Assembly (NCBI RefSeq): GCF_017833035.1
Contig: NZ_JAFIBM010000001.1
Span: 868,001 to 932,000 of the forward strand
Reading direction: 5' to 3'
Origin: Frigoribacterium sp. PvP032
Lineage (GTDB): Bacteria > Actinomycetota > Actinomycetes > Actinomycetales > Microbacteriaceae
Length of the DNA stretch: 64,000 nucleotides
This document shows positions 1 to 64,000 of this stretch, one piece after another; the first letter of the stretch is position 1, and every line of letters begins with the position of its first letter. Made by a program: the position numbers and the translations under genes. Under the pieces are notes generated by a model. That model saw only the letters and a list, made by a program, of their open reading frames with translations, made no database searches and was not told the DNA's origin.

Positions 1-2
1 CG

Positions 3-179
3 CGCATCGGCTACGACGGCTACGCGAACGGTGGCGACGGGCCGCGGTTCCAGGGCTTCCAGCTGCTGGCCGCCGACGCCCGAGAAGCGTGGGAACCGAC
101 CATGGGGGCAGCACCCACGCAAGCAGCACCCACGCAGGCAGCATCGACGCAAGCAGCACCGACGGAGGCAGCACGATGA
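3..179 (+). CDS. C-terminal fragment, possible gluconate 2-dehydrogenase subunit 3-like protein
   Basis: Only the last 58 codons lie in the window. The frame opened by base 3 reads through RIGYDGYANGG and FQLLAADAREAWEP and ends at a TGA at 177-179. The next gene, a GMC oxidoreductase, starts at 176, so the two overlap as ATGA. Small subunit-3 proteins commonly sit directly upstream of GMC-type sugar dehydrogenases, and a terminal aromatic/Gly segment like this fits them, but too little is visible to prove the family. The last 20 codons are a tandem repeat (AAPTQ-type) that probably forms a disordered tail. Confidence 0.45.
   Translation, partial: RIGYDGYANGGDGPRFQGFQLLAADAREAWEPTMGAAPTQAAPTQAASTQAAPTEAAR
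108..167 (+). repeat. 15-bp tandem repeat, four copies
   Basis: The unit GCAGCACCCACGCAA and close variants is repeated four times inside the end of the upstream gene. It encodes an Ala-Ala-Pro/Ser-Thr-Gln/Glu tail. Unit number could vary between strains without changing the frame, because 15 is a multiple of 3. Confidence 0.8.
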
Positions 180-1825
180 AGCTCGACGACATGACCACCT
201 ACGGGCACGACGAGGTCGTCGACGCCGTCGTCGTGGGCACCGGAGCCGGAGGCGCGCCCCTGCTGGCGAAGCTGGCCGCGGCCGGCCTGCGAGTCGTCGC
301 GATCGAGGCAGGGCCGAACTTCGAGCCCGAGCAGTACACGAACGACGAGGACGCGGGCACGGCCATCAACTGGATGGACGAGCGCCTCAGCGACGGTGAC
401 GACCCGAACGCGTTCGGCCCGAACAACTCCGGTCGCGGCGTCGGCGGCTCGACCCTGCACTGGGGCGCCTTCGTGCCCCGGCCCGACGAGCGCGACCTGC
501 ACCTGAAGTCCGTCACGGGCTCGGGCGTCGACTGGCCCGTCGACTCCGCCGAGGTGACGCGCTACATCGAGCAGGTCGAGGCGTTCGTCGGCGTCTCGGG
601 GCCGAGCGACTACCCGTGGGATCCCTCGCGGCACTATGCGTACCCGCCCGCCGGGCGCAACGCGGCGGCCGACATGATGGTGCGCGGCTGCGACGCCGTC
701 GGCATCCGCACTGCCGACGCCCCCGAGGCGCTCATCACCCACGACCACCACCAGGAGCACGCGGGCCTCCGCCATGCCTGCGTCAGCTGCGGCAGCTGCC
801 ACCAGGGCTGCCGCAACGGCGCCAAGGTCAGCATGGACGTCACGTACCTGCCGAGCGCGGTCGCCCACGGCGCCGAGATCCGTCCCGACTCGACGGTGAC
901 GGGGATCGAGACCGACGAGCACGGCGAGGTCACGGCCGTCGTCTACGTGCACGACGGCGTCGAGCACCGGCAGCGCACCGCTGCCCTGTTCCTCTGCGCC
1001 GGCGGCGTCGAGACCCCACGGCTGTTGCTGCACACGGGGCTCGCGAACAGCAGCGACCAGGTCGGTCGCAACTTCATGTGCCACGGTGCCACCCAGGTCT
1101 GGGGCACCTTCGAGGGCGAGATGCGCGGGCACCGCGGCTACCCGTCGTCGATCATCACCGAAGACCTGCGGGCGCCTGCCGACGCCGACTTCGTCGGGGG
1201 CTACCTGATCCAGAGCCTCGGCGTCCCGCCGCTCACCCTCGCCACCACGTTGGTGCGCGGCGGCGGGCTCTGGGGCGACGAGCTGGCCGACGTCATCGGC
1301 GGCTACCGCCACCTGTCGGGCATCGGCATCAACGCCGAGTGCCTGCCGAGCGACGACAACCGCCTCGTCCTCTCCGACGAGCTCGACGAGGTCGGCGTGC
1401 CCAAGGCGCGCATCTCGTTCACGGCGGGCCCGAACGAGCAGGCCATCGACGAGCACGCCATCCGCACGATGACGTCGATCGTCGAGGCCGCGGGCGGCAC
1501 CGACATCCGGGTCCTGGCGCGCACCGCGCACACCCTCGGCACCTGCCGGATGGGCGACGACGCGGCAGACGCCGTGGTCGACCCCGACGGCCGCAGCTTC
1601 GACGTCGCGAACCTGTGGGTCTGCGACAACTCGACGTTCCCCAGCGCCGTCGTCGCGAACCCGGCGCTGTTGCAGATGGCGATGTCGCTCCGCACGGCCG
1701 ACCGGTTCCTGGCGCAGCACCCGACCGCCTCGATCGTCGAGGTGCGCGACGGCGGGGCCGACAGCGGGGCCGACGGCGACGCGGCGCAGGACGACGCGGC
1801 CGACCGCCGTACCCTGGTCTCATGA
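176..1825 (+). CDS. GMC family oxidoreductase (FAD-dependent)
   Basis: A 549-residue FAD flavoprotein of the glucose-methanol-choline family, probably oxidising an alcohol or sugar. The N-terminal dinucleotide-binding motif [19 protein letters not shown] is followed by an acidic strand end (AIEAG). [14 protein letters not shown] matches the family's second FAD-contact segment. The C-terminal part has HTLGTCRMG and the terminal signature [20 protein letters not shown] Cys-rich stretch ([11 protein letters not shown]) near residue 200 resembles that of gluconate/sorbitol-type dehydrogenases. ATG at 176 was chosen because it overlaps the upstream stop as ATGA; longer N-terminal extensions would only read the tandem repeat. 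Its own stop overlaps deoC by 4 bases, so the three genes look co-translated. Substrate is not identifiable. Confidence 0.85.
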
Positions 1826-2520
1826 CCGAGAAGACCCTCACCAGCGCCGACGCGGCGCGCCTGATCGACCACACCCTGCTCAAGCCCGAGGCGACACGTG
1901 CCGACGTCGACGCACTGATCGCCGAGGCCGTCGAGCTCGGCACGTACTCGGTCTGCGTCTCGCCGTCGATGCTGCCCCTCGTGCTCCCTGAAGGCACCGA
2001 CCTCAAGGTCGCCGTGGTCGCCGGGTTCCCCAGCGGCAAGCACACCTCCGCCGTCAAGGCGGCCGAGGCCGCCGAGGCCGTGCGTGCCGGGGCTGACGAG
2101 GTCGACATGGTCATCGACGTCGGCGCCGCGGTCGCCGGCGACTACGCCTCCCTCGAGGAGGACATCGCCGCCGTGCGCCAGGCCGTGCCGGCCCCGACAG
2201 TGCTCAAGGTCATCATCGAGTCGGCGGCGCTGAGCGACGACGCGATCGTCGGCGCGTGCAAGGCCGCCGAGTCTGCCGGTGCCGACTTCGTCAAGACCTC
2301 CACCGGCTTCCACCCGGCCGGCGGTGCCTCCGAGCACGCGGTCCGGCTGATGGCCGAGACCGTCGGCGGGCGTCTCGGCGTCAAGGCCTCTGGCGGCGTG
2401 CGCACGCTGGCCGACGCGCAGAAGTACGTCGCCGCCGGTGCCACGCGGCTGGGCGTCTCGGGGTCGCGGGCTCTCCTCGCGGACTCGGCTGCCGCCTCCT
2501 CGGGGGCCGGTTCGTACTAG
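1822..2520 (+). CDS. deoC: deoxyribose-phosphate aldolase
   Basis: A 232-residue class I aldolase that splits 2-deoxyribose 5-phosphate into glyceraldehyde 3-phosphate and acetaldehyde, the last step of deoxynucleoside breakdown in the cytoplasm. Seen motifs: [10 protein letters not shown] near the N terminus, [18 protein letters not shown], the Schiff-base lysine K158 in [10 protein letters not shown], and VKASGGVRT with a phosphate-binding GVSGSRALL. Length is normal for the family. The start overlaps the GMC gene stop (ATGA), implying translational coupling. A strong hairpin follows 18 bases after the stop. Confidence 0.95.
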
Positions 2521-2537
2521 GCGCACTGCGTAGCCCG

Positions 2538-2570
2538 GACGCCCCGCTGCCCACCGGCTGCGGGGCGTCC
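2538..2570 (+). terminator. hairpin terminator after deoC
   Basis: GGACGCCCCGC (2538-2548) pairs perfectly with GCGGGGCGTCC (2560-2570). There is no clear T-run, as is common in GC-rich actinobacteria. Confidence 0.75.
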
Positions 2571-2595
2571 GTCGTTCCGAGAGCGTTCTTCCGTG

Positions 2596-2667
2596 CCGCC
2601 TAGCGCCTGCCGCCTGCCGCGTGCCGCCTACCGCCTGTGGCGTGCTGCCTGCCGCGTGCCGCCTGCC
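2596..2667 (+). repeat. short GCC-rich tandem repeats
   Basis: Roughly ten imperfect 7-bp units of the type GCCGCCT / GCCGCGT lie between deoC and the convergent methyltransferase. No gene is visible in 2521-2770. Confidence 0.6.
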
Positions 2668-2676
2668 CCCCTGACG

Positions 2677-2730
2677 CCGCCGAGTGAACGGAACACCGCG
2701 TCATCGGCCGGTGTCGCGTTCACTCGGCGG
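2677..2730. repeat. long palindrome in a convergent gap
   Basis: The 13-base arms CCGCCGAGTGAAC (2677-2689) and GTTCACTCGGCGG (2718-2730) are perfectly complementary, with further inner pairing (ACACCG with CGGTGT). It lies between convergent deoC and the methyltransferase and may end transcription from both sides. Confidence 0.8.
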
Positions 2731-2770
2731 TGTCCGAGGCCTGGCGATGCTGGCCGCTGGAGCTGCCCGG

Positions 2771-3571
2771 TCAGCGGGCGACGCGGTGCTCGGCGATCAG
2801 CGCCCCGTGCGGGCGTGAGCCGGGGTCGATGCGGGTCGTCGTCTCGAGCACGGTGAGCCCGGCAGCCTCGAGCCGTGCCGCCAGCTCGTCGACCGGCCAG
2901 CGCCAGGCCGTCACCACCGCGTGGTCGAACGGCCCGAGCGCCTCAGCCTCGAAGAACCCGACGAGGAGGCGCCCGCCCGGACGCAGGACGCGCGCGACCT
3001 CCCGCAGCGGCCCGTCGATCGCGTCCGGAGAGTGGTGGATGAGCGAGTACCACGCGAGCACCCCGCCCAGGCTGGCGTCGTCCGCCCGCAGGTCCTCCGC
3101 GGAGCCGGTCTCGTAGCGGACGCCCGGGTTCATGCGGCTTGCGTGCTCCACGAACGCGGGGACCGGGTCGACGCCCGTGACGTCGAGCCTGCCGTGCGCC
3201 CCATCGTGCTCGGCGAGCCCGCTGTGCCCGCCGCGCTCGCTGTGGGCGCCGGGCTCGCTGTGTCCATCGCGCCAGCTGTGCTTGGCAAGGAACGCCGTCC
3301 AGTGGCCTGGTCCGCAGCCGAGGTCGAGCACCGGTCCGTCGAGCTCGTCAGCCCAGCGAGACACGAGGCCGAGGTCGGCGGGGTGGACCGCGCTCATCGA
3401 GCCGAGTGCTGCCGCGTACTCCGTCGCCCGAGACGAGTAGGCCGCGCGGACCGCGACGGCATCCACGCCGGCGCCGGCGCCTGCGTCCGCGCCCGCGCCC
3501 GCGCCCGCGTCGACGTCCAGTTCGGCGTCGGATCCGGGTTCGCTCGGGGGTCGCTGCACGCCCACCATCAT
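2771..3571 (-). CDS. class I SAM-dependent methyltransferase
   Basis: A 266-residue protein starting MMVGVQRPP. The SAM-binding motif I is VLDLGCGPGHWTAFLA. VTGVDPV supplies the acidic motif II, and DASLGGVLAWYSLIHH with EVARVLRPGGRLLVGFF are the post-motif segments of small-molecule methyltransferases. Two oddities are visible. The N terminus has a DAGAGA-type low-complexity linker, and a His/Ser/Gly-rich insertion of about 30 residues (repeated GHSE / GAHSE) splits motif I from motif II. Earlier in-frame starts were rejected because they run through an intergenic palindrome. The substrate is unknown. It is separated from aztA by a family-A palindrome. Confidence 0.75.
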   Translation of the reverse strand: MMVGVQRPPSEPGSDAELDVDAGAGAGADAGAGAGVDAVAVRAAYSSRATEYAAALGSMSAVHPADLGLVSRWADELDGPVLDLGCGPGHWTAFLAKHSWRDGHSEPGAHSERGGHSGLAEHDGAHGRLDVTGVDPVPAFVEHASRMNPGVRYETGSAEDLRADDASLGGVLAWYSLIHHSPDAIDGPLREVARVLRPGGRLLVGFFEAEALGPFDHAVVTAWRWPVDELAARLEAAGLTVLETTTRIDPGSRPHGALIAEHRVAR

Positions 3572-3581
3572 CGCGCGCTGC

Positions 3582-3649
3582 CCGGACCCCGCGAACCCGC
3601 GCACACCCCTCGGCGCGCGCGAGGGTGCGCGCGGGTTCGTGGGGTCCGG
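3582..3649. repeat. palindromic element, family A copy 1
   Basis: Arms CCGGACCCCGCGAACCCGCG and its near-complement surround a GCGCGCGAGGGT core. Related copies lie at 33169-33230, 33724-33787 and 33852-33915. This copy sits between two minus-strand genes, just upstream of the methyltransferase start. Confidence 0.8.
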
Positions 3650-3714
3650 ACGCCGCGGCGCGGCGGCACGCGCTGGCTGGCGCCGGCACGGGTCCGCGGC
3701 GGCCGCGGTCGCGC

Positions 3715-4425
3715 TCACGCCACTCGGCGCCCGTCCACGAGGTGCACGACGTCGATGCCCGGCCCGCGCAGGGAGTGGTCGTGCGTCGCCTCGACGACGG
3801 TCGCTCCGCGGGCGAGCTCGGCGTCGACGGCCCGGCGGATCAGCGCCGTGGCGGCGGCGTCGACCCCGGCCGTCGGCTCGTCGAGCAGAAGCAGGTCGGC
3901 CTGTCGGGCGAGCCCCTGTGCCACGAGCACGCGCTGCCGCTGCCCGCCCGACAGCGCCGCCAGCGGACGCCTTGCCAGGTCGGCGACGTCGAGAGCCTCG
4001 AGGGACTCGTCCACGACAGCACGGTCCCGCCGCCCGAGGGGCCGCCACGGCCCGAGCGACGCCCACCGTCCCATCGCGACGGTCTCCCGCACGGTGATCG
4101 GGAGCCGGTCGGTGACCGCGCTCCGCTGCACCACGAACGCCGTCGTGCCCGGTGTCGGGAGCTCGACCCGCCCCTCCACGTCTCGGTGCGTCCCGGCGAG
4201 CACGCCCAGCAGCGTCGACTTGCCCGAGCCGTTCGGGCCCACGAGCACGGTGAGCCGGCCGCCGAGCACGTCGACGTCGACTCCCTGCAGCGCCGTGCGG
4301 CCGTCGTGGTGGGCGCTGACGCCGAGGAGGCGCGCGACCGTCCCCGAGGTCGGCTCCGCGAGGCGGGAGGGAAGGCGCGAGGGAAGGTCGGAGGGCGGCG
4401 CGAGGGATCCCGGTGCGATGTCCAT
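3715..4425 (-). CDS. aztA: zinc ABC transporter ATP-binding protein
   Basis: A 236-residue ABC ATPase driving zinc uptake through the AztB permease. Visible motifs are Walker A GPNGSGKST, Q-loop region FVVQRSAV, signature LSGGQRQR, Walker B LLLLDEPT and H-loop EATHDH. It is divergent from aztB, and the 13-base gap upstream of its ATG leads straight into a Zur-type box, so transcription of both arms is probably zinc-repressed. The gene neighbourhood (permease, two propeller lipoproteins, ZnuA-like binding protein) matches actinobacterial azt loci, which is the basis for the symbol. The proximal end carries a repetitive LPSRLPSR segment of unknown relevance. Confidence 0.88.
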   Translation of the reverse strand: MDIAPGSLAPPSDLPSRLPSRLAEPTSGTVARLLGVSAHHDGRTALQGVDVDVLGGRLTVLVGPNGSGKSTLLGVLAGTHRDVEGRVELPTPGTTAFVVQRSAVTDRLPITVRETVAMGRWASLGPWRPLGRRDRAVVDESLEALDVADLARRPLAALSGGQRQRVLVAQGLARQADLLLLDEPTAGVDAAATALIRRAVDAELARGATVVEATHDHSLRGPGIDVVHLVDGRRVA

Positions 4426-4438
4426 GCCTCGATCATAC

Positions 4439-4453
4439 TGATAATCATTTTCA
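4439..4453. promoter_or_regulatory. Zur-type operator between aztA and aztB
   Basis: TGATAATCATTTTCA is an AT-rich, near-palindromic 15-mer in very GC-rich DNA. It closely resembles the actinobacterial Zur consensus (TGAAAATGATTTTCA type). It lies 13 bases from the aztA ATG and 16 bases from the aztB GTG, so it can control both directions. Confidence 0.85.
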
Positions 4454-4469
4454 TGTAGGGTCGTGCCTC

Positions 4470-5408
4470 GTGACCTTCCTCCTCGACCCGTTCAGCACGG
4501 CGTTCATGCTCAGGGCCCTCGTCGGCGGCGTGCTCGTCGCCGTGCTCTGCGGCGTCGTCGGCACCTGGGTCGTCGTCCGCGGGATGGCCTTCCTCGGCGA
4601 GGCGATGGCCCACGGGGTCCTGCCCGGCGTGGCCCTCGCGGCGCTCCTCGGGCTGCCCGTGGTGCTCGGCGCCGCCGTGAGCGCCGCCGTCATGACGGCC
4701 GGCGTCGGCCTCGTCACACGCCGCTCGCGGGTCGCGCCCGACACCGCCGTCGGCCTGCTCTACGTCGCGATGCTGAGCGTGGGCGTCGTGGTCGTCTCGC
4801 GGTCCCGGTCGTTCGCGACCGACCTCACTGCAGTCCTGTTCGGCGACGTGCTCGCCGTCGACCAGGGCGACCTCGTGTTCATCGCCGTCGCGGTCGTCGT
4901 CGGGGTCGTGGTCACGGCCGCGTTCCACCGCCCCTTCGTGGCCCTGGCCTTCGACCCCCGGGTCGCGAGCACGTCCGGCCTCCGCCCGGCGCTCGCCCAC
5001 GTCGTGCTCGTGGGGCTCGTCACCCTCGTCGTCGTCGCCTCCTACCAGGCGGTCGGCAGCCTCCTCGTCGTCGGCCTCCTGATCGCCCCGGCCGTGGCCG
5101 CCGCCCAGTGGACCCGCCGCATCCCGACCACGATGGCTGCCGCCGCACTCGTCGGAGCCCTGGCCGTGCTCGTCGGCCTGCTCGTCTCGTGGCACGCCTC
5201 GACTGCGGCAGGCGCGAGCATCGCCGCGTGCGCCGTGGCGCTGGCCGGGCTGTCGGCAGCGACGCGTGCCGTGGTCGGCGACCGCGCCTCCTCGGTCCCG
5301 ACCTCGAGGGCCACCCCCGCCGCACCCTCCGCCGCCCACCCCGCACCTGACCGCCCGACCCTCGACCTCGCGCTCCCGGCGCGACAGGAAGCGACCCCGC
5401 ACCCGTGA
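4470..5408 (+). CDS. aztB: zinc ABC transporter permease
   Basis: A 312-residue integral membrane protein of the ABC-3 (ZnuB/MntB) family with about eight hydrophobic segments. Motifs include GVVGTWVVVRGMAFLGEAMAHG in the first third, and YQAVGSLLVVGLLIAPAVAA towards the C terminus. The GTG at 4470 was chosen because a more upstream in-frame start would run through the Zur box and into aztA; with this start the mRNA leader is very short. The tail after residue 270 is Ala/Pro/Ser rich. The stop overlaps the next gene as GTGA. Confidence 0.87.
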   Translation: MTFLLDPFSTAFMLRALVGGVLVAVLCGVVGTWVVVRGMAFLGEAMAHGVLPGVALAALLGLPVVLGAAVSAAVMTAGVGLVTRRSRVAPDTAVGLLYVAMLSVGVVVVSRSRSFATDLTAVLFGDVLAVDQGDLVFIAVAVVVGVVVTAAFHRPFVALAFDPRVASTSGLRPALAHVVLVGLVTLVVVASYQAVGSLLVVGLLIAPAVAAAQWTRRIPTTMAAAALVGALAVLVGLLVSWHASTAAGASIAACAVALAGLSAATRAVVGDRASSVPTSRATPAAPSAAHPAPDRPTLDLALPARQEATPHP

Positions 5409-6868
5409 CCAGACGAACCACCGCCCTCCTCCCCGCCGCCCTCGTCGCGCTGCTCGCCCTCTCGGCCTGCAGCCCCGGCTCGGACGCCGCCGACGGCACC
5501 GACACGAACGGCTCCGACGCGGCCGGCACCGACGAGACCGCCGTCCCGCACGGCTACGTCGAGGGAGCCCGCGAGCTCCAGGAGCCGCAGCTCCGCCTCG
5601 TCGCCCTCGACGGCGACGTGCTGAGCGCCCTCGACCCTGCCTCGGGCGAGATCGTCGAGCTGGCGTCCGGAGGCTCGCTCGGTGACGCCTCCTCGCTCAC
5701 GACCGACGGCCGCCATCTGTTCGCCGCGACCCCGGACGGGCGGCTCACCGTCGTCGACGGCGGCGCCTGGACGGTGCCCCACGGCGACCACTCGCACTAC
5801 TACCTGGCCGAGCCGCGGATCGTCGCCGAGCCGGATGACCTGAGCGACCTCGGCGTCGAGACCGGCAGCCACAGCAGCACCGGCATCACCGGCACGCCCG
5901 GGTCGTCGTCCGACGACGGCGGTGCGCAGGAGGTGCGGGCCGCCTCCAGCGCGTCCCTCACCACCGCGTTCTGGTCCGCCACCGGCACGGGGCTCGTGCT
6001 CGACGGGGACGCGCTGGCCGACGGCGAGCTCGACGAGGTCGGGCGGGTCGAGGGCGTGCCGCACGAAGGCGTGCTCGTGCCGCTCGGCGACAAGGTCGTG
6101 GCGAGCGTCGTCAGCGACGCGGTCGGTGCCTCCGGCGCGGGCGGTGCCTCCGGCGCGGCCGACACGGCCGACGCCTCCGACACATCAGGGGCTGCGTCCG
6201 GCGACGGAGCCGCGCCGGCCGCGCCAGTGCTCGCCGACACCGTCGTCGTCACGACTGCCGAGGGCGAGCCCGTCGACGGGCTCCAGGAGCCCTGCGTCGA
6301 CCTTCGCGGCTCGGCCGTCACGCGCGTCGGAGTCGTCGTCGGCTGTGCCGACGGCGCCGTGCTCGCCAGCGCGGACACCGCAGGCGACGTGACGCTCGAG
6401 CGCATCCCGTACCCGGCAGGCACGGCCGCTTCGGACGTGGCGACCTCGTTCCAGGCGCGTCCCGGACGGCCGGCCGTCGCCTCCGTCGCCGGCACCCGCG
6501 GCGCCTGGCTGCTCGACACGCGCGCCCGCAGCTGGACGCTGATCGAGACCCCCGAGCCCCTGCTGCGAGCGACGGCCGTCGGCGACTCGGACGACACGGT
6601 CGTGGCGGTGGGCGCCTCCGGACGCGTGCTGGTCCTCTCGCCCGGGGGCGTCCTCGCGCAGACCGAGCCGCTCGTCGCGGCCGACCTCGTCGCGGGAGCC
6701 GACGGCCCCGAGCTGCCCGCCGGAGTCGTGCTCGAGGTCGATGCCTCACGCAGCTACCTCGCCTCGCCGTCGGCCGGAGTCGTCCACGAGATCGACCACG
6801 CCGACTCGGCGCGGGTCGCCCGCACATTGTCGCTCCCCGGCCGTCTGTTCGTGGAGACGGGTCGATGA
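5405..6868 (+). CDS. beta-propeller lipoprotein of the azt zinc locus (AztD-like)
   Basis: A 487-residue secreted lipoprotein: Arg-rich start, hydrophobic segment and lipobox LALSACS. The mature part is a WD/PQQ-like repeat protein with blades such as LFAATPDGRLTVVDGG. It has His-rich patches VPHGYVEGA and HGDHSHYY, which are plausible zinc sites. It resembles the aztD product of this same locus in repeat pattern (GTW/GAW followed by a His cluster and AEP), so it is probably a paralogue. It sits between aztB and aztC with 4-base overlaps on both sides. Its exact role is not established; handing zinc to AztC or storing it outside the membrane is an inference. Confidence 0.75.
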   Translation: MTRRTTALLPAALVALLALSACSPGSDAADGTDTNGSDAAGTDETAVPHGYVEGARELQEPQLRLVALDGDVLSALDPASGEIVELASGGSLGDASSLTTDGRHLFAATPDGRLTVVDGGAWTVPHGDHSHYYLAEPRIVAEPDDLSDLGVETGSHSSTGITGTPGSSSDDGGAQEVRAASSASLTTAFWSATGTGLVLDGDALADGELDEVGRVEGVPHEGVLVPLGDKVVASVVSDAVGASGAGGASGAADTADASDTSGAASGDGAAPAAPVLADTVVVTTAEGEPVDGLQEPCVDLRGSAVTRVGVVVGCADGAVLASADTAGDVTLERIPYPAGTAASDVATSFQARPGRPAVASVAGTRGAWLLDTRARSWTLIETPEPLLRATAVGDSDDTVVAVGASGRVLVLSPGGVLAQTEPLVAADLVAGADGPELPAGVVLEVDASRSYLASPSAGVVHEIDHADSARVARTLSLPGRLFVETGR

Positions 6869-7962
6869 GCCGCACGCGCCTCCTCGCCGGCTCCGCCGCC
6901 GCGCCCGCGCCCGCGCCCGACCTCCTCCGGCACCCCGGAGTGGACGGGACACCCCGTCGTTCCGGGGTGCATGGTCCAGTCCGGGGTGTCGGAGCGCGAC
7001 GACCCGGGCGACCCGCGCGAGCAACATCTGCTGCTGCTGCTGCAGCCGCCCTCGCCGTCCTGCTCGTCACGAGCGGCTGCTCCGCGCTCGCCGACGGTCC
7101 CAGCGTCAGCGCAGGAGCAGCCGCCGGCGCCCCGCGCGTCGTCGTCACGACGAACATCCTCGGCGACGTCGTCGGCGAGCTGGTCGGCGACCAGGCCGAC
7201 GTCGTCACCCTGATGCCCCCGGGAGCCGACCCGCACAGCGTCGAGATCTCCGCCCGCGAGGCCGCCGACCTGCGCGACGCCGACCTGGTCGTCTCGAACG
7301 GCCTCGGCCTCGAGGAGGGCCTGCAGCAGCACGTCGACTCAGCCGCCGCCGCGGGCGTGCCCGTCGTCGAGGCCGGCGACCTGATCGAGCCCCTGGCCTA
7401 CGCCGAGGGCGACGCCGAGGGCGAGCTCGACCCGCACTTCTGGACCGACCCGCAGCGGATGCTCGACGTCGTCGACGGGCTCGAGCGCGAGCTGGCGACG
7501 CAGGTCGACGGCCTCGACGCCGATGCGCTCGAGTCGGCGACCGCCTCCTACCGGGACCAGCTCGAGCAGCTGGACGCCGACCTCGAGGCGAGCTTCGGCG
7601 CGATCCCGGCCGAGAGGCGCGCTCTCGTCACGAACCACCACGTCTTCGGCTACCTCGCCGAGCGGTACGGGTTCCGCGTCGTCGGGGCGGTGCTGCCGAG
7701 CGGGACGACGCTGGCGGCGCCGAGCGCGTCCGACCTCGCGGGGCTGACCGACGCGATCGAGGAGGCGGGGGTCGGCACGATCTTCGCCGACGCCTCCCAG
7801 CCGGACCGCCTCGTGCAGGTCCTCGCCGACGAGGCCGACGTCGAGGTCGACGTCGTCGCCCTGCACACCGAGTCGCTCAGCGCCCCCGGCGGGGGAGCCG
7901 AGACCTACCTCGAGATGATGCGCTCGAACGAGCAGCTCATCGCGACCGGCCTGTCGCCCTGA
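6865..7962 (+). CDS. aztC: zinc ABC transporter substrate-binding protein
   Basis: A 365-residue lipoprotein of the ZnuA/A-1 metal-binding family that catches zinc outside the membrane for AztAB. Seen are VVVTTNILGDVVGELVG, the metal-ligand region PPGADPHSVEIS, LDPHFWTDP, NHHVFGYLAERYGF and GVGTIFADASQP. The lipobox is LLVTSGC. The N-terminal region before the hydrophobic core is about 50 residues, far longer than a normal signal peptide. It is encoded by a 70-bp palindromic element (6925-6994) that sits in frame. No ATG, GTG or TTG follows the element before the lipobox, so the element is translated or initiation occurs inside it (GTG at 6967). The ATGA overlap with the upstream gene supports 6865. 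Confidence 0.88.
   Translation: MSRTRLLAGSAAAPAPAPDLLRHPGVDGTPRRSGVHGPVRGVGARRPGRPARATSAAAAAAALAVLLVTSGCSALADGPSVSAGAAAGAPRVVVTTNILGDVVGELVGDQADVVTLMPPGADPHSVEISAREAADLRDADLVVSNGLGLEEGLQQHVDSAAAAGVPVVEAGDLIEPLAYAEGDAEGELDPHFWTDPQRMLDVVDGLERELATQVDGLDADALESATASYRDQLEQLDADLEASFGAIPAERRALVTNHHVFGYLAERYGFRVVGAVLPSGTTLAAPSASDLAGLTDAIEEAGVGTIFADASQPDRLVQVLADEADVEVDVVALHTESLSAPGGGAETYLEMMRSNEQLIATGLSP
6925..6994. repeat. palindromic element inside the aztC signal-peptide region
   Basis: Arms of about 21 bases (6925-6945 and 6974-6994; CTCCGGCACCCCGGA against TCCGGGGTGTCGGAG) pair with two mismatches and enclose a second stem, CACCCCG/CGGGGTG. The architecture is that of the intergenic palindromes elsewhere in the window, but this one is within an open reading frame. 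Confidence 0.85.
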
Positions 7963-8006
7963 CCGGCCCGCACCACCCCCCATCCCCGAACACGGAAACG
8001 GATCAC

Positions 8007-9293
8007 ATGACCCAGCGACACACGACAAGGGCCCTTGCAGGCCTCGCCCTCGCCGCCTCGGCCGCGCTCGCCCTCACGGCGTGCAGCGGAACGGCAGGCT
8101 CGAACGCAGCAGGCGCGGGCGGCGACGCTGCGACCGGCGCGGCCTCCGAGGGCGGCGCGACCACCGCCTCCTCGGCGCAGCCCCGCATCGCGGCCACCTA
8201 CGACGGCGGGGTGCTCGTGCTCGACGCGACCACCCTCGAGACCGTGGCCGACATCGAGCTGGCCGGCTTCACCCGGGTCAACCCCGCCGGCGACGGACGG
8301 CACGTGCTGGTCTCGACCGAGGAGGGGTTCCAGGTGCTCGACACCGGCACCTGGACCGAGGGCGGGACGCACCACGTCGCCGAGCCCGAGCTCACGGACC
8401 TCGTGTTCGAGGCGCCGACGCCCGGCCACGTCGTGCGCCACGGCGACAAGACCATCCTGTTCTCGGACGGGACCGGCGACACCACCGTCTTCGACACGGC
8501 GGACCTGCTCGACGTCTCGTCGACCGGCGAGCTGCCCGCGACCGAGACGATCTCGTCGCCCGAGGCCCACCACGGCGTCTCGATCGAGCTCGAGGACGGC
8601 ACGCTGCTCACCACGATCGGCGACTCCGAGTCGCGGGTCGGCGTGCGGGCGCTCGACGCCGACGGCGAGGAGACCGCCCGCAGCGAGGACTGCCCCTCCG
8701 TGCACGGCGAGGGAACCACGGCCGACGAGGTCGCCGTGTTCGGCTGCAGCGACGGAGTGCTGCTGTACGACGACGGCGCCTTCACGAAGATCGCCGCCGC
8801 AGACGACTACGGCCGCACCGGCAACGCCTACGTCACCGACTCGTCGCCCGTCATGCTCGGGGACTACAACAGCGACCCCGACGCCGAGGGCTACGAGCTG
8901 ACCCAGCTCACCGCGGTCGACACGGCCGCGGCGACCTCGCAGGTGCTCGACCTGCCCGACGGCGTCGCGTACACCTGGAAGGGCGTCGGACGCACCGCCG
9001 ACGACGACGCGCTCGTGCTCGGCACCGACGGAGCGCTGCACCTGCTCGACGTCGCGACCGGCTCCGGCTCCGGCTCCGGCTCGTTCGTCTCCTCGTACCC
9101 CGTGATCGAGGCGTGGGAGGGACCCGCCGAGTGGCAGGACTCGCACCCGAGCCTCTCGGTCGTGGGCGACACCGCGTACGTGACCGACCCGGCGTCGGGC
9201 TCGATCCACGCGGTCGACGTCGCCACCGGCGAGGTCACGGCCACGGGCGAGCTCGGCGTCGCGGCGAACGAGATCGCGGTCGTCACCGGCTAG
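8007..9293 (+). CDS. aztD: zinc metallochaperone AztD
   Basis: A 428-residue secreted propeller protein with signal segment LAGLALAASAALALTACSG, whose lipobox is LTACS. Repeated blades (DGGVLVLDATT, GDKTILFSDGTGDTTVFD, DGALHLLDVATG) and His positions in EGGTHHVAEPE and EAHHGVS fit the AztD family, which delivers zinc to AztC in Paracoccus. The family role is established knowledge; the assignment here rests on architecture and locus. The gene starts 44 bases after aztC without overlap, the loosest junction in the locus. A short Gly-Ser repeat (GSGSGSGS) interrupts one blade near residue 352. Confidence 0.82.
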   Translation: MTQRHTTRALAGLALAASAALALTACSGTAGSNAAGAGGDAATGAASEGGATTASSAQPRIAATYDGGVLVLDATTLETVADIELAGFTRVNPAGDGRHVLVSTEEGFQVLDTGTWTEGGTHHVAEPELTDLVFEAPTPGHVVRHGDKTILFSDGTGDTTVFDTADLLDVSSTGELPATETISSPEAHHGVSIELEDGTLLTTIGDSESRVGVRALDADGEETARSEDCPSVHGEGTTADEVAVFGCSDGVLLYDDGAFTKIAAADDYGRTGNAYVTDSSPVMLGDYNSDPDAEGYELTQLTAVDTAAATSQVLDLPDGVAYTWKGVGRTADDDALVLGTDGALHLLDVATGSGSGSGSFVSSYPVIEAWEGPAEWQDSHPSLSVVGDTAYVTDPASGSIHAVDVATGEVTATGELGVAANEIAVVTG

Positions 9294-9301
9294 CTCTGTC
9301 T

Positions 9302-9400
9302 CTCCTCATTCAGGAGCTTCAGTCCTGAGTTGCGCAACTCAGGTTCGGATCGTCCTGATTCGTGCACAGTTCAGGAGGCGCCGGCCCGCACCTCCTGAAT
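9302..9400. repeat. nested palindrome element, family B copy 1
   Basis: The element opens with CTCCTCATTCAGGA and closes with TCCTGAATG. Inside, TCCTGAGTTGCGCAACTCAGG forms an inner stem and TCCTGATTCGTGCACAGTTCAGGA another. Related copies are at 10555-10630, 38892-38992 and 54326-54424. The 9294-9639 gap between convergent aztD and the lipoprotein gene holds only this, a CCCGT repeat near 9424-9455 and the terminator at 9473. Confidence 0.8.
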
Positions 9401-9472
9401 GCTGCCGACCCGAGGTGGCCGGCCCGTCCCGTCCCCGTCCCGTCCCCGTCCCGTCGCGGGGCGGCGAGACGA

Positions 9473-9512
9473 CAGAAAAGGCCCTTTCCCGAGAGGGGAA
9501 GGACCTTTTCTG
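9473..9512. terminator. bidirectional intrinsic terminator
   Basis: CAGAAAAGGCCCTTTCCC pairs with GGGGAAGGACCTTTTCTG. The A-run and T-run flanking the GC stem make it a conventional terminator in both directions, serving aztD on one side and the minus-strand lipoprotein gene on the other. Confidence 0.9.
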
Positions 9513-9639
9513 ACGGTTCACGACCGGGTGATGGGAGAACCCCGCCCCGCGCCGAGGCGCGGAGCGGGGCCCCACCGGGAACACCGGCCCACGTGCAGGG
9601 TCGGGGCCGGTGTCGTCGTCACTCGGGTGAGGGCGGACC

Positions 9640-10341
9640 CTACTCGGTGGCGACGGTGATCTTCGCGACGCCGACGAGCATCTCGTCCTGGACGGCGTCG
9701 GTGTTGAAGGTCTGGTTCAGCAGGGCTGCGGCGTCGGGGCTGATGTGGACGGTGGTGCCCTCGAGGACGGCGTTGGTGCCTTCCATCTGGAGGGGCTTCA
9801 GGGTGCCGCCGTAGAGGTTGAAGAGGTAGGCGTCTTCTGCTGCGACGGTGCCGTTGGCGGTGACGGTGCCGTAGAGCTTGCTCTCGCCCGGGTCGATGCG
9901 GAAGTCGGTGAGCTCGACGACGGTGCCGTCGGCAGCGGTCAGCGACAGGCCGGAGCCGTCGTGGTCGATCTCGCCCTGGACGTAGGGGCGGACGTCGCTG
10001 GCGGGGTCGTAGTAGTCGACGTTGCCGCCGGTGATGGGGAAGGAGAAGGTGCCGTCGGTGAAGCCGGCGGTGCCGACGACTCCGGGGGTGAGGCCGAGGG
10101 TGCCTAGGGCGTCGACGAAGGACGCGTCGACGGCGACCTGGGTGTCGACTCCCTTGCTGAGGTCGGGGAGCGAGGCCAGGGGCTCGGTGGACGCGGCCGA
10201 CGAGGAGGACGACGGGGCGGCGGACGACGACGAGGTCGAGCCGGCGTCGCTGGAGGAGCACGCGGCGAGGCTGAAGATGAGGGCGCCGGAGGCGACGATG
10301 CCGAAGGCGGACTTGGTGATGGTCTTGCGTGAGATGTTCAC
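9640..10341 (-). CDS. secreted lipoprotein of unknown function
   Basis: A 233-residue protein with signal peptide and lipobox (SLAACSS), then a Ser/Ala-rich tether of about 25 residues, then a globular domain. The domain contains TFSFPITGGNVDYYDP, GEIDHDGSGLSLTAADGT, VELTDFRIDPG and a strand pattern typical of an all-beta exported domain. The GxIxHxGxGL pattern recalls exported proteins with anchor domains and is loosely like heme-binding HtaA domains, but I would not assign either. The start is a GTG with a good AAGGAG ribosome site 6 bases upstream. It stands alone between two hairpin regions, so it is probably monocistronic. Confidence 0.75.
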   Translation of the reverse strand: MNISRKTITKSAFGIVASGALIFSLAACSSSDAGSTSSSSAAPSSSSSAASTEPLASLPDLSKGVDTQVAVDASFVDALGTLGLTPGVVGTAGFTDGTFSFPITGGNVDYYDPASDVRPYVQGEIDHDGSGLSLTAADGTVVELTDFRIDPGESKLYGTVTANGTVAAEDAYLFNLYGGTLKPLQMEGTNAVLEGTTVHISPDAAALLNQTFNTDAVQDEMLVGVAKITVATE

Positions 10342-10554
10342 GATGGTTCTCCTTGTCTGTGGTTCCCGGTGGGGAGTTGACAGGGGTTCGCCACGGTCGC
10401 TGGATGGGTTTGGTGCGTTACCTGACTGTTACCTCGAGCTGACCAGCCAGTGCCGAGGAGGCGGTGGGCAGGTCCCGGGGACCGGGCCACCGCCTCCTCG
10501 GCTCGCGGGGGTCGGGGTTCACGACCTCGGGGTTCAGGAACCGGGCGTGCGCGA

Positions 10555-10630
10555 GTCCTGAGTCGTGCACAGATCAGGACAGATGGGTCCTGAGTTGCGC
10601 GACTCAGGACCCATGTTCCTGAATGAGGAG
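10555..10630. repeat. nested palindrome element, family B copy 2
   Basis: TCCTGAGTCGTGCACAGATCAGGA and TCCTGAGTTGCGCGACTCAGGA are consecutive stems ending in TTCCTGAATGAGGAG. It lies in the 10342-10653 gap between two minus-strand genes; apart from the ribosome site of the lipoprotein gene nothing else is visible there. Confidence 0.8.
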
Positions 10631-10653
10631 AGCGCGAACAGGGCGCGGGCGGG

Positions 10654-12816
10654 TTAGCGGAGGTCGAGCCAGGCGACCTGCTCGTCCGACAGGGAGACGC
10701 TGAGGCCGCGCATCGACGACCGCGCCTCCGAGATGGTGCGCGGCCCGAACAGCGGGAACGTCGGGAACGGCTGGTGCAGCACGAACGCCAGCGCGATCGC
10801 CGTCGCGGCGACCCCGTGCTCGGCTCCCAGCTGCTCCGCACGGCGCAGACGCTCGAAGTTGTCGTCGCTGTAGTAGCAACGCACGAGTTCGGCGTCGGTG
10901 AGGTCGTCAGGTCGGGCCCGGCCCGTGAAGAAGCCGCGGGCCTGTGACGACCAGGGCAGCAGCGGGATCTGGCGCTGCTCGAGCCACTTCTTCGACTCGG
11001 GGTCGGTCACGTGCTCGCACCCGGCCCACGGCACGTCGTAGGCCTCGGCCAGCCCGAAGTGGTTCGACAGCACCGAGAACTCGGCCCGGCCGTTGGCGCG
11101 GGCGTACTCGTTCGCCTCGTCGACGCGGGCGGGGGTCCAGTTCGAGCCGCCGTAGACGCGGATGCGTCCGGCCCGGCGGTGCTCGTCGAGCACGTCGACG
11201 AACTCGCCCACGGGCACGTCGGTGTTGTCCCTGTGCATCATGTAGATGTCGGCGTGGTCGGTGCCCTGGCGGTCGAGGCTCTCGAGCAGCTGGCGGGTCA
11301 GCGACTCGGGGTCGCAGTGCGGCGTGTGCGCGCCCTTGGTGATGACGACGACGTCGTCGCGGATGCCGCGGTTGGCGATCCACCGGCCGAGCCGCGCCTC
11401 CATCTCGCCGTCGCCGTACAGCCAGCCGGTGTCGAACGTGTTGCCGCCCTGGCTGACGAAGTGGTCGAAGATCGAGGAGGCGTGCGCCAGGTCCTGCTGG
11501 TTGTCGACTCCCATCACCAGTCGCGACACCTTCTTGCCGACCCCGGCGATCTCGCCGTAGACCATGGGGGCGTCGGGGGAGACGGCGAGCGGGCGGCCGG
11601 TGACGGTGGGGATGTCGACGTCCTCGCGCTCGAACGGGTAGCGCAGGTCGATCGCGGCACGCCACTGGTCGAGCACGCGGGCGGTGCCGACGCTGTCGTC
11701 GAGGCTGATCTCTGGGGCCTCGCCGGTGCCGTCGCGCAGGGCGGCGATCGTCGCGGCGGCCTCGAGCCCGTACGGCTGTGCCCCAGGGAACGACAGGGTG
11801 CGGGTCTCGCCGTCGACCGTGCGGACGGTCAGCTGCGCGTCGTCGCCGAACCACGGGTCGGTGAGCAGGATGCTGCCGCGCGAACCGGTGATGGTGGCCG
11901 AGTTGGCGTCGTCGACGCGCACGCCGCAGCGGACGGCGGCGGTCACGCCGTCGCCGAAGTCGAGCTGGGCCAGGGTCCACTCGTCGACGCCCGTCGGGCC
12001 GAGCGTGCCCTTGGCCGTCACGGCGAGGGGCTCGGCGAACGCACGACCGCGTGCCGCCCCGACGACGGCCCGGGCCAGCGAGACGGGGTAGCCGCCCACG
12101 TCGAGGATCCCTCCGCCGGCCGTGTCGACGTCGAACAGGCGGCCCTCACGGGTGGCTGCGGCGAACGAGAAGGCGGCGTCGACGTGCACGAGCTCGCCGA
12201 TCGCGCCGTCGCGGACGAGCTCGAGCAGCGCCCGCGTCTGCGGGTGGAACCGGTACATGACGGCCTCGACGAGCGTCGCGCCCGCCTGGCGTGCCTCGTC
12301 GGCCACCGCCATGGTCGTGCCGGCGTTCGGCGTCAGCGGCTTCTCGCAGAGCACGGCCTTGCCGGCCGCGACGGCGTCGAGCACGAGGCGCGCGTGGGTC
12401 GTGTGCACGGTCGCGACGTAGACGGCGTCGATCGTGGGGTCGGCGAGGATCTCGGCGTAGGTCCCGGTGCGGACGGTCGCGCCCGCGGCGGCGGCGCCGG
12501 TGCCGGCGGCGGTGCCGGTGCTGGCGTCGTCGGTGCCCGTCGTGCCCCCGGCGGGCGCTGCGCCCTGCTCGACGGCGAAGGCGGCGAGCTCGGCGGCCCG
12601 CCCCGCGTCCGTGCTGCCCACGGCGGCGAGCACCCCGCCCGACGACGGCAGCTGCGAGACGAACTTCCGGGCGATGGAGCCGGCGCCGAGCACGGCCCAG
12701 CGGGCGGCCGCGCCGGGCTCGGCCAGACGGTCGGACACCGAGGACGCAGGTGCCGAGGAGGTGCCAGGTGTCGAGGAGGCGGCGGTCGCGTCGGCGGGAG
12801 TGGTCAGGGGAGACAT
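10654..12816 (-). CDS. Gfo/Idh/MocA oxidoreductase fused to aldo/keto reductase
   Basis: A 720-residue two-domain enzyme. Residues about 38-400 are a Gfo/Idh/MocA dehydrogenase: WAVLGAGSIARKF is the NAD(P)-binding loop, CEKPLTPN is the EKP motif, and DVGGYPVSLAR follows. Residues about 405-720 are an aldo/keto reductase: FDTGWLYGDGE holds the catalytic Asp/Tyr, VVITKGAH the Lys, and IYMMHRDN the His. Both act on sugars or polyols with nicotinamide cofactors, so the fusion may run two redox steps in one pathway. An Ala/Gly/Thr insertion of about 30 residues lies near residues 90-120. The gene is divergent from a LacI gene, with a perfect operator between them. Confidence 0.88.
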   Translation of the reverse strand: MSPLTTPADATAASSTPGTSSAPASSVSDRLAEPGAAARWAVLGAGSIARKFVSQLPSSGGVLAAVGSTDAGRAAELAAFAVEQGAAPAGGTTGTDDASTGTAAGTGAAAAGATVRTGTYAEILADPTIDAVYVATVHTTHARLVLDAVAAGKAVLCEKPLTPNAGTTMAVADEARQAGATLVEAVMYRFHPQTRALLELVRDGAIGELVHVDAAFSFAAATREGRLFDVDTAGGGILDVGGYPVSLARAVVGAARGRAFAEPLAVTAKGTLGPTGVDEWTLAQLDFGDGVTAAVRCGVRVDDANSATITGSRGSILLTDPWFGDDAQLTVRTVDGETRTLSFPGAQPYGLEAAATIAALRDGTGEAPEISLDDSVGTARVLDQWRAAIDLRYPFEREDVDIPTVTGRPLAVSPDAPMVYGEIAGVGKKVSRLVMGVDNQQDLAHASSIFDHFVSQGGNTFDTGWLYGDGEMEARLGRWIANRGIRDDVVVITKGAHTPHCDPESLTRQLLESLDRQGTDHADIYMMHRDNTDVPVGEFVDVLDEHRRAGRIRVYGGSNWTPARVDEANEYARANGRAEFSVLSNHFGLAEAYDVPWAGCEHVTDPESKKWLEQRQIPLLPWSSQARGFFTGRARPDDLTDAELVRCYYSDDNFERLRRAEQLGAEHGVAATAIALAFVLHQPFPTFPLFGPRTISEARSSMRGLSVSLSDEQVAWLDLR

Positions 12817-12844
12817 CGGTGTCCTTCACTGGTCTGGCGAGCGA

Positions 12845-12860
12845 CCGTGAACGTTCACGG
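12845..12860. promoter_or_regulatory. LacI-family operator
   Basis: CCGTGAACGTTCACGG is a perfect 16-bp palindrome in the 75-bp gap between the divergent fusion gene and lacI-type gene. A 15-bp match recurs at 19513-19527 ahead of the GH3 gene. Confidence 0.88.
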
Positions 12861-12891
12861 CCAGGGTCGACGCTACCAGTAACCTCAGGGG

Positions 12892-13881
12892 GTGACGACT
12901 GCCGACCCCCGCCTCCCTCGCCCTGCCACGATCCTCGACGTGGCCAGGGTCGCCGGGGTCTCGCGCCAGACCGTGACCCGTTCGCTCAACGGCCTGCCCG
13001 ACGTGAGCGCCGCGACCCGCGAGCGCGTCGTGCAGGCGGCCCGCGACCTGAACTACCGGCCGAACCGTGCGGCGCAGGGCCTGGTCAGGGGCCGGCAGAT
13101 GACGGTCGGGCTCGTGCTCGACGACCTCCGCAACCCGTACTACCCGGAGGTCGCGTCGGAGTTCAGCCGGGCCGCGACCGCACGCGGCTGGGGAGTCCTG
13201 CTGTGCGACCTCGGGCACGACGCCTCCGTCGCTCGGGAGAGCCTCGCGTCCCTGGTGCCGCGCGTCGACGTGCTGGTCTCGCTGATGCCGCTCGGCGACC
13301 TGCGCGAGCAGGTCGCGGGCGTCCCGACCGTGGAGGTCGACACCGATCCCGACGGAGGCGCCCAGGGCGTCATCGAGATCGAGACGCGGTCGGCCGTCCG
13401 CAGCGCCCTCGACCACCTCAGGGCGGCGGGCCGCAGCCGGGTCGCGATGATCGACTCCGGCGTGGAGGGCTCCGGCCGGGCCCTCGCCTACCGCGAGTAC
13501 CTCGCGGAGCACGGCATGGCGTGGAGCCCCGCCTCAGAGGTGCGCGTCGAGCAGACGCACGCCGACGGGGTACGGGCGGTCTCGGAGTTGCTCAGCACCT
13601 ACCCGGACGCCGACGCCCTGCTCGCCTTCAACGACGTGCTCGCGATCGGGGCGCTCAAGGGCCTCGCCCGCCTCGGTGTCTCCGTGCCGGACGACGTGGC
13701 CGTGGTCGGCATGGACGGCCTCGACCTCGGCTCCCTCGTCACCCCGGAGCTGACCACGCTCTCGATCGACAAGGCCGAGCTGGCCCGCGTCGCCGTCGAG
13801 GTCGTGGCCGACATGCTCGCCGGTGCCGAGCCGCCGCGACGCCGAGTCGTGCGCACGCTGCTCCTCCGCGAGTCCGCGTAG
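12892..13881 (+). CDS. LacI family transcriptional regulator
   Basis: A 329-residue repressor. The helix-turn-helix is ATILDVARVAGVSRQTVTRS with the hinge-helix segment NYRPNRAAQGLVRGR. The periplasmic-binding-like core follows (VGLVLDDLRNPYYPEV, DALLAFNDVLAIGALKG, TTLSIDKAELARVAVEVV). GTG at 12892 is used. The operator CCGTGAACGTTCACGG lies 32 bases upstream, so autoregulation and control of the divergent oxidoreductase fusion are likely. The inducer is unknown; a sugar is expected from the family and neighbours. Confidence 0.9.
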   Translation: MTTADPRLPRPATILDVARVAGVSRQTVTRSLNGLPDVSAATRERVVQAARDLNYRPNRAAQGLVRGRQMTVGLVLDDLRNPYYPEVASEFSRAATARGWGVLLCDLGHDASVARESLASLVPRVDVLVSLMPLGDLREQVAGVPTVEVDTDPDGGAQGVIEIETRSAVRSALDHLRAAGRSRVAMIDSGVEGSGRALAYREYLAEHGMAWSPASEVRVEQTHADGVRAVSELLSTYPDADALLAFNDVLAIGALKGLARLGVSVPDDVAVVGMDGLDLGSLVTPELTTLSIDKAELARVAVEVVADMLAGAEPPRRRVVRTLLLRESA

Positions 13882-13908
13882 CCCTCCTCGCCTCTCGCCC
13901 CCTCGCCA

Positions 13909-13981
13909 CCCTCGGGCGCTCCGTGGGCGATGAACCGCGAACCGAACCATGAACCGCGACAAAACGCGGTTCATGGTTCGG
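13909..13981. repeat. 73-bp direct repeat with palindrome, copy 1 (family D)
   Basis: It contains GAACCGCGAACCGAACCATG, then GAACCGCGACAAAACGCGGTTC, so most of it folds as a hairpin. It is identical over 73 bases to 19375-19447. This copy lies in the convergent gap between the LacI gene and the GH3 gene. Confidence 0.92.
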
Positions 13982-14011
13982 TTCGCGGTTCGAGGAGACG
14001 CTGCGGCCCGG

Positions 14012-17000
14012 CTACTCCTCGCCGAGGAGGCGGCGGCGGCGCAGCGTCAGCCACGCGCCGACCGCGATGAGCAGGAACGCCGTGCCGGCGATGCCGACCC
14101 ACGCGTCCGAGCCGGTGAAGGCGAGGCCGTCCCGGCCCGCCACGGCGACCGCGCCGCCCGCACCCGAGCCCGGCGCGCTGGCACCCGGCGCACCCGCACC
14201 CGGAGTGCCCGCACCCGGAGTGCCTCCGCCAGGCGTACCAGGCGTGCCCGGGTCGCCCGGGTCGTCCGGCCCCGCCGCGGCGAGCACCGTCAGCGTCGCC
14301 CTGGCGAGTTGCGCGCCGCCCTCGAGCTCGACGACGTGCGCCCCCGGCTCGAGGTCGGCAGGCACGACGAACCGCAGCACGCCGACCCCGGCGGCAGTCG
14401 CGGTCGTGTAGCCGATCGACTGAGGCTCGGAGAAGACGGTCCCGGCGAGCTCCTCGCCCGCGACGAACCCGGTCGCGGTGATCGACACCGTGTCGCCCGG
14501 CCGTGCCGTGGCCGGCGAGAGCGTGCCCGGCACGACCGACTTCGTCGGCTCGACGACTCCGAGGTCGACGCCCAGCACCGTCGCGAGGCGGGCGAGCGCC
14601 ACGTCGGGCAGCCCGCGCTGCAGCGCGTTCTCCGCCTCCGCGGTGAGGGCCGCCGAGCCGGCCGCGGCCGTGCCGTCGACCATCGCGTCCTGCGCGAGGT
14701 CGCGGGCGACGGACACCAGGTCGTCGGCCGCGGTCATCGCGTCGAGGTCCGTGCCCGAGAACGGTCCGACCGCCTCCAGCAGCAACCGGAGGAGGCGCGC
14801 GACGGCGGCCGCATCGGCACCGGCCTCGCCGCCCGCCGCGGTCCCGTCCGCGCCCCAGACGTCCCCGTCCAGCACGCCCTGCACTCCGTCGCGAGCCGCG
14901 CCCACGGGCAGCGACGCGACCAGCGCCTCCAGCCGGTCGCGCGCGCCGTCGGTGCGCAGGCCCCAGCCGTACGGGTACAGCGGCGTGTAGTCGGCGTCGC
15001 CGACGTTGATCGGCACCTGGTCGGCGCTGGCCGCCCAGGTCACGGGCAGGCGGCCGGCGAAGGGCCGGTCGCCGAAGAGCACGTCGGCCACGCCGGCGCC
15101 CTCGGAGCCCGGCAGCGACGACGCGACCACCGCGTCGGCGAGCCCGACGACGTCGCCGAGCAGCTGCGGCCGGCCCGACACGACGAGCACGACGCACGAC
15201 GAGGTCGCGGCGCAGACCTTCTCGACGACGGCCTGGTCGGCCGGCGTGAGCGACAGGCTCGAGCCGTTGTTGCCGACGTCGCCCTGTCCCTCCGCGTAGG
15301 GCCGTTCGCCGACGACCACGACGCCGGTCTGGTCGGCACGGATCGGCTCGGTGGCGCCCGGGCTCACCGTGACGGTCGCACCGGGCGCGACCTCGCGGAT
15401 GCCCTCGGCGATGCTCGTGCCGGTCGTCGTGTCGCCCGACCCGCCCTGCCAGCTGATCGTCCAGCCGCCCATCTGGCGACCGAGGTCGTCTGCGGTGGAG
15501 CCTGCCACGTAGAGGTCGGCGTCCGCTGCCAGCGGCAGGGCGCCTCCTTCGTTCTTCAGCAGCACCTGTGACTCGGCCGCGGCCTGACGGGCCACCGCCC
15601 TGTTCGCCGCGCTGCCGACGCCGTCGACGTTGGTGCGGTCGGCGAAGGGCTGCTCGAACAGGTTCAGGTCGAACTTCTGGGTGAGGATCCTCCGCACGGC
15701 GTCGTCGACCCGCGACTGCGACACGGTGCCCGACCCGACGGCCGCGACGATGCTGTCGATGAACGCGCCGTAGTTGTAGGGCGCCATCGCCATGTCGAGC
15801 CCGGCGTTCACCGAGCGGACGGCCTTGTCGGCGTAGCTGCCGCCCGGGAGCTTGTCGATGCCCTCCCAGTCGCTGATGAGGAACCCCTGGAACCCCAGGT
15901 CGCCCTTCAGCAGGTCGTTGTTGAGGGCGGCGTTCTCGTGCATCCGCACGGGCCCGTCGCCGAGGTCGACCGCCGAGTACGACGGCATGATCGTGCCGAC
16001 GCCGGCCTCGAGGGCAGGCAGGTACGGGTCGACGTGCAGCCGGGTGAAGTCCTCGAGCGACTCGGCCTCGGTGATTCCCTGGTCGATCGGGTACGCGCCG
16101 GTGCCGACGACGGACTCGTCGTACGTGGTGCCTCCGTCGCCGGCCCAGTGCTTGGCGGTGGCCAGGACCTCGTCGGCCCCGCCGATGTCGGTCGGGTCGT
16201 CGCCCTGCAGGCCGATCACCGAGGGGGCGGCGAAGGTGCGGACCAGGTCGGGGTCCTCGCCGAACGACTCGTAGCTGCGGCCCCAGCGCTCGTCACGCGA
16301 GACGCAGAGGCAGGGAGCGAAGGTCCACGGCACGCCGGTCGCGCGCACCTCCTGCGCCGTGACGCGGGCGATCTGCTCGACGAGGGCCGGGTCGCGGGTC
16401 GCGCCGAGGCCGGTGTTGTGCGGGAAGATCGTCGCCCCGACCACGTTGCTGTGGCCGTGCACGGCGTCGACGCCGTAGATCATCGGGATCTGCAGGCGGG
16501 TCGAGAGGGCCTCGCGCTGGTAGCCGTCGACCATGTCGGCCCAGGCGACCGCGGTGTTGCCCTGCGGCACCGAGCCGCCGCCGCTCAGCAGCGAGCCGAG
16601 CGCGCGTCCGCTGATGTCGCTCGGCGACGACAGCCCGAGGCGCTCGGCCTGGGCCATCTGGCCGACCTTCTCCTCGATTGTCATCCGCCCGAGCAGGTCG
16701 GCGACGCGCTCCGCGGTCGGCAGCGACGCGTCGAGGTAGGGCAGGTCGTGCGCCCCGATCACGATGCGCGGGCCCTCGCCGACCTTCGCCGTGGTCGACG
16801 CGAGCGTCAGCTGCAGCTCCTTCGACTCGGCCGGCCCCGAGGAGGCGCGGGTCGTCACGCTGATCGTCTGCACCGTCCCCGAGGGCGAGCCGGCCGGGAA
16901 CGTCGCCGTGCCCGAGGCCGCGTCGTAGTCGACGCCCTCGACCGCGCTGCCGTCGGCGGTCGCCCAGTCGACGACGACGTCGGAGGCGAGGGGCTCGTCG

Positions 17001-19186
17001 CCCGCGGTCGAGAGGGTGAGCGGCACCTCGGCGGTGTCGCCCGCGTCGACGAGCCAGACGTCCTGCGTCGAGTCGACCGTCACCGAGGCGGCGGTCGCCG
17101 GCGTCCCCCAGATCTGCGTGTCGTCGATCGCCCAGCCGACCGCCGCCGGGGTGCCGGGGGCGAAGGTGATCGAGTAGCCGAACGCGCTCGTCAGGTCGAG
17201 GGTGCCGTTCTTCGTCGCGTCGTCGCCGGGCTGGTAGCCCGACGGCGTGAACGACGAGAAGGGCAGCTCGACGAGCTTCCAGCGGCTGGTGCTGCTGCCC
17301 CAGTTGTCCTTGAAGGTGGCGGCCCACAGCTCGCTTGTCTCGGCGGTGTCGCCGCCGCCCGCGGGGTCGCCGTCCTTGATCTCGACCTTGAGGTCGGCGC
17401 CGGCTGTGGGCGAGGCGGGGTTGTTCGCCTGCGACGCGTACCACCAGAAGCGCAGGCCCTGGTAGCTCGACCAGTCCTGCGAGTCGGCCAGGTCGTGGCT
17501 GAGCCCGCCGTAGCCGCCCTCGGGGATCGAGTACGCGCCGCTCAGCACGTGGTTGTCGGCGACGCCGCCGCGCTCCTGGGTCGTGACCTCGCGGCTGATG
17601 GTCGGCTCGAGCGGCGCGGGGGAGCCCCACGTGAAGAAGCCGACGGGGTCGGCCCCGGTGGTGAGCTCCACGTCGCCCTCGAAGTCCTCGATCATCGTCG
17701 CGCGGTCGAACACGGCGACGTCGTCGAACAGCCAGGTGCCCGCGCCGAGGGCCGTCAGGGTGACGGCGAAGCCGGTCGAGGCGGAGGGGTCGAAGCGGGC
17801 GTCGCTGGTCGGGGCCGTCTTCGAGCGGAGGTCGGCGAACAGCACGCTGACCTGCTTCCACTCGGTGCTGTCGTCGATCACGGTCTGCTCGAAGAGGGCG
17901 TCGTTGCCGTTCTTCAGCTCGTACCGCAGGGGCAGGCCGGTGGCGTTCCCCTTGAACCAGAACGAGAAGCCGTCGTGGTCGCTCCAGTCGGTGGCCGCGG
18001 TGTCGTGCGCGAAGCCGAACCAGTCGGCCTGCGTGGCCGGGCCGCCGACGACGGCGCTCAGCACCTTCGCGCCCGCGCCCGACGAGTCCGCGCGATCCGC
18101 CGCGACGGTGCTGAGGGCCGGCGTCACGGTCGCGTTCGCGCCCCAGGGGAAGTACCCGGCGGGCACGTCGCCCTCGAAGTCGTCGATCACCGTCGTGGCC
18201 CCTGCGTTCGGCACCGCGCCGGTCGGCGTGACGGTGACGGCCAGCGTCGACCGCGCCCCGAGCGTCACGGGCTCGCTCGGCTCGGACAGCGTCAGCGTGA
18301 AGGCCCGACGGGGGCTGAGGCCGCCCGTCGACAGGGTCGTGACCTCGACGGAGGCGGTGGTCTCGCCGGGCGCGAAGGTCACCTCCTGGTCGACGGCCTC
18401 GAAGTCGGTGCCGGCGACGGCGGTGCCGTCGGTCGACCGGACGCGCGCGGTGACCGGCTCGGTGCTCGTGCCCGTCAGGCTGAGCCCGACGGCGAGGGGC
18501 TGACCGGCGGCGACCGTGGCGGTCGACCGGTCGAGCGTGACCGCTCGGGTCTGCGACTCCCCGAACACCTGCAGGCCGAAGGCCGAGTAGCCGTACCAGT
18601 GCTGGCGCGGCAGGTCCCAGGTCGCGGCGGCGCGCTGCAGCATGCTCAGCCGGACGTAGCGGGCCTCGACGGGTGCGTCGGTCGTGCCGACCGCTTCCTC
18701 GTCTCGCGCGCCGTCGCTCGCGACGGTCTTCGCGACGGTCCAGCTCGCCTCGAGGGCAGGATCGCCCTGCGTGGTCTCGATCCGGTAGCTGGAGGCGTAC
18801 GACGACTCCCAGTCGATGCCGATCGAGTCGACGCGGGCGACTCCGCCGAGGTCGACGGTGACCGACGCGGTGAAGGGGACGTCCTCGTCGGGCCCGTTGC
18901 CGCTGGCCCAGCGCGTGGTCGCGTCGCCGTCGATCAGGGCGTCCGCCGGGAAGGTGCCGTCCTTGTCCGACTGCGTCGCCGAGGCCACCACCGTGCCGTA
19001 GCGCGCGAGGTCGATCGGCGCGGCCGAGGCGGCGACGGCGGGCAGGCCGCTCAGCAGCAGGGCCGAGACGGCGGTCAGCGCGGCGGGACCGAGCAGGCCG
19101 CGGCCGCGGTGCCGGGTGCCGGGCGCGCGCTGCGAGGCCGAGCCGGGGGTGCGAGGTGAACGAGTGCGGACAGGGCGGACGGCCAC
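14012..19186 (-). CDS. wall-anchored multidomain glycoside hydrolase family 3 enzyme
   Basis: A 1,724-residue exported enzyme, probably a beta-glucosidase or exo-glucanase. Approximate domains: signal peptide 1-55; F5/8-type carbohydrate-binding 56-200; Calx-beta 205-310; two CBM-like domains opening VIDDFEGDVP and MIEDFEGDVE (320-480, 490-690); second Calx-beta 700-790; GH3 N-terminal domain about 800-1130, with the nucleophile D1106 in FLISDWEGID; GH3 C-terminal domain about 1160-1350. An all-alpha stretch, an IPT-like domain and a Pro/Gly linker follow. The tail is LAFTG (1688-1692), a membrane segment and RRRR, a sortase signal. GTG at 19186 follows an AAGGGAG site; earlier starts would read a palindromic repeat. 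A GATTAC/GTAATC inverted repeat covers the ribosome site. The gene is bracketed by two 73-bp repeats. Confidence 0.9.
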   Translation of the reverse strand: MAVRPVRTRSPRTPGSASQRAPGTRHRGRGLLGPAALTAVSALLLSGLPAVAASAAPIDLARYGTVVASATQSDKDGTFPADALIDGDATTRWASGNGPDEDVPFTASVTVDLGGVARVDSIGIDWESSYASSYRIETTQGDPALEASWTVAKTVASDGARDEEAVGTTDAPVEARYVRLSMLQRAAATWDLPRQHWYGYSAFGLQVFGESQTRAVTLDRSTATVAAGQPLAVGLSLTGTSTEPVTARVRSTDGTAVAGTDFEAVDQEVTFAPGETTASVEVTTLSTGGLSPRRAFTLTLSEPSEPVTLGARSTLAVTVTPTGAVPNAGATTVIDDFEGDVPAGYFPWGANATVTPALSTVAADRADSSGAGAKVLSAVVGGPATQADWFGFAHDTAATDWSDHDGFSFWFKGNATGLPLRYELKNGNDALFEQTVIDDSTEWKQVSVLFADLRSKTAPTSDARFDPSASTGFAVTLTALGAGTWLFDDVAVFDRATMIEDFEGDVELTTGADPVGFFTWGSPAPLEPTISREVTTQERGGVADNHVLSGAYSIPEGGYGGLSHDLADSQDWSSYQGLRFWWYASQANNPASPTAGADLKVEIKDGDPAGGGDTAETSELWAATFKDNWGSSTSRWKLVELPFSSFTPSGYQPGDDATKNGTLDLTSAFGYSITFAPGTPAAVGWAIDDTQIWGTPATAASVTVDSTQDVWLVDAGDTAEVPLTLSTAGDEPLASDVVVDWATADGSAVEGVDYDAASGTATFPAGSPSGTVQTISVTTRASSGPAESKELQLTLASTTAKVGEGPRIVIGAHDLPYLDASLPTAERVADLLGRMTIEEKVGQMAQAERLGLSSPSDISGRALGSLLSGGGSVPQGNTAVAWADMVDGYQREALSTRLQIPMIYGVDAVHGHSNVVGATIFPHNTGLGATRDPALVEQIARVTAQEVRATGVPWTFAPCLCVSRDERWGRSYESFGEDPDLVRTFAAPSVIGLQGDDPTDIGGADEVLATAKHWAGDGGTTYDESVVGTGAYPIDQGITEAESLEDFTRLHVDPYLPALEAGVGTIMPSYSAVDLGDGPVRMHENAALNNDLLKGDLGFQGFLISDWEGIDKLPGGSYADKAVRSVNAGLDMAMAPYNYGAFIDSIVAAVGSGTVSQSRVDDAVRRILTQKFDLNLFEQPFADRTNVDGVGSAANRAVARQAAAESQVLLKNEGGALPLAADADLYVAGSTADDLGRQMGGWTISWQGGSGDTTTGTSIAEGIREVAPGATVTVSPGATEPIRADQTGVVVVGERPYAEGQGDVGNNGSSLSLTPADQAVVEKVCAATSSCVVLVVSGRPQLLGDVVGLADAVVASSLPGSEGAGVADVLFGDRPFAGRLPVTWAASADQVPINVGDADYTPLYPYGWGLRTDGARDRLEALVASLPVGAARDGVQGVLDGDVWGADGTAAGGEAGADAAAVARLLRLLLEAVGPFSGTDLDAMTAADDLVSVARDLAQDAMVDGTAAAGSAALTAEAENALQRGLPDVALARLATVLGVDLGVVEPTKSVVPGTLSPATARPGDTVSITATGFVAGEELAGTVFSEPQSIGYTTATAAGVGVLRFVVPADLEPGAHVVELEGGAQLARATLTVLAAAGPDDPGDPGTPGTPGGGTPGAGTPGAGAPGASAPGSGAGGAVAVAGRDGLAFTGSDAWVGIAGTAFLLIAVGAWLTLRRRRLLGEE

Positions 19187-19374
19187 GATTACTCCCTTGT
19201 AATCACGAGCTGACGCGAGACGGGTCGCGTGACCACGTCGTCGTGGCCACGAGCTGTCGCGAGGCAGGACCGCCCTCGTCGGCCCCGCGAACGGGGGCCA
19301 GGGGCGGATCGGCTCATCGTATTCACACAGGTGGCGCAGAGGCAAGGGGCCCGGCTTCGCTCTCGCCGTGCGCC

Positions 19375-19447
19375 CCCTCGGGCGCTCCGTGGGCGATGAA
19401 CCGCGAACCGAACCATGAACCGCGACAAAACGCGGTTCATGGTTCGG
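19375..19447. repeat. 73-bp direct repeat with palindrome, copy 2 (family D)
   Basis: Identical in sequence and orientation to 13909-13981. It lies in the 19187-19626 gap between the divergent GH3 and LacI genes. Apart from this repeat and the two operators at 19513 and 19556 the gap has no visible gene. Confidence 0.92.
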
Positions 19448-19512
19448 AACACGGTTCAGGGCGGCGGCACCGAGGGCGCGCCACCGGGGACGCGGTCGGC
19501 TGCGCGGCCTTG

Positions 19513-19527
19513 CGTGAACGTTCACGG
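19513..19527. promoter_or_regulatory. LacI-family operator upstream of the GH3 gene
   Basis: CGTGAACGTTCACGG matches 15 of the 16 bases of the operator at 12845-12860. It suggests that the LacI protein encoded at 12892-13881 also controls the GH3 gene. Confidence 0.8.
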
Positions 19528-19555
19528 TGACTTAGTCTCAGGTCCGACAGGGCAG

Positions 19556-19569
19556 TCGAAGCGCTTCGC
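19556..19569. promoter_or_regulatory. LacI-family operator upstream of the regulator gene
   Basis: TCGAAGCGCTTCGC contains the palindrome CGAAGCGCTTCG, repeated at 20677-20692. Position 58 bases before the regulator start suggests autoregulation. Confidence 0.82.
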
Positions 19570-19626
19570 TCAGGCGCACCGCACGACACCGCACCGCACG
19601 CACGACGACTCGACGAGGAGGCCGAG

Positions 19627-20643
19627 ATGACGACGATCCACGACGTGGCGAAGGCCGCCGGCGTCTCGATCAGCACCGTCTCGTACGCGCTCAGCGGCAA
19701 GCGGTCCATCCGGGCCGACACCCGCCTCCGGATCGACGCCGCCGTCCGCGACCTCGGCTACCGCGCCAACGCGGGCGCCCGGATGCTGGCCGGCACGCGG
19801 ACGAACATCCTCGCCCTCAGCGCCCCGATGCACGCCGAGACGCACCCGCCCGCGTTCATGTCGTTCGTCGTGGCCATCGCCACGGCGGCGCGGCGTCACG
19901 ACTACGACATCCTGCTGCTGACCGAGGCCGATCCGCTCGAGGGCCTGCGTCGGGTGGCGTCGAGCCAGCTGGTCGACGGCGTGGTGCTGATGGACGTCGA
20001 CACCGACGACGCCCGCCTGCCGCTGCTCCGCGAACTCGACCTGCCCGCGACGGTCGTCGGCGTGCCCCGTGACACGACCGGGCTCGTCTGCGTCGACTTC
20101 GACTTCGAGGAGGCGGCGCGCACGTCGGTCCGTCGGCTCGCCGACCAGGGGCACCGGTCGATCGGCATGGTCGGCCACGCCGCCGCGCTCTACGAGCACG
20201 GCTCGAACTTCGCGCCCCGCTTCCGTGACGCCTTCGTCGCCGCGATCGAGGCCGATCCCCGCGGGCTCCGCGGCGTGGTCGCTCACGCCCCGGCGCCCGG
20301 CGATCCGCGCGGCGCGGTCGAGGTGCTGCAGGAGGCGCTGCCCGACCTGACCGCGCTCGTCCTGAACTGCAACGAGGGCGCCCACCGCGCCGTGCTCCGG
20401 TCGCTCGCCGACCTCGGTCTGCGCGTCCCCGAGGACGTCTCCGTCGTCTCGGCCTGCTCGAGCTTCGACACGAGCGAGTTCGTCCCGGCGCTCGACGTCG
20501 TGCCGCTGCCCGCCGAGGAGTCGGGCCGCCGCGCGGTCGAGCTCACGATGGCCCAGCTCGACAGGCGGTCGACGGATCAGGTGCAGCTGATCGCGCCGAC
20601 CTGGATCGCCGGACGCTCGACGGCGGAGGTCGTCGTCTCCTGA
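19627..20643 (+). CDS. LacI family regulator of the GH42/GH31 sugar operon
   Basis: A 338-residue repressor with the DNA-binding segment TIHDVAKAAGVSISTVSYAL and hinge YRANAGARMLAG, followed by a sugar-binding core (NILALSAPMH, VDGVVLMDVDTD, ISVV-type strand VSVVSACSSFDTSEF). A GAGGAGG ribosome site precedes the ATG. The same palindrome (CGAAGCGCTTCG) lies upstream of this gene and directly upstream of the following operon, so it most likely represses both itself and the operon. A galactoside or xyloglucan-derived sugar is the expected inducer, by inference from the operon. Confidence 0.9.
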   Translation: MTTIHDVAKAAGVSISTVSYALSGKRSIRADTRLRIDAAVRDLGYRANAGARMLAGTRTNILALSAPMHAETHPPAFMSFVVAIATAARRHDYDILLLTEADPLEGLRRVASSQLVDGVVLMDVDTDDARLPLLRELDLPATVVGVPRDTTGLVCVDFDFEEAARTSVRRLADQGHRSIGMVGHAAALYEHGSNFAPRFRDAFVAAIEADPRGLRGVVAHAPAPGDPRGAVEVLQEALPDLTALVLNCNEGAHRAVLRSLADLGLRVPEDVSVVSACSSFDTSEFVPALDVVPLPAEESGRRAVELTMAQLDRRSTDQVQLIAPTWIAGRSTAEVVVS

Positions 20644-20676
20644 CTCCTCGACGCACCTGACAGTCGACGGGCCATC

Positions 20677-20692
20677 GTCGAAGCGCTTCGAC
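20677..20692. promoter_or_regulatory. operator of the GH42/GH31 operon
   Basis: GTCGAAGCGCTTCGAC is a perfect 16-bp palindrome between the LacI gene and the GH42 gene. From 20694 to 20802, up to the second base of the ATG, there is not a single T on the coding strand, giving a C/A-rich, weakly structured leader. Confidence 0.87.
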
Positions 20693-20801
20693 TCCGACGA
20701 CCCGCCCGCACCGACCACGACCCACCAGCCAGCCAGCACCACAACGACCCGCCGCCCACCACCACGACCCGCCGCACCCACCCACCACCGAGAGGCCCCC
20801 G

Positions 20802-22877
20802 ATGCCGACGCTGACGTCCCGCTCCCGCGACCTGCCCGAGCCCCGCACCTTCCCCTGGATCACCGACGGCCTCGCCCTCGGCGGCGACTGGTCGCCCGAG
20901 CAGTGGCCCGAGGAGCTCTGGGCCGACGACGTCGCCCTCATGCAGCGCGCCGGGGTGAACAGCATCAACCTCGCCGTCTTCTCGTGGGGCCTGCTCGAGG
21001 TCGCCGACGGCGAGTTCGACTTCGGCTGGCTCGACCGGGCGATGGACCTGCTCGCCGACGCCGGCATCGGCGTGAACCTCGCGACGCCGACCGCGGCGCC
21101 GCCGATCTGGCTGTTCCGGGCGCACCCCGAGATCGGCCTCGTCACCGACCGCGGCGTGCGGGTCTCGCAGGGCGGGCGGCTCGGCTGGTCGCCGAGCTCG
21201 GCGGTGTTCCGCCGCTACGCGCTGCGGCTCGTCGAGACCATGGCCGCGCGCTACGCCGACCACCCGGCCCTCCGCCTCTGGCACGTGAGCAACGAGCTCG
21301 GCAACGAGAACTCGCACTGCTTCAGCGACGAGACCTCCGCCGCCTTCGCGACCTGGCTGGAGGCGCGGCACGGCACGGTCGAGGCGCTGAACGAGCACTG
21401 GGGCTCGGCCTTCTGGGGCCACCGGTACACGTCGTTCGACCAGGTCGAGGCACCCCGTTTCACCGGCACGAGCCACAACCCCGGCCTGCTCCTCGACTTC
21501 GAGCGCTTCAGCAGCGACGCCCTGCTCGGCCACTACCTGGCCGAGCGCGAGGTGCTGCGGCGCGTGACGCCCGACGTGCCGATCACGACGAACTTCATGA
21601 TCCAGAACCACCCGGGCGTGCACGACTACTCCGGCTGGGCGCGCGAGGTCGACCTCGTCGCCAACGACCACTACACGATCGGCGTCGACCCCGAGCGCTG
21701 GGGCGAGCTGGCCTTCAGCGCAGACCGCACGCGCGGCATGTCGCAGGGCGAGCCCTGGCTGCTGATCGAGCACTCGACCTCGGCCGTCAACTGGCAGCCG
21801 CGCAACCGCGCCAAGTCGCCCGGCGAGCTCGCGCGCAACAGCCTGGCCCACGTCGCGCGCGGGGCCGACGGCACCCTGTTCTTCCAGTGGCGCCAGTCGA
21901 CCGCGGGCAGCGAGCAGCACCACTCGTCCGTCGTCCCGCACGCCGGTGCCGACAGCCGCGTCTACCGAGAGGTGGAGGCGCTCGGCGCGACCCTGCGCCG
22001 CATCGGCGCCGTGCGCGGGTCGACCGTCGAGCAGGCCCGCGTCGCGATCCTCTTCGACGAGATCAGCCCGAACGCGCTCCGCTCGGGCAACAACCCCAGC
22101 GTCGACCTCAGGGCCCTCGACCAGCCGCTCGCGTTCCACCGGGCGCTTACGCGCAGGGGCGTGGCCGTCGACGTGGTCGCGCCGACGAGCGACCTCTCGG
22201 GCTACGACCTCGTCGTCGTGGCGACGCTCTACCTGTGCCCAGAGGAGGCGGTGGCCGGCCTCGAGCAGGTCGTCGCCCGAGGCGGCACCGTCGTCGTCAC
22301 CCCGTTCTCCGGCATCGTCGACCGGCACAACCGCGTGGTCGAGGGCGGCTACCCCGGCGTGCTGCGTGAGCTGCTCGGCGTGCGCTCGGAGGAGTTCTAC
22401 CCGCTGCTCGAGGGCGTCGAGGTCGAGCTGTCCGACGGCCGCCTCGGCACCGTCTGGAGCGAGCTCGCCGAGCCCCGCGCCTGGGCCGGCGCCGCAGACG
22501 ACGCGGCCGCCACGGTGACGAGCACCTACGCCACCGGTCAGCTCGCCGGGCACCCGGCGACCTTCCGCCGCGACGCCCCGGGAGGCGGTGCCGCGCTCTA
22601 CCTCACCACCCACCTCGACGACGCCTCGCTCGCCGCCCTCGTCGACGACCTCGTCGCCGAGCAGGGGATCGCGCCCACCGCGGCCGGCGACGACGGCCTC
22701 GAGAGGGTGCGCCGCACCTCCTCGACCGGGTCGTGGCTCTTCGCGATCAACCACGGCGACGTCGACCAGCAGGTCGAGGCGACCGGGGTCGACCTCGTGT
22801 CGGGCGAGCGGGCCGACGGCTCGTTCACCGTGCCCGCCGGCGCGGTCGCCGTGATCGAGGAGTCCCTGACCCGCTGA
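20802..22877 (+). CDS. beta-galactosidase, glycoside hydrolase family 42
   Basis: A 691-residue intracellular enzyme without signal peptide that removes terminal beta-galactose. GGDWSPEQWPEELWADDV at residues 27-44 is the classic GH42 start. The acid/base Glu is E165 in WHVSNELG, and the nucleophile is the Glu of LLIEHSTSAVNWQ. The remaining domains (trimerisation and C-terminal beta domain) are present, so the length is normal. It is the first gene of an operon with a sugar importer and an alpha-xylosidase, which suggests it trims galactose from xyloglucan side chains rather than lactose. That substrate is inferred. Confidence 0.92.
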   Translation: MPTLTSRSRDLPEPRTFPWITDGLALGGDWSPEQWPEELWADDVALMQRAGVNSINLAVFSWGLLEVADGEFDFGWLDRAMDLLADAGIGVNLATPTAAPPIWLFRAHPEIGLVTDRGVRVSQGGRLGWSPSSAVFRRYALRLVETMAARYADHPALRLWHVSNELGNENSHCFSDETSAAFATWLEARHGTVEALNEHWGSAFWGHRYTSFDQVEAPRFTGTSHNPGLLLDFERFSSDALLGHYLAEREVLRRVTPDVPITTNFMIQNHPGVHDYSGWAREVDLVANDHYTIGVDPERWGELAFSADRTRGMSQGEPWLLIEHSTSAVNWQPRNRAKSPGELARNSLAHVARGADGTLFFQWRQSTAGSEQHHSSVVPHAGADSRVYREVEALGATLRRIGAVRGSTVEQARVAILFDEISPNALRSGNNPSVDLRALDQPLAFHRALTRRGVAVDVVAPTSDLSGYDLVVVATLYLCPEEAVAGLEQVVARGGTVVVTPFSGIVDRHNRVVEGGYPGVLRELLGVRSEEFYPLLEGVEVELSDGRLGTVWSELAEPRAWAGAADDAAATVTSTYATGQLAGHPATFRRDAPGGGAALYLTTHLDDASLAALVDDLVAEQGIAPTAAGDDGLERVRRTSSTGSWLFAINHGDVDQQVEATGVDLVSGERADGSFTVPAGAVAVIEESLTR

Positions 22878-22982
22878 CCCGGTCCGGGCCGGGCCGGGAC
22901 GGCACCGGCAACCGCGCCGCAGCAGCACACGAAGCACCGCACCAGCACCAGCACCGCTCAACCCGCGTCGAAGGAGATGCCG

Positions 22983-24278
22983 ATGAGACACCCGAAGACC
23001 GCGAGGGCCGCCGCCCTCGCGACCCTGTTGATCGGGGGAGCCGCGCTGAGCGGCTGCTCCGCCGTGGGCGGCGACGACGTCGTCCGCCTCGAGTACTGGG
23101 GCTGGGGGGTGGGCCAGAGCGAGCAGGTCGCCCTCTGGAACGCCGCGAACCCCGATGTCCAGGTGCGGCACACCGACGCAGGAGGCGGCACGGACTCGGC
23201 CGCGAAGCTCCTGACCTCGAGCCGGGCCGGCAACGCCCCCGACGTGGCGCTCGCCGAGTACACGACGATCCCGTCGCTGGTGATCGCCGACGTGCCGCGC
23301 GACATCACCGACCTCGTGGCCGACGTCGACGACGCCTTCACCGAGGGCACCTGGGCCCAGACGACCTTCGGCGGCCAGGTCTACGCGCTGCCGCAGGACG
23401 CCGGGCCGATGGTGCTCACGTACCGCGCCGACCTGCTCGCCGAGACGGGCCAGGCCGTGCCGACGACGTGGCAGGAGTTCGGCGACGTCGCCCGTGCCGT
23501 GCACGAGCAGCGCCCCGACACCGTGCTGGCGGCGGTCCCCGCCGGCGAGCTCGGCTTCTGGGCCGGCGTCTCGGCCCAGGCCGGCGCCGACTGGTGGTCG
23601 GTCGACGAGGACGGCTGGACCGTCGGCATCGCCGACGAGCGGATGCTCGAGGTGGCCGACTTCTTCGAGCAGCTCGCCGCCGACGGCTCGATCGACACCG
23701 ACCCGGTGCTGTCGCCCGAGTACAACAAGCGCGTCAACGACGGCACGATCGGCGGCTGGGCCGCGGGCATCTGGGCGCCGAGCGTGCTCGGCGGCGTCGC
23801 CCCCGACACCTCCGGCTCGTGGGAGATCACACCGCTGCCCGAGTGGACGCCCGGCGACGCCGCGGTGCCGTTCCAGGGCGGATCGGCGTTGATCGTCACG
23901 AAGGACAGCGAGCACCCCGAGGAGGCGGCGGCGTTCGCCAAGTGGATGAACGCCAGCACCGAGGGCAACCAGTCGTTGCTCGACGTGCGCGGCGTCTACC
24001 CCGCGTCGATCGAGGGGCAGGAGCTCGCGATCGGCAACGCCCCGCCCTCGCTGATGCCGCAGCAGACCGACTTCTACGACGTGGCCGCCGAGGTCTCGGA
24101 GGACGTCCTCCCCACCACGTGGGGCCCGAACGTCGCGCTCGCGACGACCACGCTCACCGACGAGCTCAACGCGGCGATCGCGGCCGGCACCCCGTGGCGC
24201 GACGCCTTCGTCGCGACCCAGGCCGTCGTCGTGGCCGACATGGAGGATGTGGGATACCAGGTGACCACGAATGGCTGA
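22983..24278 (+). CDS. sugar ABC transporter substrate-binding lipoprotein
   Basis: A 431-residue family-1 solute-binding protein. Signal peptide and lipobox (GGAALSGCS) are clear. YWGWGVGQSEQVALWNAANP, NAPDVALAEYTTIPS and PFQGGSALIVTKDSEHPEEAA match oligosaccharide-binding proteins. The ATG at 22983 is preferred to 22977 because it is 6 bases from AAGGAG, whereas 22977 touches that site. It overlaps the first permease gene by 8 bases. Ligand not proven; an oligosaccharide is expected from the two co-transcribed glycosidases. Confidence 0.9.
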   Translation: MRHPKTARAAALATLLIGGAALSGCSAVGGDDVVRLEYWGWGVGQSEQVALWNAANPDVQVRHTDAGGGTDSAAKLLTSSRAGNAPDVALAEYTTIPSLVIADVPRDITDLVADVDDAFTEGTWAQTTFGGQVYALPQDAGPMVLTYRADLLAETGQAVPTTWQEFGDVARAVHEQRPDTVLAAVPAGELGFWAGVSAQAGADWWSVDEDGWTVGIADERMLEVADFFEQLAADGSIDTDPVLSPEYNKRVNDGTIGGWAAGIWAPSVLGGVAPDTSGSWEITPLPEWTPGDAAVPFQGGSALIVTKDSEHPEEAAAFAKWMNASTEGNQSLLDVRGVYPASIEGQELAIGNAPPSLMPQQTDFYDVAAEVSEDVLPTTWGPNVALATTTLTDELNAAIAAGTPWRDAFVATQAVVVADMEDVGYQVTTNG

Positions 24279-25245
24279 CACCGCGCTGCGCCCCGAGATG
24301 ACGCACCCCGTGACCGCGAGCCCGGCCCCGCGCCCGGCACGCGGCCGTCGCCGGGGCCCGCTGGCTCCCTACCTGTTCGTCGCGCCGGCCGTCGTGCTGT
24401 TCGTGGTGTTCATGTTGATCCCGCTCGGCTACACGATCTGGTCGAGCCTCCGGGCCTACCGGATCGAGGAGGGCGCCTCCGTGCTCGGCGTCCGCGTCGA
24501 CCGCTTCGTCGGCCTCGACAACTACGTCGCCGTGCTGCAGGACGCCGAGCTGCTCGCCAGCTTCGGCCGGCTCGGCATCTACGGCGTGATCGCCGTGCCG
24601 CTGACGCTCGGGCTCGCGCTGCTCTTCGCGCTGCTGCTCGACGTCCCCGCCGTCCGGGCCAAGCGCTTCGCGCGCACGGCGATCTTCATCCCCTACGCCG
24701 TGCCCGGCATCACCGCGGCGCTGCTCTGGGGCTTCATGTACCTGCCGAGCACGAGCCCGTTCTCGTACGTGACCAACGCCCTCGGCTGGGGCCCGATCCC
24801 GTTCCTCGAGGCCGGCGGCCTGTTCGGGTCGCTCGCCAACATCGCCATCTGGGGCGGCGTCGGCTTCAACATGATCATCATCTACACGTCGCTCCGCGGC
24901 ATCCCGGCCGAGATCTACGAGTCGGCCCGCCTCGACGGCGCGAGCGAGTTCCAGGTCGCCCTGCGCATCAAGGTGCCGCTCGTCGTGCCCGCGCTCGTCC
25001 TCACCGGCGTCTTCGCGCTGATCGGCACGCTGCAGCTGTACGGCGAGCCGAACACCCTCCGTCCCCTGACCACCGAGATCACGCAGAGCTGGGCCCCGCT
25101 GATGACCATCTACCGCGACGCGTTCCTGACCGACGACCTCCCGTCGGCAGCCGCCTCCTCGACCATCCTCGCTCTCGGGACGGTCGCCCTCTCGGCGATC
25201 GTGCTCGGCGTCGCGAACCGCCGCCGCAAGGAGGGCGTCTCGTGA
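24271..25245 (+). CDS. sugar ABC transporter permease (MalF type)
   Basis: A 324-residue inner-membrane permease with six predicted membrane segments. The coupling motif EIYESARLDGASEFQVALRI matches the EAA loop that contacts the ATPase. It begins inside the end of the binding-protein gene and overlaps the next permease by 4 bases (GTGA). No ATPase gene is present in this operon, so a shared MsiK-like ATPase encoded elsewhere is expected. Confidence 0.92.
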   Translation: MADTALRPEMTHPVTASPAPRPARGRRRGPLAPYLFVAPAVVLFVVFMLIPLGYTIWSSLRAYRIEEGASVLGVRVDRFVGLDNYVAVLQDAELLASFGRLGIYGVIAVPLTLGLALLFALLLDVPAVRAKRFARTAIFIPYAVPGITAALLWGFMYLPSTSPFSYVTNALGWGPIPFLEAGGLFGSLANIAIWGGVGFNMIIIYTSLRGIPAEIYESARLDGASEFQVALRIKVPLVVPALVLTGVFALIGTLQLYGEPNTLRPLTTEITQSWAPLMTIYRDAFLTDDLPSAAASSTILALGTVALSAIVLGVANRRRKEGVS

Positions 25246-26165
25246 CCGCCCTCGACACGCGCCCCGGTGCGGGCTCCCGACGAGGAGGCGCGGACCGCGA
25301 CCGCAGGACGCCCCGCCCCGGCGCCGCGCGTGCCTCGCGCGTGGGGAAGCTGCTGCCCACGATCGTGCTGCTGATCGGCGCGTTCTACTGCCTCGTGCCG
25401 GTCGGCTGGGTGTTCATCGCCTCGTCGAAGTCGCCGGGCGAGCTGTTCACGTCGTTCTCGTTCGCCCCCGGCACCGGCTTGCTCGGCAACCTCGGCGACC
25501 TGTTCGCCTACGAGGGCGGCCAGTACGGGCTGTGGGCCGCGAACTCGCTGCTCTACGCGGGTGTCGGCGGCGTGCTCTCGACGCTCGTCTCGACGATGGC
25601 GGGCTACGCCCTGGCCAAGTTCGCGTTCCGCGGGCGGAACCTGATCTTCTTCATGATCCTCGCGGGCGTGCTGATCCCGGGCATCACCCTGGCGATCCCG
25701 CAGTACATCCTGCTCAGCGAGATCGGGCTGGCGGGCGGGCCGATCTCGGTGCTGCTGCCGATCATCATCAGCCCGTTCGGCATCTACCTCTCGCGGGTGT
25801 TCGCGCAGTCGGCGGTGCCGCAGGAGATCCTCGAGGCGTCGCGCATCGACGGCGCGGGCGAGTGGCGGATCTTCCGGCACATCGTGCTGCCGATCATGGT
25901 GCCCGGCATGGTGACCGTGTTCCTGCTGCAGTTCGTCGGCATCTGGAACAACTTCCTGCTGCCGTTCGTGATGCTCAGCGACCAGGCCGACTACCCGCTC
26001 ACCGTCGGCCTCTACACGCTGCTGTCGAAGGGCTCCGGCGCGCCCGCGCTGTACTCGCTCGCCATCACCGGGGCAGCCGTGTCGATCATCCCGCTCACGC
26101 TGCTCGTGCTGTTCCTGCAGCGCTTCTGGCGGCTCGACCTGATCTCGGGAGGGCTGAAGGGCTGA
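25242..26165 (+). CDS. sugar ABC transporter permease (MalG type)
   Basis: A 307-residue membrane protein and partner of the preceding permease. The EAA loop reads EILEASRIDGAGEWRIFRHI. Membrane segments include FYCLVPVGWVFIASS and the C-terminal IIPLTLLVLFLQRFW. A basic, disordered N terminus of about 30 residues is typical. GTG start at 25242 overlaps the upstream stop. Confidence 0.92.
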   Translation: MTALDTRPGAGSRRGGADRDRRTPRPGAARASRVGKLLPTIVLLIGAFYCLVPVGWVFIASSKSPGELFTSFSFAPGTGLLGNLGDLFAYEGGQYGLWAANSLLYAGVGGVLSTLVSTMAGYALAKFAFRGRNLIFFMILAGVLIPGITLAIPQYILLSEIGLAGGPISVLLPIIISPFGIYLSRVFAQSAVPQEILEASRIDGAGEWRIFRHIVLPIMVPGMVTVFLLQFVGIWNNFLLPFVMLSDQADYPLTVGLYTLLSKGSGAPALYSLAITGAAVSIIPLTLLVLFLQRFWRLDLISGGLKG

Positions 26166-26263
26166 TGACCGAGCCGAACCGCACCTCCTCGGCCGTCAGC
26201 TCGCCGGCCACCACCTCCTCGACCCCCGCGTCCCGCGCGCGCCCGGAAGGCAGCACCGCATGA
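26165..26263 (+). CDS. possible 32-residue coupling ORF
   Basis: The ATG shares its A with the stop TGA of the MalG-type permease (TGATG), and its own stop overlaps the ATG of the GH31 gene (ATGA). The product is a Ser/Thr/Ala/Pro-rich 32-mer beginning MTEPNRTSS. It has no recognisable domain. It may exist only to carry ribosomes across the gap, since the GH31 start has just a weak GGAAGG-type site 12 bases upstream. Confidence 0.4.
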   Translation: MTEPNRTSSAVSSPATTSSTPASRARPEGSTA

Positions 26264-28479
26264 AGTTCACCGACGGCTACTGGGAGATCCTGCCCGGCGT
26301 CACCGCCCTCTACGCCCAGGAGGCGCACGACGTCTGGGAGCAGGACGGCGGCCTGGTCGCCTACGCCCCGACGAGGCGCATCGCGGGGCGCGGCGACACG
26401 CTCAACCGGCCGATGCTCACCGTGTCGCTGTCGTCGCCGGCCGAGGGCGTCATCCGCGTCCGCATCGACCACCACCAGGGCACGCGCGGCCGCGGCGGCT
26501 TCGACCTGCCGGGCGACGACGGCTCGCGGGTCGGCGAGGTGAGCGTCGTCGACGGCGTCGGCACGCTCACCTCGGGGGCGCTCACCGCGACCGTCTCCGA
26601 GGGCGCGCCCTGGTCGCTCGAGTTCAGCTCGGGCGGTGAACGGCTGACGGGCTCGGGGCACCGCTCCGTCGGGTACGTGACCGACGCCTCCGGCCGGTCG
26701 TTCGTGCACGAGCAGCTCGACCTGGGCGTCGGCGAGCACGTCTACGGGCTGGGGGAGCGCTTCGGACCGCTCGTCAAGAACGGCCAGACGGTCGAGATCT
26801 GGAACGCCGACGGCGGCACGTCGAGCGAGCAGTCGTACAAGAACGTGCCCTTCTACCTGACGAACAAGGGCTACGGGGTGCTCGTCGACGACCCCGGCGC
26901 GGTCTCGTTCGAGGTCGGCACCGAGTCGGTCGAGCGCGTGCAGTTCTCGGTCGAGGGCGAGTCGCTCGAGTACCTCGTGATCGCCGGCCCCACGGGCAAG
27001 GACGTGCTCGAGCGCTACACGGCGCTCGCCGGCCGCCCAGCCCTCGTCCCGGCCTGGAGCTACGGCCTGTGGCTGACGACGAGCTTCACGACCAGCTACG
27101 ACGAGGCCACGGTGACCTCGTTCATCGACGGGTTCGCCGAGCGCGACCTGCCGCTGTCGGCGTTCCACTTCGACTCGTTCTGGATGCGCGAGTTCCAGTG
27201 GACCGACTTCGTCTGGGACGACCGGGCGTTCCCCGACCCCGACGCGATGCTCGCCCGCCTGCACGACAGGGGCCTGCACACCTGCGTCTGGATCAACCCC
27301 TACATCGCGCAGCGCTCGCGGCTCTTCGCCGAGGGCGCGGCGGCCGGGTACCTGGTGAAGAAGGCGAACGGCGACGTCTGGCAGTGGGACATGTGGCAGG
27401 CCGGCATGGCGCTGGTCGACTTCACGAACCCGGAGGCGGTGGCCTGGTACCAGGGCCACCTGCGGCAGCTGACCGCGCAGGGCGTCGACTCGTTCAAGAC
27501 CGACTTCGGCGAGCGGATCCCCACCGACGTGGTGTGGCACGACGGCAGCCACCCGGAGGCGATGCACAACCTCTACGCGCAGCTCTACAACCGCGCGGTG
27601 CACGAGGTGCTCGTCGACGAGCGGGGCGAGCGCGACGCGGTCGTGTTCGCCCGCTCGGCGACAGTCGGCGGCCAGACGATGCCCGTGCACTGGGGCGGCG
27701 ACAACTCGTCGAGCCACGTGTCGATGGCCGAGACGCTGCGCGGCGGCCTGTCGCTGTCGATGGGCGGCTTCGGCTTCTGGGCGCACGACATGGGCGGCTT
27801 CGAGGGGCTGCCCGACGCGGGCGTCTTCAAGCGCTGGCTCGCGTTCGGCCTGCTCTCGTCGCACTCGCGCCTGCACGGCTCGAGCTCGTACCGGGTGCCG
27901 TGGCTGTTCGACGACGAGGCCGTCGACGTCACGCGGTCGTTCACGAAGCTCAAGCTGTCGCTGATGCCGTACCTGTTCCAGGCGGGCGTCGAGGCCCATG
28001 AGAGGGGCATCCCGGTGATGCGGCCGATGGTGCTCGAGTTCGACCGCGACCGCGCCGTGGTGCACGTCGACACGCAGTACATGCTCGGCCCCGACCTGCT
28101 CGTCGCGCCTGTCTTCTCGGCCGACGGCAGCGTCGAGGTGTACCTGCCGCACGGCCGTTGGACGAGCTGGTTCACCGGCGAGGTCGTCGAGGGCGGGTCG
28201 TGGCGCACCGAGCGGCACGGCTTCGACACCCTGCCGCTGTACGTCCGCGAGGGCGCCGTCGTGCCCGTCGGCGCCCGGGACGACCGACCCGACTACGACT
28301 ACCTCGACGGGCTCACGCTGCACGTGTTCCCTGGCCCCGACGGCGTGCGCGAGGTCACGGTGACCGACCAGGCGACGGCGTCGCCGACCGTCTTCCGCGT
28401 CGAGCGACGAGGAGGCGCGGTGGAGGTGACCGGGCCGGAGGGCGCGACCCTGCCTGCGGTCGTGGTGCGCGCCTCCTAG
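26260..28479 (+). CDS. yicI: alpha-xylosidase, glycoside hydrolase family 31
   Basis: A 739-residue GH31 enzyme of the YicI type that removes alpha-1,6-xylose from xyloglucan oligosaccharides. It starts MKFTDGYW and shows VGEHVYGLGERFGPLVKNG, WGYG-like SYGLWLTTSFTTSYDEATV and the catalytic segment DSFKTDFGERIPTDV. In that segment D415 aligns with the known nucleophile D416 of E. coli YicI. RSATVGGQTMPVHWGGDN supplies the acid region. No signal peptide, so it acts in the cytoplasm on imported sugars. It is the last gene of the operon and is followed by a hairpin. Confidence 0.92.
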   Translation: MKFTDGYWEILPGVTALYAQEAHDVWEQDGGLVAYAPTRRIAGRGDTLNRPMLTVSLSSPAEGVIRVRIDHHQGTRGRGGFDLPGDDGSRVGEVSVVDGVGTLTSGALTATVSEGAPWSLEFSSGGERLTGSGHRSVGYVTDASGRSFVHEQLDLGVGEHVYGLGERFGPLVKNGQTVEIWNADGGTSSEQSYKNVPFYLTNKGYGVLVDDPGAVSFEVGTESVERVQFSVEGESLEYLVIAGPTGKDVLERYTALAGRPALVPAWSYGLWLTTSFTTSYDEATVTSFIDGFAERDLPLSAFHFDSFWMREFQWTDFVWDDRAFPDPDAMLARLHDRGLHTCVWINPYIAQRSRLFAEGAAAGYLVKKANGDVWQWDMWQAGMALVDFTNPEAVAWYQGHLRQLTAQGVDSFKTDFGERIPTDVVWHDGSHPEAMHNLYAQLYNRAVHEVLVDERGERDAVVFARSATVGGQTMPVHWGGDNSSSHVSMAETLRGGLSLSMGGFGFWAHDMGGFEGLPDAGVFKRWLAFGLLSSHSRLHGSSSYRVPWLFDDEAVDVTRSFTKLKLSLMPYLFQAGVEAHERGIPVMRPMVLEFDRDRAVVHVDTQYMLGPDLLVAPVFSADGSVEVYLPHGRWTSWFTGEVVEGGSWRTERHGFDTLPLYVREGAVVPVGARDDRPDYDYLDGLTLHVFPGPDGVREVTVTDQATASPTVFRVERRGGAVEVTGPEGATLPAVVVRAS

Positions 28480-28500
28480 GCTCGCTCGCCCTGCCGCCGG

Positions 28501-28532
28501 CCGGGCTGGCCCTCGACCGGGGGCCAGCCCGG
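28501..28532 (+). terminator. operon terminator after GH31
   Basis: CCGGGCTGGCCC (28501-28512) pairs perfectly with GGGCCAGCCCGG (28521-28532), 22 bases after the GH31 stop. No T-run follows. Confidence 0.75.
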
Positions 28533-28599
28533 GTACGCCGCGACGCCACCGGCCGGGGTACGTGCTGCCGCGTGCCCGCCGAGAGAACCGGCGCGATCA

Positions 28600-28628
28600 T
28601 TGTGCTAGTTACGAGAAGCGCGTATATC
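28600..28628 (+). promoter_or_regulatory. candidate sigma-70 promoter of the ice-binding gene
   Basis: TTGTGC (28600-28605), a 17-base spacer and TATATC (28623-28628) form a plausible -35/-10 pair in an unusually AT-rich patch 73 bases before the ATG. Confidence 0.55.
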
Positions 28629-28700
28629 TCAGGTAACGGGGAACACCAGCACGTCCGACACGTGTGGTCTGGTGCCTCCTCTCCGCAGTCAGGTGCCGCC

Positions 28701-29987
28701 ATGGCCCGCACGACGTCCACCCTCCCCTTCGCGCGGACGGCCGTCGTGATCGGCGTCGCCGCCGCCCTCACGCTCACGGCCGCGCTGCCGGCCCAGGCAG
28801 ACACGGTCATCGGCGGCCCGGTGGGGCTCGGCACCGCCGCGACCTACGGCGTGCTCGCGAGCTCGGCGATCACCAACACCGGCCCCAGCGTCGTCGAGGG
28901 CGACATCGGCGTGAGCGCCGAGGGCGCGATCACCGGGTTCGACCCCGCGACGGGCCCCGGCGTGATCGCGCCAGGAGGCGTCGTGCACGTCAACGACGCC
29001 GCCTCGGCCCAGGCGCAGGCCGACCTCACGACCGCCTACGACGTCGCACGGTCGCTGACCCCGCAGGAGTCCGGCATCACCGAGCTGGCGAACCGGTCGC
29101 TGACCCCAGGCGTGTACTCGGGCGGCGAGGTCGCGCTGTCCGAGAACGGCACCCTGACCTTCGCCGGCACAGCGGAGTCGGTCTGGGTGATCCAGGCGGC
29201 GAGCAGCCTCACGATCGGCTCGGCGACGTCGATGATCCTGCCTCCCGGCGCGAGTGCCTGCAACGTCTTCTGGCAGGTCGGCAGCTCGGCCACCATCGGC
29301 AGCGGATCGCAGTTCCGAGGCACCGTCCTCGCGCAGACCTCCGTCAGCGTGAACGACGGCACGACCGTCATCGGCCGCCTCCTCGCCCGCACCGGAGCCG
29401 TCACGCTCATCAACGACGCGATCACCGTGCCGCAGGACTGCGCGGCCGGCGACGTGACCAGCAACCCGACCATCACCTCCGGCGCCCCCACGACCGCCAC
29501 GGCGGGCACGCCGTACACGTTCCCCGTGACGGCCTCCGGCGCCCCCTCGCCGACCTTCACCGTGACCGCGGGCACCCTGCCTGCCGGGCTGAGCCTCGAC
29601 TCGACCACCGGAGTCATCTCGGGCACGCCCACCACGCCCGGCTCGACGACCGTGACGATCACCGCGTCCAACGGCGAGGCGCCCGTCGACAGCGAGACGT
29701 ACGTCGTCACGGTCGACGCGGCAGCCGTCGTGCCGCCGGTCGTCGTGCCGCCGGTGACGCCGCCCGTGACGACGCCGCCGGTCACGACGCCGCCGGTCAC
29801 GCCTGCCGTGCCCGTCACGCCCGTCGCCGACCGCACGCGCGGACAGCTGTCCGCAGGGCGCCTCGCGAACACGGGCGCCGAGAGCACGGCGCCCGCCCTC
29901 GTTGCCGGGCTGGCGCTGCTGTCGGGCGTCGCCCTCGTCGTCACCGCGTCGGTGCGCCGACGTCGCGGCGCGCACGTCGCCCGCTGA
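28701..29987 (+). CDS. ice-binding-like (DUF3494) wall-anchored protein
   Basis: A 428-residue exported protein. A signal peptide ends at AQAD, then a DUF3494 ice-binding-like beta-helix spans about 35-245 (LGTAATYGVLASSAITNTGPS, VVEGDIGVS, LTPGVYSGG, VFWQVGSSATIG, RGTVLAQTSVSVN). An Ig-like putative-Ig domain follows (TLPAGLSLDSTTGVISGTP), then a Pro/Val/Thr-rich wall-spanning stretch. The C terminus is LANTG (388-392), a membrane segment and RRRR, a sortase signal. DUF3494 proteins bind ice or help adhesion to it, which is established for several cold-adapted microbes. The wall anchoring suggests display of the domain at the surface. Confidence 0.88.
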   Translation: MARTTSTLPFARTAVVIGVAAALTLTAALPAQADTVIGGPVGLGTAATYGVLASSAITNTGPSVVEGDIGVSAEGAITGFDPATGPGVIAPGGVVHVNDAASAQAQADLTTAYDVARSLTPQESGITELANRSLTPGVYSGGEVALSENGTLTFAGTAESVWVIQAASSLTIGSATSMILPPGASACNVFWQVGSSATIGSGSQFRGTVLAQTSVSVNDGTTVIGRLLARTGAVTLINDAITVPQDCAAGDVTSNPTITSGAPTTATAGTPYTFPVTASGAPSPTFTVTAGTLPAGLSLDSTTGVISGTPTTPGSTTVTITASNGEAPVDSETYVVTVDAAAVVPPVVVPPVTPPVTTPPVTTPPVTPAVPVTPVADRTRGQLSAGRLANTGAESTAPALVAGLALLSGVALVVTASVRRRRGAHVAR

Positions 29988-29992
29988 TCCGT

Positions 29993-30085
29993 CCGGCCGG
30001 TCGGTCGATCGGCTGGTCGGTAGGTCGGCCCGAGGTCGGCCCGGCCGGCTGACCGGTCGGCCCGGCCGGCTGACCGGTCGGCTGG
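29993..30085. repeat. GGCCGGTCGG-rich tandem repeats
   Basis: Two exact 21-bp units (30040-30060 and 30061-30081), with degenerate CGGTCGG copies before them, fill most of the gap between the ice-binding gene and the MarR gene. Confidence 0.75.
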
Positions 30086-30184
30086 TCGCGCCGCGGTCGT
30101 GGCCGAGCCGCACCTGTGCTTGCATGGGCGCCTGCGGATGTCGACTCCCGACCCGGATGCTCGCGGACCGATCGAGAGGCCCTG

Positions 30185-30724
30185 ATGAGCGACGAGACGA
30201 CCGTGACCTCCGACGCTGACGAGGGGGCGCCTCCTCCAGTCGGGCACGAGGTGCGGACCGAGGGCGACAGCGGCGTCCTCGCCGCCATCTACGCCATGCA
30301 GGACGCCGAGGCGCTCTTCCGCGCCAGGCTCCGCAAGAAGCTGGGGATCGGCGCGAGCGAGCTCGCCGCCGTCCAGTTCCTGGCGCGGCTCGAGCTGCGC
30401 GGTGCCGACGCCCGGCCCGTCGACGTGGCCGCCCACCTCGGGATCTCGACGAGTGCGATCTCGCCGGTGGTCGTCCGGCTCGAGGGGCGCGGCTACGTCA
30501 TCCGGCGGCCCGACCCGGCCGACGGCCGCGGGATCCGGCTCGCGCTGACCCCGGCGGTGCACGCCGCCGTGTTGGCGGCTGCCGGCGGCGGCAGCCTCGG
30601 GGCCCTGACGGCGGTCGCCGGCCTGGGCGACGTCGAGTCACGCCGGCTCGTCGCCTTGCTGGCGGGGGTCACGTCGGGCTACGCCGGAGGGGCCGCGCCC
30701 GACGTGCTGCTGCCTGCGAGCTGA
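30185..30724 (+). CDS. MarR family transcriptional regulator
   Basis: A 179-residue winged-helix protein. The recognition region is DVAAHLGISTSAISPVVVRL, followed by the wing RGYVIRRPDPADGRGIRLALTP, both typical of MarR. An acidic N-terminal extension of about 25 residues is unusual. It is flanked by repeats, with no obvious partner gene, so the target is unknown. Confidence 0.85.
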   Translation: MSDETTVTSDADEGAPPPVGHEVRTEGDSGVLAAIYAMQDAEALFRARLRKKLGIGASELAAVQFLARLELRGADARPVDVAAHLGISTSAISPVVVRLEGRGYVIRRPDPADGRGIRLALTPAVHAAVLAAAGGGSLGALTAVAGLGDVESRRLVALLAGVTSGYAGGAAPDVLLPAS

Positions 30725-30744
30725 CCGGCCCGGGCCGCGGCTGC

Positions 30745-30806
30745 CGCATCACGTCCCGAGCATCACGTCGCGTCGCGGCGGGACGCGATGCTCGGAACCC
30801 GATGCG
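30745..30806. repeat. palindromic element with two nested stems
   Basis: CCGAGCATC (30756-30764) pairs with GATGCTCGG (30787-30795), and outer CGCATC with GATGCG. It lies after the MarR gene in a tandem gap; 30725-31021 holds nothing else clear. Confidence 0.7.
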
Positions 30807-31021
30807 ACACGGGCCGCGGTGCGGGCACCGCCGGGCAGGCCCGTGCTCTGGGGTGGTGACGTGGGGTCGTCGGTGCGAGAAGATGACGTCGCGACATCCC
30901 CGTGCCTGCACCTACGTGCCCGCACCTCCGTGACGAACCGGCTCGCCGCGACGTCCTGAGAGAGGCGGGTCCGCCTCACCAGCGGGCGGCGCCGGCCGGG
31001 AACGGACCAGGAGAACCACTC

Positions 31022-32095
31022 ATGACCAGCACCGAGACCACCGACGTCACCGAGATGAGCGACGTCACCGGGATGAGCGACGCTCGGACCGCCGCGGCCG
31101 CCGCCGCCGACTTCGACACGGATCACGTCGTCGCCGTCGGCCCCGACGCGGAGCCGACCTTCGAGAAGGTCCAGTTCGCGACCGACGACCTCGAGGAGGC
31201 GCGCCGCAGCCTCGAGAGCGTGCTCGACGGCCGTCAGTTCCGGGCACGCCTCGCGGGGGAGCCGTTCGTCTCCCGCTTCGCCTCCGCGGGCGACTCACGC
31301 CTGAGCCTGCAGACCGGCACCTTCACCGCGCATCTCCAGGGCGTGATCCCGTGGTCGCGCGACTACGTCATGTCGTGGTTCCGCTCCGGGTCGGTGACCG
31401 TCGACTACCCGGTCGGACAGCTGACGAGCCAGGGCTCGCGACCGTTCCTCACGCCGAGCGAGACGTCGTTCGCGTTCTCGATGACGCCGCACCGGCACGG
31501 CATCGTCCACGTCGACGCGGCGTTCCTCGAGGCGGTCGCCACCGAGCGGCACGCGGGGCCGCCGCAGCGGATCGTCTTCGACTACGCCGCCGTGCCGACG
31601 GACGAGGCGCTCGACGCGTGGCGGACGACCCTCGGCGAGGTGACCCCGTTGATCGTCGGCGAGGAGACGCCCGCGCTGGCCCGCCACGCCGCCCAGCAGG
31701 CGCTCGTCCGGGGCATGCTCGACCTGTTCCCCTGGCGGGCGGTGGACGTCCCCGACACCCTGCGGACCGAACGCACCCGACGCCTCCGCCAGGCTGCCGA
31801 GTACGTGCACGCCTACGCCGACCGGGCCATCACCTCCGCCGACATCGCGACCGCGGCGGGCATGCACACCCGCACCCTGCAGCTGCTCATGAGCGAGCAC
31901 CTCGGCTCGAGCCCGACGAACTACGTGCGGCACGTCCGCCTCGACCGTGCCCGGCAGGACCTGCTGTCGTCCGAGCCCGGCTCGGTGCTCGTGTCGGACG
32001 TCGCCCGCAGGTGGGGCTTCGGCAACCTCGGGCGCTTCTCCGCGTCGTACTCGGCGCGGTTCGGCGAGTACCCGCGCGACACGCTCGCGCGCTGA
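31022..32095 (+). CDS. AraC family transcriptional regulator (paralogue 1)
   Basis: A 357-residue protein. Residues about 40-230 form the ligand-sensing beta domain of the AraC-binding-like type (SLQTGTFTAHLQGVIPWSRDYVMSWFRSGSV). Residues 255-357 are the double HTH: TSADIATAAGMHTRTLQLLMS and SVLVSDVARRWGFGNLGRFS, ending FGEYPRDTLAR. ATG at 31022 follows an AGGAG site. It is clearly related to the minus-strand AraC gene at 34015, which shares the terminal WGFGNLGRFSASY and EYPRDTLAR. Confidence 0.88.
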   Translation: MTSTETTDVTEMSDVTGMSDARTAAAAAADFDTDHVVAVGPDAEPTFEKVQFATDDLEEARRSLESVLDGRQFRARLAGEPFVSRFASAGDSRLSLQTGTFTAHLQGVIPWSRDYVMSWFRSGSVTVDYPVGQLTSQGSRPFLTPSETSFAFSMTPHRHGIVHVDAAFLEAVATERHAGPPQRIVFDYAAVPTDEALDAWRTTLGEVTPLIVGEETPALARHAAQQALVRGMLDLFPWRAVDVPDTLRTERTRRLRQAAEYVHAYADRAITSADIATAAGMHTRTLQLLMSEHLGSSPTNYVRHVRLDRARQDLLSSEPGSVLVSDVARRWGFGNLGRFSASYSARFGEYPRDTLAR

Positions 32096-32270
32096 CCGCG
32101 TCGCGTCGCGGGGCGTCCTGCGGCGGCCGGCCCGCGCCTCCTCGGGTGCCCTGTGGTGGCCGGCACGCGCATCCTCGGGTGTCCTGTGGTGCCCTGCCCG
32201 CGCCTCCTCGGGGCGAGGTTCACAGCGGGCTCGGGGCGCCCTTGCGGCAGGCGGGCGTACGGTCCGCGAC

Positions 32271-32468
32271 ATGAGCACAGACGACAAGTCCGCCGAGACG
32301 ATGACCAGCCCGATGATGGACGGCGCCGAGGAGGCGACGGCCGAGGAGAAGACGGACGGCCTGTCCGAGCAGGCCGAGGCCGACCACCGCGACGGAGGCG
32401 GCACCGGCAGCCGCGAGGACGACGTGCGCGAGCGCGCCGCGCAGCACGACGCGCAGTCGGACGTCTAG
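32271..32468 (+). CDS. small acidic protein of unknown function
   Basis: A 65-residue, highly charged, Asp/Glu-rich product (MSTDDKSAETMTS at the start, REDDVRERAAQHDAQSDV at the end) with no membrane segment or recognisable domain. Its composition suggests an intrinsically disordered protein. It ends 43 bases before a strong hairpin. Called from codon pattern and isolated position; moderate certainty that it is expressed. Confidence 0.55.
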   Translation: MSTDDKSAETMTSPMMDGAEEATAEEKTDGLSEQAEADHRDGGGTGSREDDVRERAAQHDAQSDV

Positions 32469-32511
32469 CCGCAGGCTGAGCCGCACCGCACCGCACCGCA
32501 CCGCATCGCGC

Positions 32512-32553
32512 TTCGTGCACTGCACCGGTTCCAGACCCGGTGCAGTGTACGAA
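32512..32553. terminator. bidirectional hairpin between convergent genes
   Basis: Arms TTCGTGCACTGCACCGG (32512-32528) and CCGGTGCAGTGTACGAA (32537-32553) pair with one mismatch, between the small acidic protein gene and the BLUF gene. A CCGCA tandem repeat (about 32481-32505) lies just before it. Confidence 0.8.
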
Positions 32554-32592
32554 ACGAGGTGCGGTGTCGTGCGTCCGGCAGAGCCTGGGACG

Positions 32593-33024
32593 TCAGGCGC
32601 CCGCGGGCACCGGCGCGCGGAACCAGTCGAGCAGCGCGCGCACCGCAGGGTCGAGGTCGGGCCGGCGACGTGAGCCGTCGAGAGCAGCGCCGGTGACGTC
32701 CGCGTAGCCCGGGATCGCCCCGGCGAGCTCGTCGGTCGTGGGGCGGTAGCCCATCGACCAGTCGCCGAAGCGGGGCTCGTCGATCGACTCGCGCAGCAGC
32801 TCGACCACGTCGGTGTGCCGCGGATCGGCGGCGATGAGCTCGTAGCGGGCCTGCACGACGTCGTCGGGCCCCTCGAGCACCTGGACGAAGCGCCCCTGCT
32901 TGTGCATCAGGAATCCCGACAGCCCGAGCCGGCGGTTGTTCGCGCGGCTGTTCATGAGCAGGGTGGCGAGGTCGCCGTCGGTGTAGGGGACGCGCGAGGC
33001 GCTGGTGTAGACGATCGAGAGCAT
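32593..33024 (-). CDS. BLUF-domain blue-light photoreceptor
   Basis: A 143-residue flavin-binding light sensor. The flavin-contact residues of the family are all present: Y6 (SIVYTSAS), N30 (RANNRRLGLSG), Q48 (RFVQVLEGPDD), and the W89/M91 pair in GDWSMGYR. The rest of the protein is a short C-terminal extension with no output domain. It is a stand-alone BLUF protein, which normally works by protein-protein contact. The partner is unknown; a photolyase is encoded 19 kb away. Confidence 0.9.
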   Translation of the reverse strand: MLSIVYTSASRVPYTDGDLATLLMNSRANNRRLGLSGFLMHKQGRFVQVLEGPDDVVQARYELIAADPRHTDVVELLRESIDEPRFGDWSMGYRPTTDELAGAIPGYADVTGAALDGSRRRPDLDPAVRALLDWFRAPVPAGA

Positions 33025-33168
33025 GGGGGCCTTTCGGGGGATCCCTCGAGCTTGCCCGTCGTGCCGCGAGTCGTCACGCCCCAGTCAGGGGGCGGCGCGG
33101 GTGCGCCCCTGCCCGCACCCGCGACCCGCACCCGTGGCTGCCGCACATCCCGCCCGCGCCCGCGCCCG

Positions 33169-33230
33169 CACCCGCTGAACCCGCGCACACCCGTCAGCGC
33201 GCGCGAGGGTCCACGCGGGTTCAGCGGGTG
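33169..33230. repeat. palindromic element, family A copy 2
   Basis: CACCCGCTGAACCCGCG (33169-33185) and CGCGGGTTCAGCGGGTG (33214-33230) are 17-base perfect arms around the shared GCGCGCGAGGGT core. The stop codon of the neighbouring minus-strand gene (33221-33223) lies in the right arm. Confidence 0.85.
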
Positions 33231-33652
33231 TCGACCGTGCGCCGTGACCGGCGACGGCCGCGCAGCAGGATGGCCAGGTACGCGAGGGCGCTGGCGCCGC
33301 ACAAGGCGCTGCCGGTCCAGGCCACCGCTGCCGGGCCGTGGTCGAAGACGGCGCCGAGCACGAACGACAGGCCGACCGCGAAGGAGGTGAGCAGCAGTGA
33401 GAGGACCGGCTCCAGCCACGCCGGGCCGAGCAGTGCGGCTCGGGAGGTGTCGCGTCCCTCGTCGGCACGGCTCCGGGCGTCGTCCAGGCGGTCGCGGATC
33501 GTGAGGCCGATGACGGGGCCCCAGAAGGCGACGACTGCGGGCTGGCCCACCTGGGACGCGACGATCACGACGATCGAGGCCACCGCCCCGGCGACGTACC
33601 ACCACGGGAACACGCGGCTGACGGGGACCGCGCGAGCGGACCTCCCGGTCAC
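33221..33652 (-). CDS. small membrane protein of unknown function
   Basis: A 143-residue protein with about four hydrophobic segments (WWYVAGAVASIVVIVASQVG, VVAFWGPVIGLTI, PVLSLLLTSFAVGLSFVLG, ALCGASALAYLAILL) and a basic tail RGRRRSRRTVDTR. The last few codons and the stop are supplied by a family-A palindrome, so the C terminus may have been changed by that element. GTG at 33652 chosen; no strong ribosome site is visible. No family recognised. Confidence 0.6.
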   Translation of the reverse strand: MTGRSARAVPVSRVFPWWYVAGAVASIVVIVASQVGQPAVVAFWGPVIGLTIRDRLDDARSRADEGRDTSRAALLGPAWLEPVLSLLLTSFAVGLSFVLGAVFDHGPAAVAWTGSALCGASALAYLAILLRGRRRSRRTVDTR

Positions 33653-33723
33653 GCCGAGCTCGCAGTCAAGGGCACGTCTCCACGCTAGCCGCCTCCCACC
33701 CGCGAGGTGGCTGCTGAGTGCCC

Positions 33724-33787
33724 GCACCCGCGCGAACCGCGCACACCCGTCGGCGCGCGGCAGGGTGCGCGCGGGTTCTGCGGGTGC
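33724..33787. repeat. palindromic element, family A copy 3
   Basis: GCACCCGC and GCGGGTGC ends with CGAACCGCGC / GCGCGCGGGTTC inner arms. It is the first of two copies in the gene-free 33653-34014 interval. Confidence 0.8.
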
Positions 33788-33794
33788 CGACGCC

Positions 33795-33851
33795 GCAAGC
33801 CGCCGCACCGTCCGCAAGCCGCCGCACCGTCCGCGTGCCGCCGCACCGTCC
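33795..33851. repeat. 19-bp tandem repeat, three copies
   Basis: Units GCAAGCCGCCGCACCGTCC (twice) and a one-to-two base variant lie exactly between family-A copies 3 and 4. Confidence 0.85.
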
Positions 33852-33915
33852 GCACCCGCGCGAACCGCGCACACCCGTCGGCGCGCGCGAGGGTCCGCGC
33901 GGGTTCGGCGGGTGC
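33852..33915. repeat. palindromic element, family A copy 4
   Basis: Same layout as copy 3 with the core GTCGGCGCGCGCGAGGGTCC. The rest of 33653-34014 shows no coding signal. Confidence 0.8.
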
Positions 33916-34014
33916 CGACGCCGCGAGCCGTCACCCCGTCCACGAGCTGTCGCACCCCGCAGCGGCGGGCGGGCCGGGGGCCGGCTTGGCTGGCGCGGCT
34001 GCGGCCGCAGCCGG

Positions 34015-34986
34015 CTAGCGCGCGAGCGTGTCGCGGGGGTACTCGCCGACGTGGTCGGCGTAGCTGGCCGAGAAGCGGCCGAGGTTGCCGAAGCCCCAGC
34101 GGCGGGCGACGGCGGCGATCGTCGTCTCGTGCGGCGACGCGGCGAGCAGGTCGGCGCGCACGCGGTCGAGCCGGACCTGACGGAGGTACGCCGACGGCGA
34201 CGTGCCGAGGTGCTCGCTCATCGCGAGCTGCAGGCTGCGGGTGTGCAGGCCGACGGCGGCCGCGACGTCGGACGGGCTGATCGGCTCGGCCGCGTGCGCG
34301 TGCAGGTACTCGAGGGCGTGCCGCACCCGGACCGTGCCGGGCGTGCGGAGCGAGCGGGGCACGTCGACGACCTGCCAGCGCCAGGTGCGGAGCACCGCCC
34401 TCGCGGTGCTCAGCTGGGCCTCCAGACGGAGCAGGGGAGGGACGACCTCGCCGACGACGGCCTCGGTGGCCCCTGCCATCGTCGACCGCCAGTCCGCGAT
34501 CGACTCGGCGCGGGGCGTGCTCGACACGTCGAAGGCGACGCGCTGCGACGGACCGCCGTGCAGCTCGGTCGCCGTCTGCTCGAGGAACTCGGTGCCGAGC
34601 CGCACGAGGTGGCTCTGCCGTGGCTCGAACTCGAACTCGAACGAGTCCTCGGCGGGGATGAGGAACGGCGTCGAGCCGTCGGTGTGGTAAGCGTCGGATC
34701 CCCGGTGCACCGTCGCCGAGCCGCTGCGGAACCACATCACGAAGTGCGTGTCCGGGAAGGGGACCTCGCCCTCCATGTGACCCGTGAAGTGCGACGTCTG
34801 CAGGGTGACCCGTTCGTCGCCCGCGGTGACGTACCGGTACGAGAACGGCGCCCCGGAGGGGCGGGCGTCGAAACGGCGCCCCCCGTGGTGGTCGGACCTG
34901 CTGCGGAGCACCTCGTGCAGGTCGGTGCCCTGGACGACCGTGCGGCTGTAGGCAGGCACGTCGAGGCGCTCGGACTCGTCCGGCAT
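34015..34986 (-). CDS. AraC family transcriptional regulator (paralogue 2)
   Basis: A 323-residue regulator with the same layout as the gene at 31022: sensing domain (TLQTSHFTGHMEGEVPFPDTHFVMWFRSGS), then double HTH (SPSDVAAAVGLHTRSLQLAMS, TTIAAVARRWGFGNLGRFS). The start MPDESERL at 34986 has an AGAGGAG site 7-8 bases upstream. It lies next to three short-chain dehydrogenase genes and may control one of them (inference). Confidence 0.88.
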   Translation of the reverse strand: MPDESERLDVPAYSRTVVQGTDLHEVLRSRSDHHGGRRFDARPSGAPFSYRYVTAGDERVTLQTSHFTGHMEGEVPFPDTHFVMWFRSGSATVHRGSDAYHTDGSTPFLIPAEDSFEFEFEPRQSHLVRLGTEFLEQTATELHGGPSQRVAFDVSSTPRAESIADWRSTMAGATEAVVGEVVPPLLRLEAQLSTARAVLRTWRWQVVDVPRSLRTPGTVRVRHALEYLHAHAAEPISPSDVAAAVGLHTRSLQLAMSEHLGTSPSAYLRQVRLDRVRADLLAASPHETTIAAVARRWGFGNLGRFSASYADHVGEYPRDTLAR

Positions 34987-35069
34987 CACGGGCTCCTCTT
35001 GTCTCTGCGGGGACTGGGCAGAACGAGGTGCATCGTGCCACACACCGCCGACGCCCGACCTGATGGCGG

Positions 35070-35912
35070 TCAGTCGTCGTGGTCGAGCGACGCCGAGAGG
35101 TCGCGAAGGGCGTCGATCTGCCGCTGCACCGTCGCCTGCTTGGTCTCGACGGCGCGCATCGCGTCGGCGCCGGCGACGAAGCGCGCGGGCAGCTCGGGAC
35201 CGTCCGACAGCGTGACGAGCGCGTCCGCCAGCTTCGCGGGATCGCCTCCTTGCTTGCCGTTCATGCCCTTCCAGCTCTCGATCGTGCTTGCCGTGCCCTC
35301 GGCGTAGTCGTCGACGTGCAGCTCGGGCCAGGTGGTCGACGAGCCCTCGACGAGCAGCTCGGTGCGGAAGAAGCCGGGCTCGACGGCCATCACCGAGATG
35401 CCGAAGCGGGCGACCTCGGCGGCGAGCGAGTCCGACCAGCCCTCGAGCGCGAACTTCGACGCGGCGTAGGCCGAGGTGAACTCGGCGCCGACGAACCCGG
35501 CGGTCGAGGTGACGGTGATCACCTGCCCCGAGCGCTGCTCGCGCATCACCGGCAGCACGGCGCGGGTCACCGCGAGCGGCCCGAAGAAGTTCGTCTCCAG
35601 CTGCGAGCGGAACTGCTCGGGGCTGAGCGTCTCGAAGTACCCCGCGAAGAAGTTGCCGGCGTTGTTGACGAGCACGTCGACTCGGCCGAACCGGTCGACG
35701 GCCTGGGCCACCGCGCGCTCGGACGCGGCCGGGTCGGTGATGTCGAGGGCGACGACGAGGAGGCGGTCGTGGGCTCCCACGGCCGACTCGACCGCCGCGA
35801 CGTCACGGCCGGTGGCGACCACCGAGTGGCCGGCGGCCAGGGCGGAACGGACGATGTCGGTGCCGAGCCCCCGGCTCGCTCCGGTGACGAACCAGACGTG
35901 GCTGTCGGTCAT
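35070..35912 (-). CDS. short-chain dehydrogenase/reductase
   Basis: A 280-residue NAD(P)-dependent oxidoreductase. TGASRGLG is the Gly-rich cofactor loop, VLVNNAGNF the NNAG strand, TSTAGFVG with YAASKFALE the catalytic Ser-Tyr-Lys, and VEPGFFRTEL the PGxxxT element. It starts MTDSHVWF with a GAAGGAG site. The long C-terminal part (WKGMNGKQGGDPAKLADAL) fits the ketoreductase/oxidoreductase subfamily common in actinobacteria. Substrate not known. Confidence 0.88.
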   Translation of the reverse strand: MTDSHVWFVTGASRGLGTDIVRSALAAGHSVVATGRDVAAVESAVGAHDRLLVVALDITDPAASERAVAQAVDRFGRVDVLVNNAGNFFAGYFETLSPEQFRSQLETNFFGPLAVTRAVLPVMREQRSGQVITVTSTAGFVGAEFTSAYAASKFALEGWSDSLAAEVARFGISVMAVEPGFFRTELLVEGSSTTWPELHVDDYAEGTASTIESWKGMNGKQGGDPAKLADALVTLSDGPELPARFVAGADAMRAVETKQATVQRQIDALRDLSASLDHDD

Positions 35913-36029
35913 GAGGTGCTCCTTCGTGAGAGGCGGGCGGCAGGTCGCCGCCGCGGGACTGTTCCCAGTCAAGACGCACGAGAGTGGCCCAGGGAGGCCC
36001 GCTCGTGAGGCGCCCTGCCAGGGCGCGTA

Positions 36030-36975
36030 TCAGGCGCGCGAGCGCGCCTCCGCGTCGACGAGCGCGAGAGACACGTCCCAGAGACGGTCGGCCGCCGCGG
36101 GGTCGAGCGCCCAGGCGCGGACGCCGTGCAGCCCGTCGACGATCTGGTCGACGACCTCCGCCTCGTGACAGTCGTCGAAGTAACGGCCCCGCACCTCCGC
36201 CAGCTCGGGCGCGGTGGCGAGCAGCACGGAGGTCGCCGCACCCTGCTCTGGCGTCTTGACCGCGTCGGCCGCAGCGGGCGGCGAGCACGTCAGGGTCCCA
36301 GTGCTTCTGCAGGCCCGTCCAGATGCCGCCGGGCATGCACGAGTTCGCCACGATGCCGTCGTCGGCCCAGCGGGCACTCGCGCCGACCGCGAACAGCGCG
36401 TTCGCCGTCTTCGACTGGGCGTAGGCGAGCCCGGGCTCGTAGCGGCGCCGCCGGAAGAACAGGTCGTCGAAGACGACGGGCGACCCGCCGTGGCCGCTCG
36501 ACGAGACGGAGACCACGCGGGCGCCGCCGGCCGCGGCGAGGGCGCCGTGCAGTCCGAGCGCGAGGGCGAAGTGGCCGAGGTGGTTCGTCGCGAACTGGAG
36601 TTCCCAGCCCGCCGGCGTGTACGTCTCGGGGGAGTCCATCACCCCCGCGTTCGCGATCAAGATGTCGAGCGGGCCGGTGAACTCGGCCGCGACGGCTTCG
36701 ACCGAGGCAGGTCGGTCGAGGTGCAGCTCGACCACGTCGGGCACAGGCCCGCCGGTGGAGCGGGCGATGTCGTCGGCGACCGCACGCCCCGCTGCGACGT
36801 CGCGCACGGCGAGCGTCACCCGGGCGCCGGCCCCGGCCAGGGCGCGGGCCGTCTCGACCCCGATGCCCGAGGAGGCGCCCGTCACCAGGGCCGTCCGCCC
36901 GCCCAGGTCGACGCCCTCGAGTGTCTCGGCCGCAGTCGTCCTCGCCCCGAAGGTGCTGATGTCGCGTGTCGTCAC
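36030..36975 (-). pseudogene. short-chain dehydrogenase broken by a one-base frameshift
   Basis: Reading from GTG at 36975 the product has TGASSGIG, LIANAGVM, SSSGHGGS, YAQSKTANAL and CMPGGIWTGLQKHWDPDVLAA, a normal SDR. At about 36280-36285 the frame is lost: the original frame continues into Arg-rich nonsense. Shifting by one base restores DAVKTPEQGAATSVLLATAPEL and ends properly at 36030. One extra C in the minus-strand run GCCGCCCGCTGCGG explains it. It is either a real pseudogene or a sequencing error. The C-terminal half is well conserved, which suggests a recent change. Confidence 0.85.
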
Positions 36976-37055
36976 GTGGTCCCTCTCGCTCGTTGCCGCG
37001 ACCCTACGCCGGGCCGCCGACACTTCTGGCCCGCGGCCCCGGACCGACACGGGAG

Positions 37056-37091
37056 CGACAAGACGACGCGTTCTCCCACGTCGTCTTGTCG
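37056..37091. repeat. hairpin, family C copy 1
   Basis: CGACAAGACGACG (37056-37068) pairs with CGTCGTCTTGTCG (37079-37091). It is shared with the hairpin at 38021 (CGTCTTGTCG). It lies in the divergent gap between the broken and the intact SDR genes. Confidence 0.8.
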
Positions 37092-37187
37092 TCATCGCGA
37101 CGGTTCGCCCGGCCGCCGTCCGGCCAGGAGCATGCTGGGGGCAGCCCCGGCGCAGCAATCCCGCCCGCCTCGACGGAAGGACCTCTC

Positions 37188-37982
37188 GTGCAGATCGACC
37201 TCACCGGCAAGACCGCCCTCGTGACCGGCTCTACCCAGGGCATCGGCCGCGCGATCGCGCTCGGCCTGGCCCGCTCGGGCGCGACCGTCGCGGTGAACGG
37301 ACGCACGGCCTCCCGCGTGGACGAGGCGATCGTGGGCCTCCTCGAGGACGCGCCGGGCGCCTCCTTCGTCGCAGCCCCCGGCGACGTCTCGACCGACGAG
37401 GGTGCGCAGCAGGTGCTCGCCGCCGTGCCGCACGTCGACGTGCTGACGAACAACCTCGGCATCTTCGCCTCGGCCGACCCGCTCTCGATCGACGACGACG
37501 AGTGGCGCCGCTACTTCGAGGTCAACGTGCTCTCGGCGGTCCGCCTGATCCGCGCGTACCTGCCGGGCATGACCGAGCGCGGCTGGGGCCGGGTGCAGAA
37601 CATCGCGAGCGACTCGGCGGTCGTGATCCCGGCCGAGATGATCCACTACGGCATGTCGAAGACGTCGTTGCTCGCGGTCTCGCGCGGCTTCGCCAAGGCC
37701 GCCGCGGGCACCGGCGTCACCGTGAACTCCGTCATCGCGGGCCCCACCCACACCGGCGGCGTCGAGGACTTCGTCTACGAGCTCGTCTCACGGGACCTGC
37801 CCTGGGAGGAGGCGCAGCGCGAGTTCATGAAGCAGCACCGGCCGCAGTCCCTCATCCAGCGTCTCATCGAGCCGGACGAGATCGCGTCGATGGTGGTCTA
37901 CCTCTCGTCGACCTTCGCGTCCGCGACGACCGGGGCCGCGGTGCGGGTCGACGGCGGGTACGTCGACTCGATCCTGCCCTGA
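37188..37982 (+). CDS. short-chain dehydrogenase/reductase
   Basis: A 264-residue SDR with TGSTQGIGRAIALGLARSG, VLTNNLGIF (NNxG), IASDSAV and the catalytic YGMSK. GPTHTGG and the C-terminal VRVDGGYVDSILP match classical 3-oxoacyl-ACP-reductase-like members. The 18-residue insertion after the catalytic region (DLPWEEAQREFMKQHRP) matches a subgroup seen next to regulators. GTG at 37188 follows a GGAAGG site. Substrate unknown. Confidence 0.88.
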   Translation: MQIDLTGKTALVTGSTQGIGRAIALGLARSGATVAVNGRTASRVDEAIVGLLEDAPGASFVAAPGDVSTDEGAQQVLAAVPHVDVLTNNLGIFASADPLSIDDDEWRRYFEVNVLSAVRLIRAYLPGMTERGWGRVQNIASDSAVVIPAEMIHYGMSKTSLLAVSRGFAKAAAGTGVTVNSVIAGPTHTGGVEDFVYELVSRDLPWEEAQREFMKQHRPQSLIQRLIEPDEIASMVVYLSSTFASATTGAAVRVDGGYVDSILP

Positions 37983-38020
37983 CCGCGCGACGCCGGGGGC
38001 GGGCCCGCGGCGCGAACCTA

Positions 38021-38072
38021 CGCGAAAGCGACAAGGCGACGTGATCTTCCACGTCGTCTTGTCGCTTTCGCG
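38021..38072. terminator. bidirectional hairpin, family C copy 2
   Basis: 23-base arms (38021-38043 and 38050-38072) pair with one mismatch around a 6-base loop. It lies between the convergent SDR and heme oxygenase genes and very likely ends transcription from both. Confidence 0.85.
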
Positions 38073-38108
38073 TCGCTCCGCCCGAGCAGCAGCGGCGGCG
38101 CGGCGGCG

Positions 38109-38768
38109 TCAGGCGGCGGCGCGGCGCGACCGGCGGTCGGCCTCGAGGCCGTCCAGGAGGCGGGTGTCCAGCGAGTGGGCCAGCGCGACCTCGGCGACCA
38201 CCGCCTCCTTGTCGGCGTCGGTCCACGGGGCAGCGTCGAGCTGTTCGTGGTAGGTGGCGCGGAACAGCGCAGGGTCCGCGACCTCGGCGAAGACGTAGAA
38301 GCCGACCCCGTTGACGTCGAAGCCGTAGTGCTTCTGCAGCAGCGTGCTGATGAAGCGACCGCACGACAGGTCGCCGAGGTAGCGCGTGTAGTGGTGGGCG
38401 ACGAACGCCCCGGCCGAGGTCGCGGCGACGGTCTCGAGCCTCTCGACGTACTCGCGAGTGGCCGGCAGAGCGACGACACGGTCGCTCCAGGCGTCGCCGA
38501 GAAGGAACTCGAGGTCCGACTCGAGAGCAGGCAGCCGGCTCATGCCGGTCGTCACGAACGGTGCGGCGACCGGGTGTCCGGCCATGGACGAGGAGGCGCC
38601 CTCGAGCGCGCGGTACACGAACCAGTACTGCGCCACCAGCTGGGCGTAGTCGTCGACGCCGCAGGTGCCGCGCAGCAGGTCGGTCATGAAGTCGGCGCCG
38701 CCGCTGGTGCCGTGACGACTGGTCGTCCGGGCCCGCAGGAACTCCGAGAAGGGGACGACGTCGGTCAC
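38109..38768 (-). CDS. hmuO: biliverdin-producing heme oxygenase
   Basis: A 219-residue enzyme that opens heme to biliverdin, CO and iron. Residue H19 (TTSRHGTSG) is the likely proximal ligand. The distal helix appears as YLGDLSCGRFIS, a close match to the LGDLSGGQ motif, in which the second Gly is replaced by Cys. Start is GTG at 38768 with a GCGGAG site. An iron-box-like inverted repeat lies about 80 bases upstream, so induction under iron starvation is likely. The product frees iron from host or environmental heme. Confidence 0.85.
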   Translation of the reverse strand: MTDVVPFSEFLRARTTSRHGTSGGADFMTDLLRGTCGVDDYAQLVAQYWFVYRALEGASSSMAGHPVAAPFVTTGMSRLPALESDLEFLLGDAWSDRVVALPATREYVERLETVAATSAGAFVAHHYTRYLGDLSCGRFISTLLQKHYGFDVNGVGFYVFAEVADPALFRATYHEQLDAAPWTDADKEAVVAEVALAHSLDTRLLDGLEADRRSRRAAA

Positions 38769-38848
38769 GATGGACTCCGCTCGGTCGGACGGTGCTGCTG
38801 GCGGGGGTGGTGCTCGAGACGGCGGGGCCGCCTCCTGCTCGATCGTAC

Positions 38849-38862
38849 TTAGGCGACCCTTA
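38849..38862. promoter_or_regulatory. possible IdeR/DtxR box upstream of heme oxygenase
   Basis: TTAGGCGACCCTTA is an imperfect inverted repeat resembling half-sites of the IdeR/DtxR consensus. It lies 81 bases before the heme oxygenase start in an AT-richer patch (ACTTTGTCG follows). Confidence 0.4.
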
Positions 38863-38891
38863 CTTTGTCGAGTGGTCGGGTTCCATCTTCA

Positions 38892-38992
38892 GCATTCAGG
38901 AATTCGTGGCCCACGGCTCCTGATCCGTGCACGGTTCAGGACCGAGGCTCCCCCCGCCGCGAGGATCAGGAGCGATCTTCCTGAATGAGGAG
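38892..38992. repeat. nested palindrome element, family B copy 3
   Basis: It begins ATTCAGGAATTC and ends TTCCTGAATGAGGAG, with TCCTGATCCGTGCACGGTTC inside. It sits in the divergent gap between heme oxygenase and the DUF3140 gene, followed by a G/A-rich run (39000-39035). Confidence 0.8.
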
Positions 38993-39064
38993 AAGAGAGG
39001 AGGGGGAGAGGAGGGGAGAGGGGAGAGGAGGGCATGGCGCGAGGGGCGGGGGCATGCTGGGCCG

Positions 39065-39409
39065 ATGGACGACGACGAGAAGAAGAGCATCCGCGACGAC
39101 TTCCACGACGCAGTGAACATGACGCCGCACGAGCTCGAGCAGTGGCTCGAGACCGATGAGGCGAAGGAGGTGGGGCAGAAGTCCTCCGACGGCGCGGAGT
39201 CGGTCGGGCACGACAGCGGCCGCAAGATCGTGGGCATCCTGCGCACGAAGGTGGCCGACCTGGGCGACGACGACTACGCGCACATGAAGAAGGTCACGGG
39301 CTACGTGCACCGGCACGCCGCGCAGGGGCCCGAGGGCGACGCGCACGACTCGAAGTGGCGCTTCTCGCTGATGAACTGGGGCAACGACCCGGAGAAGAAC
39401 GAGAAGTAG
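39065..39409 (+). CDS. DUF3140 family protein
   Basis: A 114-residue small protein. VNMTPHELEQWLETDEAKEVG, ESVGHDSGRKIVGIL, HMKKVTGYVHRHAAQ and WRFSLMNWGNDP are the conserved blocks of DUF3140, a family common in actinobacteria and often near stress genes. The function is unknown. Length is typical. A run of seven AGC triplets begins at its stop codon region. Confidence 0.85.
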   Translation: MDDDEKKSIRDDFHDAVNMTPHELEQWLETDEAKEVGQKSSDGAESVGHDSGRKIVGILRTKVADLGDDDYAHMKKVTGYVHRHAAQGPEGDAHDSKWRFSLMNWGNDPEKNEK

Positions 39410-39428
39410 CAGCAGCAGCAGCAGCAGC
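39408..39428. repeat. AGC trinucleotide repeat, seven copies
   Basis: Seven perfect AGC units start inside the stop region of the DUF3140 gene and continue into GGC-interrupted copies to about 39440. It could form a slipped hairpin. Confidence 0.85.
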
Positions 39429-39470
39429 GGCAGCGGCGGCACCAGCAGCGGCCGCAGCGCGACCGCGCAC

Positions 39471-39515
39471 GACGACGGCCCCGCTCCTCCGGGAAGGAGG
39501 AACGGGGCCGTCGTC
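39471..39515. terminator. bidirectional hairpin after DUF3140 and SRPBCC
   Basis: GACGACGGCCCCG pairs with CGGGGCCGTCGTC, with an inner CTCCT/AGGAG stem. The genes on both sides converge here. Confidence 0.85.
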
Positions 39516-39544
39516 GTCTGCGGGCCGGAGCCCGCCGGTGCGGG

Positions 39545-40000
39545 CTACGCCTGCACGTCGCCGCGCCAGGCGCCGTCGGCCTGGCCCTTCGACTCGATGT
39601 ACTGCTTGAAGTTCGCGAGGTCCTTCTTGATGGCGCGTCCGTCGGAGCCGATCGCCGCGCCGAGCTTCTCGAGCAGGCCGTCGGTCGTCCAGTCGATCTG
39701 CACGGTGACGCGCGTCTCGGAGTCGCTCAGCTTGTGGAACGTCACGACGCCGGCGTGGTCGACCTCGCCGCCGGTGCTCGTCCAGGCGACGCGCTCGTCG
39801 GGGTGCTGCTCGGTGATCTCCGCCTCGAAGGTCTTCTCGACCGGTCCGACCTTGACCTTCCACACCGTGAGGGTGGGGGTGGTCTGCGTGATCGACTCGA
39901 CCTCGTCGAGGAACTTCGGGAACTCCTCGAACTGGGTCCACTGGTCGTACGCGGTGCGGACGGGGACCTCGACGTCGATCGTCTCGATGGCCTGTGCCAT
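39545..40000 (-). CDS. SRPBCC (Bet v1-like) family protein
   Basis: A 151-residue protein of the START/Bet v1-like superfamily. VPVRTAYDQWTQFEEFPKFLDEVESI and VTVQIDWTTDGLLEKLG mark the polyketide-cyclase-like fold. The C terminus DLANFKQYIESKG is conserved in actinobacterial members often called Polyketide cyclase/dehydrase. The bound ligand is unknown. Promoter side: a 210-base gap to the next minus-strand gene. Confidence 0.85.
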   Translation of the reverse strand: MAQAIETIDVEVPVRTAYDQWTQFEEFPKFLDEVESITQTTPTLTVWKVKVGPVEKTFEAEITEQHPDERVAWTSTGGEVDHAGVVTFHKLSDSETRVTVQIDWTTDGLLEKLGAAIGSDGRAIKKDLANFKQYIESKGQADGAWRGDVQA

Positions 40001-40210
40001 GGTGTTCTCCTCTTGTCGTGATGTCGTGGGGCAGGCGGACGAGCCCTCGAGGGGCTCTTGCCTGCCGACGTGAACGGTAGGAGGCGCGGAGCGGCGGCGT
40101 CCACGTGCAGAGGCGATGGTCAGGTGCCGGGTGACGCGGCGTCCCCCGGCTCCCGGTGCGGGCGGGGAGCGTACTCGCCCCGTCCGACGACGTGTCGCAG
40201 CGGAGTGCGG

Positions 40211-40360
40211 CTAGAAGAGGCCCAGTGCCGTGAACACGCCCGCCGTGGCCGTCGCGGTCGCGGCGAGGGCGGAGCCGACGATCACGAGGAGGGTCACCCG
40301 GCGCTCCCGGTCGCCGACGGACCGGGCGGAGGAGGCACGATGTGGTTCGGGGTACGTCAC
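40211..40360 (-). CDS. 49-residue single-pass membrane peptide (paralogue of 43335)
   Basis: A GTG at 40360 has GGAGG 6-7 bases upstream and the frame closes with TAG at 40211-40213. The N-terminal half is polar. Residues about 22-49 form one membrane segment (TLLVIVGSALAATATATAGV). Across residues 17-47, 15 of 31 positions are identical without gaps to the 47-residue peptide at 43335-43478, both around DRxxxTL-V-SALAA-T-AG-A-G. The tight spacing, ribosome site and paralogy support it as a real gene. No known family was recognised. Confidence 0.65.
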   Translation of the reverse strand: MTYPEPHRASSARSVGDRERRVTLLVIVGSALAATATATAGVFTALGLF

Positions 40361-40485
40361 GGGTGCCTCCCTCAGGTCGGTCCCGGATCAGCCGGGCGCG
40401 CCCAGCATGGCCCTCCCTCGGCCGGAGCGCACCCACCAGTCCGGGGCACGTCGCTCAGCGGACAGGAGCGCCTGCGATCGGGAGG

Positions 40486-42114
<1,629 letters not shown>

Positions 42115-42157
42115 GTCCCCGAGGTTACCGGGCGGCTGCGGGGTCGGTTCTCCGGCC

Positions 42158-42233
42158 GCCCGCGACGACCTGCGCGCCCGCGACGACCTGCGCGCCCGCA
42201 ACGACTTGCGCGCCCGCGACGACATGCGCGCCC
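42158..42233. repeat. 18-bp tandem repeat, about four copies
   Basis: CGCCCGCGACGACCTGCG and variants (AACGACTTG, GACGACATG) lie in the gap between the kinase and MarR genes. It is not coding. Confidence 0.85.
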
Positions 42234-42249
42234 GGCCGGCCTGACGCGG

Positions 42250-42714
42250 CTAGCGCGCCGAGACGGGCGCGGCGGTCTGCTGCGCGGCGATCACCGAGCT
42301 GAGCTCGTCCAGGAACGCGCTGACCGCCTCCGCCTGTTCTGCGGGCACGCCCATCAGGAACTTCCGCACGTGCGGAGCGCTCGTGACCGTGTCGCAGGCG
42401 TCGCGCCCTGACTCGGTGGTCGTGACGATCTTGCGTCGGCCGTCGGCAGGGTCGGGGGTACAGGTGATCAGCCCCGCGTCCTGGAGGCGGTGCAGCAGGT
42501 TCGAGACCGCAGGAGTCGAGAAGCCGAGGGTCGCAGCGAGCGTGCTCGGCGTCATCGGCTCGTCGGTCTGCTCGGCGGCCAGCACGAGTGCGAGCGCGTC
42601 ACGCTCGGTCCTCGGCAGCGTTCCCGCCGAGCTGCGTCGATCGAGTCGCTGCTCGGTGATGCGCCACGCCTCGAGCGCGGCGTGCAGCTTGGCTGCCTGG
42701 ATCTTCTGGGGCAT
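42250..42714 (-). CDS. MarR family transcriptional regulator
   Basis: A 154-residue regulator. The HTH reads TPSTLAATLGFSTPAVSNLLHRL and the wing GLITCTPDPADGRRKIVTTT. A dimer helix follows (GVPAEQAEAVSAFLDELSSVI). It starts MPQKIQAAK. It lies downstream of, and in the same direction as, the four-gene small-peptide operon, 107 bases after it, so it is a likely regulator of that operon (inference). Confidence 0.85.
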   Translation of the reverse strand: MPQKIQAAKLHAALEAWRITEQRLDRRSSAGTLPRTERDALALVLAAEQTDEPMTPSTLAATLGFSTPAVSNLLHRLQDAGLITCTPDPADGRRKIVTTTESGRDACDTVTSAPHVRKFLMGVPAEQAEAVSAFLDELSSVIAAQQTAAPVSAR

Positions 42715-42821
42715 GCGGTCGGGTGTCCTCTGAGTGGTCAGGTCGTCGGGTGAGGCGAGTGCTGGTGCGGTGGTGTCGGGGCGTGTCGGGCAGGGCGGCG
42801 GATCAGGAGGAGCAGCGACGC

Positions 42822-42911
42822 TCAGTCGAGGTCGTCGTCGTCGATCGAGGTGTCGAAGTAGGCGACGTGGTCGACCGGCGCAGCGTCGAGGAGGCGGTCG
42901 GCGAAGCTCAC
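42822..42911 (-). CDS. 29-residue acidic peptide, tiny-gene operon 4
   Basis: GTG at 42911 overlaps the stop of the preceding gene by 4 bases (GTGA). It encodes VSFADRLLDAAPVDHVAY then an acidic tail with four consecutive Asp. It closes a chain of four genes that each overlap by 4 bases. Its size and coupling mark it as a possible peptide product or regulatory ORF. Unknown function. Confidence 0.55.
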   Translation of the reverse strand: MSFADRLLDAAPVDHVAYFDTSIDDDDLD

Positions 42912-43228
42912 GACGCCACCGCCATCTCGCGGTCGCCGCGGGCCGACACGGACTCGGGCTCGACGAAGAAGCTGCCGTAGGTGACCTCGACCGGCCGGGC
43001 CGCGTCGACGGACCTCGTGGTGCTCTCGATCGACTCGGCCATCGACGACACGACGTCGCGCACGCGGCGGCGACGCGGGTACGTCTCGATGCGGGCCGCG
43101 GGCACGGAGCGCTCGCGGACGTAGAAGCTGTCGAGCTCGGCAGCCGTGGGCCGCACGGCACCGCCGACGCGGCCGCTGATCGCGGCGACGAGGCCCTCGT
43201 GCGTGAGGCGACGCAGATCGGTGCTCAT
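42908..43228 (-). CDS. 106-residue protein, tiny-gene operon 3
   Basis: The largest member of the operon. It starts MSTDLRRLTHEGLVAAISGRVGG, with a basic middle ETYPRRRRVRDVV, an alternating helix (SSMAESIESTTRSV) and a C-terminal VTYGSFFVEPE. No membrane segment, catalytic motif or known domain was recognised. Its ATG overlaps the stop of the 37-residue gene by 4 bases. It may bind the peptides encoded beside it, but that is conjecture. Confidence 0.65.
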   Translation of the reverse strand: MSTDLRRLTHEGLVAAISGRVGGAVRPTAAELDSFYVRERSVPAARIETYPRRRRVRDVVSSMAESIESTTRSVDAARPVEVTYGSFFVEPESVSARGDREMAVAS

Positions 43229-43338
43229 CGGAGCGACTCCGACTCGAAGAGCTCGGCCAGGTCGAGCGGCTGGGTCTCGGCGAGGAGGTGGTGGCCGGCG
43301 TCCGACAGCGGTGCCGTCGCGGAGGTCGAGGCGCTCAT
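43225..43338 (-). CDS. 37-residue peptide, tiny-gene operon 2
   Basis: ATG at 43338 overlaps the 47-residue gene by 4 bases (ATGA), and its TGA overlaps the next ATG. The product starts MSASTSATAPLSDAGHHL and ends LDLAELFESESLR, amphipathic and acidic, without Cys. The layout is leader-like, but no modification site is obvious. Confidence 0.6.
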   Translation of the reverse strand: MSASTSATAPLSDAGHHLLAETQPLDLAELFESESLR

Positions 43339-43478
43339 GCGCCGGCGCCCATCGCGAACAGCATGCCGGCGATGAGGGTGCCGCAGGCGGCGAGTGCCGA
43401 GGTGGCGACGACGAACAGCGTCAGCTGGCGGTCGGCGTCGCGGATCTCGGAGAAGGTGGTGTGCTGCGTGGTGGTCAT
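43335..43478 (-). CDS. 47-residue membrane peptide, tiny-gene operon 1
   Basis: ATG at 43478 opens the operon; an AGGA-type site is close upstream. Polar N terminus MTTTQHTTFSEIRDADRQ, then one hydrophobic helix (TLFVVATSALAACGTLIAGM) and a Gly/Ala tail. It is a paralogue of the peptide at 40211-40360. A palindrome CTAGT-N7-ACTAG lies 116 bases upstream, a possible MarR operator. No family recognised. Confidence 0.65.
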   Translation of the reverse strand: MTTTQHTTFSEIRDADRQLTLFVVATSALAACGTLIAGMLFAMGAGA

Positions 43479-43593
43479 GTCCTGCCCGTTCCTGTCAGCC
43501 CTGCGCTGACCTCGAGGTGCATGTGTTCGTGAGGCCTGTTGCTCTGCCTCGTACCGCCGTGAATCGGTACACACGAATGGTTACACAGACTCG

Positions 43594-43610
43594 CTAGTCG
43601 CTCTAACTAG
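43594..43610. promoter_or_regulatory. possible MarR operator upstream of the tiny-gene operon
   Basis: CTAGT-CGCTCTA-ACTAG is an inverted repeat in an AT-richer patch (43560-43615) upstream of the 47-residue gene on the minus strand. Its spacing is like MarR sites. Confidence 0.5.
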
Positions 43611-43680
43611 ATGGCAGAGAGAGTTCGCAGAACGGACATGGCTCGACGACGAGAGACCGTGACGAGCAGGTGCCGGGGGT

Positions 43681-45036
43681 CTACAGGGCTGTCGGAGCGG
43701 CGGGCCCCGCCGTCGCGGACGCCTCCGCTGGCGGCTCGGCGTGGTGCTCCAGGGGCGTGACGCGCACCGTCGCGATCCGGTAGCCCTCCATGCGGACCAC
43801 CTCCAGCGTGGCGCCGTCGACGGCGAGGGTGTCGCCGACGACCGCGAGCCTGCCGAGCGCGTCGAAGACATAGCCGCCGACCGTCTCGTACGGGCCGTCG
43901 GGCAGCGAGACGCCGGTCTCCTCCTCGAGCTCCTCGACGATCAGGCCGCCCTCGACCTCGCGGGTCTCTCCCGCCTCCAGCGTGCCCTCGCCGCGGTCGC
44001 CGGTGTCGTACTCGTCGTAGATCTCGCCGACGAGCTCCTCGAGCAGGTCCTCCAGGGTGACGATGCCGTCGGTCCCGCCGTACTCGTCGATGACGACGGC
44101 GATCTGGTGGCCGTCGTCGCGCATGGTGCTGAGCGCCGCCAGCACCTTGGTGGTGCCCGGCAGGGCCAGGATCGGCCGCGTGATGTCGGCGACGGTCGAG
44201 GCCTGGTCGCCGCCCGCCGCGGGCACCGAGGCCATGAGGTCGCGCACGTGCACGAAGCCGAGCACGTCGTCCCGGCTGACGCCGACCACGGGGTAGCGCG
44301 AGTGCGGCAGGGCCAGCACTGTGCGGTAGCCGTCGCTGACGGACGAGTCGCCGCTGAGGAACGACACGTCCGGTCGCGGCTGCATCACCTCGGCGACCCG
44401 GCGGTCGTCGGCGTCGAGCACGTCGGCGAGGATGCTGCGGCTGTCCCGGTCGATCTCGCTCGTGTTCGAGATGATGTCGCGCACCTCGTCGGCCGAGACC
44501 TCGTCCTCCTTCTGGTCGGGATCGAGGCCGAGGAGGCGCCCCACGGCGTTCGTCGACACCGACAGCAGCCAGATGACCGGCCGCATCAGCCGGGCGAGGG
44601 CGTTCAGCGGCGGCGCGAGCGTCTTCGTGAACGCGACCGACTTCTGCATCGCGAGCCGCTTGGGCACGAGCTCGCCGAACACGAGCGAGAGGTAGGCCAC
44701 CACGAGCGTCATGCCGATCAGGGCGACGGTCGACGCCGTGCTCTCGGCGAGGCCGAGCGCCATCAGCCCGGGCACGAGGTCGGGCGCGATCGTCGAGGCG
44801 CCGTAGGCCGACGAGAAGAAGCCCGCCAGGGTGACGCCGATCTGCACGGCTGAGAGGAACGTGTTCGGGTTGCGGACGAGCTGCCCGATCTTGCGCCCGC
44901 GCTCGCCGCTGGCCTCGATCGCGCGCACCTGGCTGTCGCGCAGGGTCACGATCGCCATCTCGGTGCCTGCGAACACCCCGCCGATCAGCACGAAGAGCAC
45001 GACGAGGCCGATGTTGAGCAGGGTGTCCGTGTCCAT
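43681..45036 (-). CDS. hemolysin/CorC family membrane protein (DUF21-CBS)
   Basis: A 451-residue protein. The DUF21 transmembrane domain (LNIGLVVLFVLIGGVFAGTE, GVTLAGFFSSAYG, FGELVPKRLAMQK) is followed by a CBS pair (RVAEVMQPRPDVSFL, RYPVVGVSRDDVLGFVHV, and TKVLAALSTMRDDGHQIAVV with YGGTDGIVTLEDLLEELVG). A C-terminal CorC_HlyC domain follows. The family is linked to magnesium/cobalt export or membrane damage resistance; the exact substrate here is not shown. ATG at 45036 places the membrane domain at the N terminus. Confidence 0.88.
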   Translation of the reverse strand: MDTDTLLNIGLVVLFVLIGGVFAGTEMAIVTLRDSQVRAIEASGERGRKIGQLVRNPNTFLSAVQIGVTLAGFFSSAYGASTIAPDLVPGLMALGLAESTASTVALIGMTLVVAYLSLVFGELVPKRLAMQKSVAFTKTLAPPLNALARLMRPVIWLLSVSTNAVGRLLGLDPDQKEDEVSADEVRDIISNTSEIDRDSRSILADVLDADDRRVAEVMQPRPDVSFLSGDSSVSDGYRTVLALPHSRYPVVGVSRDDVLGFVHVRDLMASVPAAGGDQASTVADITRPILALPGTTKVLAALSTMRDDGHQIAVVIDEYGGTDGIVTLEDLLEELVGEIYDEYDTGDRGEGTLEAGETREVEGGLIVEELEEETGVSLPDGPYETVGGYVFDALGRLAVVGDTLAVDGATLEVVRMEGYRIATVRVTPLEHHAEPPAEASATAGPAAPTAL

Positions 45037-45131
45037 GCGCCAGAGTCTGTCGGCGCAGGCCGGGAGATCACCTCGAACGTGCGCGAGGTGCACGGTCTGC
45101 ACATCGCAGGAGGCGCGATCGAGGAGGTGCG

Positions 45132-45500
45132 TCAGGCCCGGTCGTGCAGGGTCACGTGGTACCCGTCGGGGTCGGCGAAGGTGAAGGTGCGGCCGAACGG
45201 GCCGTCGATCGGCTCGGCGACGACGGTGACGCCGGCCTCGACGAGGCCGGCGTGGATCGCCTGCACGTCGGTGGCGTGCAGCCAGAGCGCGACGCCGACG
45301 CCGGGCTGGGCGACGGCGTCGAGGTCGGTGCCGGGCAGGAGGCCGCGGAGCGCGAACGCGATCGGGGTGGTCGTGAAGACGACGGCGTGCGGCGGGCCCG
45401 CGGGGGAGCGGACGAGGCCGAGGTGCGTCTCGTAGAACGCCTGGGAGGCGTCGAGGTCGCGGACCTGGAGTGAGATGAAGTCGGGGCCGGTGACGGGCAT
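45132..45500 (-). CDS. VOC family metalloprotein (glyoxalase-like)
   Basis: A 122-residue vicinal-oxygen-chelate protein. FISLQVRDLDASQAFYETHLGL is the first betaalphabeta unit, and GPFGRTFTFADPDGYHVTLHDRA the C-terminal half with the metal/active region. Members act as dioxygenases, antibiotic-binding proteins or glyoxalases, so the substrate is open. It is divergent from a MarR gene with two palindromes in the gap, which suggests a MarR-controlled detoxification gene. Confidence 0.85.
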   Translation of the reverse strand: MPVTGPDFISLQVRDLDASQAFYETHLGLVRSPAGPPHAVVFTTTPIAFALRGLLPGTDLDAVAQPGVGVALWLHATDVQAIHAGLVEAGVTVVAEPIDGPFGRTFTFADPDGYHVTLHDRA

Positions 45501-45540
45501 GGGTGCTCCTGGTGGATGTGGATCGCGGGGTCGAATGCGT

Positions 45541-45583
45541 GTCAGTCTGCTGACACAGATCAACCTATGTCAGAATGCTGACA
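45541..45583. promoter_or_regulatory. paired MarR operators between the VOC and MarR genes
   Basis: GTCAG-TCTG-CTGAC (45541-45554) and TGTCAG-AATG-CTGACA (45568-45583) are two near-identical inverted repeats. The second touches the MarR ATG, consistent with autorepression and control of the divergent VOC gene. Confidence 0.82.
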
Positions 45584-46032
45584 TGAGTCAAGGCATCGAC
45601 CTCGAGACGTCGCTCGGCTACCTGCTCAAGGAGGCGGCGAGTGCGCTGCGGACGGCGATGGAGGAGGTGCTCCGGCCGCTCGGCATGACCATCACGCACT
45701 ACTCGTGCCTCGAGCTGCTGGCGCAGCGACCGGGCCTGTCGAACTCCGAGCTGGCGCGTGGGGCCTTCGTCACCCGGCAGTCGATGAACGTGCTGCTGCA
45801 GGCGCTCGAGCGCGACGGATCGGTGACCCGGCCGGCCGAGGCGCCCGTCGGCAAGGCGCTGCCGACCCGCCTGACCCCGGCCGGACGGCGTCGACTGGCG
45901 GCGGCGACCACGGCGGTGCGCGGCGTCGAGCTGCGCATGCTCTCGGGGATGAGCGAGGCCGACCGGCCGGAGGCCCGCCGCCTGCTGCGCAGCATGGTGG
46001 AGTCGCTGCGCGCTGTCTCGGCCGAGGGCTGA
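45583..46032 (+). CDS. MarR family transcriptional regulator
   Basis: A 149-residue MarR protein. YSCLELLAQRPGLSNSELARGAFVTRQSMNVLLQ is the winged HTH and RPAEAPVGKALPTRLTPAGRRRL the wing. It likely represses the VOC gene and itself through the TGTCAG repeats. Confidence 0.88.
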   Translation: MSQGIDLETSLGYLLKEAASALRTAMEEVLRPLGMTITHYSCLELLAQRPGLSNSELARGAFVTRQSMNVLLQALERDGSVTRPAEAPVGKALPTRLTPAGRRRLAAATTAVRGVELRMLSGMSEADRPEARRLLRSMVESLRAVSAEG

Positions 46033-46076
46033 CCAGGGCCCGTCCGCGCTCGCGGCGCCGACCTGCCGCAGAAGCG

Positions 46077-46130
46077 ACGCGAGAGCGACGAACCTCCGTG
46101 ATGTCCCGGGGAGGTTCGTCGCTCTCGCGT
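46077..46130. terminator. bidirectional hairpin between convergent genes
   Basis: 21-base perfect arms (46077-46097 and 46110-46130) around a 12-base loop. It separates the MarR gene from the LAYTG gene. Confidence 0.88.
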
Positions 46131-46151
46131 CGGTGAGGCTCGTGCCGAGGG

Positions 46152-47519
46152 TCAGACCCGGCGTCGGAGGCGCGCGGTCGTCGCGAGCACCCCGCCGAGC
46201 AGCAGCGCGAGGGCGGCGATCCCGGCGGGCAGCGCGGAGTCCGTGCCCGTGTAGGCGAGGGAACCGCCCCGGGTCGCGACCACGGTGTTGACCGGGACCC
46301 CGGTCGGCCCGGCGGGCGTCACGACCGGCGCTGCGGCCGCGGCGGCCGAGACGGTGAAGGGCGCGACGTCGGCGGGCACGGAGGTGTCGGACGTCTCGGT
46401 GTCGATCACGACGGCCGTGGTGCCGAAGTCGCCGGCGGGCAGCACGAACCGGGCCGAGAAGGTGCCGTCGGCGGCGATCGGCACGAGCGCCGAGGCAGGC
46501 CCCTCCGCGGCCGTGTACTCGACCGGCTCCCGGTCGAAGAAGTCCTCGTCGGGGGCGGCCTCGGCCTGCTCGGCCGTCGTGACGAGCGAGGTCAGGTCGG
46601 CTGCCGCCTCCTCGGCAGGTGCGTCGGCAGGCGCGTCGGACGACGACTGGCCGGTGCCGAACGCGAAGCCGAAGCCGACCTCGACGTCGTCCGGTGCGCC
46701 GACGACCACGACGGCTGCCTGCCCGGGCACCCCGCCGGAGCCCGTGACGGTCACGATGCCGGCGGTGGCGCCGACGGGAGCGACGACGACCGGGGCCGGG
46801 ATCGGGTCCGTGACGGCCACCTCCGTGCTGCTGGCGTTGCCGTGCGCGTCGGTCACCGTCACCGTCAGGGTGCCGAGGGGGAGGTCGGCCGGGACCTCGA
46901 CGTCGAAGTACGCCGTGCCGCTGGTGTCGAAGACGAACGGCAGCTGGCTCGGGTAGACGGTGAAGACGTCGTCGGTCGAGACCGCGTCGCCGTCGACGCG
47001 CGCCGAGACGGCGTCTCCGGCCGTGAAGCCCTGCGTGAAGACGGAGAACGCCGAGCCGGGGTGGGCGGCGCCGGGGTAGACCTCGACGCTCGGCTCGACC
47101 TCGGGGGCGACGACCACGACGGTGCCGGCTCCCTGGGTCGTCGGGGCGGAGGCGTCGGGGGCGGCGGCGGCGGAGCCGGGCTGGGCGGCGGCGATCGGGG
47201 CGGCGGCGGCCGTCGGGGCGGGACGCTGGCCGACCGCCGTGTTGCCCGTCGCGGTGCCGGAGGTCGGGCTCAGGGGCGATGCAGGAGCCGGGGTGGCGGG
47301 ATCGGCCGGCGTCGCAGCCGCGTCCGTGCCGGACGGGTCGGCGGCGGGCGTCGGGTCGGCGCCGACGACCGGGGCCGTGGTGTCGGCTGCCACGGTCGGC
47401 GCGGAGGCGGCGGGGGCGGCGGGGGCGTCGTCGGCGAAGGCGGCTGCGGGCACGAGGACGAGCGCGGCGGTGAGGGCTGCGGCGCCCGCGGACGTGCGGA
47501 GGCGGTGGGACGTGGTCAT
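46152..47519 (-). CDS. secreted LAYTG wall protein, function unknown
   Basis: A 455-residue surface protein. The signal peptide ends at FADDA and is followed by a low-complexity Ala/Pro/Thr segment to about residue 145. A beta-rich segment (YPGAAHPGSAFSVFTQGFTAG, ADLPLGTLTVTVTDAHG), a Gly/Val-rich stretch and LAYTG (421-425), membrane segment and RLRRR end the protein. No catalytic domain found. The first domain looks like a macroglobulin or Ig-like surface domain. Start at MTTSHRLR, just after a GGGGAAG site. Confidence 0.8.
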   Translation of the reverse strand: MTTSHRLRTSAGAAALTAALVLVPAAAFADDAPAAPAASAPTVAADTTAPVVGADPTPAADPSGTDAAATPADPATPAPASPLSPTSGTATGNTAVGQRPAPTAAAAPIAAAQPGSAAAAPDASAPTTQGAGTVVVVAPEVEPSVEVYPGAAHPGSAFSVFTQGFTAGDAVSARVDGDAVSTDDVFTVYPSQLPFVFDTSGTAYFDVEVPADLPLGTLTVTVTDAHGNASSTEVAVTDPIPAPVVVAPVGATAGIVTVTGSGGVPGQAAVVVVGAPDDVEVGFGFAFGTGQSSSDAPADAPAEEAAADLTSLVTTAEQAEAAPDEDFFDREPVEYTAAEGPASALVPIAADGTFSARFVLPAGDFGTTAVVIDTETSDTSVPADVAPFTVSAAAAAAPVVTPAGPTGVPVNTVVATRGGSLAYTGTDSALPAGIAALALLLGGVLATTARLRRRV

Positions 47520-47645
47520 GTGGTCTTCCCCAGGGAGCAGGACGCCTCGGGCGGGCGCCGTCTCGCTGACCGTAGGGTGCACCGACCCGTCGGCACGGGC
47601 CCCCGAACGAGCCGGAGCGGTCGCCGTGACCAGATCGTTGCAGGA

Positions 47646-47677
47646 ACGTCCCCCGTCCCTGCGGCTGCGGGGGACGT
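47646..47677. repeat. hairpin upstream of the siderophore operon
   Basis: ACGTCCCCCG pairs with CGGGGGACGT, 37 bases before the IdeR box, in the divergent 47520-47738 gap. It may act as an insulating terminator. Confidence 0.55.
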
Positions 47678-47713
47678 GTCTCGGTGTCGAGCCATCGGGT
47701 TGCGGTCTGCTGC

Positions 47714-47732
47714 TAAGGGTAGGCTAACCTCA
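47714..47732. promoter_or_regulatory. IdeR/DtxR iron box of the siderophore operon
   Basis: TAAGGGTAGGCTAACCTCA matches about 16 of 19 positions of the IdeR/DtxR consensus TTAGGTTAGGCTAACCTAA. It lies 6 bases before the GTG of the ATPase gene, so iron-loaded IdeR would block initiation. Confidence 0.9.
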
Positions 47733-47738
47733 ATTCTC

Positions 47739-48680
47739 GTGACCTCGACCGATGTGGCCCTCGTGCCGCCCGCCTCCTCGGCCCTGCCTGCCGACGCACG
47801 GGCCGCCTCGGCGCTGCCGGGTGCACAGGCTGAGCCGACCGCGCTCGTGGCCGACGGGGTCTCGGTCTCGTACGGCGCCTCCGACGTGGTGCACGACGCG
47901 CGGCTCGAGCTGCGGCCCGGCCGGGTCACGGCCCTCGTCGGCCCCAACGGCAGCGGCAAGTCGACCCTGCTGCGGACCGCCGCCCGGCTGCAGCGGGGTC
48001 GCACGGGGACGCTGTCGCTCGAGCAGCAGCAACGGGGCCAGCAGCCCGACGCGGACGTGTCGACCGACGGCCTCGCCCTCTCGGTGCGCGACTTCGCCCG
48101 CCACGTCGCCCTCCTCACGCAGGGCCGCCCGGTGCCGAGCGGCCTCAGCGTGCGCGACGTCGTCCAGTTCGGTCGCTACCCGCACCGGGGCCGCTGGGGC
48201 AGGGCCGACCCAGGAGGAGCGGAGGCGGTCGACCGGGCCCTGCAGCTCACCGGCGTGGACGGCCTCGCCGAGCGTGGCGTCGACCAGCTCTCGGGCGGGC
48301 AGCTGCAGCGCGTCTGGCTCGCCAGCTGCCTCGCGCAGCAGACGGGGGTGCTGCTGCTCGACGAGCCCACCACCTACCTCGACCTCCGCTACCAGGTCGA
48401 GCTGCTCGACCTCGTGCGCGATCTCGCCGACGAGTCGCAGATCGCCGTCGGAGTCGTGCTGCACGACCTCGACCAGGCCGCGGCGCTCGCCGACACGGTC
48501 GTGCTGCTGCACGAGGGCCGGGTCCGCGCGACGGGCACGCCCGCCGAGGTGCTGACCCCCGACCTCCTCTCCGAGGTCTGGGGCATCGACATCGAGGTCG
48601 ACACCGATCCCTCCACCGGCCGGCTCCGCACCCGTGCGGTCGCCCGTCACCACACCAGAACCGAGAGGCTCCACCCATGA
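47739..48680 (+). CDS. iron-siderophore ABC transporter ATP-binding protein
   Basis: A 313-residue FecE/FepC-type ATPase. Walker A GPNGSGKST, signature LSGGQLQR, Walker B VLLLDEPTTYLDL and H-loop VLHDLDQ are present. The C-terminal tail is short. It has a non-homologous N-terminal extension of about 35 residues rich in Ala. It is the first gene of a three-gene siderophore uptake operon, and overlaps the binding-protein gene by 4 bases (ATGA). Confidence 0.9.
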   Translation: MTSTDVALVPPASSALPADARAASALPGAQAEPTALVADGVSVSYGASDVVHDARLELRPGRVTALVGPNGSGKSTLLRTAARLQRGRTGTLSLEQQQRGQQPDADVSTDGLALSVRDFARHVALLTQGRPVPSGLSVRDVVQFGRYPHRGRWGRADPGGAEAVDRALQLTGVDGLAERGVDQLSGGQLQRVWLASCLAQQTGVLLLDEPTTYLDLRYQVELLDLVRDLADESQIAVGVVLHDLDQAAALADTVVLLHEGRVRATGTPAEVLTPDLLSEVWGIDIEVDTDPSTGRLRTRAVARHHTRTERLHP

Positions 48681-49675
48681 CCAGCAGACGACGCGTCCTC
48701 GCCGTCACCGCCCTCGCCGCCTCGGCCGCACTCGCGCTCGCGGGCTGCGGCACCACCGAGGAGGCGGCCGGCGGCTCGACCGCCGGCTCGGGCTCGGGCT
48801 CTGGCGGGCAGATCACGCTCACCGACGGCACCGGCACCGAGATCACCCTCGACGGCCCGGCGACGAAGGTCGTCGGCACCGAGTGGAACGTCGTCGGCGA
48901 CCTCGTCTCGCTCGGCGTGGAGCCGGTGGGCGTCGCCGACGTCGAGGGCTACGACGCGTGGTCGTCGGCCGTGCCGCTGACGGGTGACCCGACCGACATC
49001 GGGACCCGTGGCGAGCCCAGCGTGGAGACCGTCGCCTCCTTGGCTCCCGACCTGATCGTCGCGACCACCGACCTGCCGGCGGACGCAGTCGAGCAGCTGC
49101 GCGACATCGCGCCGGTGCTGCAGGTCGTCTCGGCCGACGCGTCCGACCAGCTCGGGCAGATGCAGGCGAACTTCGAGCTGATCGCCCAGGCCACCGGCAC
49201 CGAGGACGCCGCCGACCAGGTGCTCGCCGACTACGAGCAGGCCCTCGCGGACGGCAAGCAGGCGCTCGCCGACGCGGGTCTCGCGGGCACGCAGTTCGCG
49301 TTCGCCGACGGCTACGTCGACGCCGGCCAGGTGAGCATCCGCCCCTACGTGACGGGCTCGCTGATCAGCGAGGTCACGACGTCGCTCGGCATGGTGAACG
49401 CCTGGACGCTCGAGGGCGACCCGGCCTACGGCCTCGCCTCGACCGACGTCGAGGGCCTGACGCAGCTGCCCGCCGACACGCAGTTCCTGTACTTCTCGAA
49501 CGCCGTCGACGGCGACCCGTTCGCCGACACGCTGTCGTCGAACGCCGTGTGGCAGTCGCTGCCGTTCGTGCAGTCGGGCGACGTCCACCGCCTGCCCGAC
49601 GGGGTCTGGGTCTTCGGCGGGCCTGCCTCGATGACGGCCTACGTGGACGCGCTCGTCGAGACGCTCACGGCCTGA
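48677..49675 (+). CDS. iron-siderophore ABC transporter substrate-binding lipoprotein
   Basis: A 332-residue lipoprotein with lipobox LALAGCG and a Gly/Ser tether. TKVVGTEWNVVGDLVSLGVEPVGV and SLAPDLIVATTDLP match the FepB/FhuD helical-backbone binding-protein family, and the C-terminal helix (TAYVDALVETLTA) is typical. It delivers ferric-siderophore to the fused permease. Ligand identity cannot be read from sequence. Confidence 0.9.
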   Translation: MTSRRRVLAVTALAASAALALAGCGTTEEAAGGSTAGSGSGSGGQITLTDGTGTEITLDGPATKVVGTEWNVVGDLVSLGVEPVGVADVEGYDAWSSAVPLTGDPTDIGTRGEPSVETVASLAPDLIVATTDLPADAVEQLRDIAPVLQVVSADASDQLGQMQANFELIAQATGTEDAADQVLADYEQALADGKQALADAGLAGTQFAFADGYVDAGQVSIRPYVTGSLISEVTTSLGMVNAWTLEGDPAYGLASTDVEGLTQLPADTQFLYFSNAVDGDPFADTLSSNAVWQSLPFVQSGDVHRLPDGVWVFGGPASMTAYVDALVETLTA

Positions 49676-49679
49676 CCCG

Positions 49680-51791
49680 GTGACCGTCACGGAGCCGGTG
49701 ACCGTCACCGACGCGTCACCCGTCACCGCAGACCGGCAGGAGGCGCGGGTCGCGGCCCCGCCCCGTGCCGGTCTCGGAGCCGTGGCGGTCGTCGTCGCGC
49801 TGGCGGCGGTCGTCGTGCTCCTCGCCCTCGTCGACGTCACGCAGGGCACCGCGGCCGTCGGGCCGCGCGAGGTGTGGCGGGCCCTGACCGGCTCCGCCAC
49901 GGCGGGCGACGCGTCCGTCGTCGTGGCGTCGCGCCTGCCCCGGATGGCGGCGGCGATCCTCGTCGGCGTGGCCCTCGGCGCCGCCGGGGCGGCGTTGCAG
50001 ACGGTGAGCCGCAACGTCCTTGCGTCGCCCGACACCCTCGCGGTGAACGCCGGCGCGTACGCGGCCCTCGCGCTCGCGTCGGTGACCGGTCTCTCGCTGC
50101 CGCTGGTCGCCTCCTCGGGGGTCGCCTTCGTCGGAGGGCTGCTCGCCGCCGGCGTCGTGCTCGCCCTGTCGGGCCTCGGCTCGGGATCGGTGCGGCTCGT
50201 GCTGGCGGGCAGCGCCCTGGCGCTCGGGCTGGCCAGCGTGACCAGCGCCCTGCTGCTGCTGTTCCCCCGCGAGACCGCGGGGCTCTACCAGTGGGGGCAG
50301 GGCAGCGTCGGGCAGAACGGCTTCTCGTCGGTCGCCCAGATGGCCCCCGTCGTGCTCGTCGGCCTCACCGTCGTGCTGCTCATGACGCGACGGCTCGACG
50401 CGCTGGGCCTCGGCGACGACGCGGCCCGCAGCGTCGGGGTCGACGTGCGGACCACCCGCGTGGTCGCCGTCGTCGCGTCGGTGCTGCTCTCGGCAGGCGC
50501 GGTGACCGTGGCCGGGCCGATCGGCTTCGTCGGGCTCTGCGCGCCCGCGTTCGTGCGGCCGCTCCGACGGCTGGTGCCGAGCGTCCGCCGCACCTGGGTC
50601 TTCGTGTCGCTCGCCGGGCTGGCTGGCGCCGCCGTGGTGCTCGCGTCGGACGTGCTGCTGCGGGCCGTGGTGGGGGCGGAGGCGTCGGTCCAGGTGCCGA
50701 CCGGCATCGTCACGTCGATCGTCGGAGCGCTCGTGCTGGTCGTGCTGGCCTTCCGGGCCGCGGACCACGGCGGGTCGACGCCGACCGAGCGGCACCGGGT
50801 CGTGTCGCGCCGCCGCTTCGGGCTCGTGCTCGTGCTGCTCGGCGTCGTGCTCGTCGGCGTGGCCGTCGCCGGCGTGCTGCTCGGCGACGCCGTGCTGCTG
50901 CTCGGCGACGTCGCGAACTGGGCGACCAGGCGCGCAGGGCCCGTCGTCAGCTACGTGCTCGACACCCGGATGCCGCGGGTCGTCGCCGCGCTGCTGGCCG
51001 GGGCGGCGCTCGCCCTCGCCGGGGCGCTGGTGCAGTCGGTGACGCGCAACCCGCTGGCGGAGCCGAGCATCCTCGGCGTCTCCGGGGGAGCCGGGCTCGG
51101 CGCCGTCGTCGCGGTGACGAGCGTGCCCGCGATCTCGGGCTGGGGCGTCGCCGGAGCCGCGTTCGCCGGGGCCGTCGTCGCGGCGGTGGTCGTCTTCGGC
51201 CTGGCCGCACGCGGGGGGTTCCCGCAGAACAGGCTCGTGCTGATCGGCGTCGGCGTGGCCGCCGCGACCGCCGCGGCCATCAGCCTGCTGATCGTCCTCA
51301 CCGACCCGTTCAACGGCGCGAAGGCCCTGACCTGGCTGTCGGGGTCGACCTACGGCCGGTCGTTCGCCGACTCGGTCCCGGTCGCTCTCGTGCTCGTCGC
51401 CGGGCTCGTCGTCGCGGGGCCGAGCCACCGGCGCCTCGACCTCGTCGCCCTGGACGACGACACCCCTCGGCTGCTCGGCGTCTCGCTGTCGCGCTCGCGC
51501 CTCCTCTTCCTGTCGCTCGCCGTGCTGCTCACCGCCGCCGCGGTCGCCGCCGTCGGCGTGGTCGGGTTCGTCGGGCTCGTCGCACCGCACGCCGCCCGTT
51601 CGCTGGTCGGAGCACGGCACGCCCGCGTGCTGCCCGTCGCCGTCGTGCTCGGCGCGGCGCTCGTCGGCCTCGCGGACGTGCTCGGCCGCACTGTCATCGC
51701 CCCGGCACAGCTCGGCGCGGGGCTGCTCACCGCGCTGATCGGGACGCCGTACTTCGTCTGGCTGCTCTGGCGCGGCCGCGCCGCCCGCTAG
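49680..51791 (+). CDS. fused FecCD-type iron-siderophore ABC permease
   Basis: A 703-residue permease carrying two complete FecCD domains in one chain (about 35-345 and 375-700). Both show LPRMAAAILVGVALGAAGAALQ and the parallel MPRVVAALLAGAALALAGALVQ. Both halves have the FecCD coupling segments (GFVGLCAPAFVRPL, GFVGLVAPHAARSL). Most bacteria use two separate subunits, so this is a heterodimer-like fusion. GTG at 49680 lies four bases after the binding-protein stop. Confidence 0.92.
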   Translation: MTVTEPVTVTDASPVTADRQEARVAAPPRAGLGAVAVVVALAAVVVLLALVDVTQGTAAVGPREVWRALTGSATAGDASVVVASRLPRMAAAILVGVALGAAGAALQTVSRNVLASPDTLAVNAGAYAALALASVTGLSLPLVASSGVAFVGGLLAAGVVLALSGLGSGSVRLVLAGSALALGLASVTSALLLLFPRETAGLYQWGQGSVGQNGFSSVAQMAPVVLVGLTVVLLMTRRLDALGLGDDAARSVGVDVRTTRVVAVVASVLLSAGAVTVAGPIGFVGLCAPAFVRPLRRLVPSVRRTWVFVSLAGLAGAAVVLASDVLLRAVVGAEASVQVPTGIVTSIVGALVLVVLAFRAADHGGSTPTERHRVVSRRRFGLVLVLLGVVLVGVAVAGVLLGDAVLLLGDVANWATRRAGPVVSYVLDTRMPRVVAALLAGAALALAGALVQSVTRNPLAEPSILGVSGGAGLGAVVAVTSVPAISGWGVAGAAFAGAVVAAVVVFGLAARGGFPQNRLVLIGVGVAAATAAAISLLIVLTDPFNGAKALTWLSGSTYGRSFADSVPVALVLVAGLVVAGPSHRRLDLVALDDDTPRLLGVSLSRSRLLFLSLAVLLTAAAVAAVGVVGFVGLVAPHAARSLVGARHARVLPVAVVLGAALVGLADVLGRTVIAPAQLGAGLLTALIGTPYFVWLLWRGRAAR

Positions 51792-52009
51792 CGCTGGCCC
51801 GCTTTCCCTCCCTCCGCCTCCTGCGTGGGTGGGTGAACCGGCACGACGTGCTCTCCTGGCGTGCCCGGACGACACTTCGTGCCGTCTCACCCGACGAGAG
51901 GCCTCGAATCGACCAGGGAGGCGTCGGCCGGGTCGATCTGCGGCCTCTCGTGCCGCTCGGCAGCGTCCGTGCCGCCGGCGTTGTCGGCGGCGGGGCGTAG
52001 GTTCCGAGC

Positions 52010-53593
52010 ATGTCCGAGACGCCGACCGCCTCCGCCTCCGCCGACGCCCCTGCCGACGCTGCGCGCGGCGGCGTCGGCCCCGCAGACGGCCCCGCAGACG
52101 GCCCCGACGCCGGCCCCGCCCGTGCGCGGCTGATCCTGCCGGGGCAGTACGGCGACGAGTTCGACGACGGCGGCCCCGTCGTCATCGTCGAGGCGCGCGA
52201 CGCCTTCACCCGTCGGCCGATGCACCGCGCCAAGGCGCACCTCTGGCTCTCGGCGCTGCGGCACCGGGTCGCCGCGCTCGGCGACCGGGCCACCCACGTG
52301 CAGGTCGAGACCCTGGACGAGGTGCTCGACGACGAGGCAGGCCTCGGCCCGTTCGAGGTCGTCGACCCGCCCGACCGCCAGCTCCGGGCGGCCGTCCGCC
52401 GCGAGGGCCGCGACGTGCGCATCCTGCCGAGCCGAGGGTTCGTGACGAGCGAGGAGGAGTTCGCGACGTGGGCGGCCTCGCGCAAGGGGCGCCTCCTGAT
52501 GGAGAACCACTACGAGACCGTGCGTCGTCGAGAAGACTGGCTGATCGAGGGCGACGGGCCCGCAGGCGGCAAGTTCAGCCTCGACGAGCAGAACCGCAAC
52601 CCGCCGCCGAAGGGCGCGACGACGCTCGGCCTGCCCGACCCGGTCTGGCCCGACGAGGACGCGATCGACGACGCGGTCCGTGCAGACCTCGACGCGTGGG
52701 CCGCCGACGGGAGCGTCGTCTTCGTCGGCGCCGACGACCGGCGACGGTTCGCGGTCACCCCGGTCGAGGCCGAGGCCGCCCTCGACGACTTCGTCGAGAC
52801 CCGCCTCGACGACTTCGGCCCCTTCGAGGACGCGATGCTCTCGAACGACTGGACGATGTCGCACTCGCTGCTCAGCGTCCCGATGAACCTCGGCGTGCTC
52901 GACCCTCGCCGGGTGGTCGAGCGCGTGCTCGAGGCCCACGCCTCAGGAGGCGCGCCCCTGGCGAGCGTCGAGGGCTTCGTCCGCCAGATCGCCGGCTGGC
53001 GCGACTACGTGTGGCACCTGTACTGGCACCTGGGCGAGTCGTACACGACCGACAACAACGCCCTCGACGCGACCGAGCCGCTGCCGCGCTGGTGGTCCGA
53101 GGTCGACGCGACCGAGGTGCAGGCCGAGTGCCTCCGCAGCACGCTCGAGACGGTGCACCAGCACGGCTGGACGCACCACATCCAGCGGCTGATGATCCTC
53201 GGCAACTGGGCGCTGCAGCGCGGCTACCGGCCTGCCGAGCTCACGGACTGGTTCACCGACGTCTTCGTCGACGGCACCGAGTGGGTGATGCCGGCGAACA
53301 TCGTCGGGATGTCGCAGCACGCCGACGGGGGAGTCGTGGCTACCAAGCCCTACGCCGCCGGGGGCCGCTACATCCACTCGATGAGCGACCACTGCGGGTC
53401 GTGCCCGTTCTCGCCGACCGTCCGGGTCGGGCCGAAGGCCTGCCCGTTCACGGCGGGCTACTGGGCTTTCCTCGACCGGGTCGAGCCTGCCCTGCAGGGC
53501 AACCCGCGCATGATGCGTCCCCTCCAGGGGCTGCGTCGCCTCGCCGATCTCGACGAGGTCATCGCGCAGGAGGCGGCGCGCACGGCCCCCTGA
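52010..53593 (+). CDS. Fe-S cryptochrome/photolyase (FeS-BCP, PhrB type)
   Basis: A 527-residue flavoprotein that repairs UV lesions, probably (6-4) photoproducts. The Fe-S cluster is fully encoded: C374, C462, C465 and C478. The spacing 88, 3 and 13 is identical to that of the known PhrB cysteines C350, C438, C441 and C454. FAD-contact segments SMSDHCGSCPFSP and WDYVWHLYW-like WRDYVWHLYWHLGE are present. The N-terminal 40 residues are disordered. Upstream 51792-52009 shows no gene; an ACGAGAGGCC/GGCCTCTCGT inverted repeat is there. Confidence 0.92.
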   Translation: MSETPTASASADAPADAARGGVGPADGPADGPDAGPARARLILPGQYGDEFDDGGPVVIVEARDAFTRRPMHRAKAHLWLSALRHRVAALGDRATHVQVETLDEVLDDEAGLGPFEVVDPPDRQLRAAVRREGRDVRILPSRGFVTSEEEFATWAASRKGRLLMENHYETVRRREDWLIEGDGPAGGKFSLDEQNRNPPPKGATTLGLPDPVWPDEDAIDDAVRADLDAWAADGSVVFVGADDRRRFAVTPVEAEAALDDFVETRLDDFGPFEDAMLSNDWTMSHSLLSVPMNLGVLDPRRVVERVLEAHASGGAPLASVEGFVRQIAGWRDYVWHLYWHLGESYTTDNNALDATEPLPRWWSEVDATEVQAECLRSTLETVHQHGWTHHIQRLMILGNWALQRGYRPAELTDWFTDVFVDGTEWVMPANIVGMSQHADGGVVATKPYAAGGRYIHSMSDHCGSCPFSPTVRVGPKACPFTAGYWAFLDRVEPALQGNPRMMRPLQGLRRLADLDEVIAQEAARTAP

Positions 53594-53746
53594 CCGACCA
53601 CTTCTGCCCGCCCGTCTGGCGCCGCGCCTCCTCGGGCTGCCTGGCCGTCGAACGAATGACCAGAACTGGGGGCGTCCTCGATTCCCTCTCCGGGGCCTCG
53701 GGCTGCGAACATCGTGCAGACCCGACGCGACCCCGAGGAGGCCACG

Positions 53747-53965
53747 ATGACTGAGCACGAACGACGCCGACCGCTGTTCGTCGACGACGTGACCGACCCC
53801 AGCGTGTGGGAGGCGGCTATCGAGCGACGTGCCCTCGCCGCCTCGGCCCGACGCTCGTTCGCCCGTCGCACGGCTGACCACCTCGGCGAGGCGCTCGGCG
53901 TCGCCGCCGCTCCGCGGATGCTGCTCGACTCGGCGGACGACGAAGCGCAGCTGCCCGTCCTCTGA
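53747..53965 (+). CDS. small protein of unknown function
   Basis: A 72-residue product beginning MTEHERRRPLFVDDVTDPSVWEA, with a basic helix ASARRSFARRTADHLGEALG and no membrane segment. A GAGGAGG site precedes it by 5-6 bases. No family recognised. Its end is convergent with the next minus-strand gene, separated by only 24 bases. Confidence 0.6.
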   Translation: MTEHERRRPLFVDDVTDPSVWEAAIERRALAASARRSFARRTADHLGEALGVAAAPRMLLDSADDEAQLPVL

Positions 53966-53989
53966 CCGGGAGTCAGCGGTCGCCGTGAG

Positions 53990-54277
53990 TCAGCTCGCGG
54001 GCGTGCCCGCCGCCTCCTCGTCGTCCGTGACGATCTCGCTCTCGTCCCGGTCGTCGAGCTCGTCGTTGCCCGCGGCCTCGATCCAGTCGGTCGCGTCGTC
54101 CGAGAGGTAGAACTCGTCGGCGTCCACGTCGGCGGCCCAGTCGTCGTCGGCCGTCGGCTCGCCCGTGACCGCGGTGATCTGCTCGAGCACCCAGGCGGGG
54201 ACGACGTCGCCCGCGTTGTCGATCAGCCACTGTCGGGTCGAGGGGACGAGCTCGGACCACCATTCGTCGATGCGCAT
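53990..54277 (-). CDS. acidic 95-residue protein, possible DUF-type
   Basis: It starts MRIDEWWSELVPSTRQWLIDNAGDVVP and ends in an Asp/Glu-rich tail (DELDDRDESEIVTDDEEA). WLIDNAGDVVPAWVLEQI is a helical segment seen in small actinobacterial proteins of unknown function. No membrane segment. Confidence 0.65.
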   Translation of the reverse strand: MRIDEWWSELVPSTRQWLIDNAGDVVPAWVLEQITAVTGEPTADDDWAADVDADEFYLSDDATDWIEAAGNDELDDRDESEIVTDDEEAAGTPAS

Positions 54278-54325
54278 GCTCCGAGCCTGACACGTCCTGG
54301 GCTGTCGGCGCTCGTCCGTGCCGGA

Positions 54326-54424
54326 ATTCAGGAGGCGGCGGTCGCGGACTCCTGATCCGTGCACGACTCAGGACCCAGGCTCCTGCGCCCGCACGACTCA
54401 GGACTCATGTTCCTGAATGAGGAG
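54326..54424. repeat. nested palindrome element, family B copy 4
   Basis: ATTCAGGAGGCGGCGG start, internal TCCTGATCCGTGCACGACTCAGGA stem and terminal TTCCTGAATGAGGAG. It lies between two minus-strand genes. Confidence 0.8.
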
Positions 54425-54452
54425 AGAACGGCGGCGACGGGGCGGGCGGCGG

Positions 54453-55055
54453 TCACCAGCCGCGGGTGAGGCCCTCGAGTCCGAGGTCGAACGCGACGAC
54501 GACGTCGACCTCCGGCTGGAGCAGCATCTGCAGCTGCAGCCCCATGTACAGCGCGACGACGCTCGTGGAGAGCGCGGCGACGTCCGTGCCCGCGGGCACC
54601 TCGCCCTGGCTGAGGTCGAAGGCCAGCCCCTGGAACACCATCGCGTGGAAGTCGCGGTAGCTGTCGCGGACGAACCGCCCGGAGAGGTCGCCCGCGTCGG
54701 CCGAGCCGATCGAGAGCGTCATGAGGGTGCGCGACAGCCCGCGGTGCACGTTGCTGTGCGCGACGAGTCCGCGGACGAAGCCGAGCGTCGCCCCCCCGGC
54801 CGTCTCGCGGGCGACCTGCTCGAACCGGTCGAGGTTCCAGCGGTCGACGGCGGCGAGCACGAGCCCCTCCCACGCCGGGAAGTGCCGCTCGACGCAGGCG
54901 GGCGACATGCCGGCGCGGCGGGCGACGGCGGAGACGTCGGTCGCGTCCCAGCCGAGCAGGTCGAGCGTCTCGACGGTGGCGGCGACGATGCGCTTCCGGT
55001 CCGCGACGCTGGTCTCGAAGGCGCTGGGTTCGTGGTGCGCGGTGATCGTGCTCAC
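54453..55055 (-). CDS. TetR family transcriptional regulator
   Basis: A 200-residue regulator. ADRKRIVAATVETLDLLGWDATDVSAVARRAGMSPACVERHFPAW is the TetR HTH. The C-terminal ligand domain is helical (VHRGLSRTLMTLSIGS, DVAALSTSVVALYMGLQLQMLLQ). GTG at 55055 follows GAGGAG. Target unknown. Confidence 0.87.
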   Translation of the reverse strand: MSTITAHHEPSAFETSVADRKRIVAATVETLDLLGWDATDVSAVARRAGMSPACVERHFPAWEGLVLAAVDRWNLDRFEQVARETAGGATLGFVRGLVAHSNVHRGLSRTLMTLSIGSADAGDLSGRFVRDSYRDFHAMVFQGLAFDLSQGEVPAGTDVAALSTSVVALYMGLQLQMLLQPEVDVVVAFDLGLEGLTRGW

Positions 55056-55202
55056 GCGGTCTCCTCGGTGGCTGGCGTCCGCAGCGGGTGGGTGAGTCCC
55101 CGTCTGTCGTCCGTGTCCCCCAGCTTGGAGCAGCGAGCGCGCCCCGACCACCCCCTCCGCGCCCCCAACACGGGTGCCACGCCGCCGCTGCGGACCACCC
55201 GC

Positions 55203-55281
55203 GGGAGGCGCGGCGCGAGCCCCCGAGGAGGCGCGGCGCGAGCCCCCGAGGAGGCGCGGCGCGAGCCCCGAGGAGGCGCGC
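55203..55281. repeat. 23-bp tandem repeat, about 3.4 copies
   Basis: Units of GGAGGCGCGGCGCGAGCCCC follow one another in the gap upstream of TetR. The unit includes the GAGGAGGCG 9-mer that recurs across the window. Confidence 0.85.
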
Positions 55282-55282
55282 G

Positions 55283-55531
55283 TCAGCCCTGCCTCGCCGC
55301 CCACTCCTGCGAGTGCTCGGCCTGCTCCCGGGTGAGGTCCGTGACCCCGCCGCAGTTGGTGCACTGCACGTGGTACCGCTTCGACACGGTGAAGAGCGGC
55401 ACGAAGAACAGGGTGAAGCGCGTCGAGCGCCGCGCGACCTGCTGCTGGACCGTCTGTCCGCAGAACCGGCAGGCGAAGACGACGACGGTCAGCAGGGCCT
55501 GGCGGACGGAGGTGCCGAAGAGCAGGAACAT
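55283..55531 (-). CDS. zinc-ribbon domain protein
   Basis: An 82-residue protein with two CxxC knuckles (CRFC and CTNC) and an aromatic middle (FTLFFVPLFTVSKRYHVQC), the layout of the zinc-ribbon_15-like family. Function unknown. Its last codons border the tandem repeat. Confidence 0.8.
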   Translation of the reverse strand: MFLLFGTSVRQALLTVVVFACRFCGQTVQQQVARRSTRFTLFFVPLFTVSKRYHVQCTNCGGVTDLTREQAEHSQEWAARQG

Positions 55532-55565
55532 CCCCCGACGCTACCGAGGCGGCCGAGCCGGACGC

Positions 55566-56720
55566 TCAGCCAGCGACGGGCCCGAGCTCCGACCCCAGCT
55601 GCGAGTCGAGCGCCGCGAGCTCGGCGACGAACCGCTCGCGCAGCGCCGCCTTCTCGGCGGCCGGCAGCCACGACGCGTCGACCCCGGCGAGGGCCATGCC
55701 GCGCACCTGGTCGGCGGTCGCGCCGATCTGCTCGGACACGATGCGGTACTCCTGGGCGAGCGACGTGGGGAACATGCCAGGGTCGTCCGACGCCGGGACG
55801 ACGTTCAGCCCCGCGTCGAGCATCGCGGCGATCGACGCCCGGCGCCACGGCCGCCACGAGCGGCGCGACGTGGTCGACACGACGGTGAAGGCGACCTGCT
55901 CGTCGCGCATCCGCGCCACGACGTCGTCGTCCTCGAGCACGTAGTACCCGTGGTCGATGCGGTCGCAGCCGAGCTGGTCGAGGCAGGTGATCGTGTTGAC
56001 GGCGGTCGGCGCGTGCTCTGACGAGTGGGCGGTGCGGCCGAGGCCGGCCTCGCCGGCGAGCCGGTAGGCGTCCACGAAGCGCTCGGGGGGCCCGGACGTC
56101 TCGAGGTTGTCGAGCCCGATGCCGGCGACGTACTCGTGCGGGTGGTCGACGACCTGCTGCACGAGGGCGAGCGCGTGCTCGCCCGACTTGCTGCGGTCGA
56201 TGCCCTGGATCATCCGACCGGTCATGCCGAAGTCGCGCTCCGCCATGCGGATGCCCTCGGCGTACGCCTCGACGGACCCGGCGTAGCCGAGCGACTCGAG
56301 GTGCGGCGGCACCGCGTCGAAGAACAGCTCGAGGTGACGGGTCCCGCTGCTGCGGTGCGCCTCCTCGAAGGCCTCGTAGGTGATGCGGGTGAGGTCGTCC
56401 GCGTCGCGGAGCACCTCGACGACCCAGTTCGAGGCCTGGAACAACGAGTACGACACCTCGGGCTCGCCCTCGCTGCGCCCCTGCGGCACGGGGATCCGCG
56501 TGTCGCGGTAGAGCGCGGGGTCGGGCGGCAGCGAGTTGATGTCGGCGAAGATCCGCTCGGGCTCGGCGGGCAGGGCGAGGCCCTCGCGCCGGGCCAGCTC
56601 GGCGAAGGTCGACGCCCGCACGGTGCCGATCAGGTGGCAGTGCAGGTCGGTCTTGGGCATCCGGTCGAGGTACCAGCCGGGCAGCGGCTCGGCTGTCAGG
56701 GGCAGCGCGTCGGAGCCCAT
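55566..56720 (-). CDS. adenosine deaminase family protein
   Basis: A 384-residue amidohydrolase. The zinc pair is H27/H29 in KTDLHCHLIG. Further motifs are RTAHSSEHAPT (HxxE), CDRIDHGYYV and VPASDDPGMFPTSLAQEY. It is close to adenosine deaminase-like proteins; the HSSE in place of the canonical HAGE suggests a distinct substrate. It starts at the last base of a Pot-type binding-protein gene (TGATG) and ends that operon, which hints that the importer brings in a nucleoside or related base. This is inference. Confidence 0.85.
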   Translation of the reverse strand: MGSDALPLTAEPLPGWYLDRMPKTDLHCHLIGTVRASTFAELARREGLALPAEPERIFADINSLPPDPALYRDTRIPVPQGRSEGEPEVSYSLFQASNWVVEVLRDADDLTRITYEAFEEAHRSSGTRHLELFFDAVPPHLESLGYAGSVEAYAEGIRMAERDFGMTGRMIQGIDRSKSGEHALALVQQVVDHPHEYVAGIGLDNLETSGPPERFVDAYRLAGEAGLGRTAHSSEHAPTAVNTITCLDQLGCDRIDHGYYVLEDDDVVARMRDEQVAFTVVSTTSRRSWRPWRRASIAAMLDAGLNVVPASDDPGMFPTSLAQEYRIVSEQIGATADQVRGMALAGVDASWLPAAEKAALRERFVAELAALDSQLGSELGPVAG

Positions 56721-57802
56721 CAGCGCGACGTCACCTCACGGGCGAAGCGGTCGACCCACTCGGCGCGCGTCGGGACGAGCTCGGTCGGGTCGAGCGTGGC
56801 GTAGCCGGCCGCGATCGGGTCGGCGGCGATGTCGCCGACGACGTCCAGGATGGTCGAGGGGATCGTCGCGTCGGGGTTCACGGGCAGGTCGCCGACGATC
56901 TCGGCAGACGACGACTGGGCCTCGGCCGACAGCAGGTAGTCGATGAACTGCGAGGCGCCGTCGACGTTCTCGGCTCCCGTCGGGATCATCGCGCGGTTGG
57001 TCGCCATGTACTTGCCGGTCGCGGGCGGGGTCCAGGCCACGGGCTCGCCCGAGGCGACGAGGTCGGTGGCGAAGCCGCTCAGAGCGTCGGCGGCGACGAT
57101 CTCGCCCTGCGTGAGCAGGTTGGTGACCTCGGTCGACGAGCTGTAGAACTGCAGCACGTTCGGCGACCACTCGCCGAGCTGCTCGAGCGCGGCGTCGATG
57201 TCGTAGGGGCCGTCGCCGAACTCGGCGGCGACGCCCGAGACCATCAGCTGGCCGGCGGTCACCGAGATGTCGGGCAGTGCCACGCGGCCCTCGAGGTCGG
57301 AGTCGCCGTAGAGCGACCAGTCGGCGGCCTCGTCGGCGTCGAGCTCGTCGGTCGAGTAGAGCGTGCCGTTGAGCTGGTAGCTGTAGGCGGGGCCGACGTA
57401 GGCGTCCTCGGTCGCGAAGTCGGCGATGGTCTCCAGGTTCGGCACGTCGGCCGCGTCGACCTGCTGGAACAGGTCGTCCTCCTGGCCGAGGGCCGCGTAG
57501 TAGTCGCTGATCAGCATGACGTCGATGCCGGGGTCGCCGTCGGCGAGCTGCAGCTTCGACAGCCGGTCGGCGTTCGAGCCGGTCTCGATCTCGACCTCGA
57601 TGCCGGTGGCCTCGGTGAACGGGTCGACCACCGCCTCCTGGAACTCCTCGACGCCGAACGGGAACGTGCTGACGACGATGCTCTCGGCGTCGGACGACGA
57701 CGCGTCGCCGGACGAGCAGCCGGCGAGCACGACGGCGGAGACGGCGAAGCCGGCGGCGAGGGCCAGCGGTCGCGTACGGGAGGTGCGGGCGGAGCGGGTC
57801 AT
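56720..57802 (-). CDS. ABC transporter substrate-binding lipoprotein (PotD type)
   Basis: A 360-residue lipoprotein with lipobox VLAGCSS. STFPFGVEEFQEAVVDPFTEATGI and DVMLISDYYAALGQ match the family of Pot-type solute-binding proteins. Polyamines are the usual ligand for the family, but the co-transcribed adenosine deaminase raises a nucleoside as an alternative. ATG at 57802. Confidence 0.87.
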   Translation of the reverse strand: MTRSARTSRTRPLALAAGFAVSAVVLAGCSSGDASSSDAESIVVSTFPFGVEEFQEAVVDPFTEATGIEVEIETGSNADRLSKLQLADGDPGIDVMLISDYYAALGQEDDLFQQVDAADVPNLETIADFATEDAYVGPAYSYQLNGTLYSTDELDADEAADWSLYGDSDLEGRVALPDISVTAGQLMVSGVAAEFGDGPYDIDAALEQLGEWSPNVLQFYSSSTEVTNLLTQGEIVAADALSGFATDLVASGEPVAWTPPATGKYMATNRAMIPTGAENVDGASQFIDYLLSAEAQSSSAEIVGDLPVNPDATIPSTILDVVGDIAADPIAAGYATLDPTELVPTRAEWVDRFAREVTSR

Positions 57803-57878
57803 GGGTGGGTCCTTTCGGCGAAGGGCAGAGGGGTCAAGGAGGTGCGGGCAGGCAGACGGGAAGGAGGCGCGGGCCGGC

Positions 57879-58946
57879 TCAGCCGGCCAGCGCGACGAGC
57901 CGCGACTGCGGCGCGGTCACGACGACGTCGTCGCCGGGCGCGAGCGACGACGTGCCCGTGGCGCGCACGTCGGAGACGATCCGCACGCGGGCGCCCGAGG
58001 CGTCGACGGCGGCGACCGTGACGAGCAGGTCGACGCCGCGGTACGCGACGTCGGTGACGGTGCCGGGGAGGTGCAGGCCGGCCGCGGCCGGTCCTGCTGC
58101 CCGGCCCGCGCCTCCTGCGGTCGGCTCGACCACCAGGTGCTCGGGCCGCACCGTCAGCGAGGTGCCGTCGGCGGCGGAGATGAAGTTCTCGTAGCCGAGG
58201 AAGTCGGCGACGAAGCGGTTCGCGGGGGCGGGGAACACTCTCTGCGGGGCGCCCTGCTGCATGATGCGTCCGGCGCGCATGAGGACCATGTCGTCGCTCA
58301 TCTCGAGCGCTTCGTCCTGGTCGTGGGTGACGAGCACGACGGTGAGCCCGGTCTCGCCCTGGATGCGGCGGATCTCGGCGCGCATCTGGACCCGGAGGCG
58401 GGCGTCGAGGTTCGAGAGCGGCTCGTCGAGCAGCAGCAGCTTGGGTCGGATCGCGATCGCCCTGGCGAGGGCGACGCGCTGCTGCTGACCGCCGGAGAGC
58501 TTCTTCGGCTTGCTCGCCGCGAGGTGCCCGAGCCCGACGAGGTCGAGGGTCTCGGCGACGCGACGGGCGCGCTCGTCGGCCGGCACCCGGCGCAGCTTCA
58601 GGCCGTAGCCCACGTTCTCGGCGACCGAGAGGTGCGGGAACAGCGCGTACGACTGGAACACCATGCCGAGCCCGCGCTTCTCGGGCGGCGTGCGCGTCAT
58701 GTCGTCGCCGTCGATGAGGATCGTGCCGCTCGTCGGTGCCGAGTAGCCGGCGAGCATGCGCAGCGTCGTCGTCTTGCCGCAGCCAGAGGGGCCGAGCAGG
58801 GTCGTCAGGGCTCCGCGGCGGATCGACAGGTCGATGCCGTCGACGGCCGTGAAGTCGCCGAAGACCTGGCTCACGCCACGCAGTTCGGCGGCGGGGCGTT
58901 CGGCAGCGCTGGCGTGCTCGGTGCCGGTGGGGTCTGGGGTGCTCAC
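57879..58946 (-). CDS. ABC transporter ATP-binding protein (PotA type)
   Basis: A 355-residue ATPase with TOBE domain. Walker A GPSGCGKTT, signature LSGGQQQR, Walker B LLLLDEPLSNLD, H-loop VLVTHDQDEAL and the TOBE tail (ENFISAADGTSLTVRPEHLVV) are all present. GTG at 58946 overlaps the permease stop by 4 bases. It feeds the two permeases upstream. Confidence 0.92.
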   Translation of the reverse strand: MSTPDPTGTEHASAAERPAAELRGVSQVFGDFTAVDGIDLSIRRGALTTLLGPSGCGKTTTLRMLAGYSAPTSGTILIDGDDMTRTPPEKRGLGMVFQSYALFPHLSVAENVGYGLKLRRVPADERARRVAETLDLVGLGHLAASKPKKLSGGQQQRVALARAIAIRPKLLLLDEPLSNLDARLRVQMRAEIRRIQGETGLTVVLVTHDQDEALEMSDDMVLMRAGRIMQQGAPQRVFPAPANRFVADFLGYENFISAADGTSLTVRPEHLVVEPTAGGAGRAAGPAAAGLHLPGTVTDVAYRGVDLLVTVAAVDASGARVRIVSDVRATGTSSLAPGDDVVVTAPQSRLVALAG

Positions 58947-59830
58947 TTGTTGATGCCTCCGAAGATCTTGGCGAAGCCGACGGTGCGCTCGGCGACCACG
59001 GCGACGACGACGGTGGCCGCGAGGATCAGCGTGGCCATCGCGGCGACCATGGGGTCGTAGCTCTGCTGCACGTAGTCGAGCATCGTGACCGGCAGGGTGC
59101 GGAAGTCGCGGCTCTGCAGCAGCAGCGACAGGGGGACGTTGTTGAACGAGGTGACGAAGCTGAGCAGCGCGGCCGAGAAGATCCCGGGCCGCAGCAGCGG
59201 CAGCGTCACGGTGAAGAAGGCGCGGACGGGGCCGGCGCCGAGCCCGCGGGCCGCCTCCTCGAGCGACGGGTCGGCGAGGGCGAGGGAGGCGCCCGTCACC
59301 CTGACCGCGTACGGCATCATCAGCGCGGTGTGGCCGATCAGCAGCGTCGGGAAGTTCGCGAGCCCGAAGCCGATCATCAGCTGCTGGTAGAGCGCGAGGC
59401 CGACGACGAGCTCGGGCACGATGAGGGGCGACAGGAACATGCCCTCGATCAGGCCCTTGCCGGGCAGGCGCCCGCGGTGGATCGCGAGGGTCACCGGCAC
59501 GCCGACCGCCAGCGCTATGACGGTGGCGAGCACGGCGAGCTGCAGGCTCGAGACGAGGGCGCCGGTGAAGGGCGCGTAGGTGACGGCCTTCTCGAACCAC
59601 TGCAGCGAGAAGCCCTGCGGCGGGAAGGTCAGGGTGCGGCCGCCCGTGAACGCCGTCGCGACGACGAACAGGATCGGCACGATCATCACGACGTAGCCCG
59701 CGACGGCGAGAGTGCCGGCGACGGGGCGCCCGGTGCCGGGGGTCTTGCTGCTGCGGGCCGGCTTGCTGCTGCCGGCGGTCGTGCTGCTGCCGGCGGTCGT
59801 GCTGCTGCGGGGCGTGCTGGTGCGGGTCAC
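58943..59830 (-). CDS. ABC transporter permease (PotC type)
   Basis: A 295-residue membrane permease. The EAA loop reads LEEAARGLGAGPVRAFFTVTLPLL. Six membrane segments. The N terminus carries an 18-bp repeat encoding STTAGS-type units (SSTTAGSSTTAGSS), a soluble linker before the first helix. GTG at 59830 overlaps the upstream stop. Confidence 0.9.
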   Translation of the reverse strand: MTRTSTPRSSTTAGSSTTAGSSKPARSSKTPGTGRPVAGTLAVAGYVVMIVPILFVVATAFTGGRTLTFPPQGFSLQWFEKAVTYAPFTGALVSSLQLAVLATVIALAVGVPVTLAIHRGRLPGKGLIEGMFLSPLIVPELVVGLALYQQLMIGFGLANFPTLLIGHTALMMPYAVRVTGASLALADPSLEEAARGLGAGPVRAFFTVTLPLLRPGIFSAALLSFVTSFNNVPLSLLLQSRDFRTLPVTMLDYVQQSYDPMVAAMATLILAATVVVAVVAERTVGFAKIFGGINK

Positions 59831-60651
59831 TGGGTGGCTCCCTTGCGGGCGACGAGCGACGAGAGGCCCGAGACGACGAAGACGAGCACGGTCATGATCA
59901 GGGCCGTGGCGGAGGCGCCGGCCCAGTCGATCGTGACGCTCGAGTAGGAGAAGAGCTGGGTGCTGAGCATGCGCTGGCTCGACCCGCCGAGCAGGTAGGG
60001 GGTCGTGTACGCCGTGACCGAGCCGGCGAAGACCAGAGTCGCGGCGACCACGATGCCGGGGCTCGAGAGCGGGACGACGATGCCCCAGAAGGTGCGCGAC
60101 CGGCTGGCGCCGAGGCCGCGGGCGGCGTCGTCGAGGCCGGCGTCGACCTGGGCGACGGCCGAGTAGCACGAGATGATCGCGAGCGGCAGGAACAGCTGCG
60201 TGAGGCCGAGGACGATCGCGAGCTCGGTGTAGAGCAGCTGAGGGGCGCGGTCGACGAGCCCGAGCCCGACGAGCAGCTGTCCGATGGCGCCCTGGGAGCC
60301 GAGCACGACGAGCCAGCCGAAGGTGCGGACGACGTTGCTGAGCAGCAGCGGGAAGATCGCGAGGGCGAGCAGCACGCTCGACCAGCGCGACGTCGAGCGG
60401 GCCAGCAGGTACGCGATCGGGAACCCGAGCACGACGCAGACGACGGTGACGATCAGCCCGAGGCCGACGGTGCGGCCGATGATCCTCAGGTCGTACGGGT
60501 CGGTGAGCATCTGGCCGACACGGCCCAGCACCTCGCCCGTGCCCACGCCGGGAGGGGCGACGAGCATCGCCAGCGACGGGACGAGGAACCCGACGAGCAG
60601 GAAGGCGAGCCCGGGCAGCAACAGCAGCAGGGCGGTCTTGCGAGTGGTCAC
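59827..60651 (-). CDS. ABC transporter permease (PotB type)
   Basis: A 274-residue permease opening the operon. The EAA loop is LDDAARGLGASRSRTFWGIVVPL. Membrane segments are regular. GTG at 60651 has a GAAAGG site. A LacI-type operator lies about 100 bases upstream. Confidence 0.9.
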   Translation of the reverse strand: MTTRKTALLLLLPGLAFLLVGFLVPSLAMLVAPPGVGTGEVLGRVGQMLTDPYDLRIIGRTVGLGLIVTVVCVVLGFPIAYLLARSTSRWSSVLLALAIFPLLLSNVVRTFGWLVVLGSQGAIGQLLVGLGLVDRAPQLLYTELAIVLGLTQLFLPLAIISCYSAVAQVDAGLDDAARGLGASRSRTFWGIVVPLSSPGIVVAATLVFAGSVTAYTTPYLLGGSSQRMLSTQLFSYSSVTIDWAGASATALIMTVLVFVVSGLSSLVARKGATQ

Positions 60652-60752
60652 GACGAGCCTTTCGTGGCGGTCGGGGTACGACGTTCGTACGGGGCCGCCT
60701 CGTCGACGCCCTCGTCGCCGAGGGGGCGGCGCCAGGGGAGTCGAGGAGGCGG

Positions 60753-60774
60753 TGCAACCGGTTGTGCAACCGGT
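60753..60774. promoter_or_regulatory. LacI operator with overlapping half-sites
   Basis: TGCAACCGGTTG-TGCAACCGG contains the palindrome CAACCGGTTG and a second GCAACCGG half-site offset by one turn. It lies in the divergent gap between the importer operon and the LacI gene. Confidence 0.78.
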
Positions 60775-60892
60775 CTCATCAACCATAGGGTCCCCCTGGG
60801 GGCAGCACGACCACCGCGTGTAACGATCATGTGAAACGTGGCCGGACCGTGCCCCTAGGCTCGTTGCAGGCACGACGACGGAGGGGACGCGC

Positions 60893-61870
60893 ATGTCGAC
60901 ACCGCGCATGTCGACTCTGGCCGACGTCGCCGCGCTCGCGGGGGTCTCCAAGGCGACCGCCTCCCGCGCCCTCAGCCGCCCGGAGCTGGTGCTGCCCGAG
61001 ACCTCGGCCCGCGTGCTCGCCGCCGCCGAGCAGCTCGGCTTCGTCGCGAACCGCGCCGCGCGGCAGCTCGCCCGGGGCCGGAGCGGGCTCGTCGCCCTGG
61101 TCGTCCCGACGCTCGAGAACTCGTACTTCACGCCCGTGATCGCGGGCGCGCAGGCGCTGGCCGGCGAGCACGACGTGCAGCTGACCGTCGCCGTGCACCC
61201 GCTGGCGCACCCCGACGAGCTCGTCGCGTTCGAGCGGCTCTCGGCCCAGGTCGACGGGTTCATCGTGGTGGCGCCCCGCGGGCCCGACGAGGTCGTCACG
61301 GCCGCCGCCTCCTCGAAGCCGACCGTGCTCGTCGACCGTGAGGTCGCCGGGCTGTCGTCGGTCGTGGCCGACACCGCCGCGGCGTTCGGCTCCCTGGTCT
61401 CGCGCCTGGTCGACGACGGCCACGAGCGCGTCGTCTACGTCGGCGGACCGGAGGGCTCGTGGCAGGACGCCCAGCGCACCGAGGCCGTCACCCGTGCCGC
61501 CCACGGGCGAGCGTCGCTCGTGCGGCTCGGGCCGTTCCCCTCCACCTTCGCAGCGGGGGTCTCGGTGCTGCCCGCGGTGCTCGAGGCGCGGGCCACGGCC
61601 GTCGTGCCGTACGCGACCGCGATCGGGCTGGGGCTGATGTTCGCGCTGGGCGACCGGCCCGCCTCCTCCCGGGTCGTCGTGAGCTCGGAGCGGATGGTCG
61701 TCGACTCGCTCGGCCTCGTCGGGGTCCCGGCGATCGACGTCGACGGCGACGAGCTGGGCCGCGTCGCGACGGGCCTGCTGCTCGACCTGGTCGACGGCCG
61801 AGGAGGCGCGGGTGCGGAACATGCGCAGCGCCGCCTCCCCGTCCCGGTGCGCTGGCCCGCCGGGGCCTGA
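60893..61870 (+). CDS. LacI family regulator of the Pot-type importer operon
   Basis: A 325-residue repressor with MSTLADVAALAGVSKATASRAL as DNA-binding segment and VANRAARQLARGRS as hinge. The core domain is normal (VALVVPTLENSYFTPVI, TVLVDREVAG, AIGLGLMFALGD). It is divergent from the importer operon with the CAACCGGTTG operator between them, so it controls that operon. Start has GAGGGG upstream. Confidence 0.88.
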   Translation: MSTPRMSTLADVAALAGVSKATASRALSRPELVLPETSARVLAAAEQLGFVANRAARQLARGRSGLVALVVPTLENSYFTPVIAGAQALAGEHDVQLTVAVHPLAHPDELVAFERLSAQVDGFIVVAPRGPDEVVTAAASSKPTVLVDREVAGLSSVVADTAAAFGSLVSRLVDDGHERVVYVGGPEGSWQDAQRTEAVTRAAHGRASLVRLGPFPSTFAAGVSVLPAVLEARATAVVPYATAIGLGLMFALGDRPASSRVVVSSERMVVDSLGLVGVPAIDVDGDELGRVATGLLLDLVDGRGGAGAEHAQRRLPVPVRWPAGA

Positions 61871-62001
61871 GCCTCTGCGGAGCGCCCGGGTGTCGGTCGT
61901 TCATCGGGACACCTTCTCGCGCTGTCCTGGGCCGGCTGAGGCCAAGTGGCGCCTGGCCTGCGGATTCGCGTATGCCTGTCCCGCAAAAATGCCCGGTGAT
62001 G

Positions 62002-62020
62002 GGGGTCTAAACGCTACAGT
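62002..62020. other. possible decayed Tn3-type terminal repeat
   Basis: GGGGTCTAAACGCTACAGT resembles the outer end of Tn3-family terminal repeats (GGGGTCTGACGCTCAGTGG) and lies 7 bases upstream of the resolvase start. Only one end is visible, so this is a weak call. The 61871-62026 gap shows nothing else clear. Confidence 0.3.
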
Positions 62021-62026
62021 CGTCGG

Positions 62027-62596
62027 ATGCTCATCGGATACGCGCGCGTCTCGACCTCGGGACAAGATCTAGCAGCACAGCGTGATGGTCTTGCAGCGCT
62101 CGGTGTTGACGATCAACACGTGCATGTCGACCACGGCTTGTCGGGGACGACTCGAGCACGGCCCGGTCTCCGCGAAGCTCTGGCAGCGTGCCGCGCCGGC
62201 GATGTCCTGGTTGTCACGAAGCTCGACCGCCTCGCGCGGTCGCTGCGCGACGCTACCGACATCGCGGACGAGCTGACGAGGAAGGGCGTCGCCCTGAATC
62301 TCGGGGGAGCGGTCTACGACCCCACCGACCCCGTCGGCCGGCTCCTGTTCAACGTCCTCGGCATGGTCGCCGAATTCGAAGCCGACCTCATCCGAGCGCG
62401 CACCCGGGAGGGCATGGCGATCGCCAAAGCTGCAGGCAAGCTCCGCGGCCGCAAACCGAAGCTCACCCCGTCGCAGGAGAAGCACCTGGTGCAGCTGCAC
62501 CGCACCGGCGCCCACACCACCAGCGAGATCGCAGAGCTCTTCGGCGTCGCCCGCTCGACGGTCTACCGAGCGATTCAGCGAGGGGAACAAGCGTGA
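62027..62596 (+). CDS. serine recombinase, resolvase/invertase family
   Basis: A 189-residue resolvase. GYARVSTSGQDLAAQ contains the catalytic Ser. DVLVVTKLDRLARS and GMVAEFEADLIRARTREGMA are the conserved resolvase blocks, and KPKLTPSQEKHLVQLHRTG with SEIAELFGVARSTVYRAI is the C-terminal HTH. Full length for a Tn3-type resolvase. No transposase or res site is in the window after it. The base composition around it is lower in GC than in neighbouring genes, which suggests recent arrival. Confidence 0.92.
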   Translation: MLIGYARVSTSGQDLAAQRDGLAALGVDDQHVHVDHGLSGTTRARPGLREALAACRAGDVLVVTKLDRLARSLRDATDIADELTRKGVALNLGGAVYDPTDPVGRLLFNVLGMVAEFEADLIRARTREGMAIAKAAGKLRGRKPKLTPSQEKHLVQLHRTGAHTTSEIAELFGVARSTVYRAIQRGEQA

Positions 62597-62675
62597 CCGG
62601 CGATCGGTCGACCTCGGGCCGTTCGCGGGGCGCGGGGCGGATGCTCGGCGGCAGTGCTCGGACGACGAAAAACAC

Positions 62676-63182
62676 GTGATGCTGCGTTTCTCGGTCTCGA
62701 CTCTCCTCGCAGGCGGATTCGTCGTCGCAGGGTGGCACTCCATCGGTCCTGATCAGCCCGTGTTCGCGATCGTGGTCCAGTTCCTTCTCATGGCTTGGGC
62801 GGCGTTCGTGGTCACTGATCGCTTCCCGGTGCTCGACGCTGACTGGTTCCGGGTCTCAGAGCGGGAAACGAGCCTCTACCGCAGGGCGGGCGTCGGTTTT
62901 TTCGGACGGTTGCTCGGCGTCGTCGGCTGGAACCGGGTCATCGCCCAGGAGCGTGACTATCAGGTCACTCGAGAGGGCATGCGGCACCTCGAGCAGCACA
63001 CCCGACGTTCCGAGGTCGCGCATCTGCTGTGTGCGGCAGTCGGGTTCGCCCTCGCGGGGGCCGCGCTCGTAGCCGGTACCCCGACCGGAGCCGGCTGGTT
63101 GTTACTGTCGACGACCATCTTCCAGCTGTATCCGGCGTTGCTGCAGCGCCTCGTTCGGGCCCGCTTGCAGCGTGTGGTCTAG
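62676..63182 (+). CDS. membrane protein, possible acyltransferase-like
   Basis: A 168-residue protein with four hydrophobic segments (TLLAGGFVVAGWHSIG, VFAIVVQFLLMAWAAFVVT, EVAHLLCAAVGFALAGAALVAG, GAGWLLLSTTIFQLYPALL). The cytoplasmic motif DADWFRVSERETSLYRRAGVGFF and GVVGWNRVIAQERDY recall the CrtO-type diaponeurosporenoate acyltransferase family, but no pigment genes are near. The gene starts with GTG at 62676, with a second start at 62679. It may be linked to the resolvase-associated island. Confidence 0.6.
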   Translation: MMLRFSVSTLLAGGFVVAGWHSIGPDQPVFAIVVQFLLMAWAAFVVTDRFPVLDADWFRVSERETSLYRRAGVGFFGRLLGVVGWNRVIAQERDYQVTREGMRHLEQHTRRSEVAHLLCAAVGFALAGAALVAGTPTGAGWLLLSTTIFQLYPALLQRLVRARLQRVV

Positions 63183-63243
63183 CCCGGCCTGCCGGCGTCA
63201 TGTGTTTGTCGTCCCCAAGGTTGGCGTCTCAAGAGCTCACTTG

Positions 63244-63459
63244 TCAGCGAGCGTCGTTGTTCCCGGTGCTTCTCGTCGGGTTTGGTGTGTCCGTGTCGGG
63301 GGCGCGGCGGGGCTTGCGGCGGGGAGGAGTCGCGCTGCCGTGCACGCGTGCCGGTCCCCAGAGGTTACAGACAATGTCGATGATGGTGCCGACGGCAGCT
63401 GCAACTTTGAAGAACAGGACGGCATACCAGTTCTTTTGTGACGGTCGTGGTGCAGACAT
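63244..63459 (-). CDS. small single-pass membrane protein
   Basis: A 71-residue protein, MSAPRPSQKNWYAVLF, with one clear membrane segment (FFKVAAAVGTIIDIVCNLWG) and an Arg/Pro/Thr-rich tail. GAGAGG lies 6 bases before the ATG at 63459. It is divergent from the truncated gene at 63618. Unknown function. Confidence 0.55.
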   Translation of the reverse strand: MSAPRPSQKNWYAVLFFKVAAAVGTIIDIVCNLWGPARVHGSATPPRRKPRRAPDTDTPNPTRSTGNNDAR

Positions 63460-63570
63460 GGTGTTCCTCTCGATGCTGAGTGATGCAGGATATGCGGCGT
63501 GGCCGTGCATGCAACGTGGTCGACCGGCCGTGCCCGTGGTCGATCGGCGGCCGAAAGGGCGCCTCCTCCC

Positions 63571-63614
63571 GTCAAGAAAATCTTGACAAGGTGCCGTGTC
63601 AAGCATAACTTGAC
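63571..63614. promoter_or_regulatory. two operators and a promoter upstream of the truncated gene
   Basis: GTCAAG-AAAAT-CTTGAC (63571-63587) and GTCAAG-CATAA-CTTGAC (63598-63614) are inverted repeats with identical half-sites, 27 bases apart. TTGACA (63583-63588) with a 17-base spacer and TAACTT (63606-63611) overlap them. A repressor bound here would block the promoter. Confidence 0.75.
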
Positions 63615-63617
63615 ATC

Positions 63618-64000
63618 ATGACTGAGAATCAAGCAACGATCCGAGATGGAATCGCCACGATCATCTCTGAGATCGAGCCAGGCATTCGGCAAGCGTTGGA
63701 CAATGACCGCGATGCGTACCTGCGATTGATCGCAGTGGCCGCCGAGATCGACGCGGAAGCGGGGGGGACCCTGCGGGATTCGGTGCTTTCCGCCAGGGCG
63801 GCCGGGCTGAGCTGGGAGAACGTCGGCGACGTTCTCGACATCTCTCGCCAGGCTGCGCAGCAGCGATTCGGCACACCCGCCTTGCCGGCGGACGGCCGGG
63901 TGTTGCGCATGCACCCTGTCACGGCGTTCGACGAGATGGAACGACTCGACGAAGTGGGCAAGCACGGCTGGCACTCGGTCGGGTTCGGGACGCTGTACCA
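63618..64000 (+). CDS. N-terminal part of an HTH-containing protein
   Basis: The frame starts MTENQATIRDGIATII and runs off the window after about 127 residues. The segment SVLSARAAGLSWENVGDVLD followed by ISRQAAQQRFG resembles a helix-turn-helix in sequence and spacing. No stop is reached. The paired GTCAAG operators end 3 bases before the ATG, consistent with autoregulation. Identity unknown. Confidence 0.65.
   Translation, partial: MTENQATIRDGIATIISEIEPGIRQALDNDRDAYLRLIAVAAEIDAEAGGTLRDSVLSARAAGLSWENVGDVLDISRQAAQQRFGTPALPADGRVLRMHPVTAFDEMERLDEVGKHGWHSVGFGTLY

Follow-up and report, generated by a model that had tools for sequence, protein, structure and literature searches.

The window, by which we mean the whole 64-kb stretch of DNA analyzed here, belongs to a Frigoribacterium genome (Microbacteriaceae; 3.33 Mb in a single contig) and carries on its minus strand four very small genes, o1 to o4, with a CNNM/CorC-type gene upstream and a MarR-family gene 107 bases beyond the o4 stop codon (Table 1). 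A first-pass annotation had read these frames, of 47, 37, 106, and 29 codons, as chained by short overlaps and had noted a MarR gene that follows in the same direction. Both observations were confirmed: the coordinates are correct, the o1/o2, o2/o3, and o3/o4 junctions consist on the minus strand of the 4-base overlaps ATGA, ATGA, and GTGA, respectively, and MarR is the last gene of the cluster. The 3 junctions are of the same kind in 4 out of 4 orthologous loci (the window, L008, L009, and L010), and the length differences that o2 and o3 display between these loci are whole codons throughout. Pairwise dN/dS ratios among the 4 loci were 0.09–0.42 for o1, 0.29–0.73 for o2, 0.24–0.42 for o3, and 0.06–0.17 for MarR, and thus mostly below 1; for o4 they were 0.32–1.01, this gene being too short for a firm ratio. 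Because the junctions are kept in all 4 loci, the length changes respect the codons, and o1 profiles match 36 of 398 Microbacteriaceae genomes (13 of 85 genera, E ≤ 0.01), the four overlapping frames are by the criteria of sequence conservation genuine genes and not the product of chance.

Table 1. Features of the 64-kb window considered in this work.
Feature	Coordinates	Strand	Remarks
o1	43335..43478	-	47-aa single-pass membrane peptide
o2	43225..43338	-	37-aa acidic peptide
o3	42908..43228	-	106 aa, fusion of o3N and o3C
o4	42822..42911	-	29-aa acidic peptide
MarR-family regulator	42250..42714	-	PF12802, 9.8e-12; last gene of the cluster
TGTCC-N5-GCGAAC box	43623..43638	-	centre at approximately -60 from the putative start
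MarR-type palindrome CTAGTTAGAGCGACTAG	43594..43610	-	overlaps -35-like TTAGAG; putative binding
-10-like AACCAT	43577..43582	-	putative start site
HP1 hairpin, loop ATTCACGG	43550..43571	-	putative mRNA 5' end
HP2 hairpin GTCAGC-GCAGG-GCTGAC	43494..43510	-	just upstream of the o1 start
o1-like peptide, membrane half only	40211..40360	-	49 aa, after a Ser/Thr kinase gene
Short BLUF blue-light photoreceptor	32593..33024	-	143 aa; PF04940, 3.5e-26
Second MarR, o1-linked type	30074..30724	+	stop-to-stop frame, 85.9 bits; start codon not fixed
TetR regulator	54453..55055	-	clade fused or adjacent to BLUF in other genera; putative role

The products had not been recognized in the first-pass annotation, and we likewise obtained no significant match for o1–o4 in Pfam, NCBIfam, PHROGs, or PADLOC. 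Relatives of o1 produced only non-significant matches to PHROGs and toxin families (SdpC, E 0.21; phrog_11608, E 0.09), and a PDB sequence search with the o3 and o1 profiles returned nothing at E ≤ 0.1. The proteins can be resolved into five modules, o1, o2, o3N, o3C, and o4; the two halves of o3 are each found alone at other loci. The o1 protein, the one membrane peptide that had been called among the products, is characterized by the motif F[ST]E[IV]R...R..TL followed by a hydrophobic segment, and its best conserved part is the segment preceding the membrane helix (FSE[IV]R). Both o2 and o4 are short and acidic and have constant cores; o2 shows the core T[EQ]PLDL..LF, and the C-terminal end of o4 reads YFDT.IDDDDLD. 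The motifs of the o3 halves are L.HE.LV..V (o3N) and Y.RE..VP.RI..YP[KR]RRR ... Y.[DS]FF (o3C), and the full-length protein has a basic stretch, RRRR, and an aromatic end that is conserved. AlphaFold2 modelling of o3 on a shallow alignment of 17 placed helices at residues 10–23 and 56–73, with a mean pLDDT of 66 and a pTM of 0.24, and o3 is predicted to be without a compact fold.

Stretches related to the operon were found by DNA search in all 16 Frigoribacterium genomes. Behind the leaders described below, the modules are arranged as o1-o2-o3-o4, o1-o2-o4, o1-o2, o1-o3N, o2-o3, o3-o4, o1 alone, or o3 alone, an o1-o3C arrangement occurs in Frondihabitans, and one species group has the modules distributed over four loci. 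The expectation that relatives would conserve the four-gene order is therefore borne out at the 4 orthologous loci and fails at other loci, where the combinations change. Expression in fixed stoichiometry from one transcript, which had been read from the tight overlaps, is not the rule, because other species distribute these genes over as many as four loci, and the spread of the modules over several loci makes the module set, rather than the operon, appear to be the unit of selection. In an order-wide sample of 317 genomes, o1 was detected in 4 at E ≤ 0.001, of which 2 were weak and one of the weak ones lay outside the family. At some loci of genera g2, g3, g5, g32, and g55, the gene after o1 encodes a further small protein, WxxAD, and a MarR gene lies close by in several cases. 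The window also encodes a peptide that resembles only the membrane half of o1 (Table 1), and a similar match lies approximately 3 kb from an o1 locus in G003, G012, and G013.

The operon and its relatives are preceded by a leader in which a TGTCC-N5-GCGAAC box, a CTAG palindrome, a -10-like element, the HP1 hairpin (sometimes followed by a second HP1), the HP2 hairpin, and the start codon succeed one another. The CTAGT-N7-ACTAG palindrome that had been noticed before o1 does belong to the system: it is the sequence CTAGTTAGAGCGACTAG placed over the -35-like element, which is the sole exact match to the relaxed palindrome pattern within the window (with up to 2 mismatches, 2 matches against 0.31 expected). 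The A at the second position and the T at the last position of the -10-like element are invariant in 24 aligned leaders, and if this element works as a normal -10, HP1 would mark the beginning of the transcript. The loop of HP1 is RUUCACGG, with two exceptions among 25 distinct hairpins. In these hairpins 94.9% of the cells pair and 6 of the 7 pairs show changes on both sides, the four inner pairs being partly selected because hairpins were chosen by at least 4 pairs outward from the loop; the three outer pairs, on which this choice did not act, form in 18, 24, and 24 of the 25. The covariation score of HP1 was 0.577 compared with 0.199 after shuffling, a value reached by 0 of 500 shuffles, and versions slid along the alignment scored at most 0.127. 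HP2 gave a similar picture (21 distinct sequences), with 96.8% paired cells, changes on both sides in 4 of 6 pairs, and a score of 0.604 compared with 0.257, again reached by 0 of 500 shuffles. Judged by these compensatory changes in the stems, HP1 and HP2 are a structured RNA leader. This leader resembles the cis-regulatory leaders of Rfam in being a conserved 5' element with covarying stems and near-constant loops, but differs from them in comprising two short hairpins only and in having no relevant match in Rfam 15 (12 loci and the window searched; one chance match to mir-540).

To follow the leader through the genus and family we used a covariance model, R1, built from 24 sequences. It matched all 16 Frigoribacterium genomes, at 54 places in total, with 2 to 5 in each and the training loci included among them; under stricter filters 16 of 299 family genomes were matched, 12 of which are Frigoribacterium and Frondihabitans. 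The weakest of the 54 matches in the genus (E 0.009) was set aside, and the other 53 were analyzed. With loose patterns, the TGTCC-like box was recognized in 51 of these 53 leaders, the TTCACGG loop in 51, the CTAG-like palindrome in 42, and an HP2-like stretch in 42. In a motif test, 52 of the 53 had the start codon of a family gene 20–170 bases downstream, compared with 76 of 4000 random positions, and the remaining leader (L089) is followed by diverged o2 and o3C motifs, as judged by eye. That the operon is one unit of a dispersed regulon with a common promoter type and RNA leader is well supported by these comparisons. The earlier reading of the operon as a small-protein module was thus right, yet it is one of several loci that share a leader, and that reading had overlooked both the RNA leader and the BLUF gene. 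Outside Frigoribacterium, weak or odd leader matches were recorded at L181, L182, L186, and L192. Of 20 extra places that fit the hairpin pattern, 6 (L092, L100, and L103–L106) were discarded as chance matches inside other genes. In G012, an o1-o2-o3-o4-o3N chain (L126, about 9891–10713) has no HP1 loop upstream, which suggests that part of the family is controlled in some way other than through the HP1 leader.

The most recurrent neighbour of the small-protein genes is MarR, found in 13 of 30 contexts in an all-against-all protein comparison of stretches of 4.5–20 kb, and MarR profiles match 24 of 56 partly overlapping contexts. At the window locus the MarR gene in the cluster and the palindrome over the promoter are both present, and the position of the palindrome over the -35-like element fits repression by MarR, which marks it as a putative binding site. 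MarR may not control every locus, because 11 of the 53 leaders do not contain a CTAG palindrome recognizable with the loose pattern, among them the leaders of all 7 analyzed loci of one o2-o3 type; control of these palindrome-less loci by MarR is doubtful. The 11 also include the leader of the G010 locus linked to BLUF, where the palindrome is degenerate. As to the TGTCC-N5-GCGAAC box, its spacing presumably does not fit a ClgR, LexA, or CRP site. Another MarR frame in the window, related to the MarR genes of o1 loci, precedes an AraC gene and is 2 kb away from the BLUF gene (Table 1).

A BLUF protein also emerged from the all-against-all comparison. The BLUF gene of the window is the sole one found in its genome and lies 10.5 kb from the leader. 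Its product displays the features of a short BLUF protein: the domain has the conserved Tyr and Gln, the C-terminal extension is short, and Pfam detected no EAL domain. In an alignment with 2byc, Asn30 and Gln48 fall on identical residues and Tyr6 falls on a Tyr, and we take these three to be photocycle residues. No CTAG box was seen at the BLUF gene. A heme oxygenase gene (38109–38768, minus strand; PF01126, 2.1e-46) is situated between BLUF and the operon, and a heme-oxygenase-like protein is encoded near o1 also in L116 (6530–7175, genus g2). All 16 Frigoribacterium genomes have BLUF, one or two genes each. Where BLUF shares a contig with leaders, the closest leader is at a distance of 0.3 kb in G010, 8.8–14.1 kb in G000, G012, and G013, and 20–71 kb in seven further genomes, and in 5 of the 16 assemblies BLUF is on a different contig from any leader. 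Among the 398 family genomes, 23 of the 36 that have o1 also have BLUF, compared with 75 of the 362 that lack o1 (p 1.6e-7, kinship not corrected). Counted by genus, the proportions are 9 of 13 and 16 of 72 (p 0.0015; o1 at E ≤ 0.01), an association that is weak when o1 is called at E ≤ 1e-4 (4 of 7 and 21 of 78, p 0.11). Of the 16 leader-positive genomes in the stricter family search, 15 have BLUF, and o1 occurs without BLUF in genera g2, g3, and g55. Under random placement, the proximity of BLUF in 15 lineages has a combined p of 7.8e-5, which is a guide only because the representatives were picked after part of the distances had been seen. Altogether, the small-protein loci keep company with BLUF, which suggests by association a link to light, although one that fails in some genera.

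At several loci the linkage is direct. In G010, BLUF, the leader, o1, o2, o3N, o4, and MarR are contiguous on one strand within 1.8 kb, and in Frondihabitans G101, BLUF, TetR, WxxAD, o3C, o2, o1, two HP1 hairpins, and a divergent MarR gene are found within approximately 6 kb. BLUF and TetR share one open frame in G268 and G336, that of G336 being convergent with o1, and adjoin in G305. The shared frame is a candidate for a one-piece blue-light transcription factor; such BLUF-TetR frames are located at L269 (2050–3073) and L115 (9194–9899). The proteins of L131 and L111 (3467–4157), which had clustered with BLUF through the BLUF-TetR frame, were reassigned to TetR. Among the matches listed, TetR profile scores above 150 bits come only from genera g1, g5, g32, and g17. 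A strong TetR match is present in 13 of the 16 Frigoribacterium genomes and missing in 3 that carry leaders, and because of these 3 we leave undecided whether TetR binds the TGTCC-N5-GCGAAC box. In four genera, the WxxAD gene immediately precedes BLUF at a total of 8 out of 44 BLUF loci (L208, L210, L213, L215, L219, L227, L228, and L231), the two frames overlapping by 1 or 4 bases in five loci and being separated by 3–15 bases in three. WxxAD is predicted to fold into five strands followed by a helix at the C terminus (pLDDT 82, pTM 0.68). A fold search of the PDB with this model gave no match at E ≤ 0.001, so the homology of WxxAD between the o1 and BLUF settings rests on sequence profiles.

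The closest parallel is the E. coli pathway in which BluF antagonizes the MerR-like BluR and so releases a four-small-protein operon, of whose products YmgB and to a lesser extent YmgA activate Rcs (PMC3509220). Both systems combine a BLUF protein, a repressor, and an operon of four small proteins, with anti-repression by BLUF being what we propose here. By membership, however, the present system is, on comparison of its components, not the BluF-BluR-YcgZ/YmgABC pathway, because the repressor and the small proteins differ: MarR (perhaps TetR) occupies the place of the MerR-like BluR, a short BLUF that of BLUF-EAL, and o1–o4 are by Pfam unrelated to YcgZ/YmgA/YmgB and have no significant Pfam or NCBIfam match. 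In addition, the genes here form a dispersed regulon with a covarying RNA leader, and the light response is a proposal. A short BLUF protein paired with a transcription regulator is also known from Acinetobacter, where BlsA antagonizes Fur in a temperature-dependent manner; the regulator is another one, the targets are iron-uptake genes, and the abstract mentions no small-protein operon (PMC5955987). Control of a light response by a MarR-type protein, proposed only in our case, has in actinobacteria the precedent of CrtR, the light-dependent carotenoid regulator of Corynebacterium, which differs in targeting crt genes; its authors report no apparent BLUF, LOV, or LitR photosensor in the genomes concerned, and light-dependent pigment is described also in Micrococcales (PMC6739363). 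Our literature search, with most subscription journals outside its coverage, found no account of this small-protein system among the matches listed and none of BLUF with Frigoribacterium.

The genes, the leader and its covariation, the sharing of that leader by scattered loci, and the association with MarR and BLUF are supported by the sequence data, and on this basis we propose a dispersed small-protein regulon that is repressed by MarR, relieved by light through BLUF, and whose products assemble at the membrane. We give this proposal close to an even chance. The repression, light input, RNA binding, assembly, and target, all of which we infer, would operate as follows. MarR would sit on the CTAG palindrome over the -35 element and repress, and a second factor would use the TGTCC-N5-GCGAAC box at approximately -60. 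On sensing blue light, the short BLUF would lift repression by contact with MarR, with the TetR linked to BLUF, or with both. HP1 would form the 5' end of the mRNA, and its UUCACGG loop, which is nearly constant, would be bound by a protein or an RNA to determine how stable the transcript is or how well it is translated; HP2 would tune the ribosome site. At the membrane, o1 would act as the anchor, o3 as a mostly disordered basic linker, and o2 and o4 as acidic docking peptides, and the peptides would probably bind one another as well as a larger partner. In light and cold, the assembly could then adjust a membrane or envelope sensor in the way that YmgA/YmgB act on Rcs. A more specific version, which we put forward tentatively, is that Gram-positive bacteria possess a second pathway from blue light to small proteins that evolved independently. 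In it, BLUF would relieve repression by MarR/TetR across the scattered regulon, the products would be disordered peptides and a membrane anchor, and the mRNAs would open with 5' hairpins of a new class, read by a dedicated RNA-binding factor.

The main competitor is a MarR-controlled small-protein stress module that answers a chemical cue (phenolic, redox, or membrane stress), with BLUF as a mere neighbour. MarR may indeed be the sole sensor: it is the commonest neighbour (13 of 30 contexts), it is encoded close to o1 in genera g3 and g55 (L119, L122, and L123), where no BLUF was found, and BLUF frequently lies at a distance of tens of kb or on a separate contig. We consider this explanation somewhat less likely than the light-linked one in view of the BLUF co-occurrence and proximity statistics, the contiguous BLUF clusters of G010 and G101, and the WxxAD-BLUF pairs. 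The small size of the products, their many paralogues, and the single membrane peptide would also suit signals or antimicrobials that are exported, o1 being the active one; this we consider improbable, as no transporter, maturation, protease, or modification enzyme was detected among the twelve window neighbours scanned, no toxin or phage family gave a significant match, and the conservation of o1 peaks before the membrane helix rather than in a core peptide. Among the sequence comparisons made here, none pointed to a peptide that attacks membranes. Even less probable is a toxin-antitoxin-like arrangement in which o1 depolarizes the membrane and is restrained by o2–o4 or the leader RNA. One membrane peptide and a structured leader would be expected of it, but o3-alone, o2-o3, and o3-o4 loci do without o1, other o1 loci do without partners, and PADLOC had no match for o1–o4. 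Several similar copies per genome and inverted repeats could recall a MITE-like mobile element in which coding is incidental, an idea that is hardly credible given the codon-level conservation, the preserved junctions, the recurrence of the same locus types across many species, and stems that differ by compensated changes.

If the MarR-repressed, light-relieved regulon proposed here is real, a small-protein output under BLUF control would have evolved at least twice from unrelated parts, and the question of why light responses favour tiny proteins would become testable. The loci contribute new peptide families and a leader absent from Rfam, whose near-constant loop calls for a binding partner, and they offer a set of candidate light-responsive promoters in actinobacteria.
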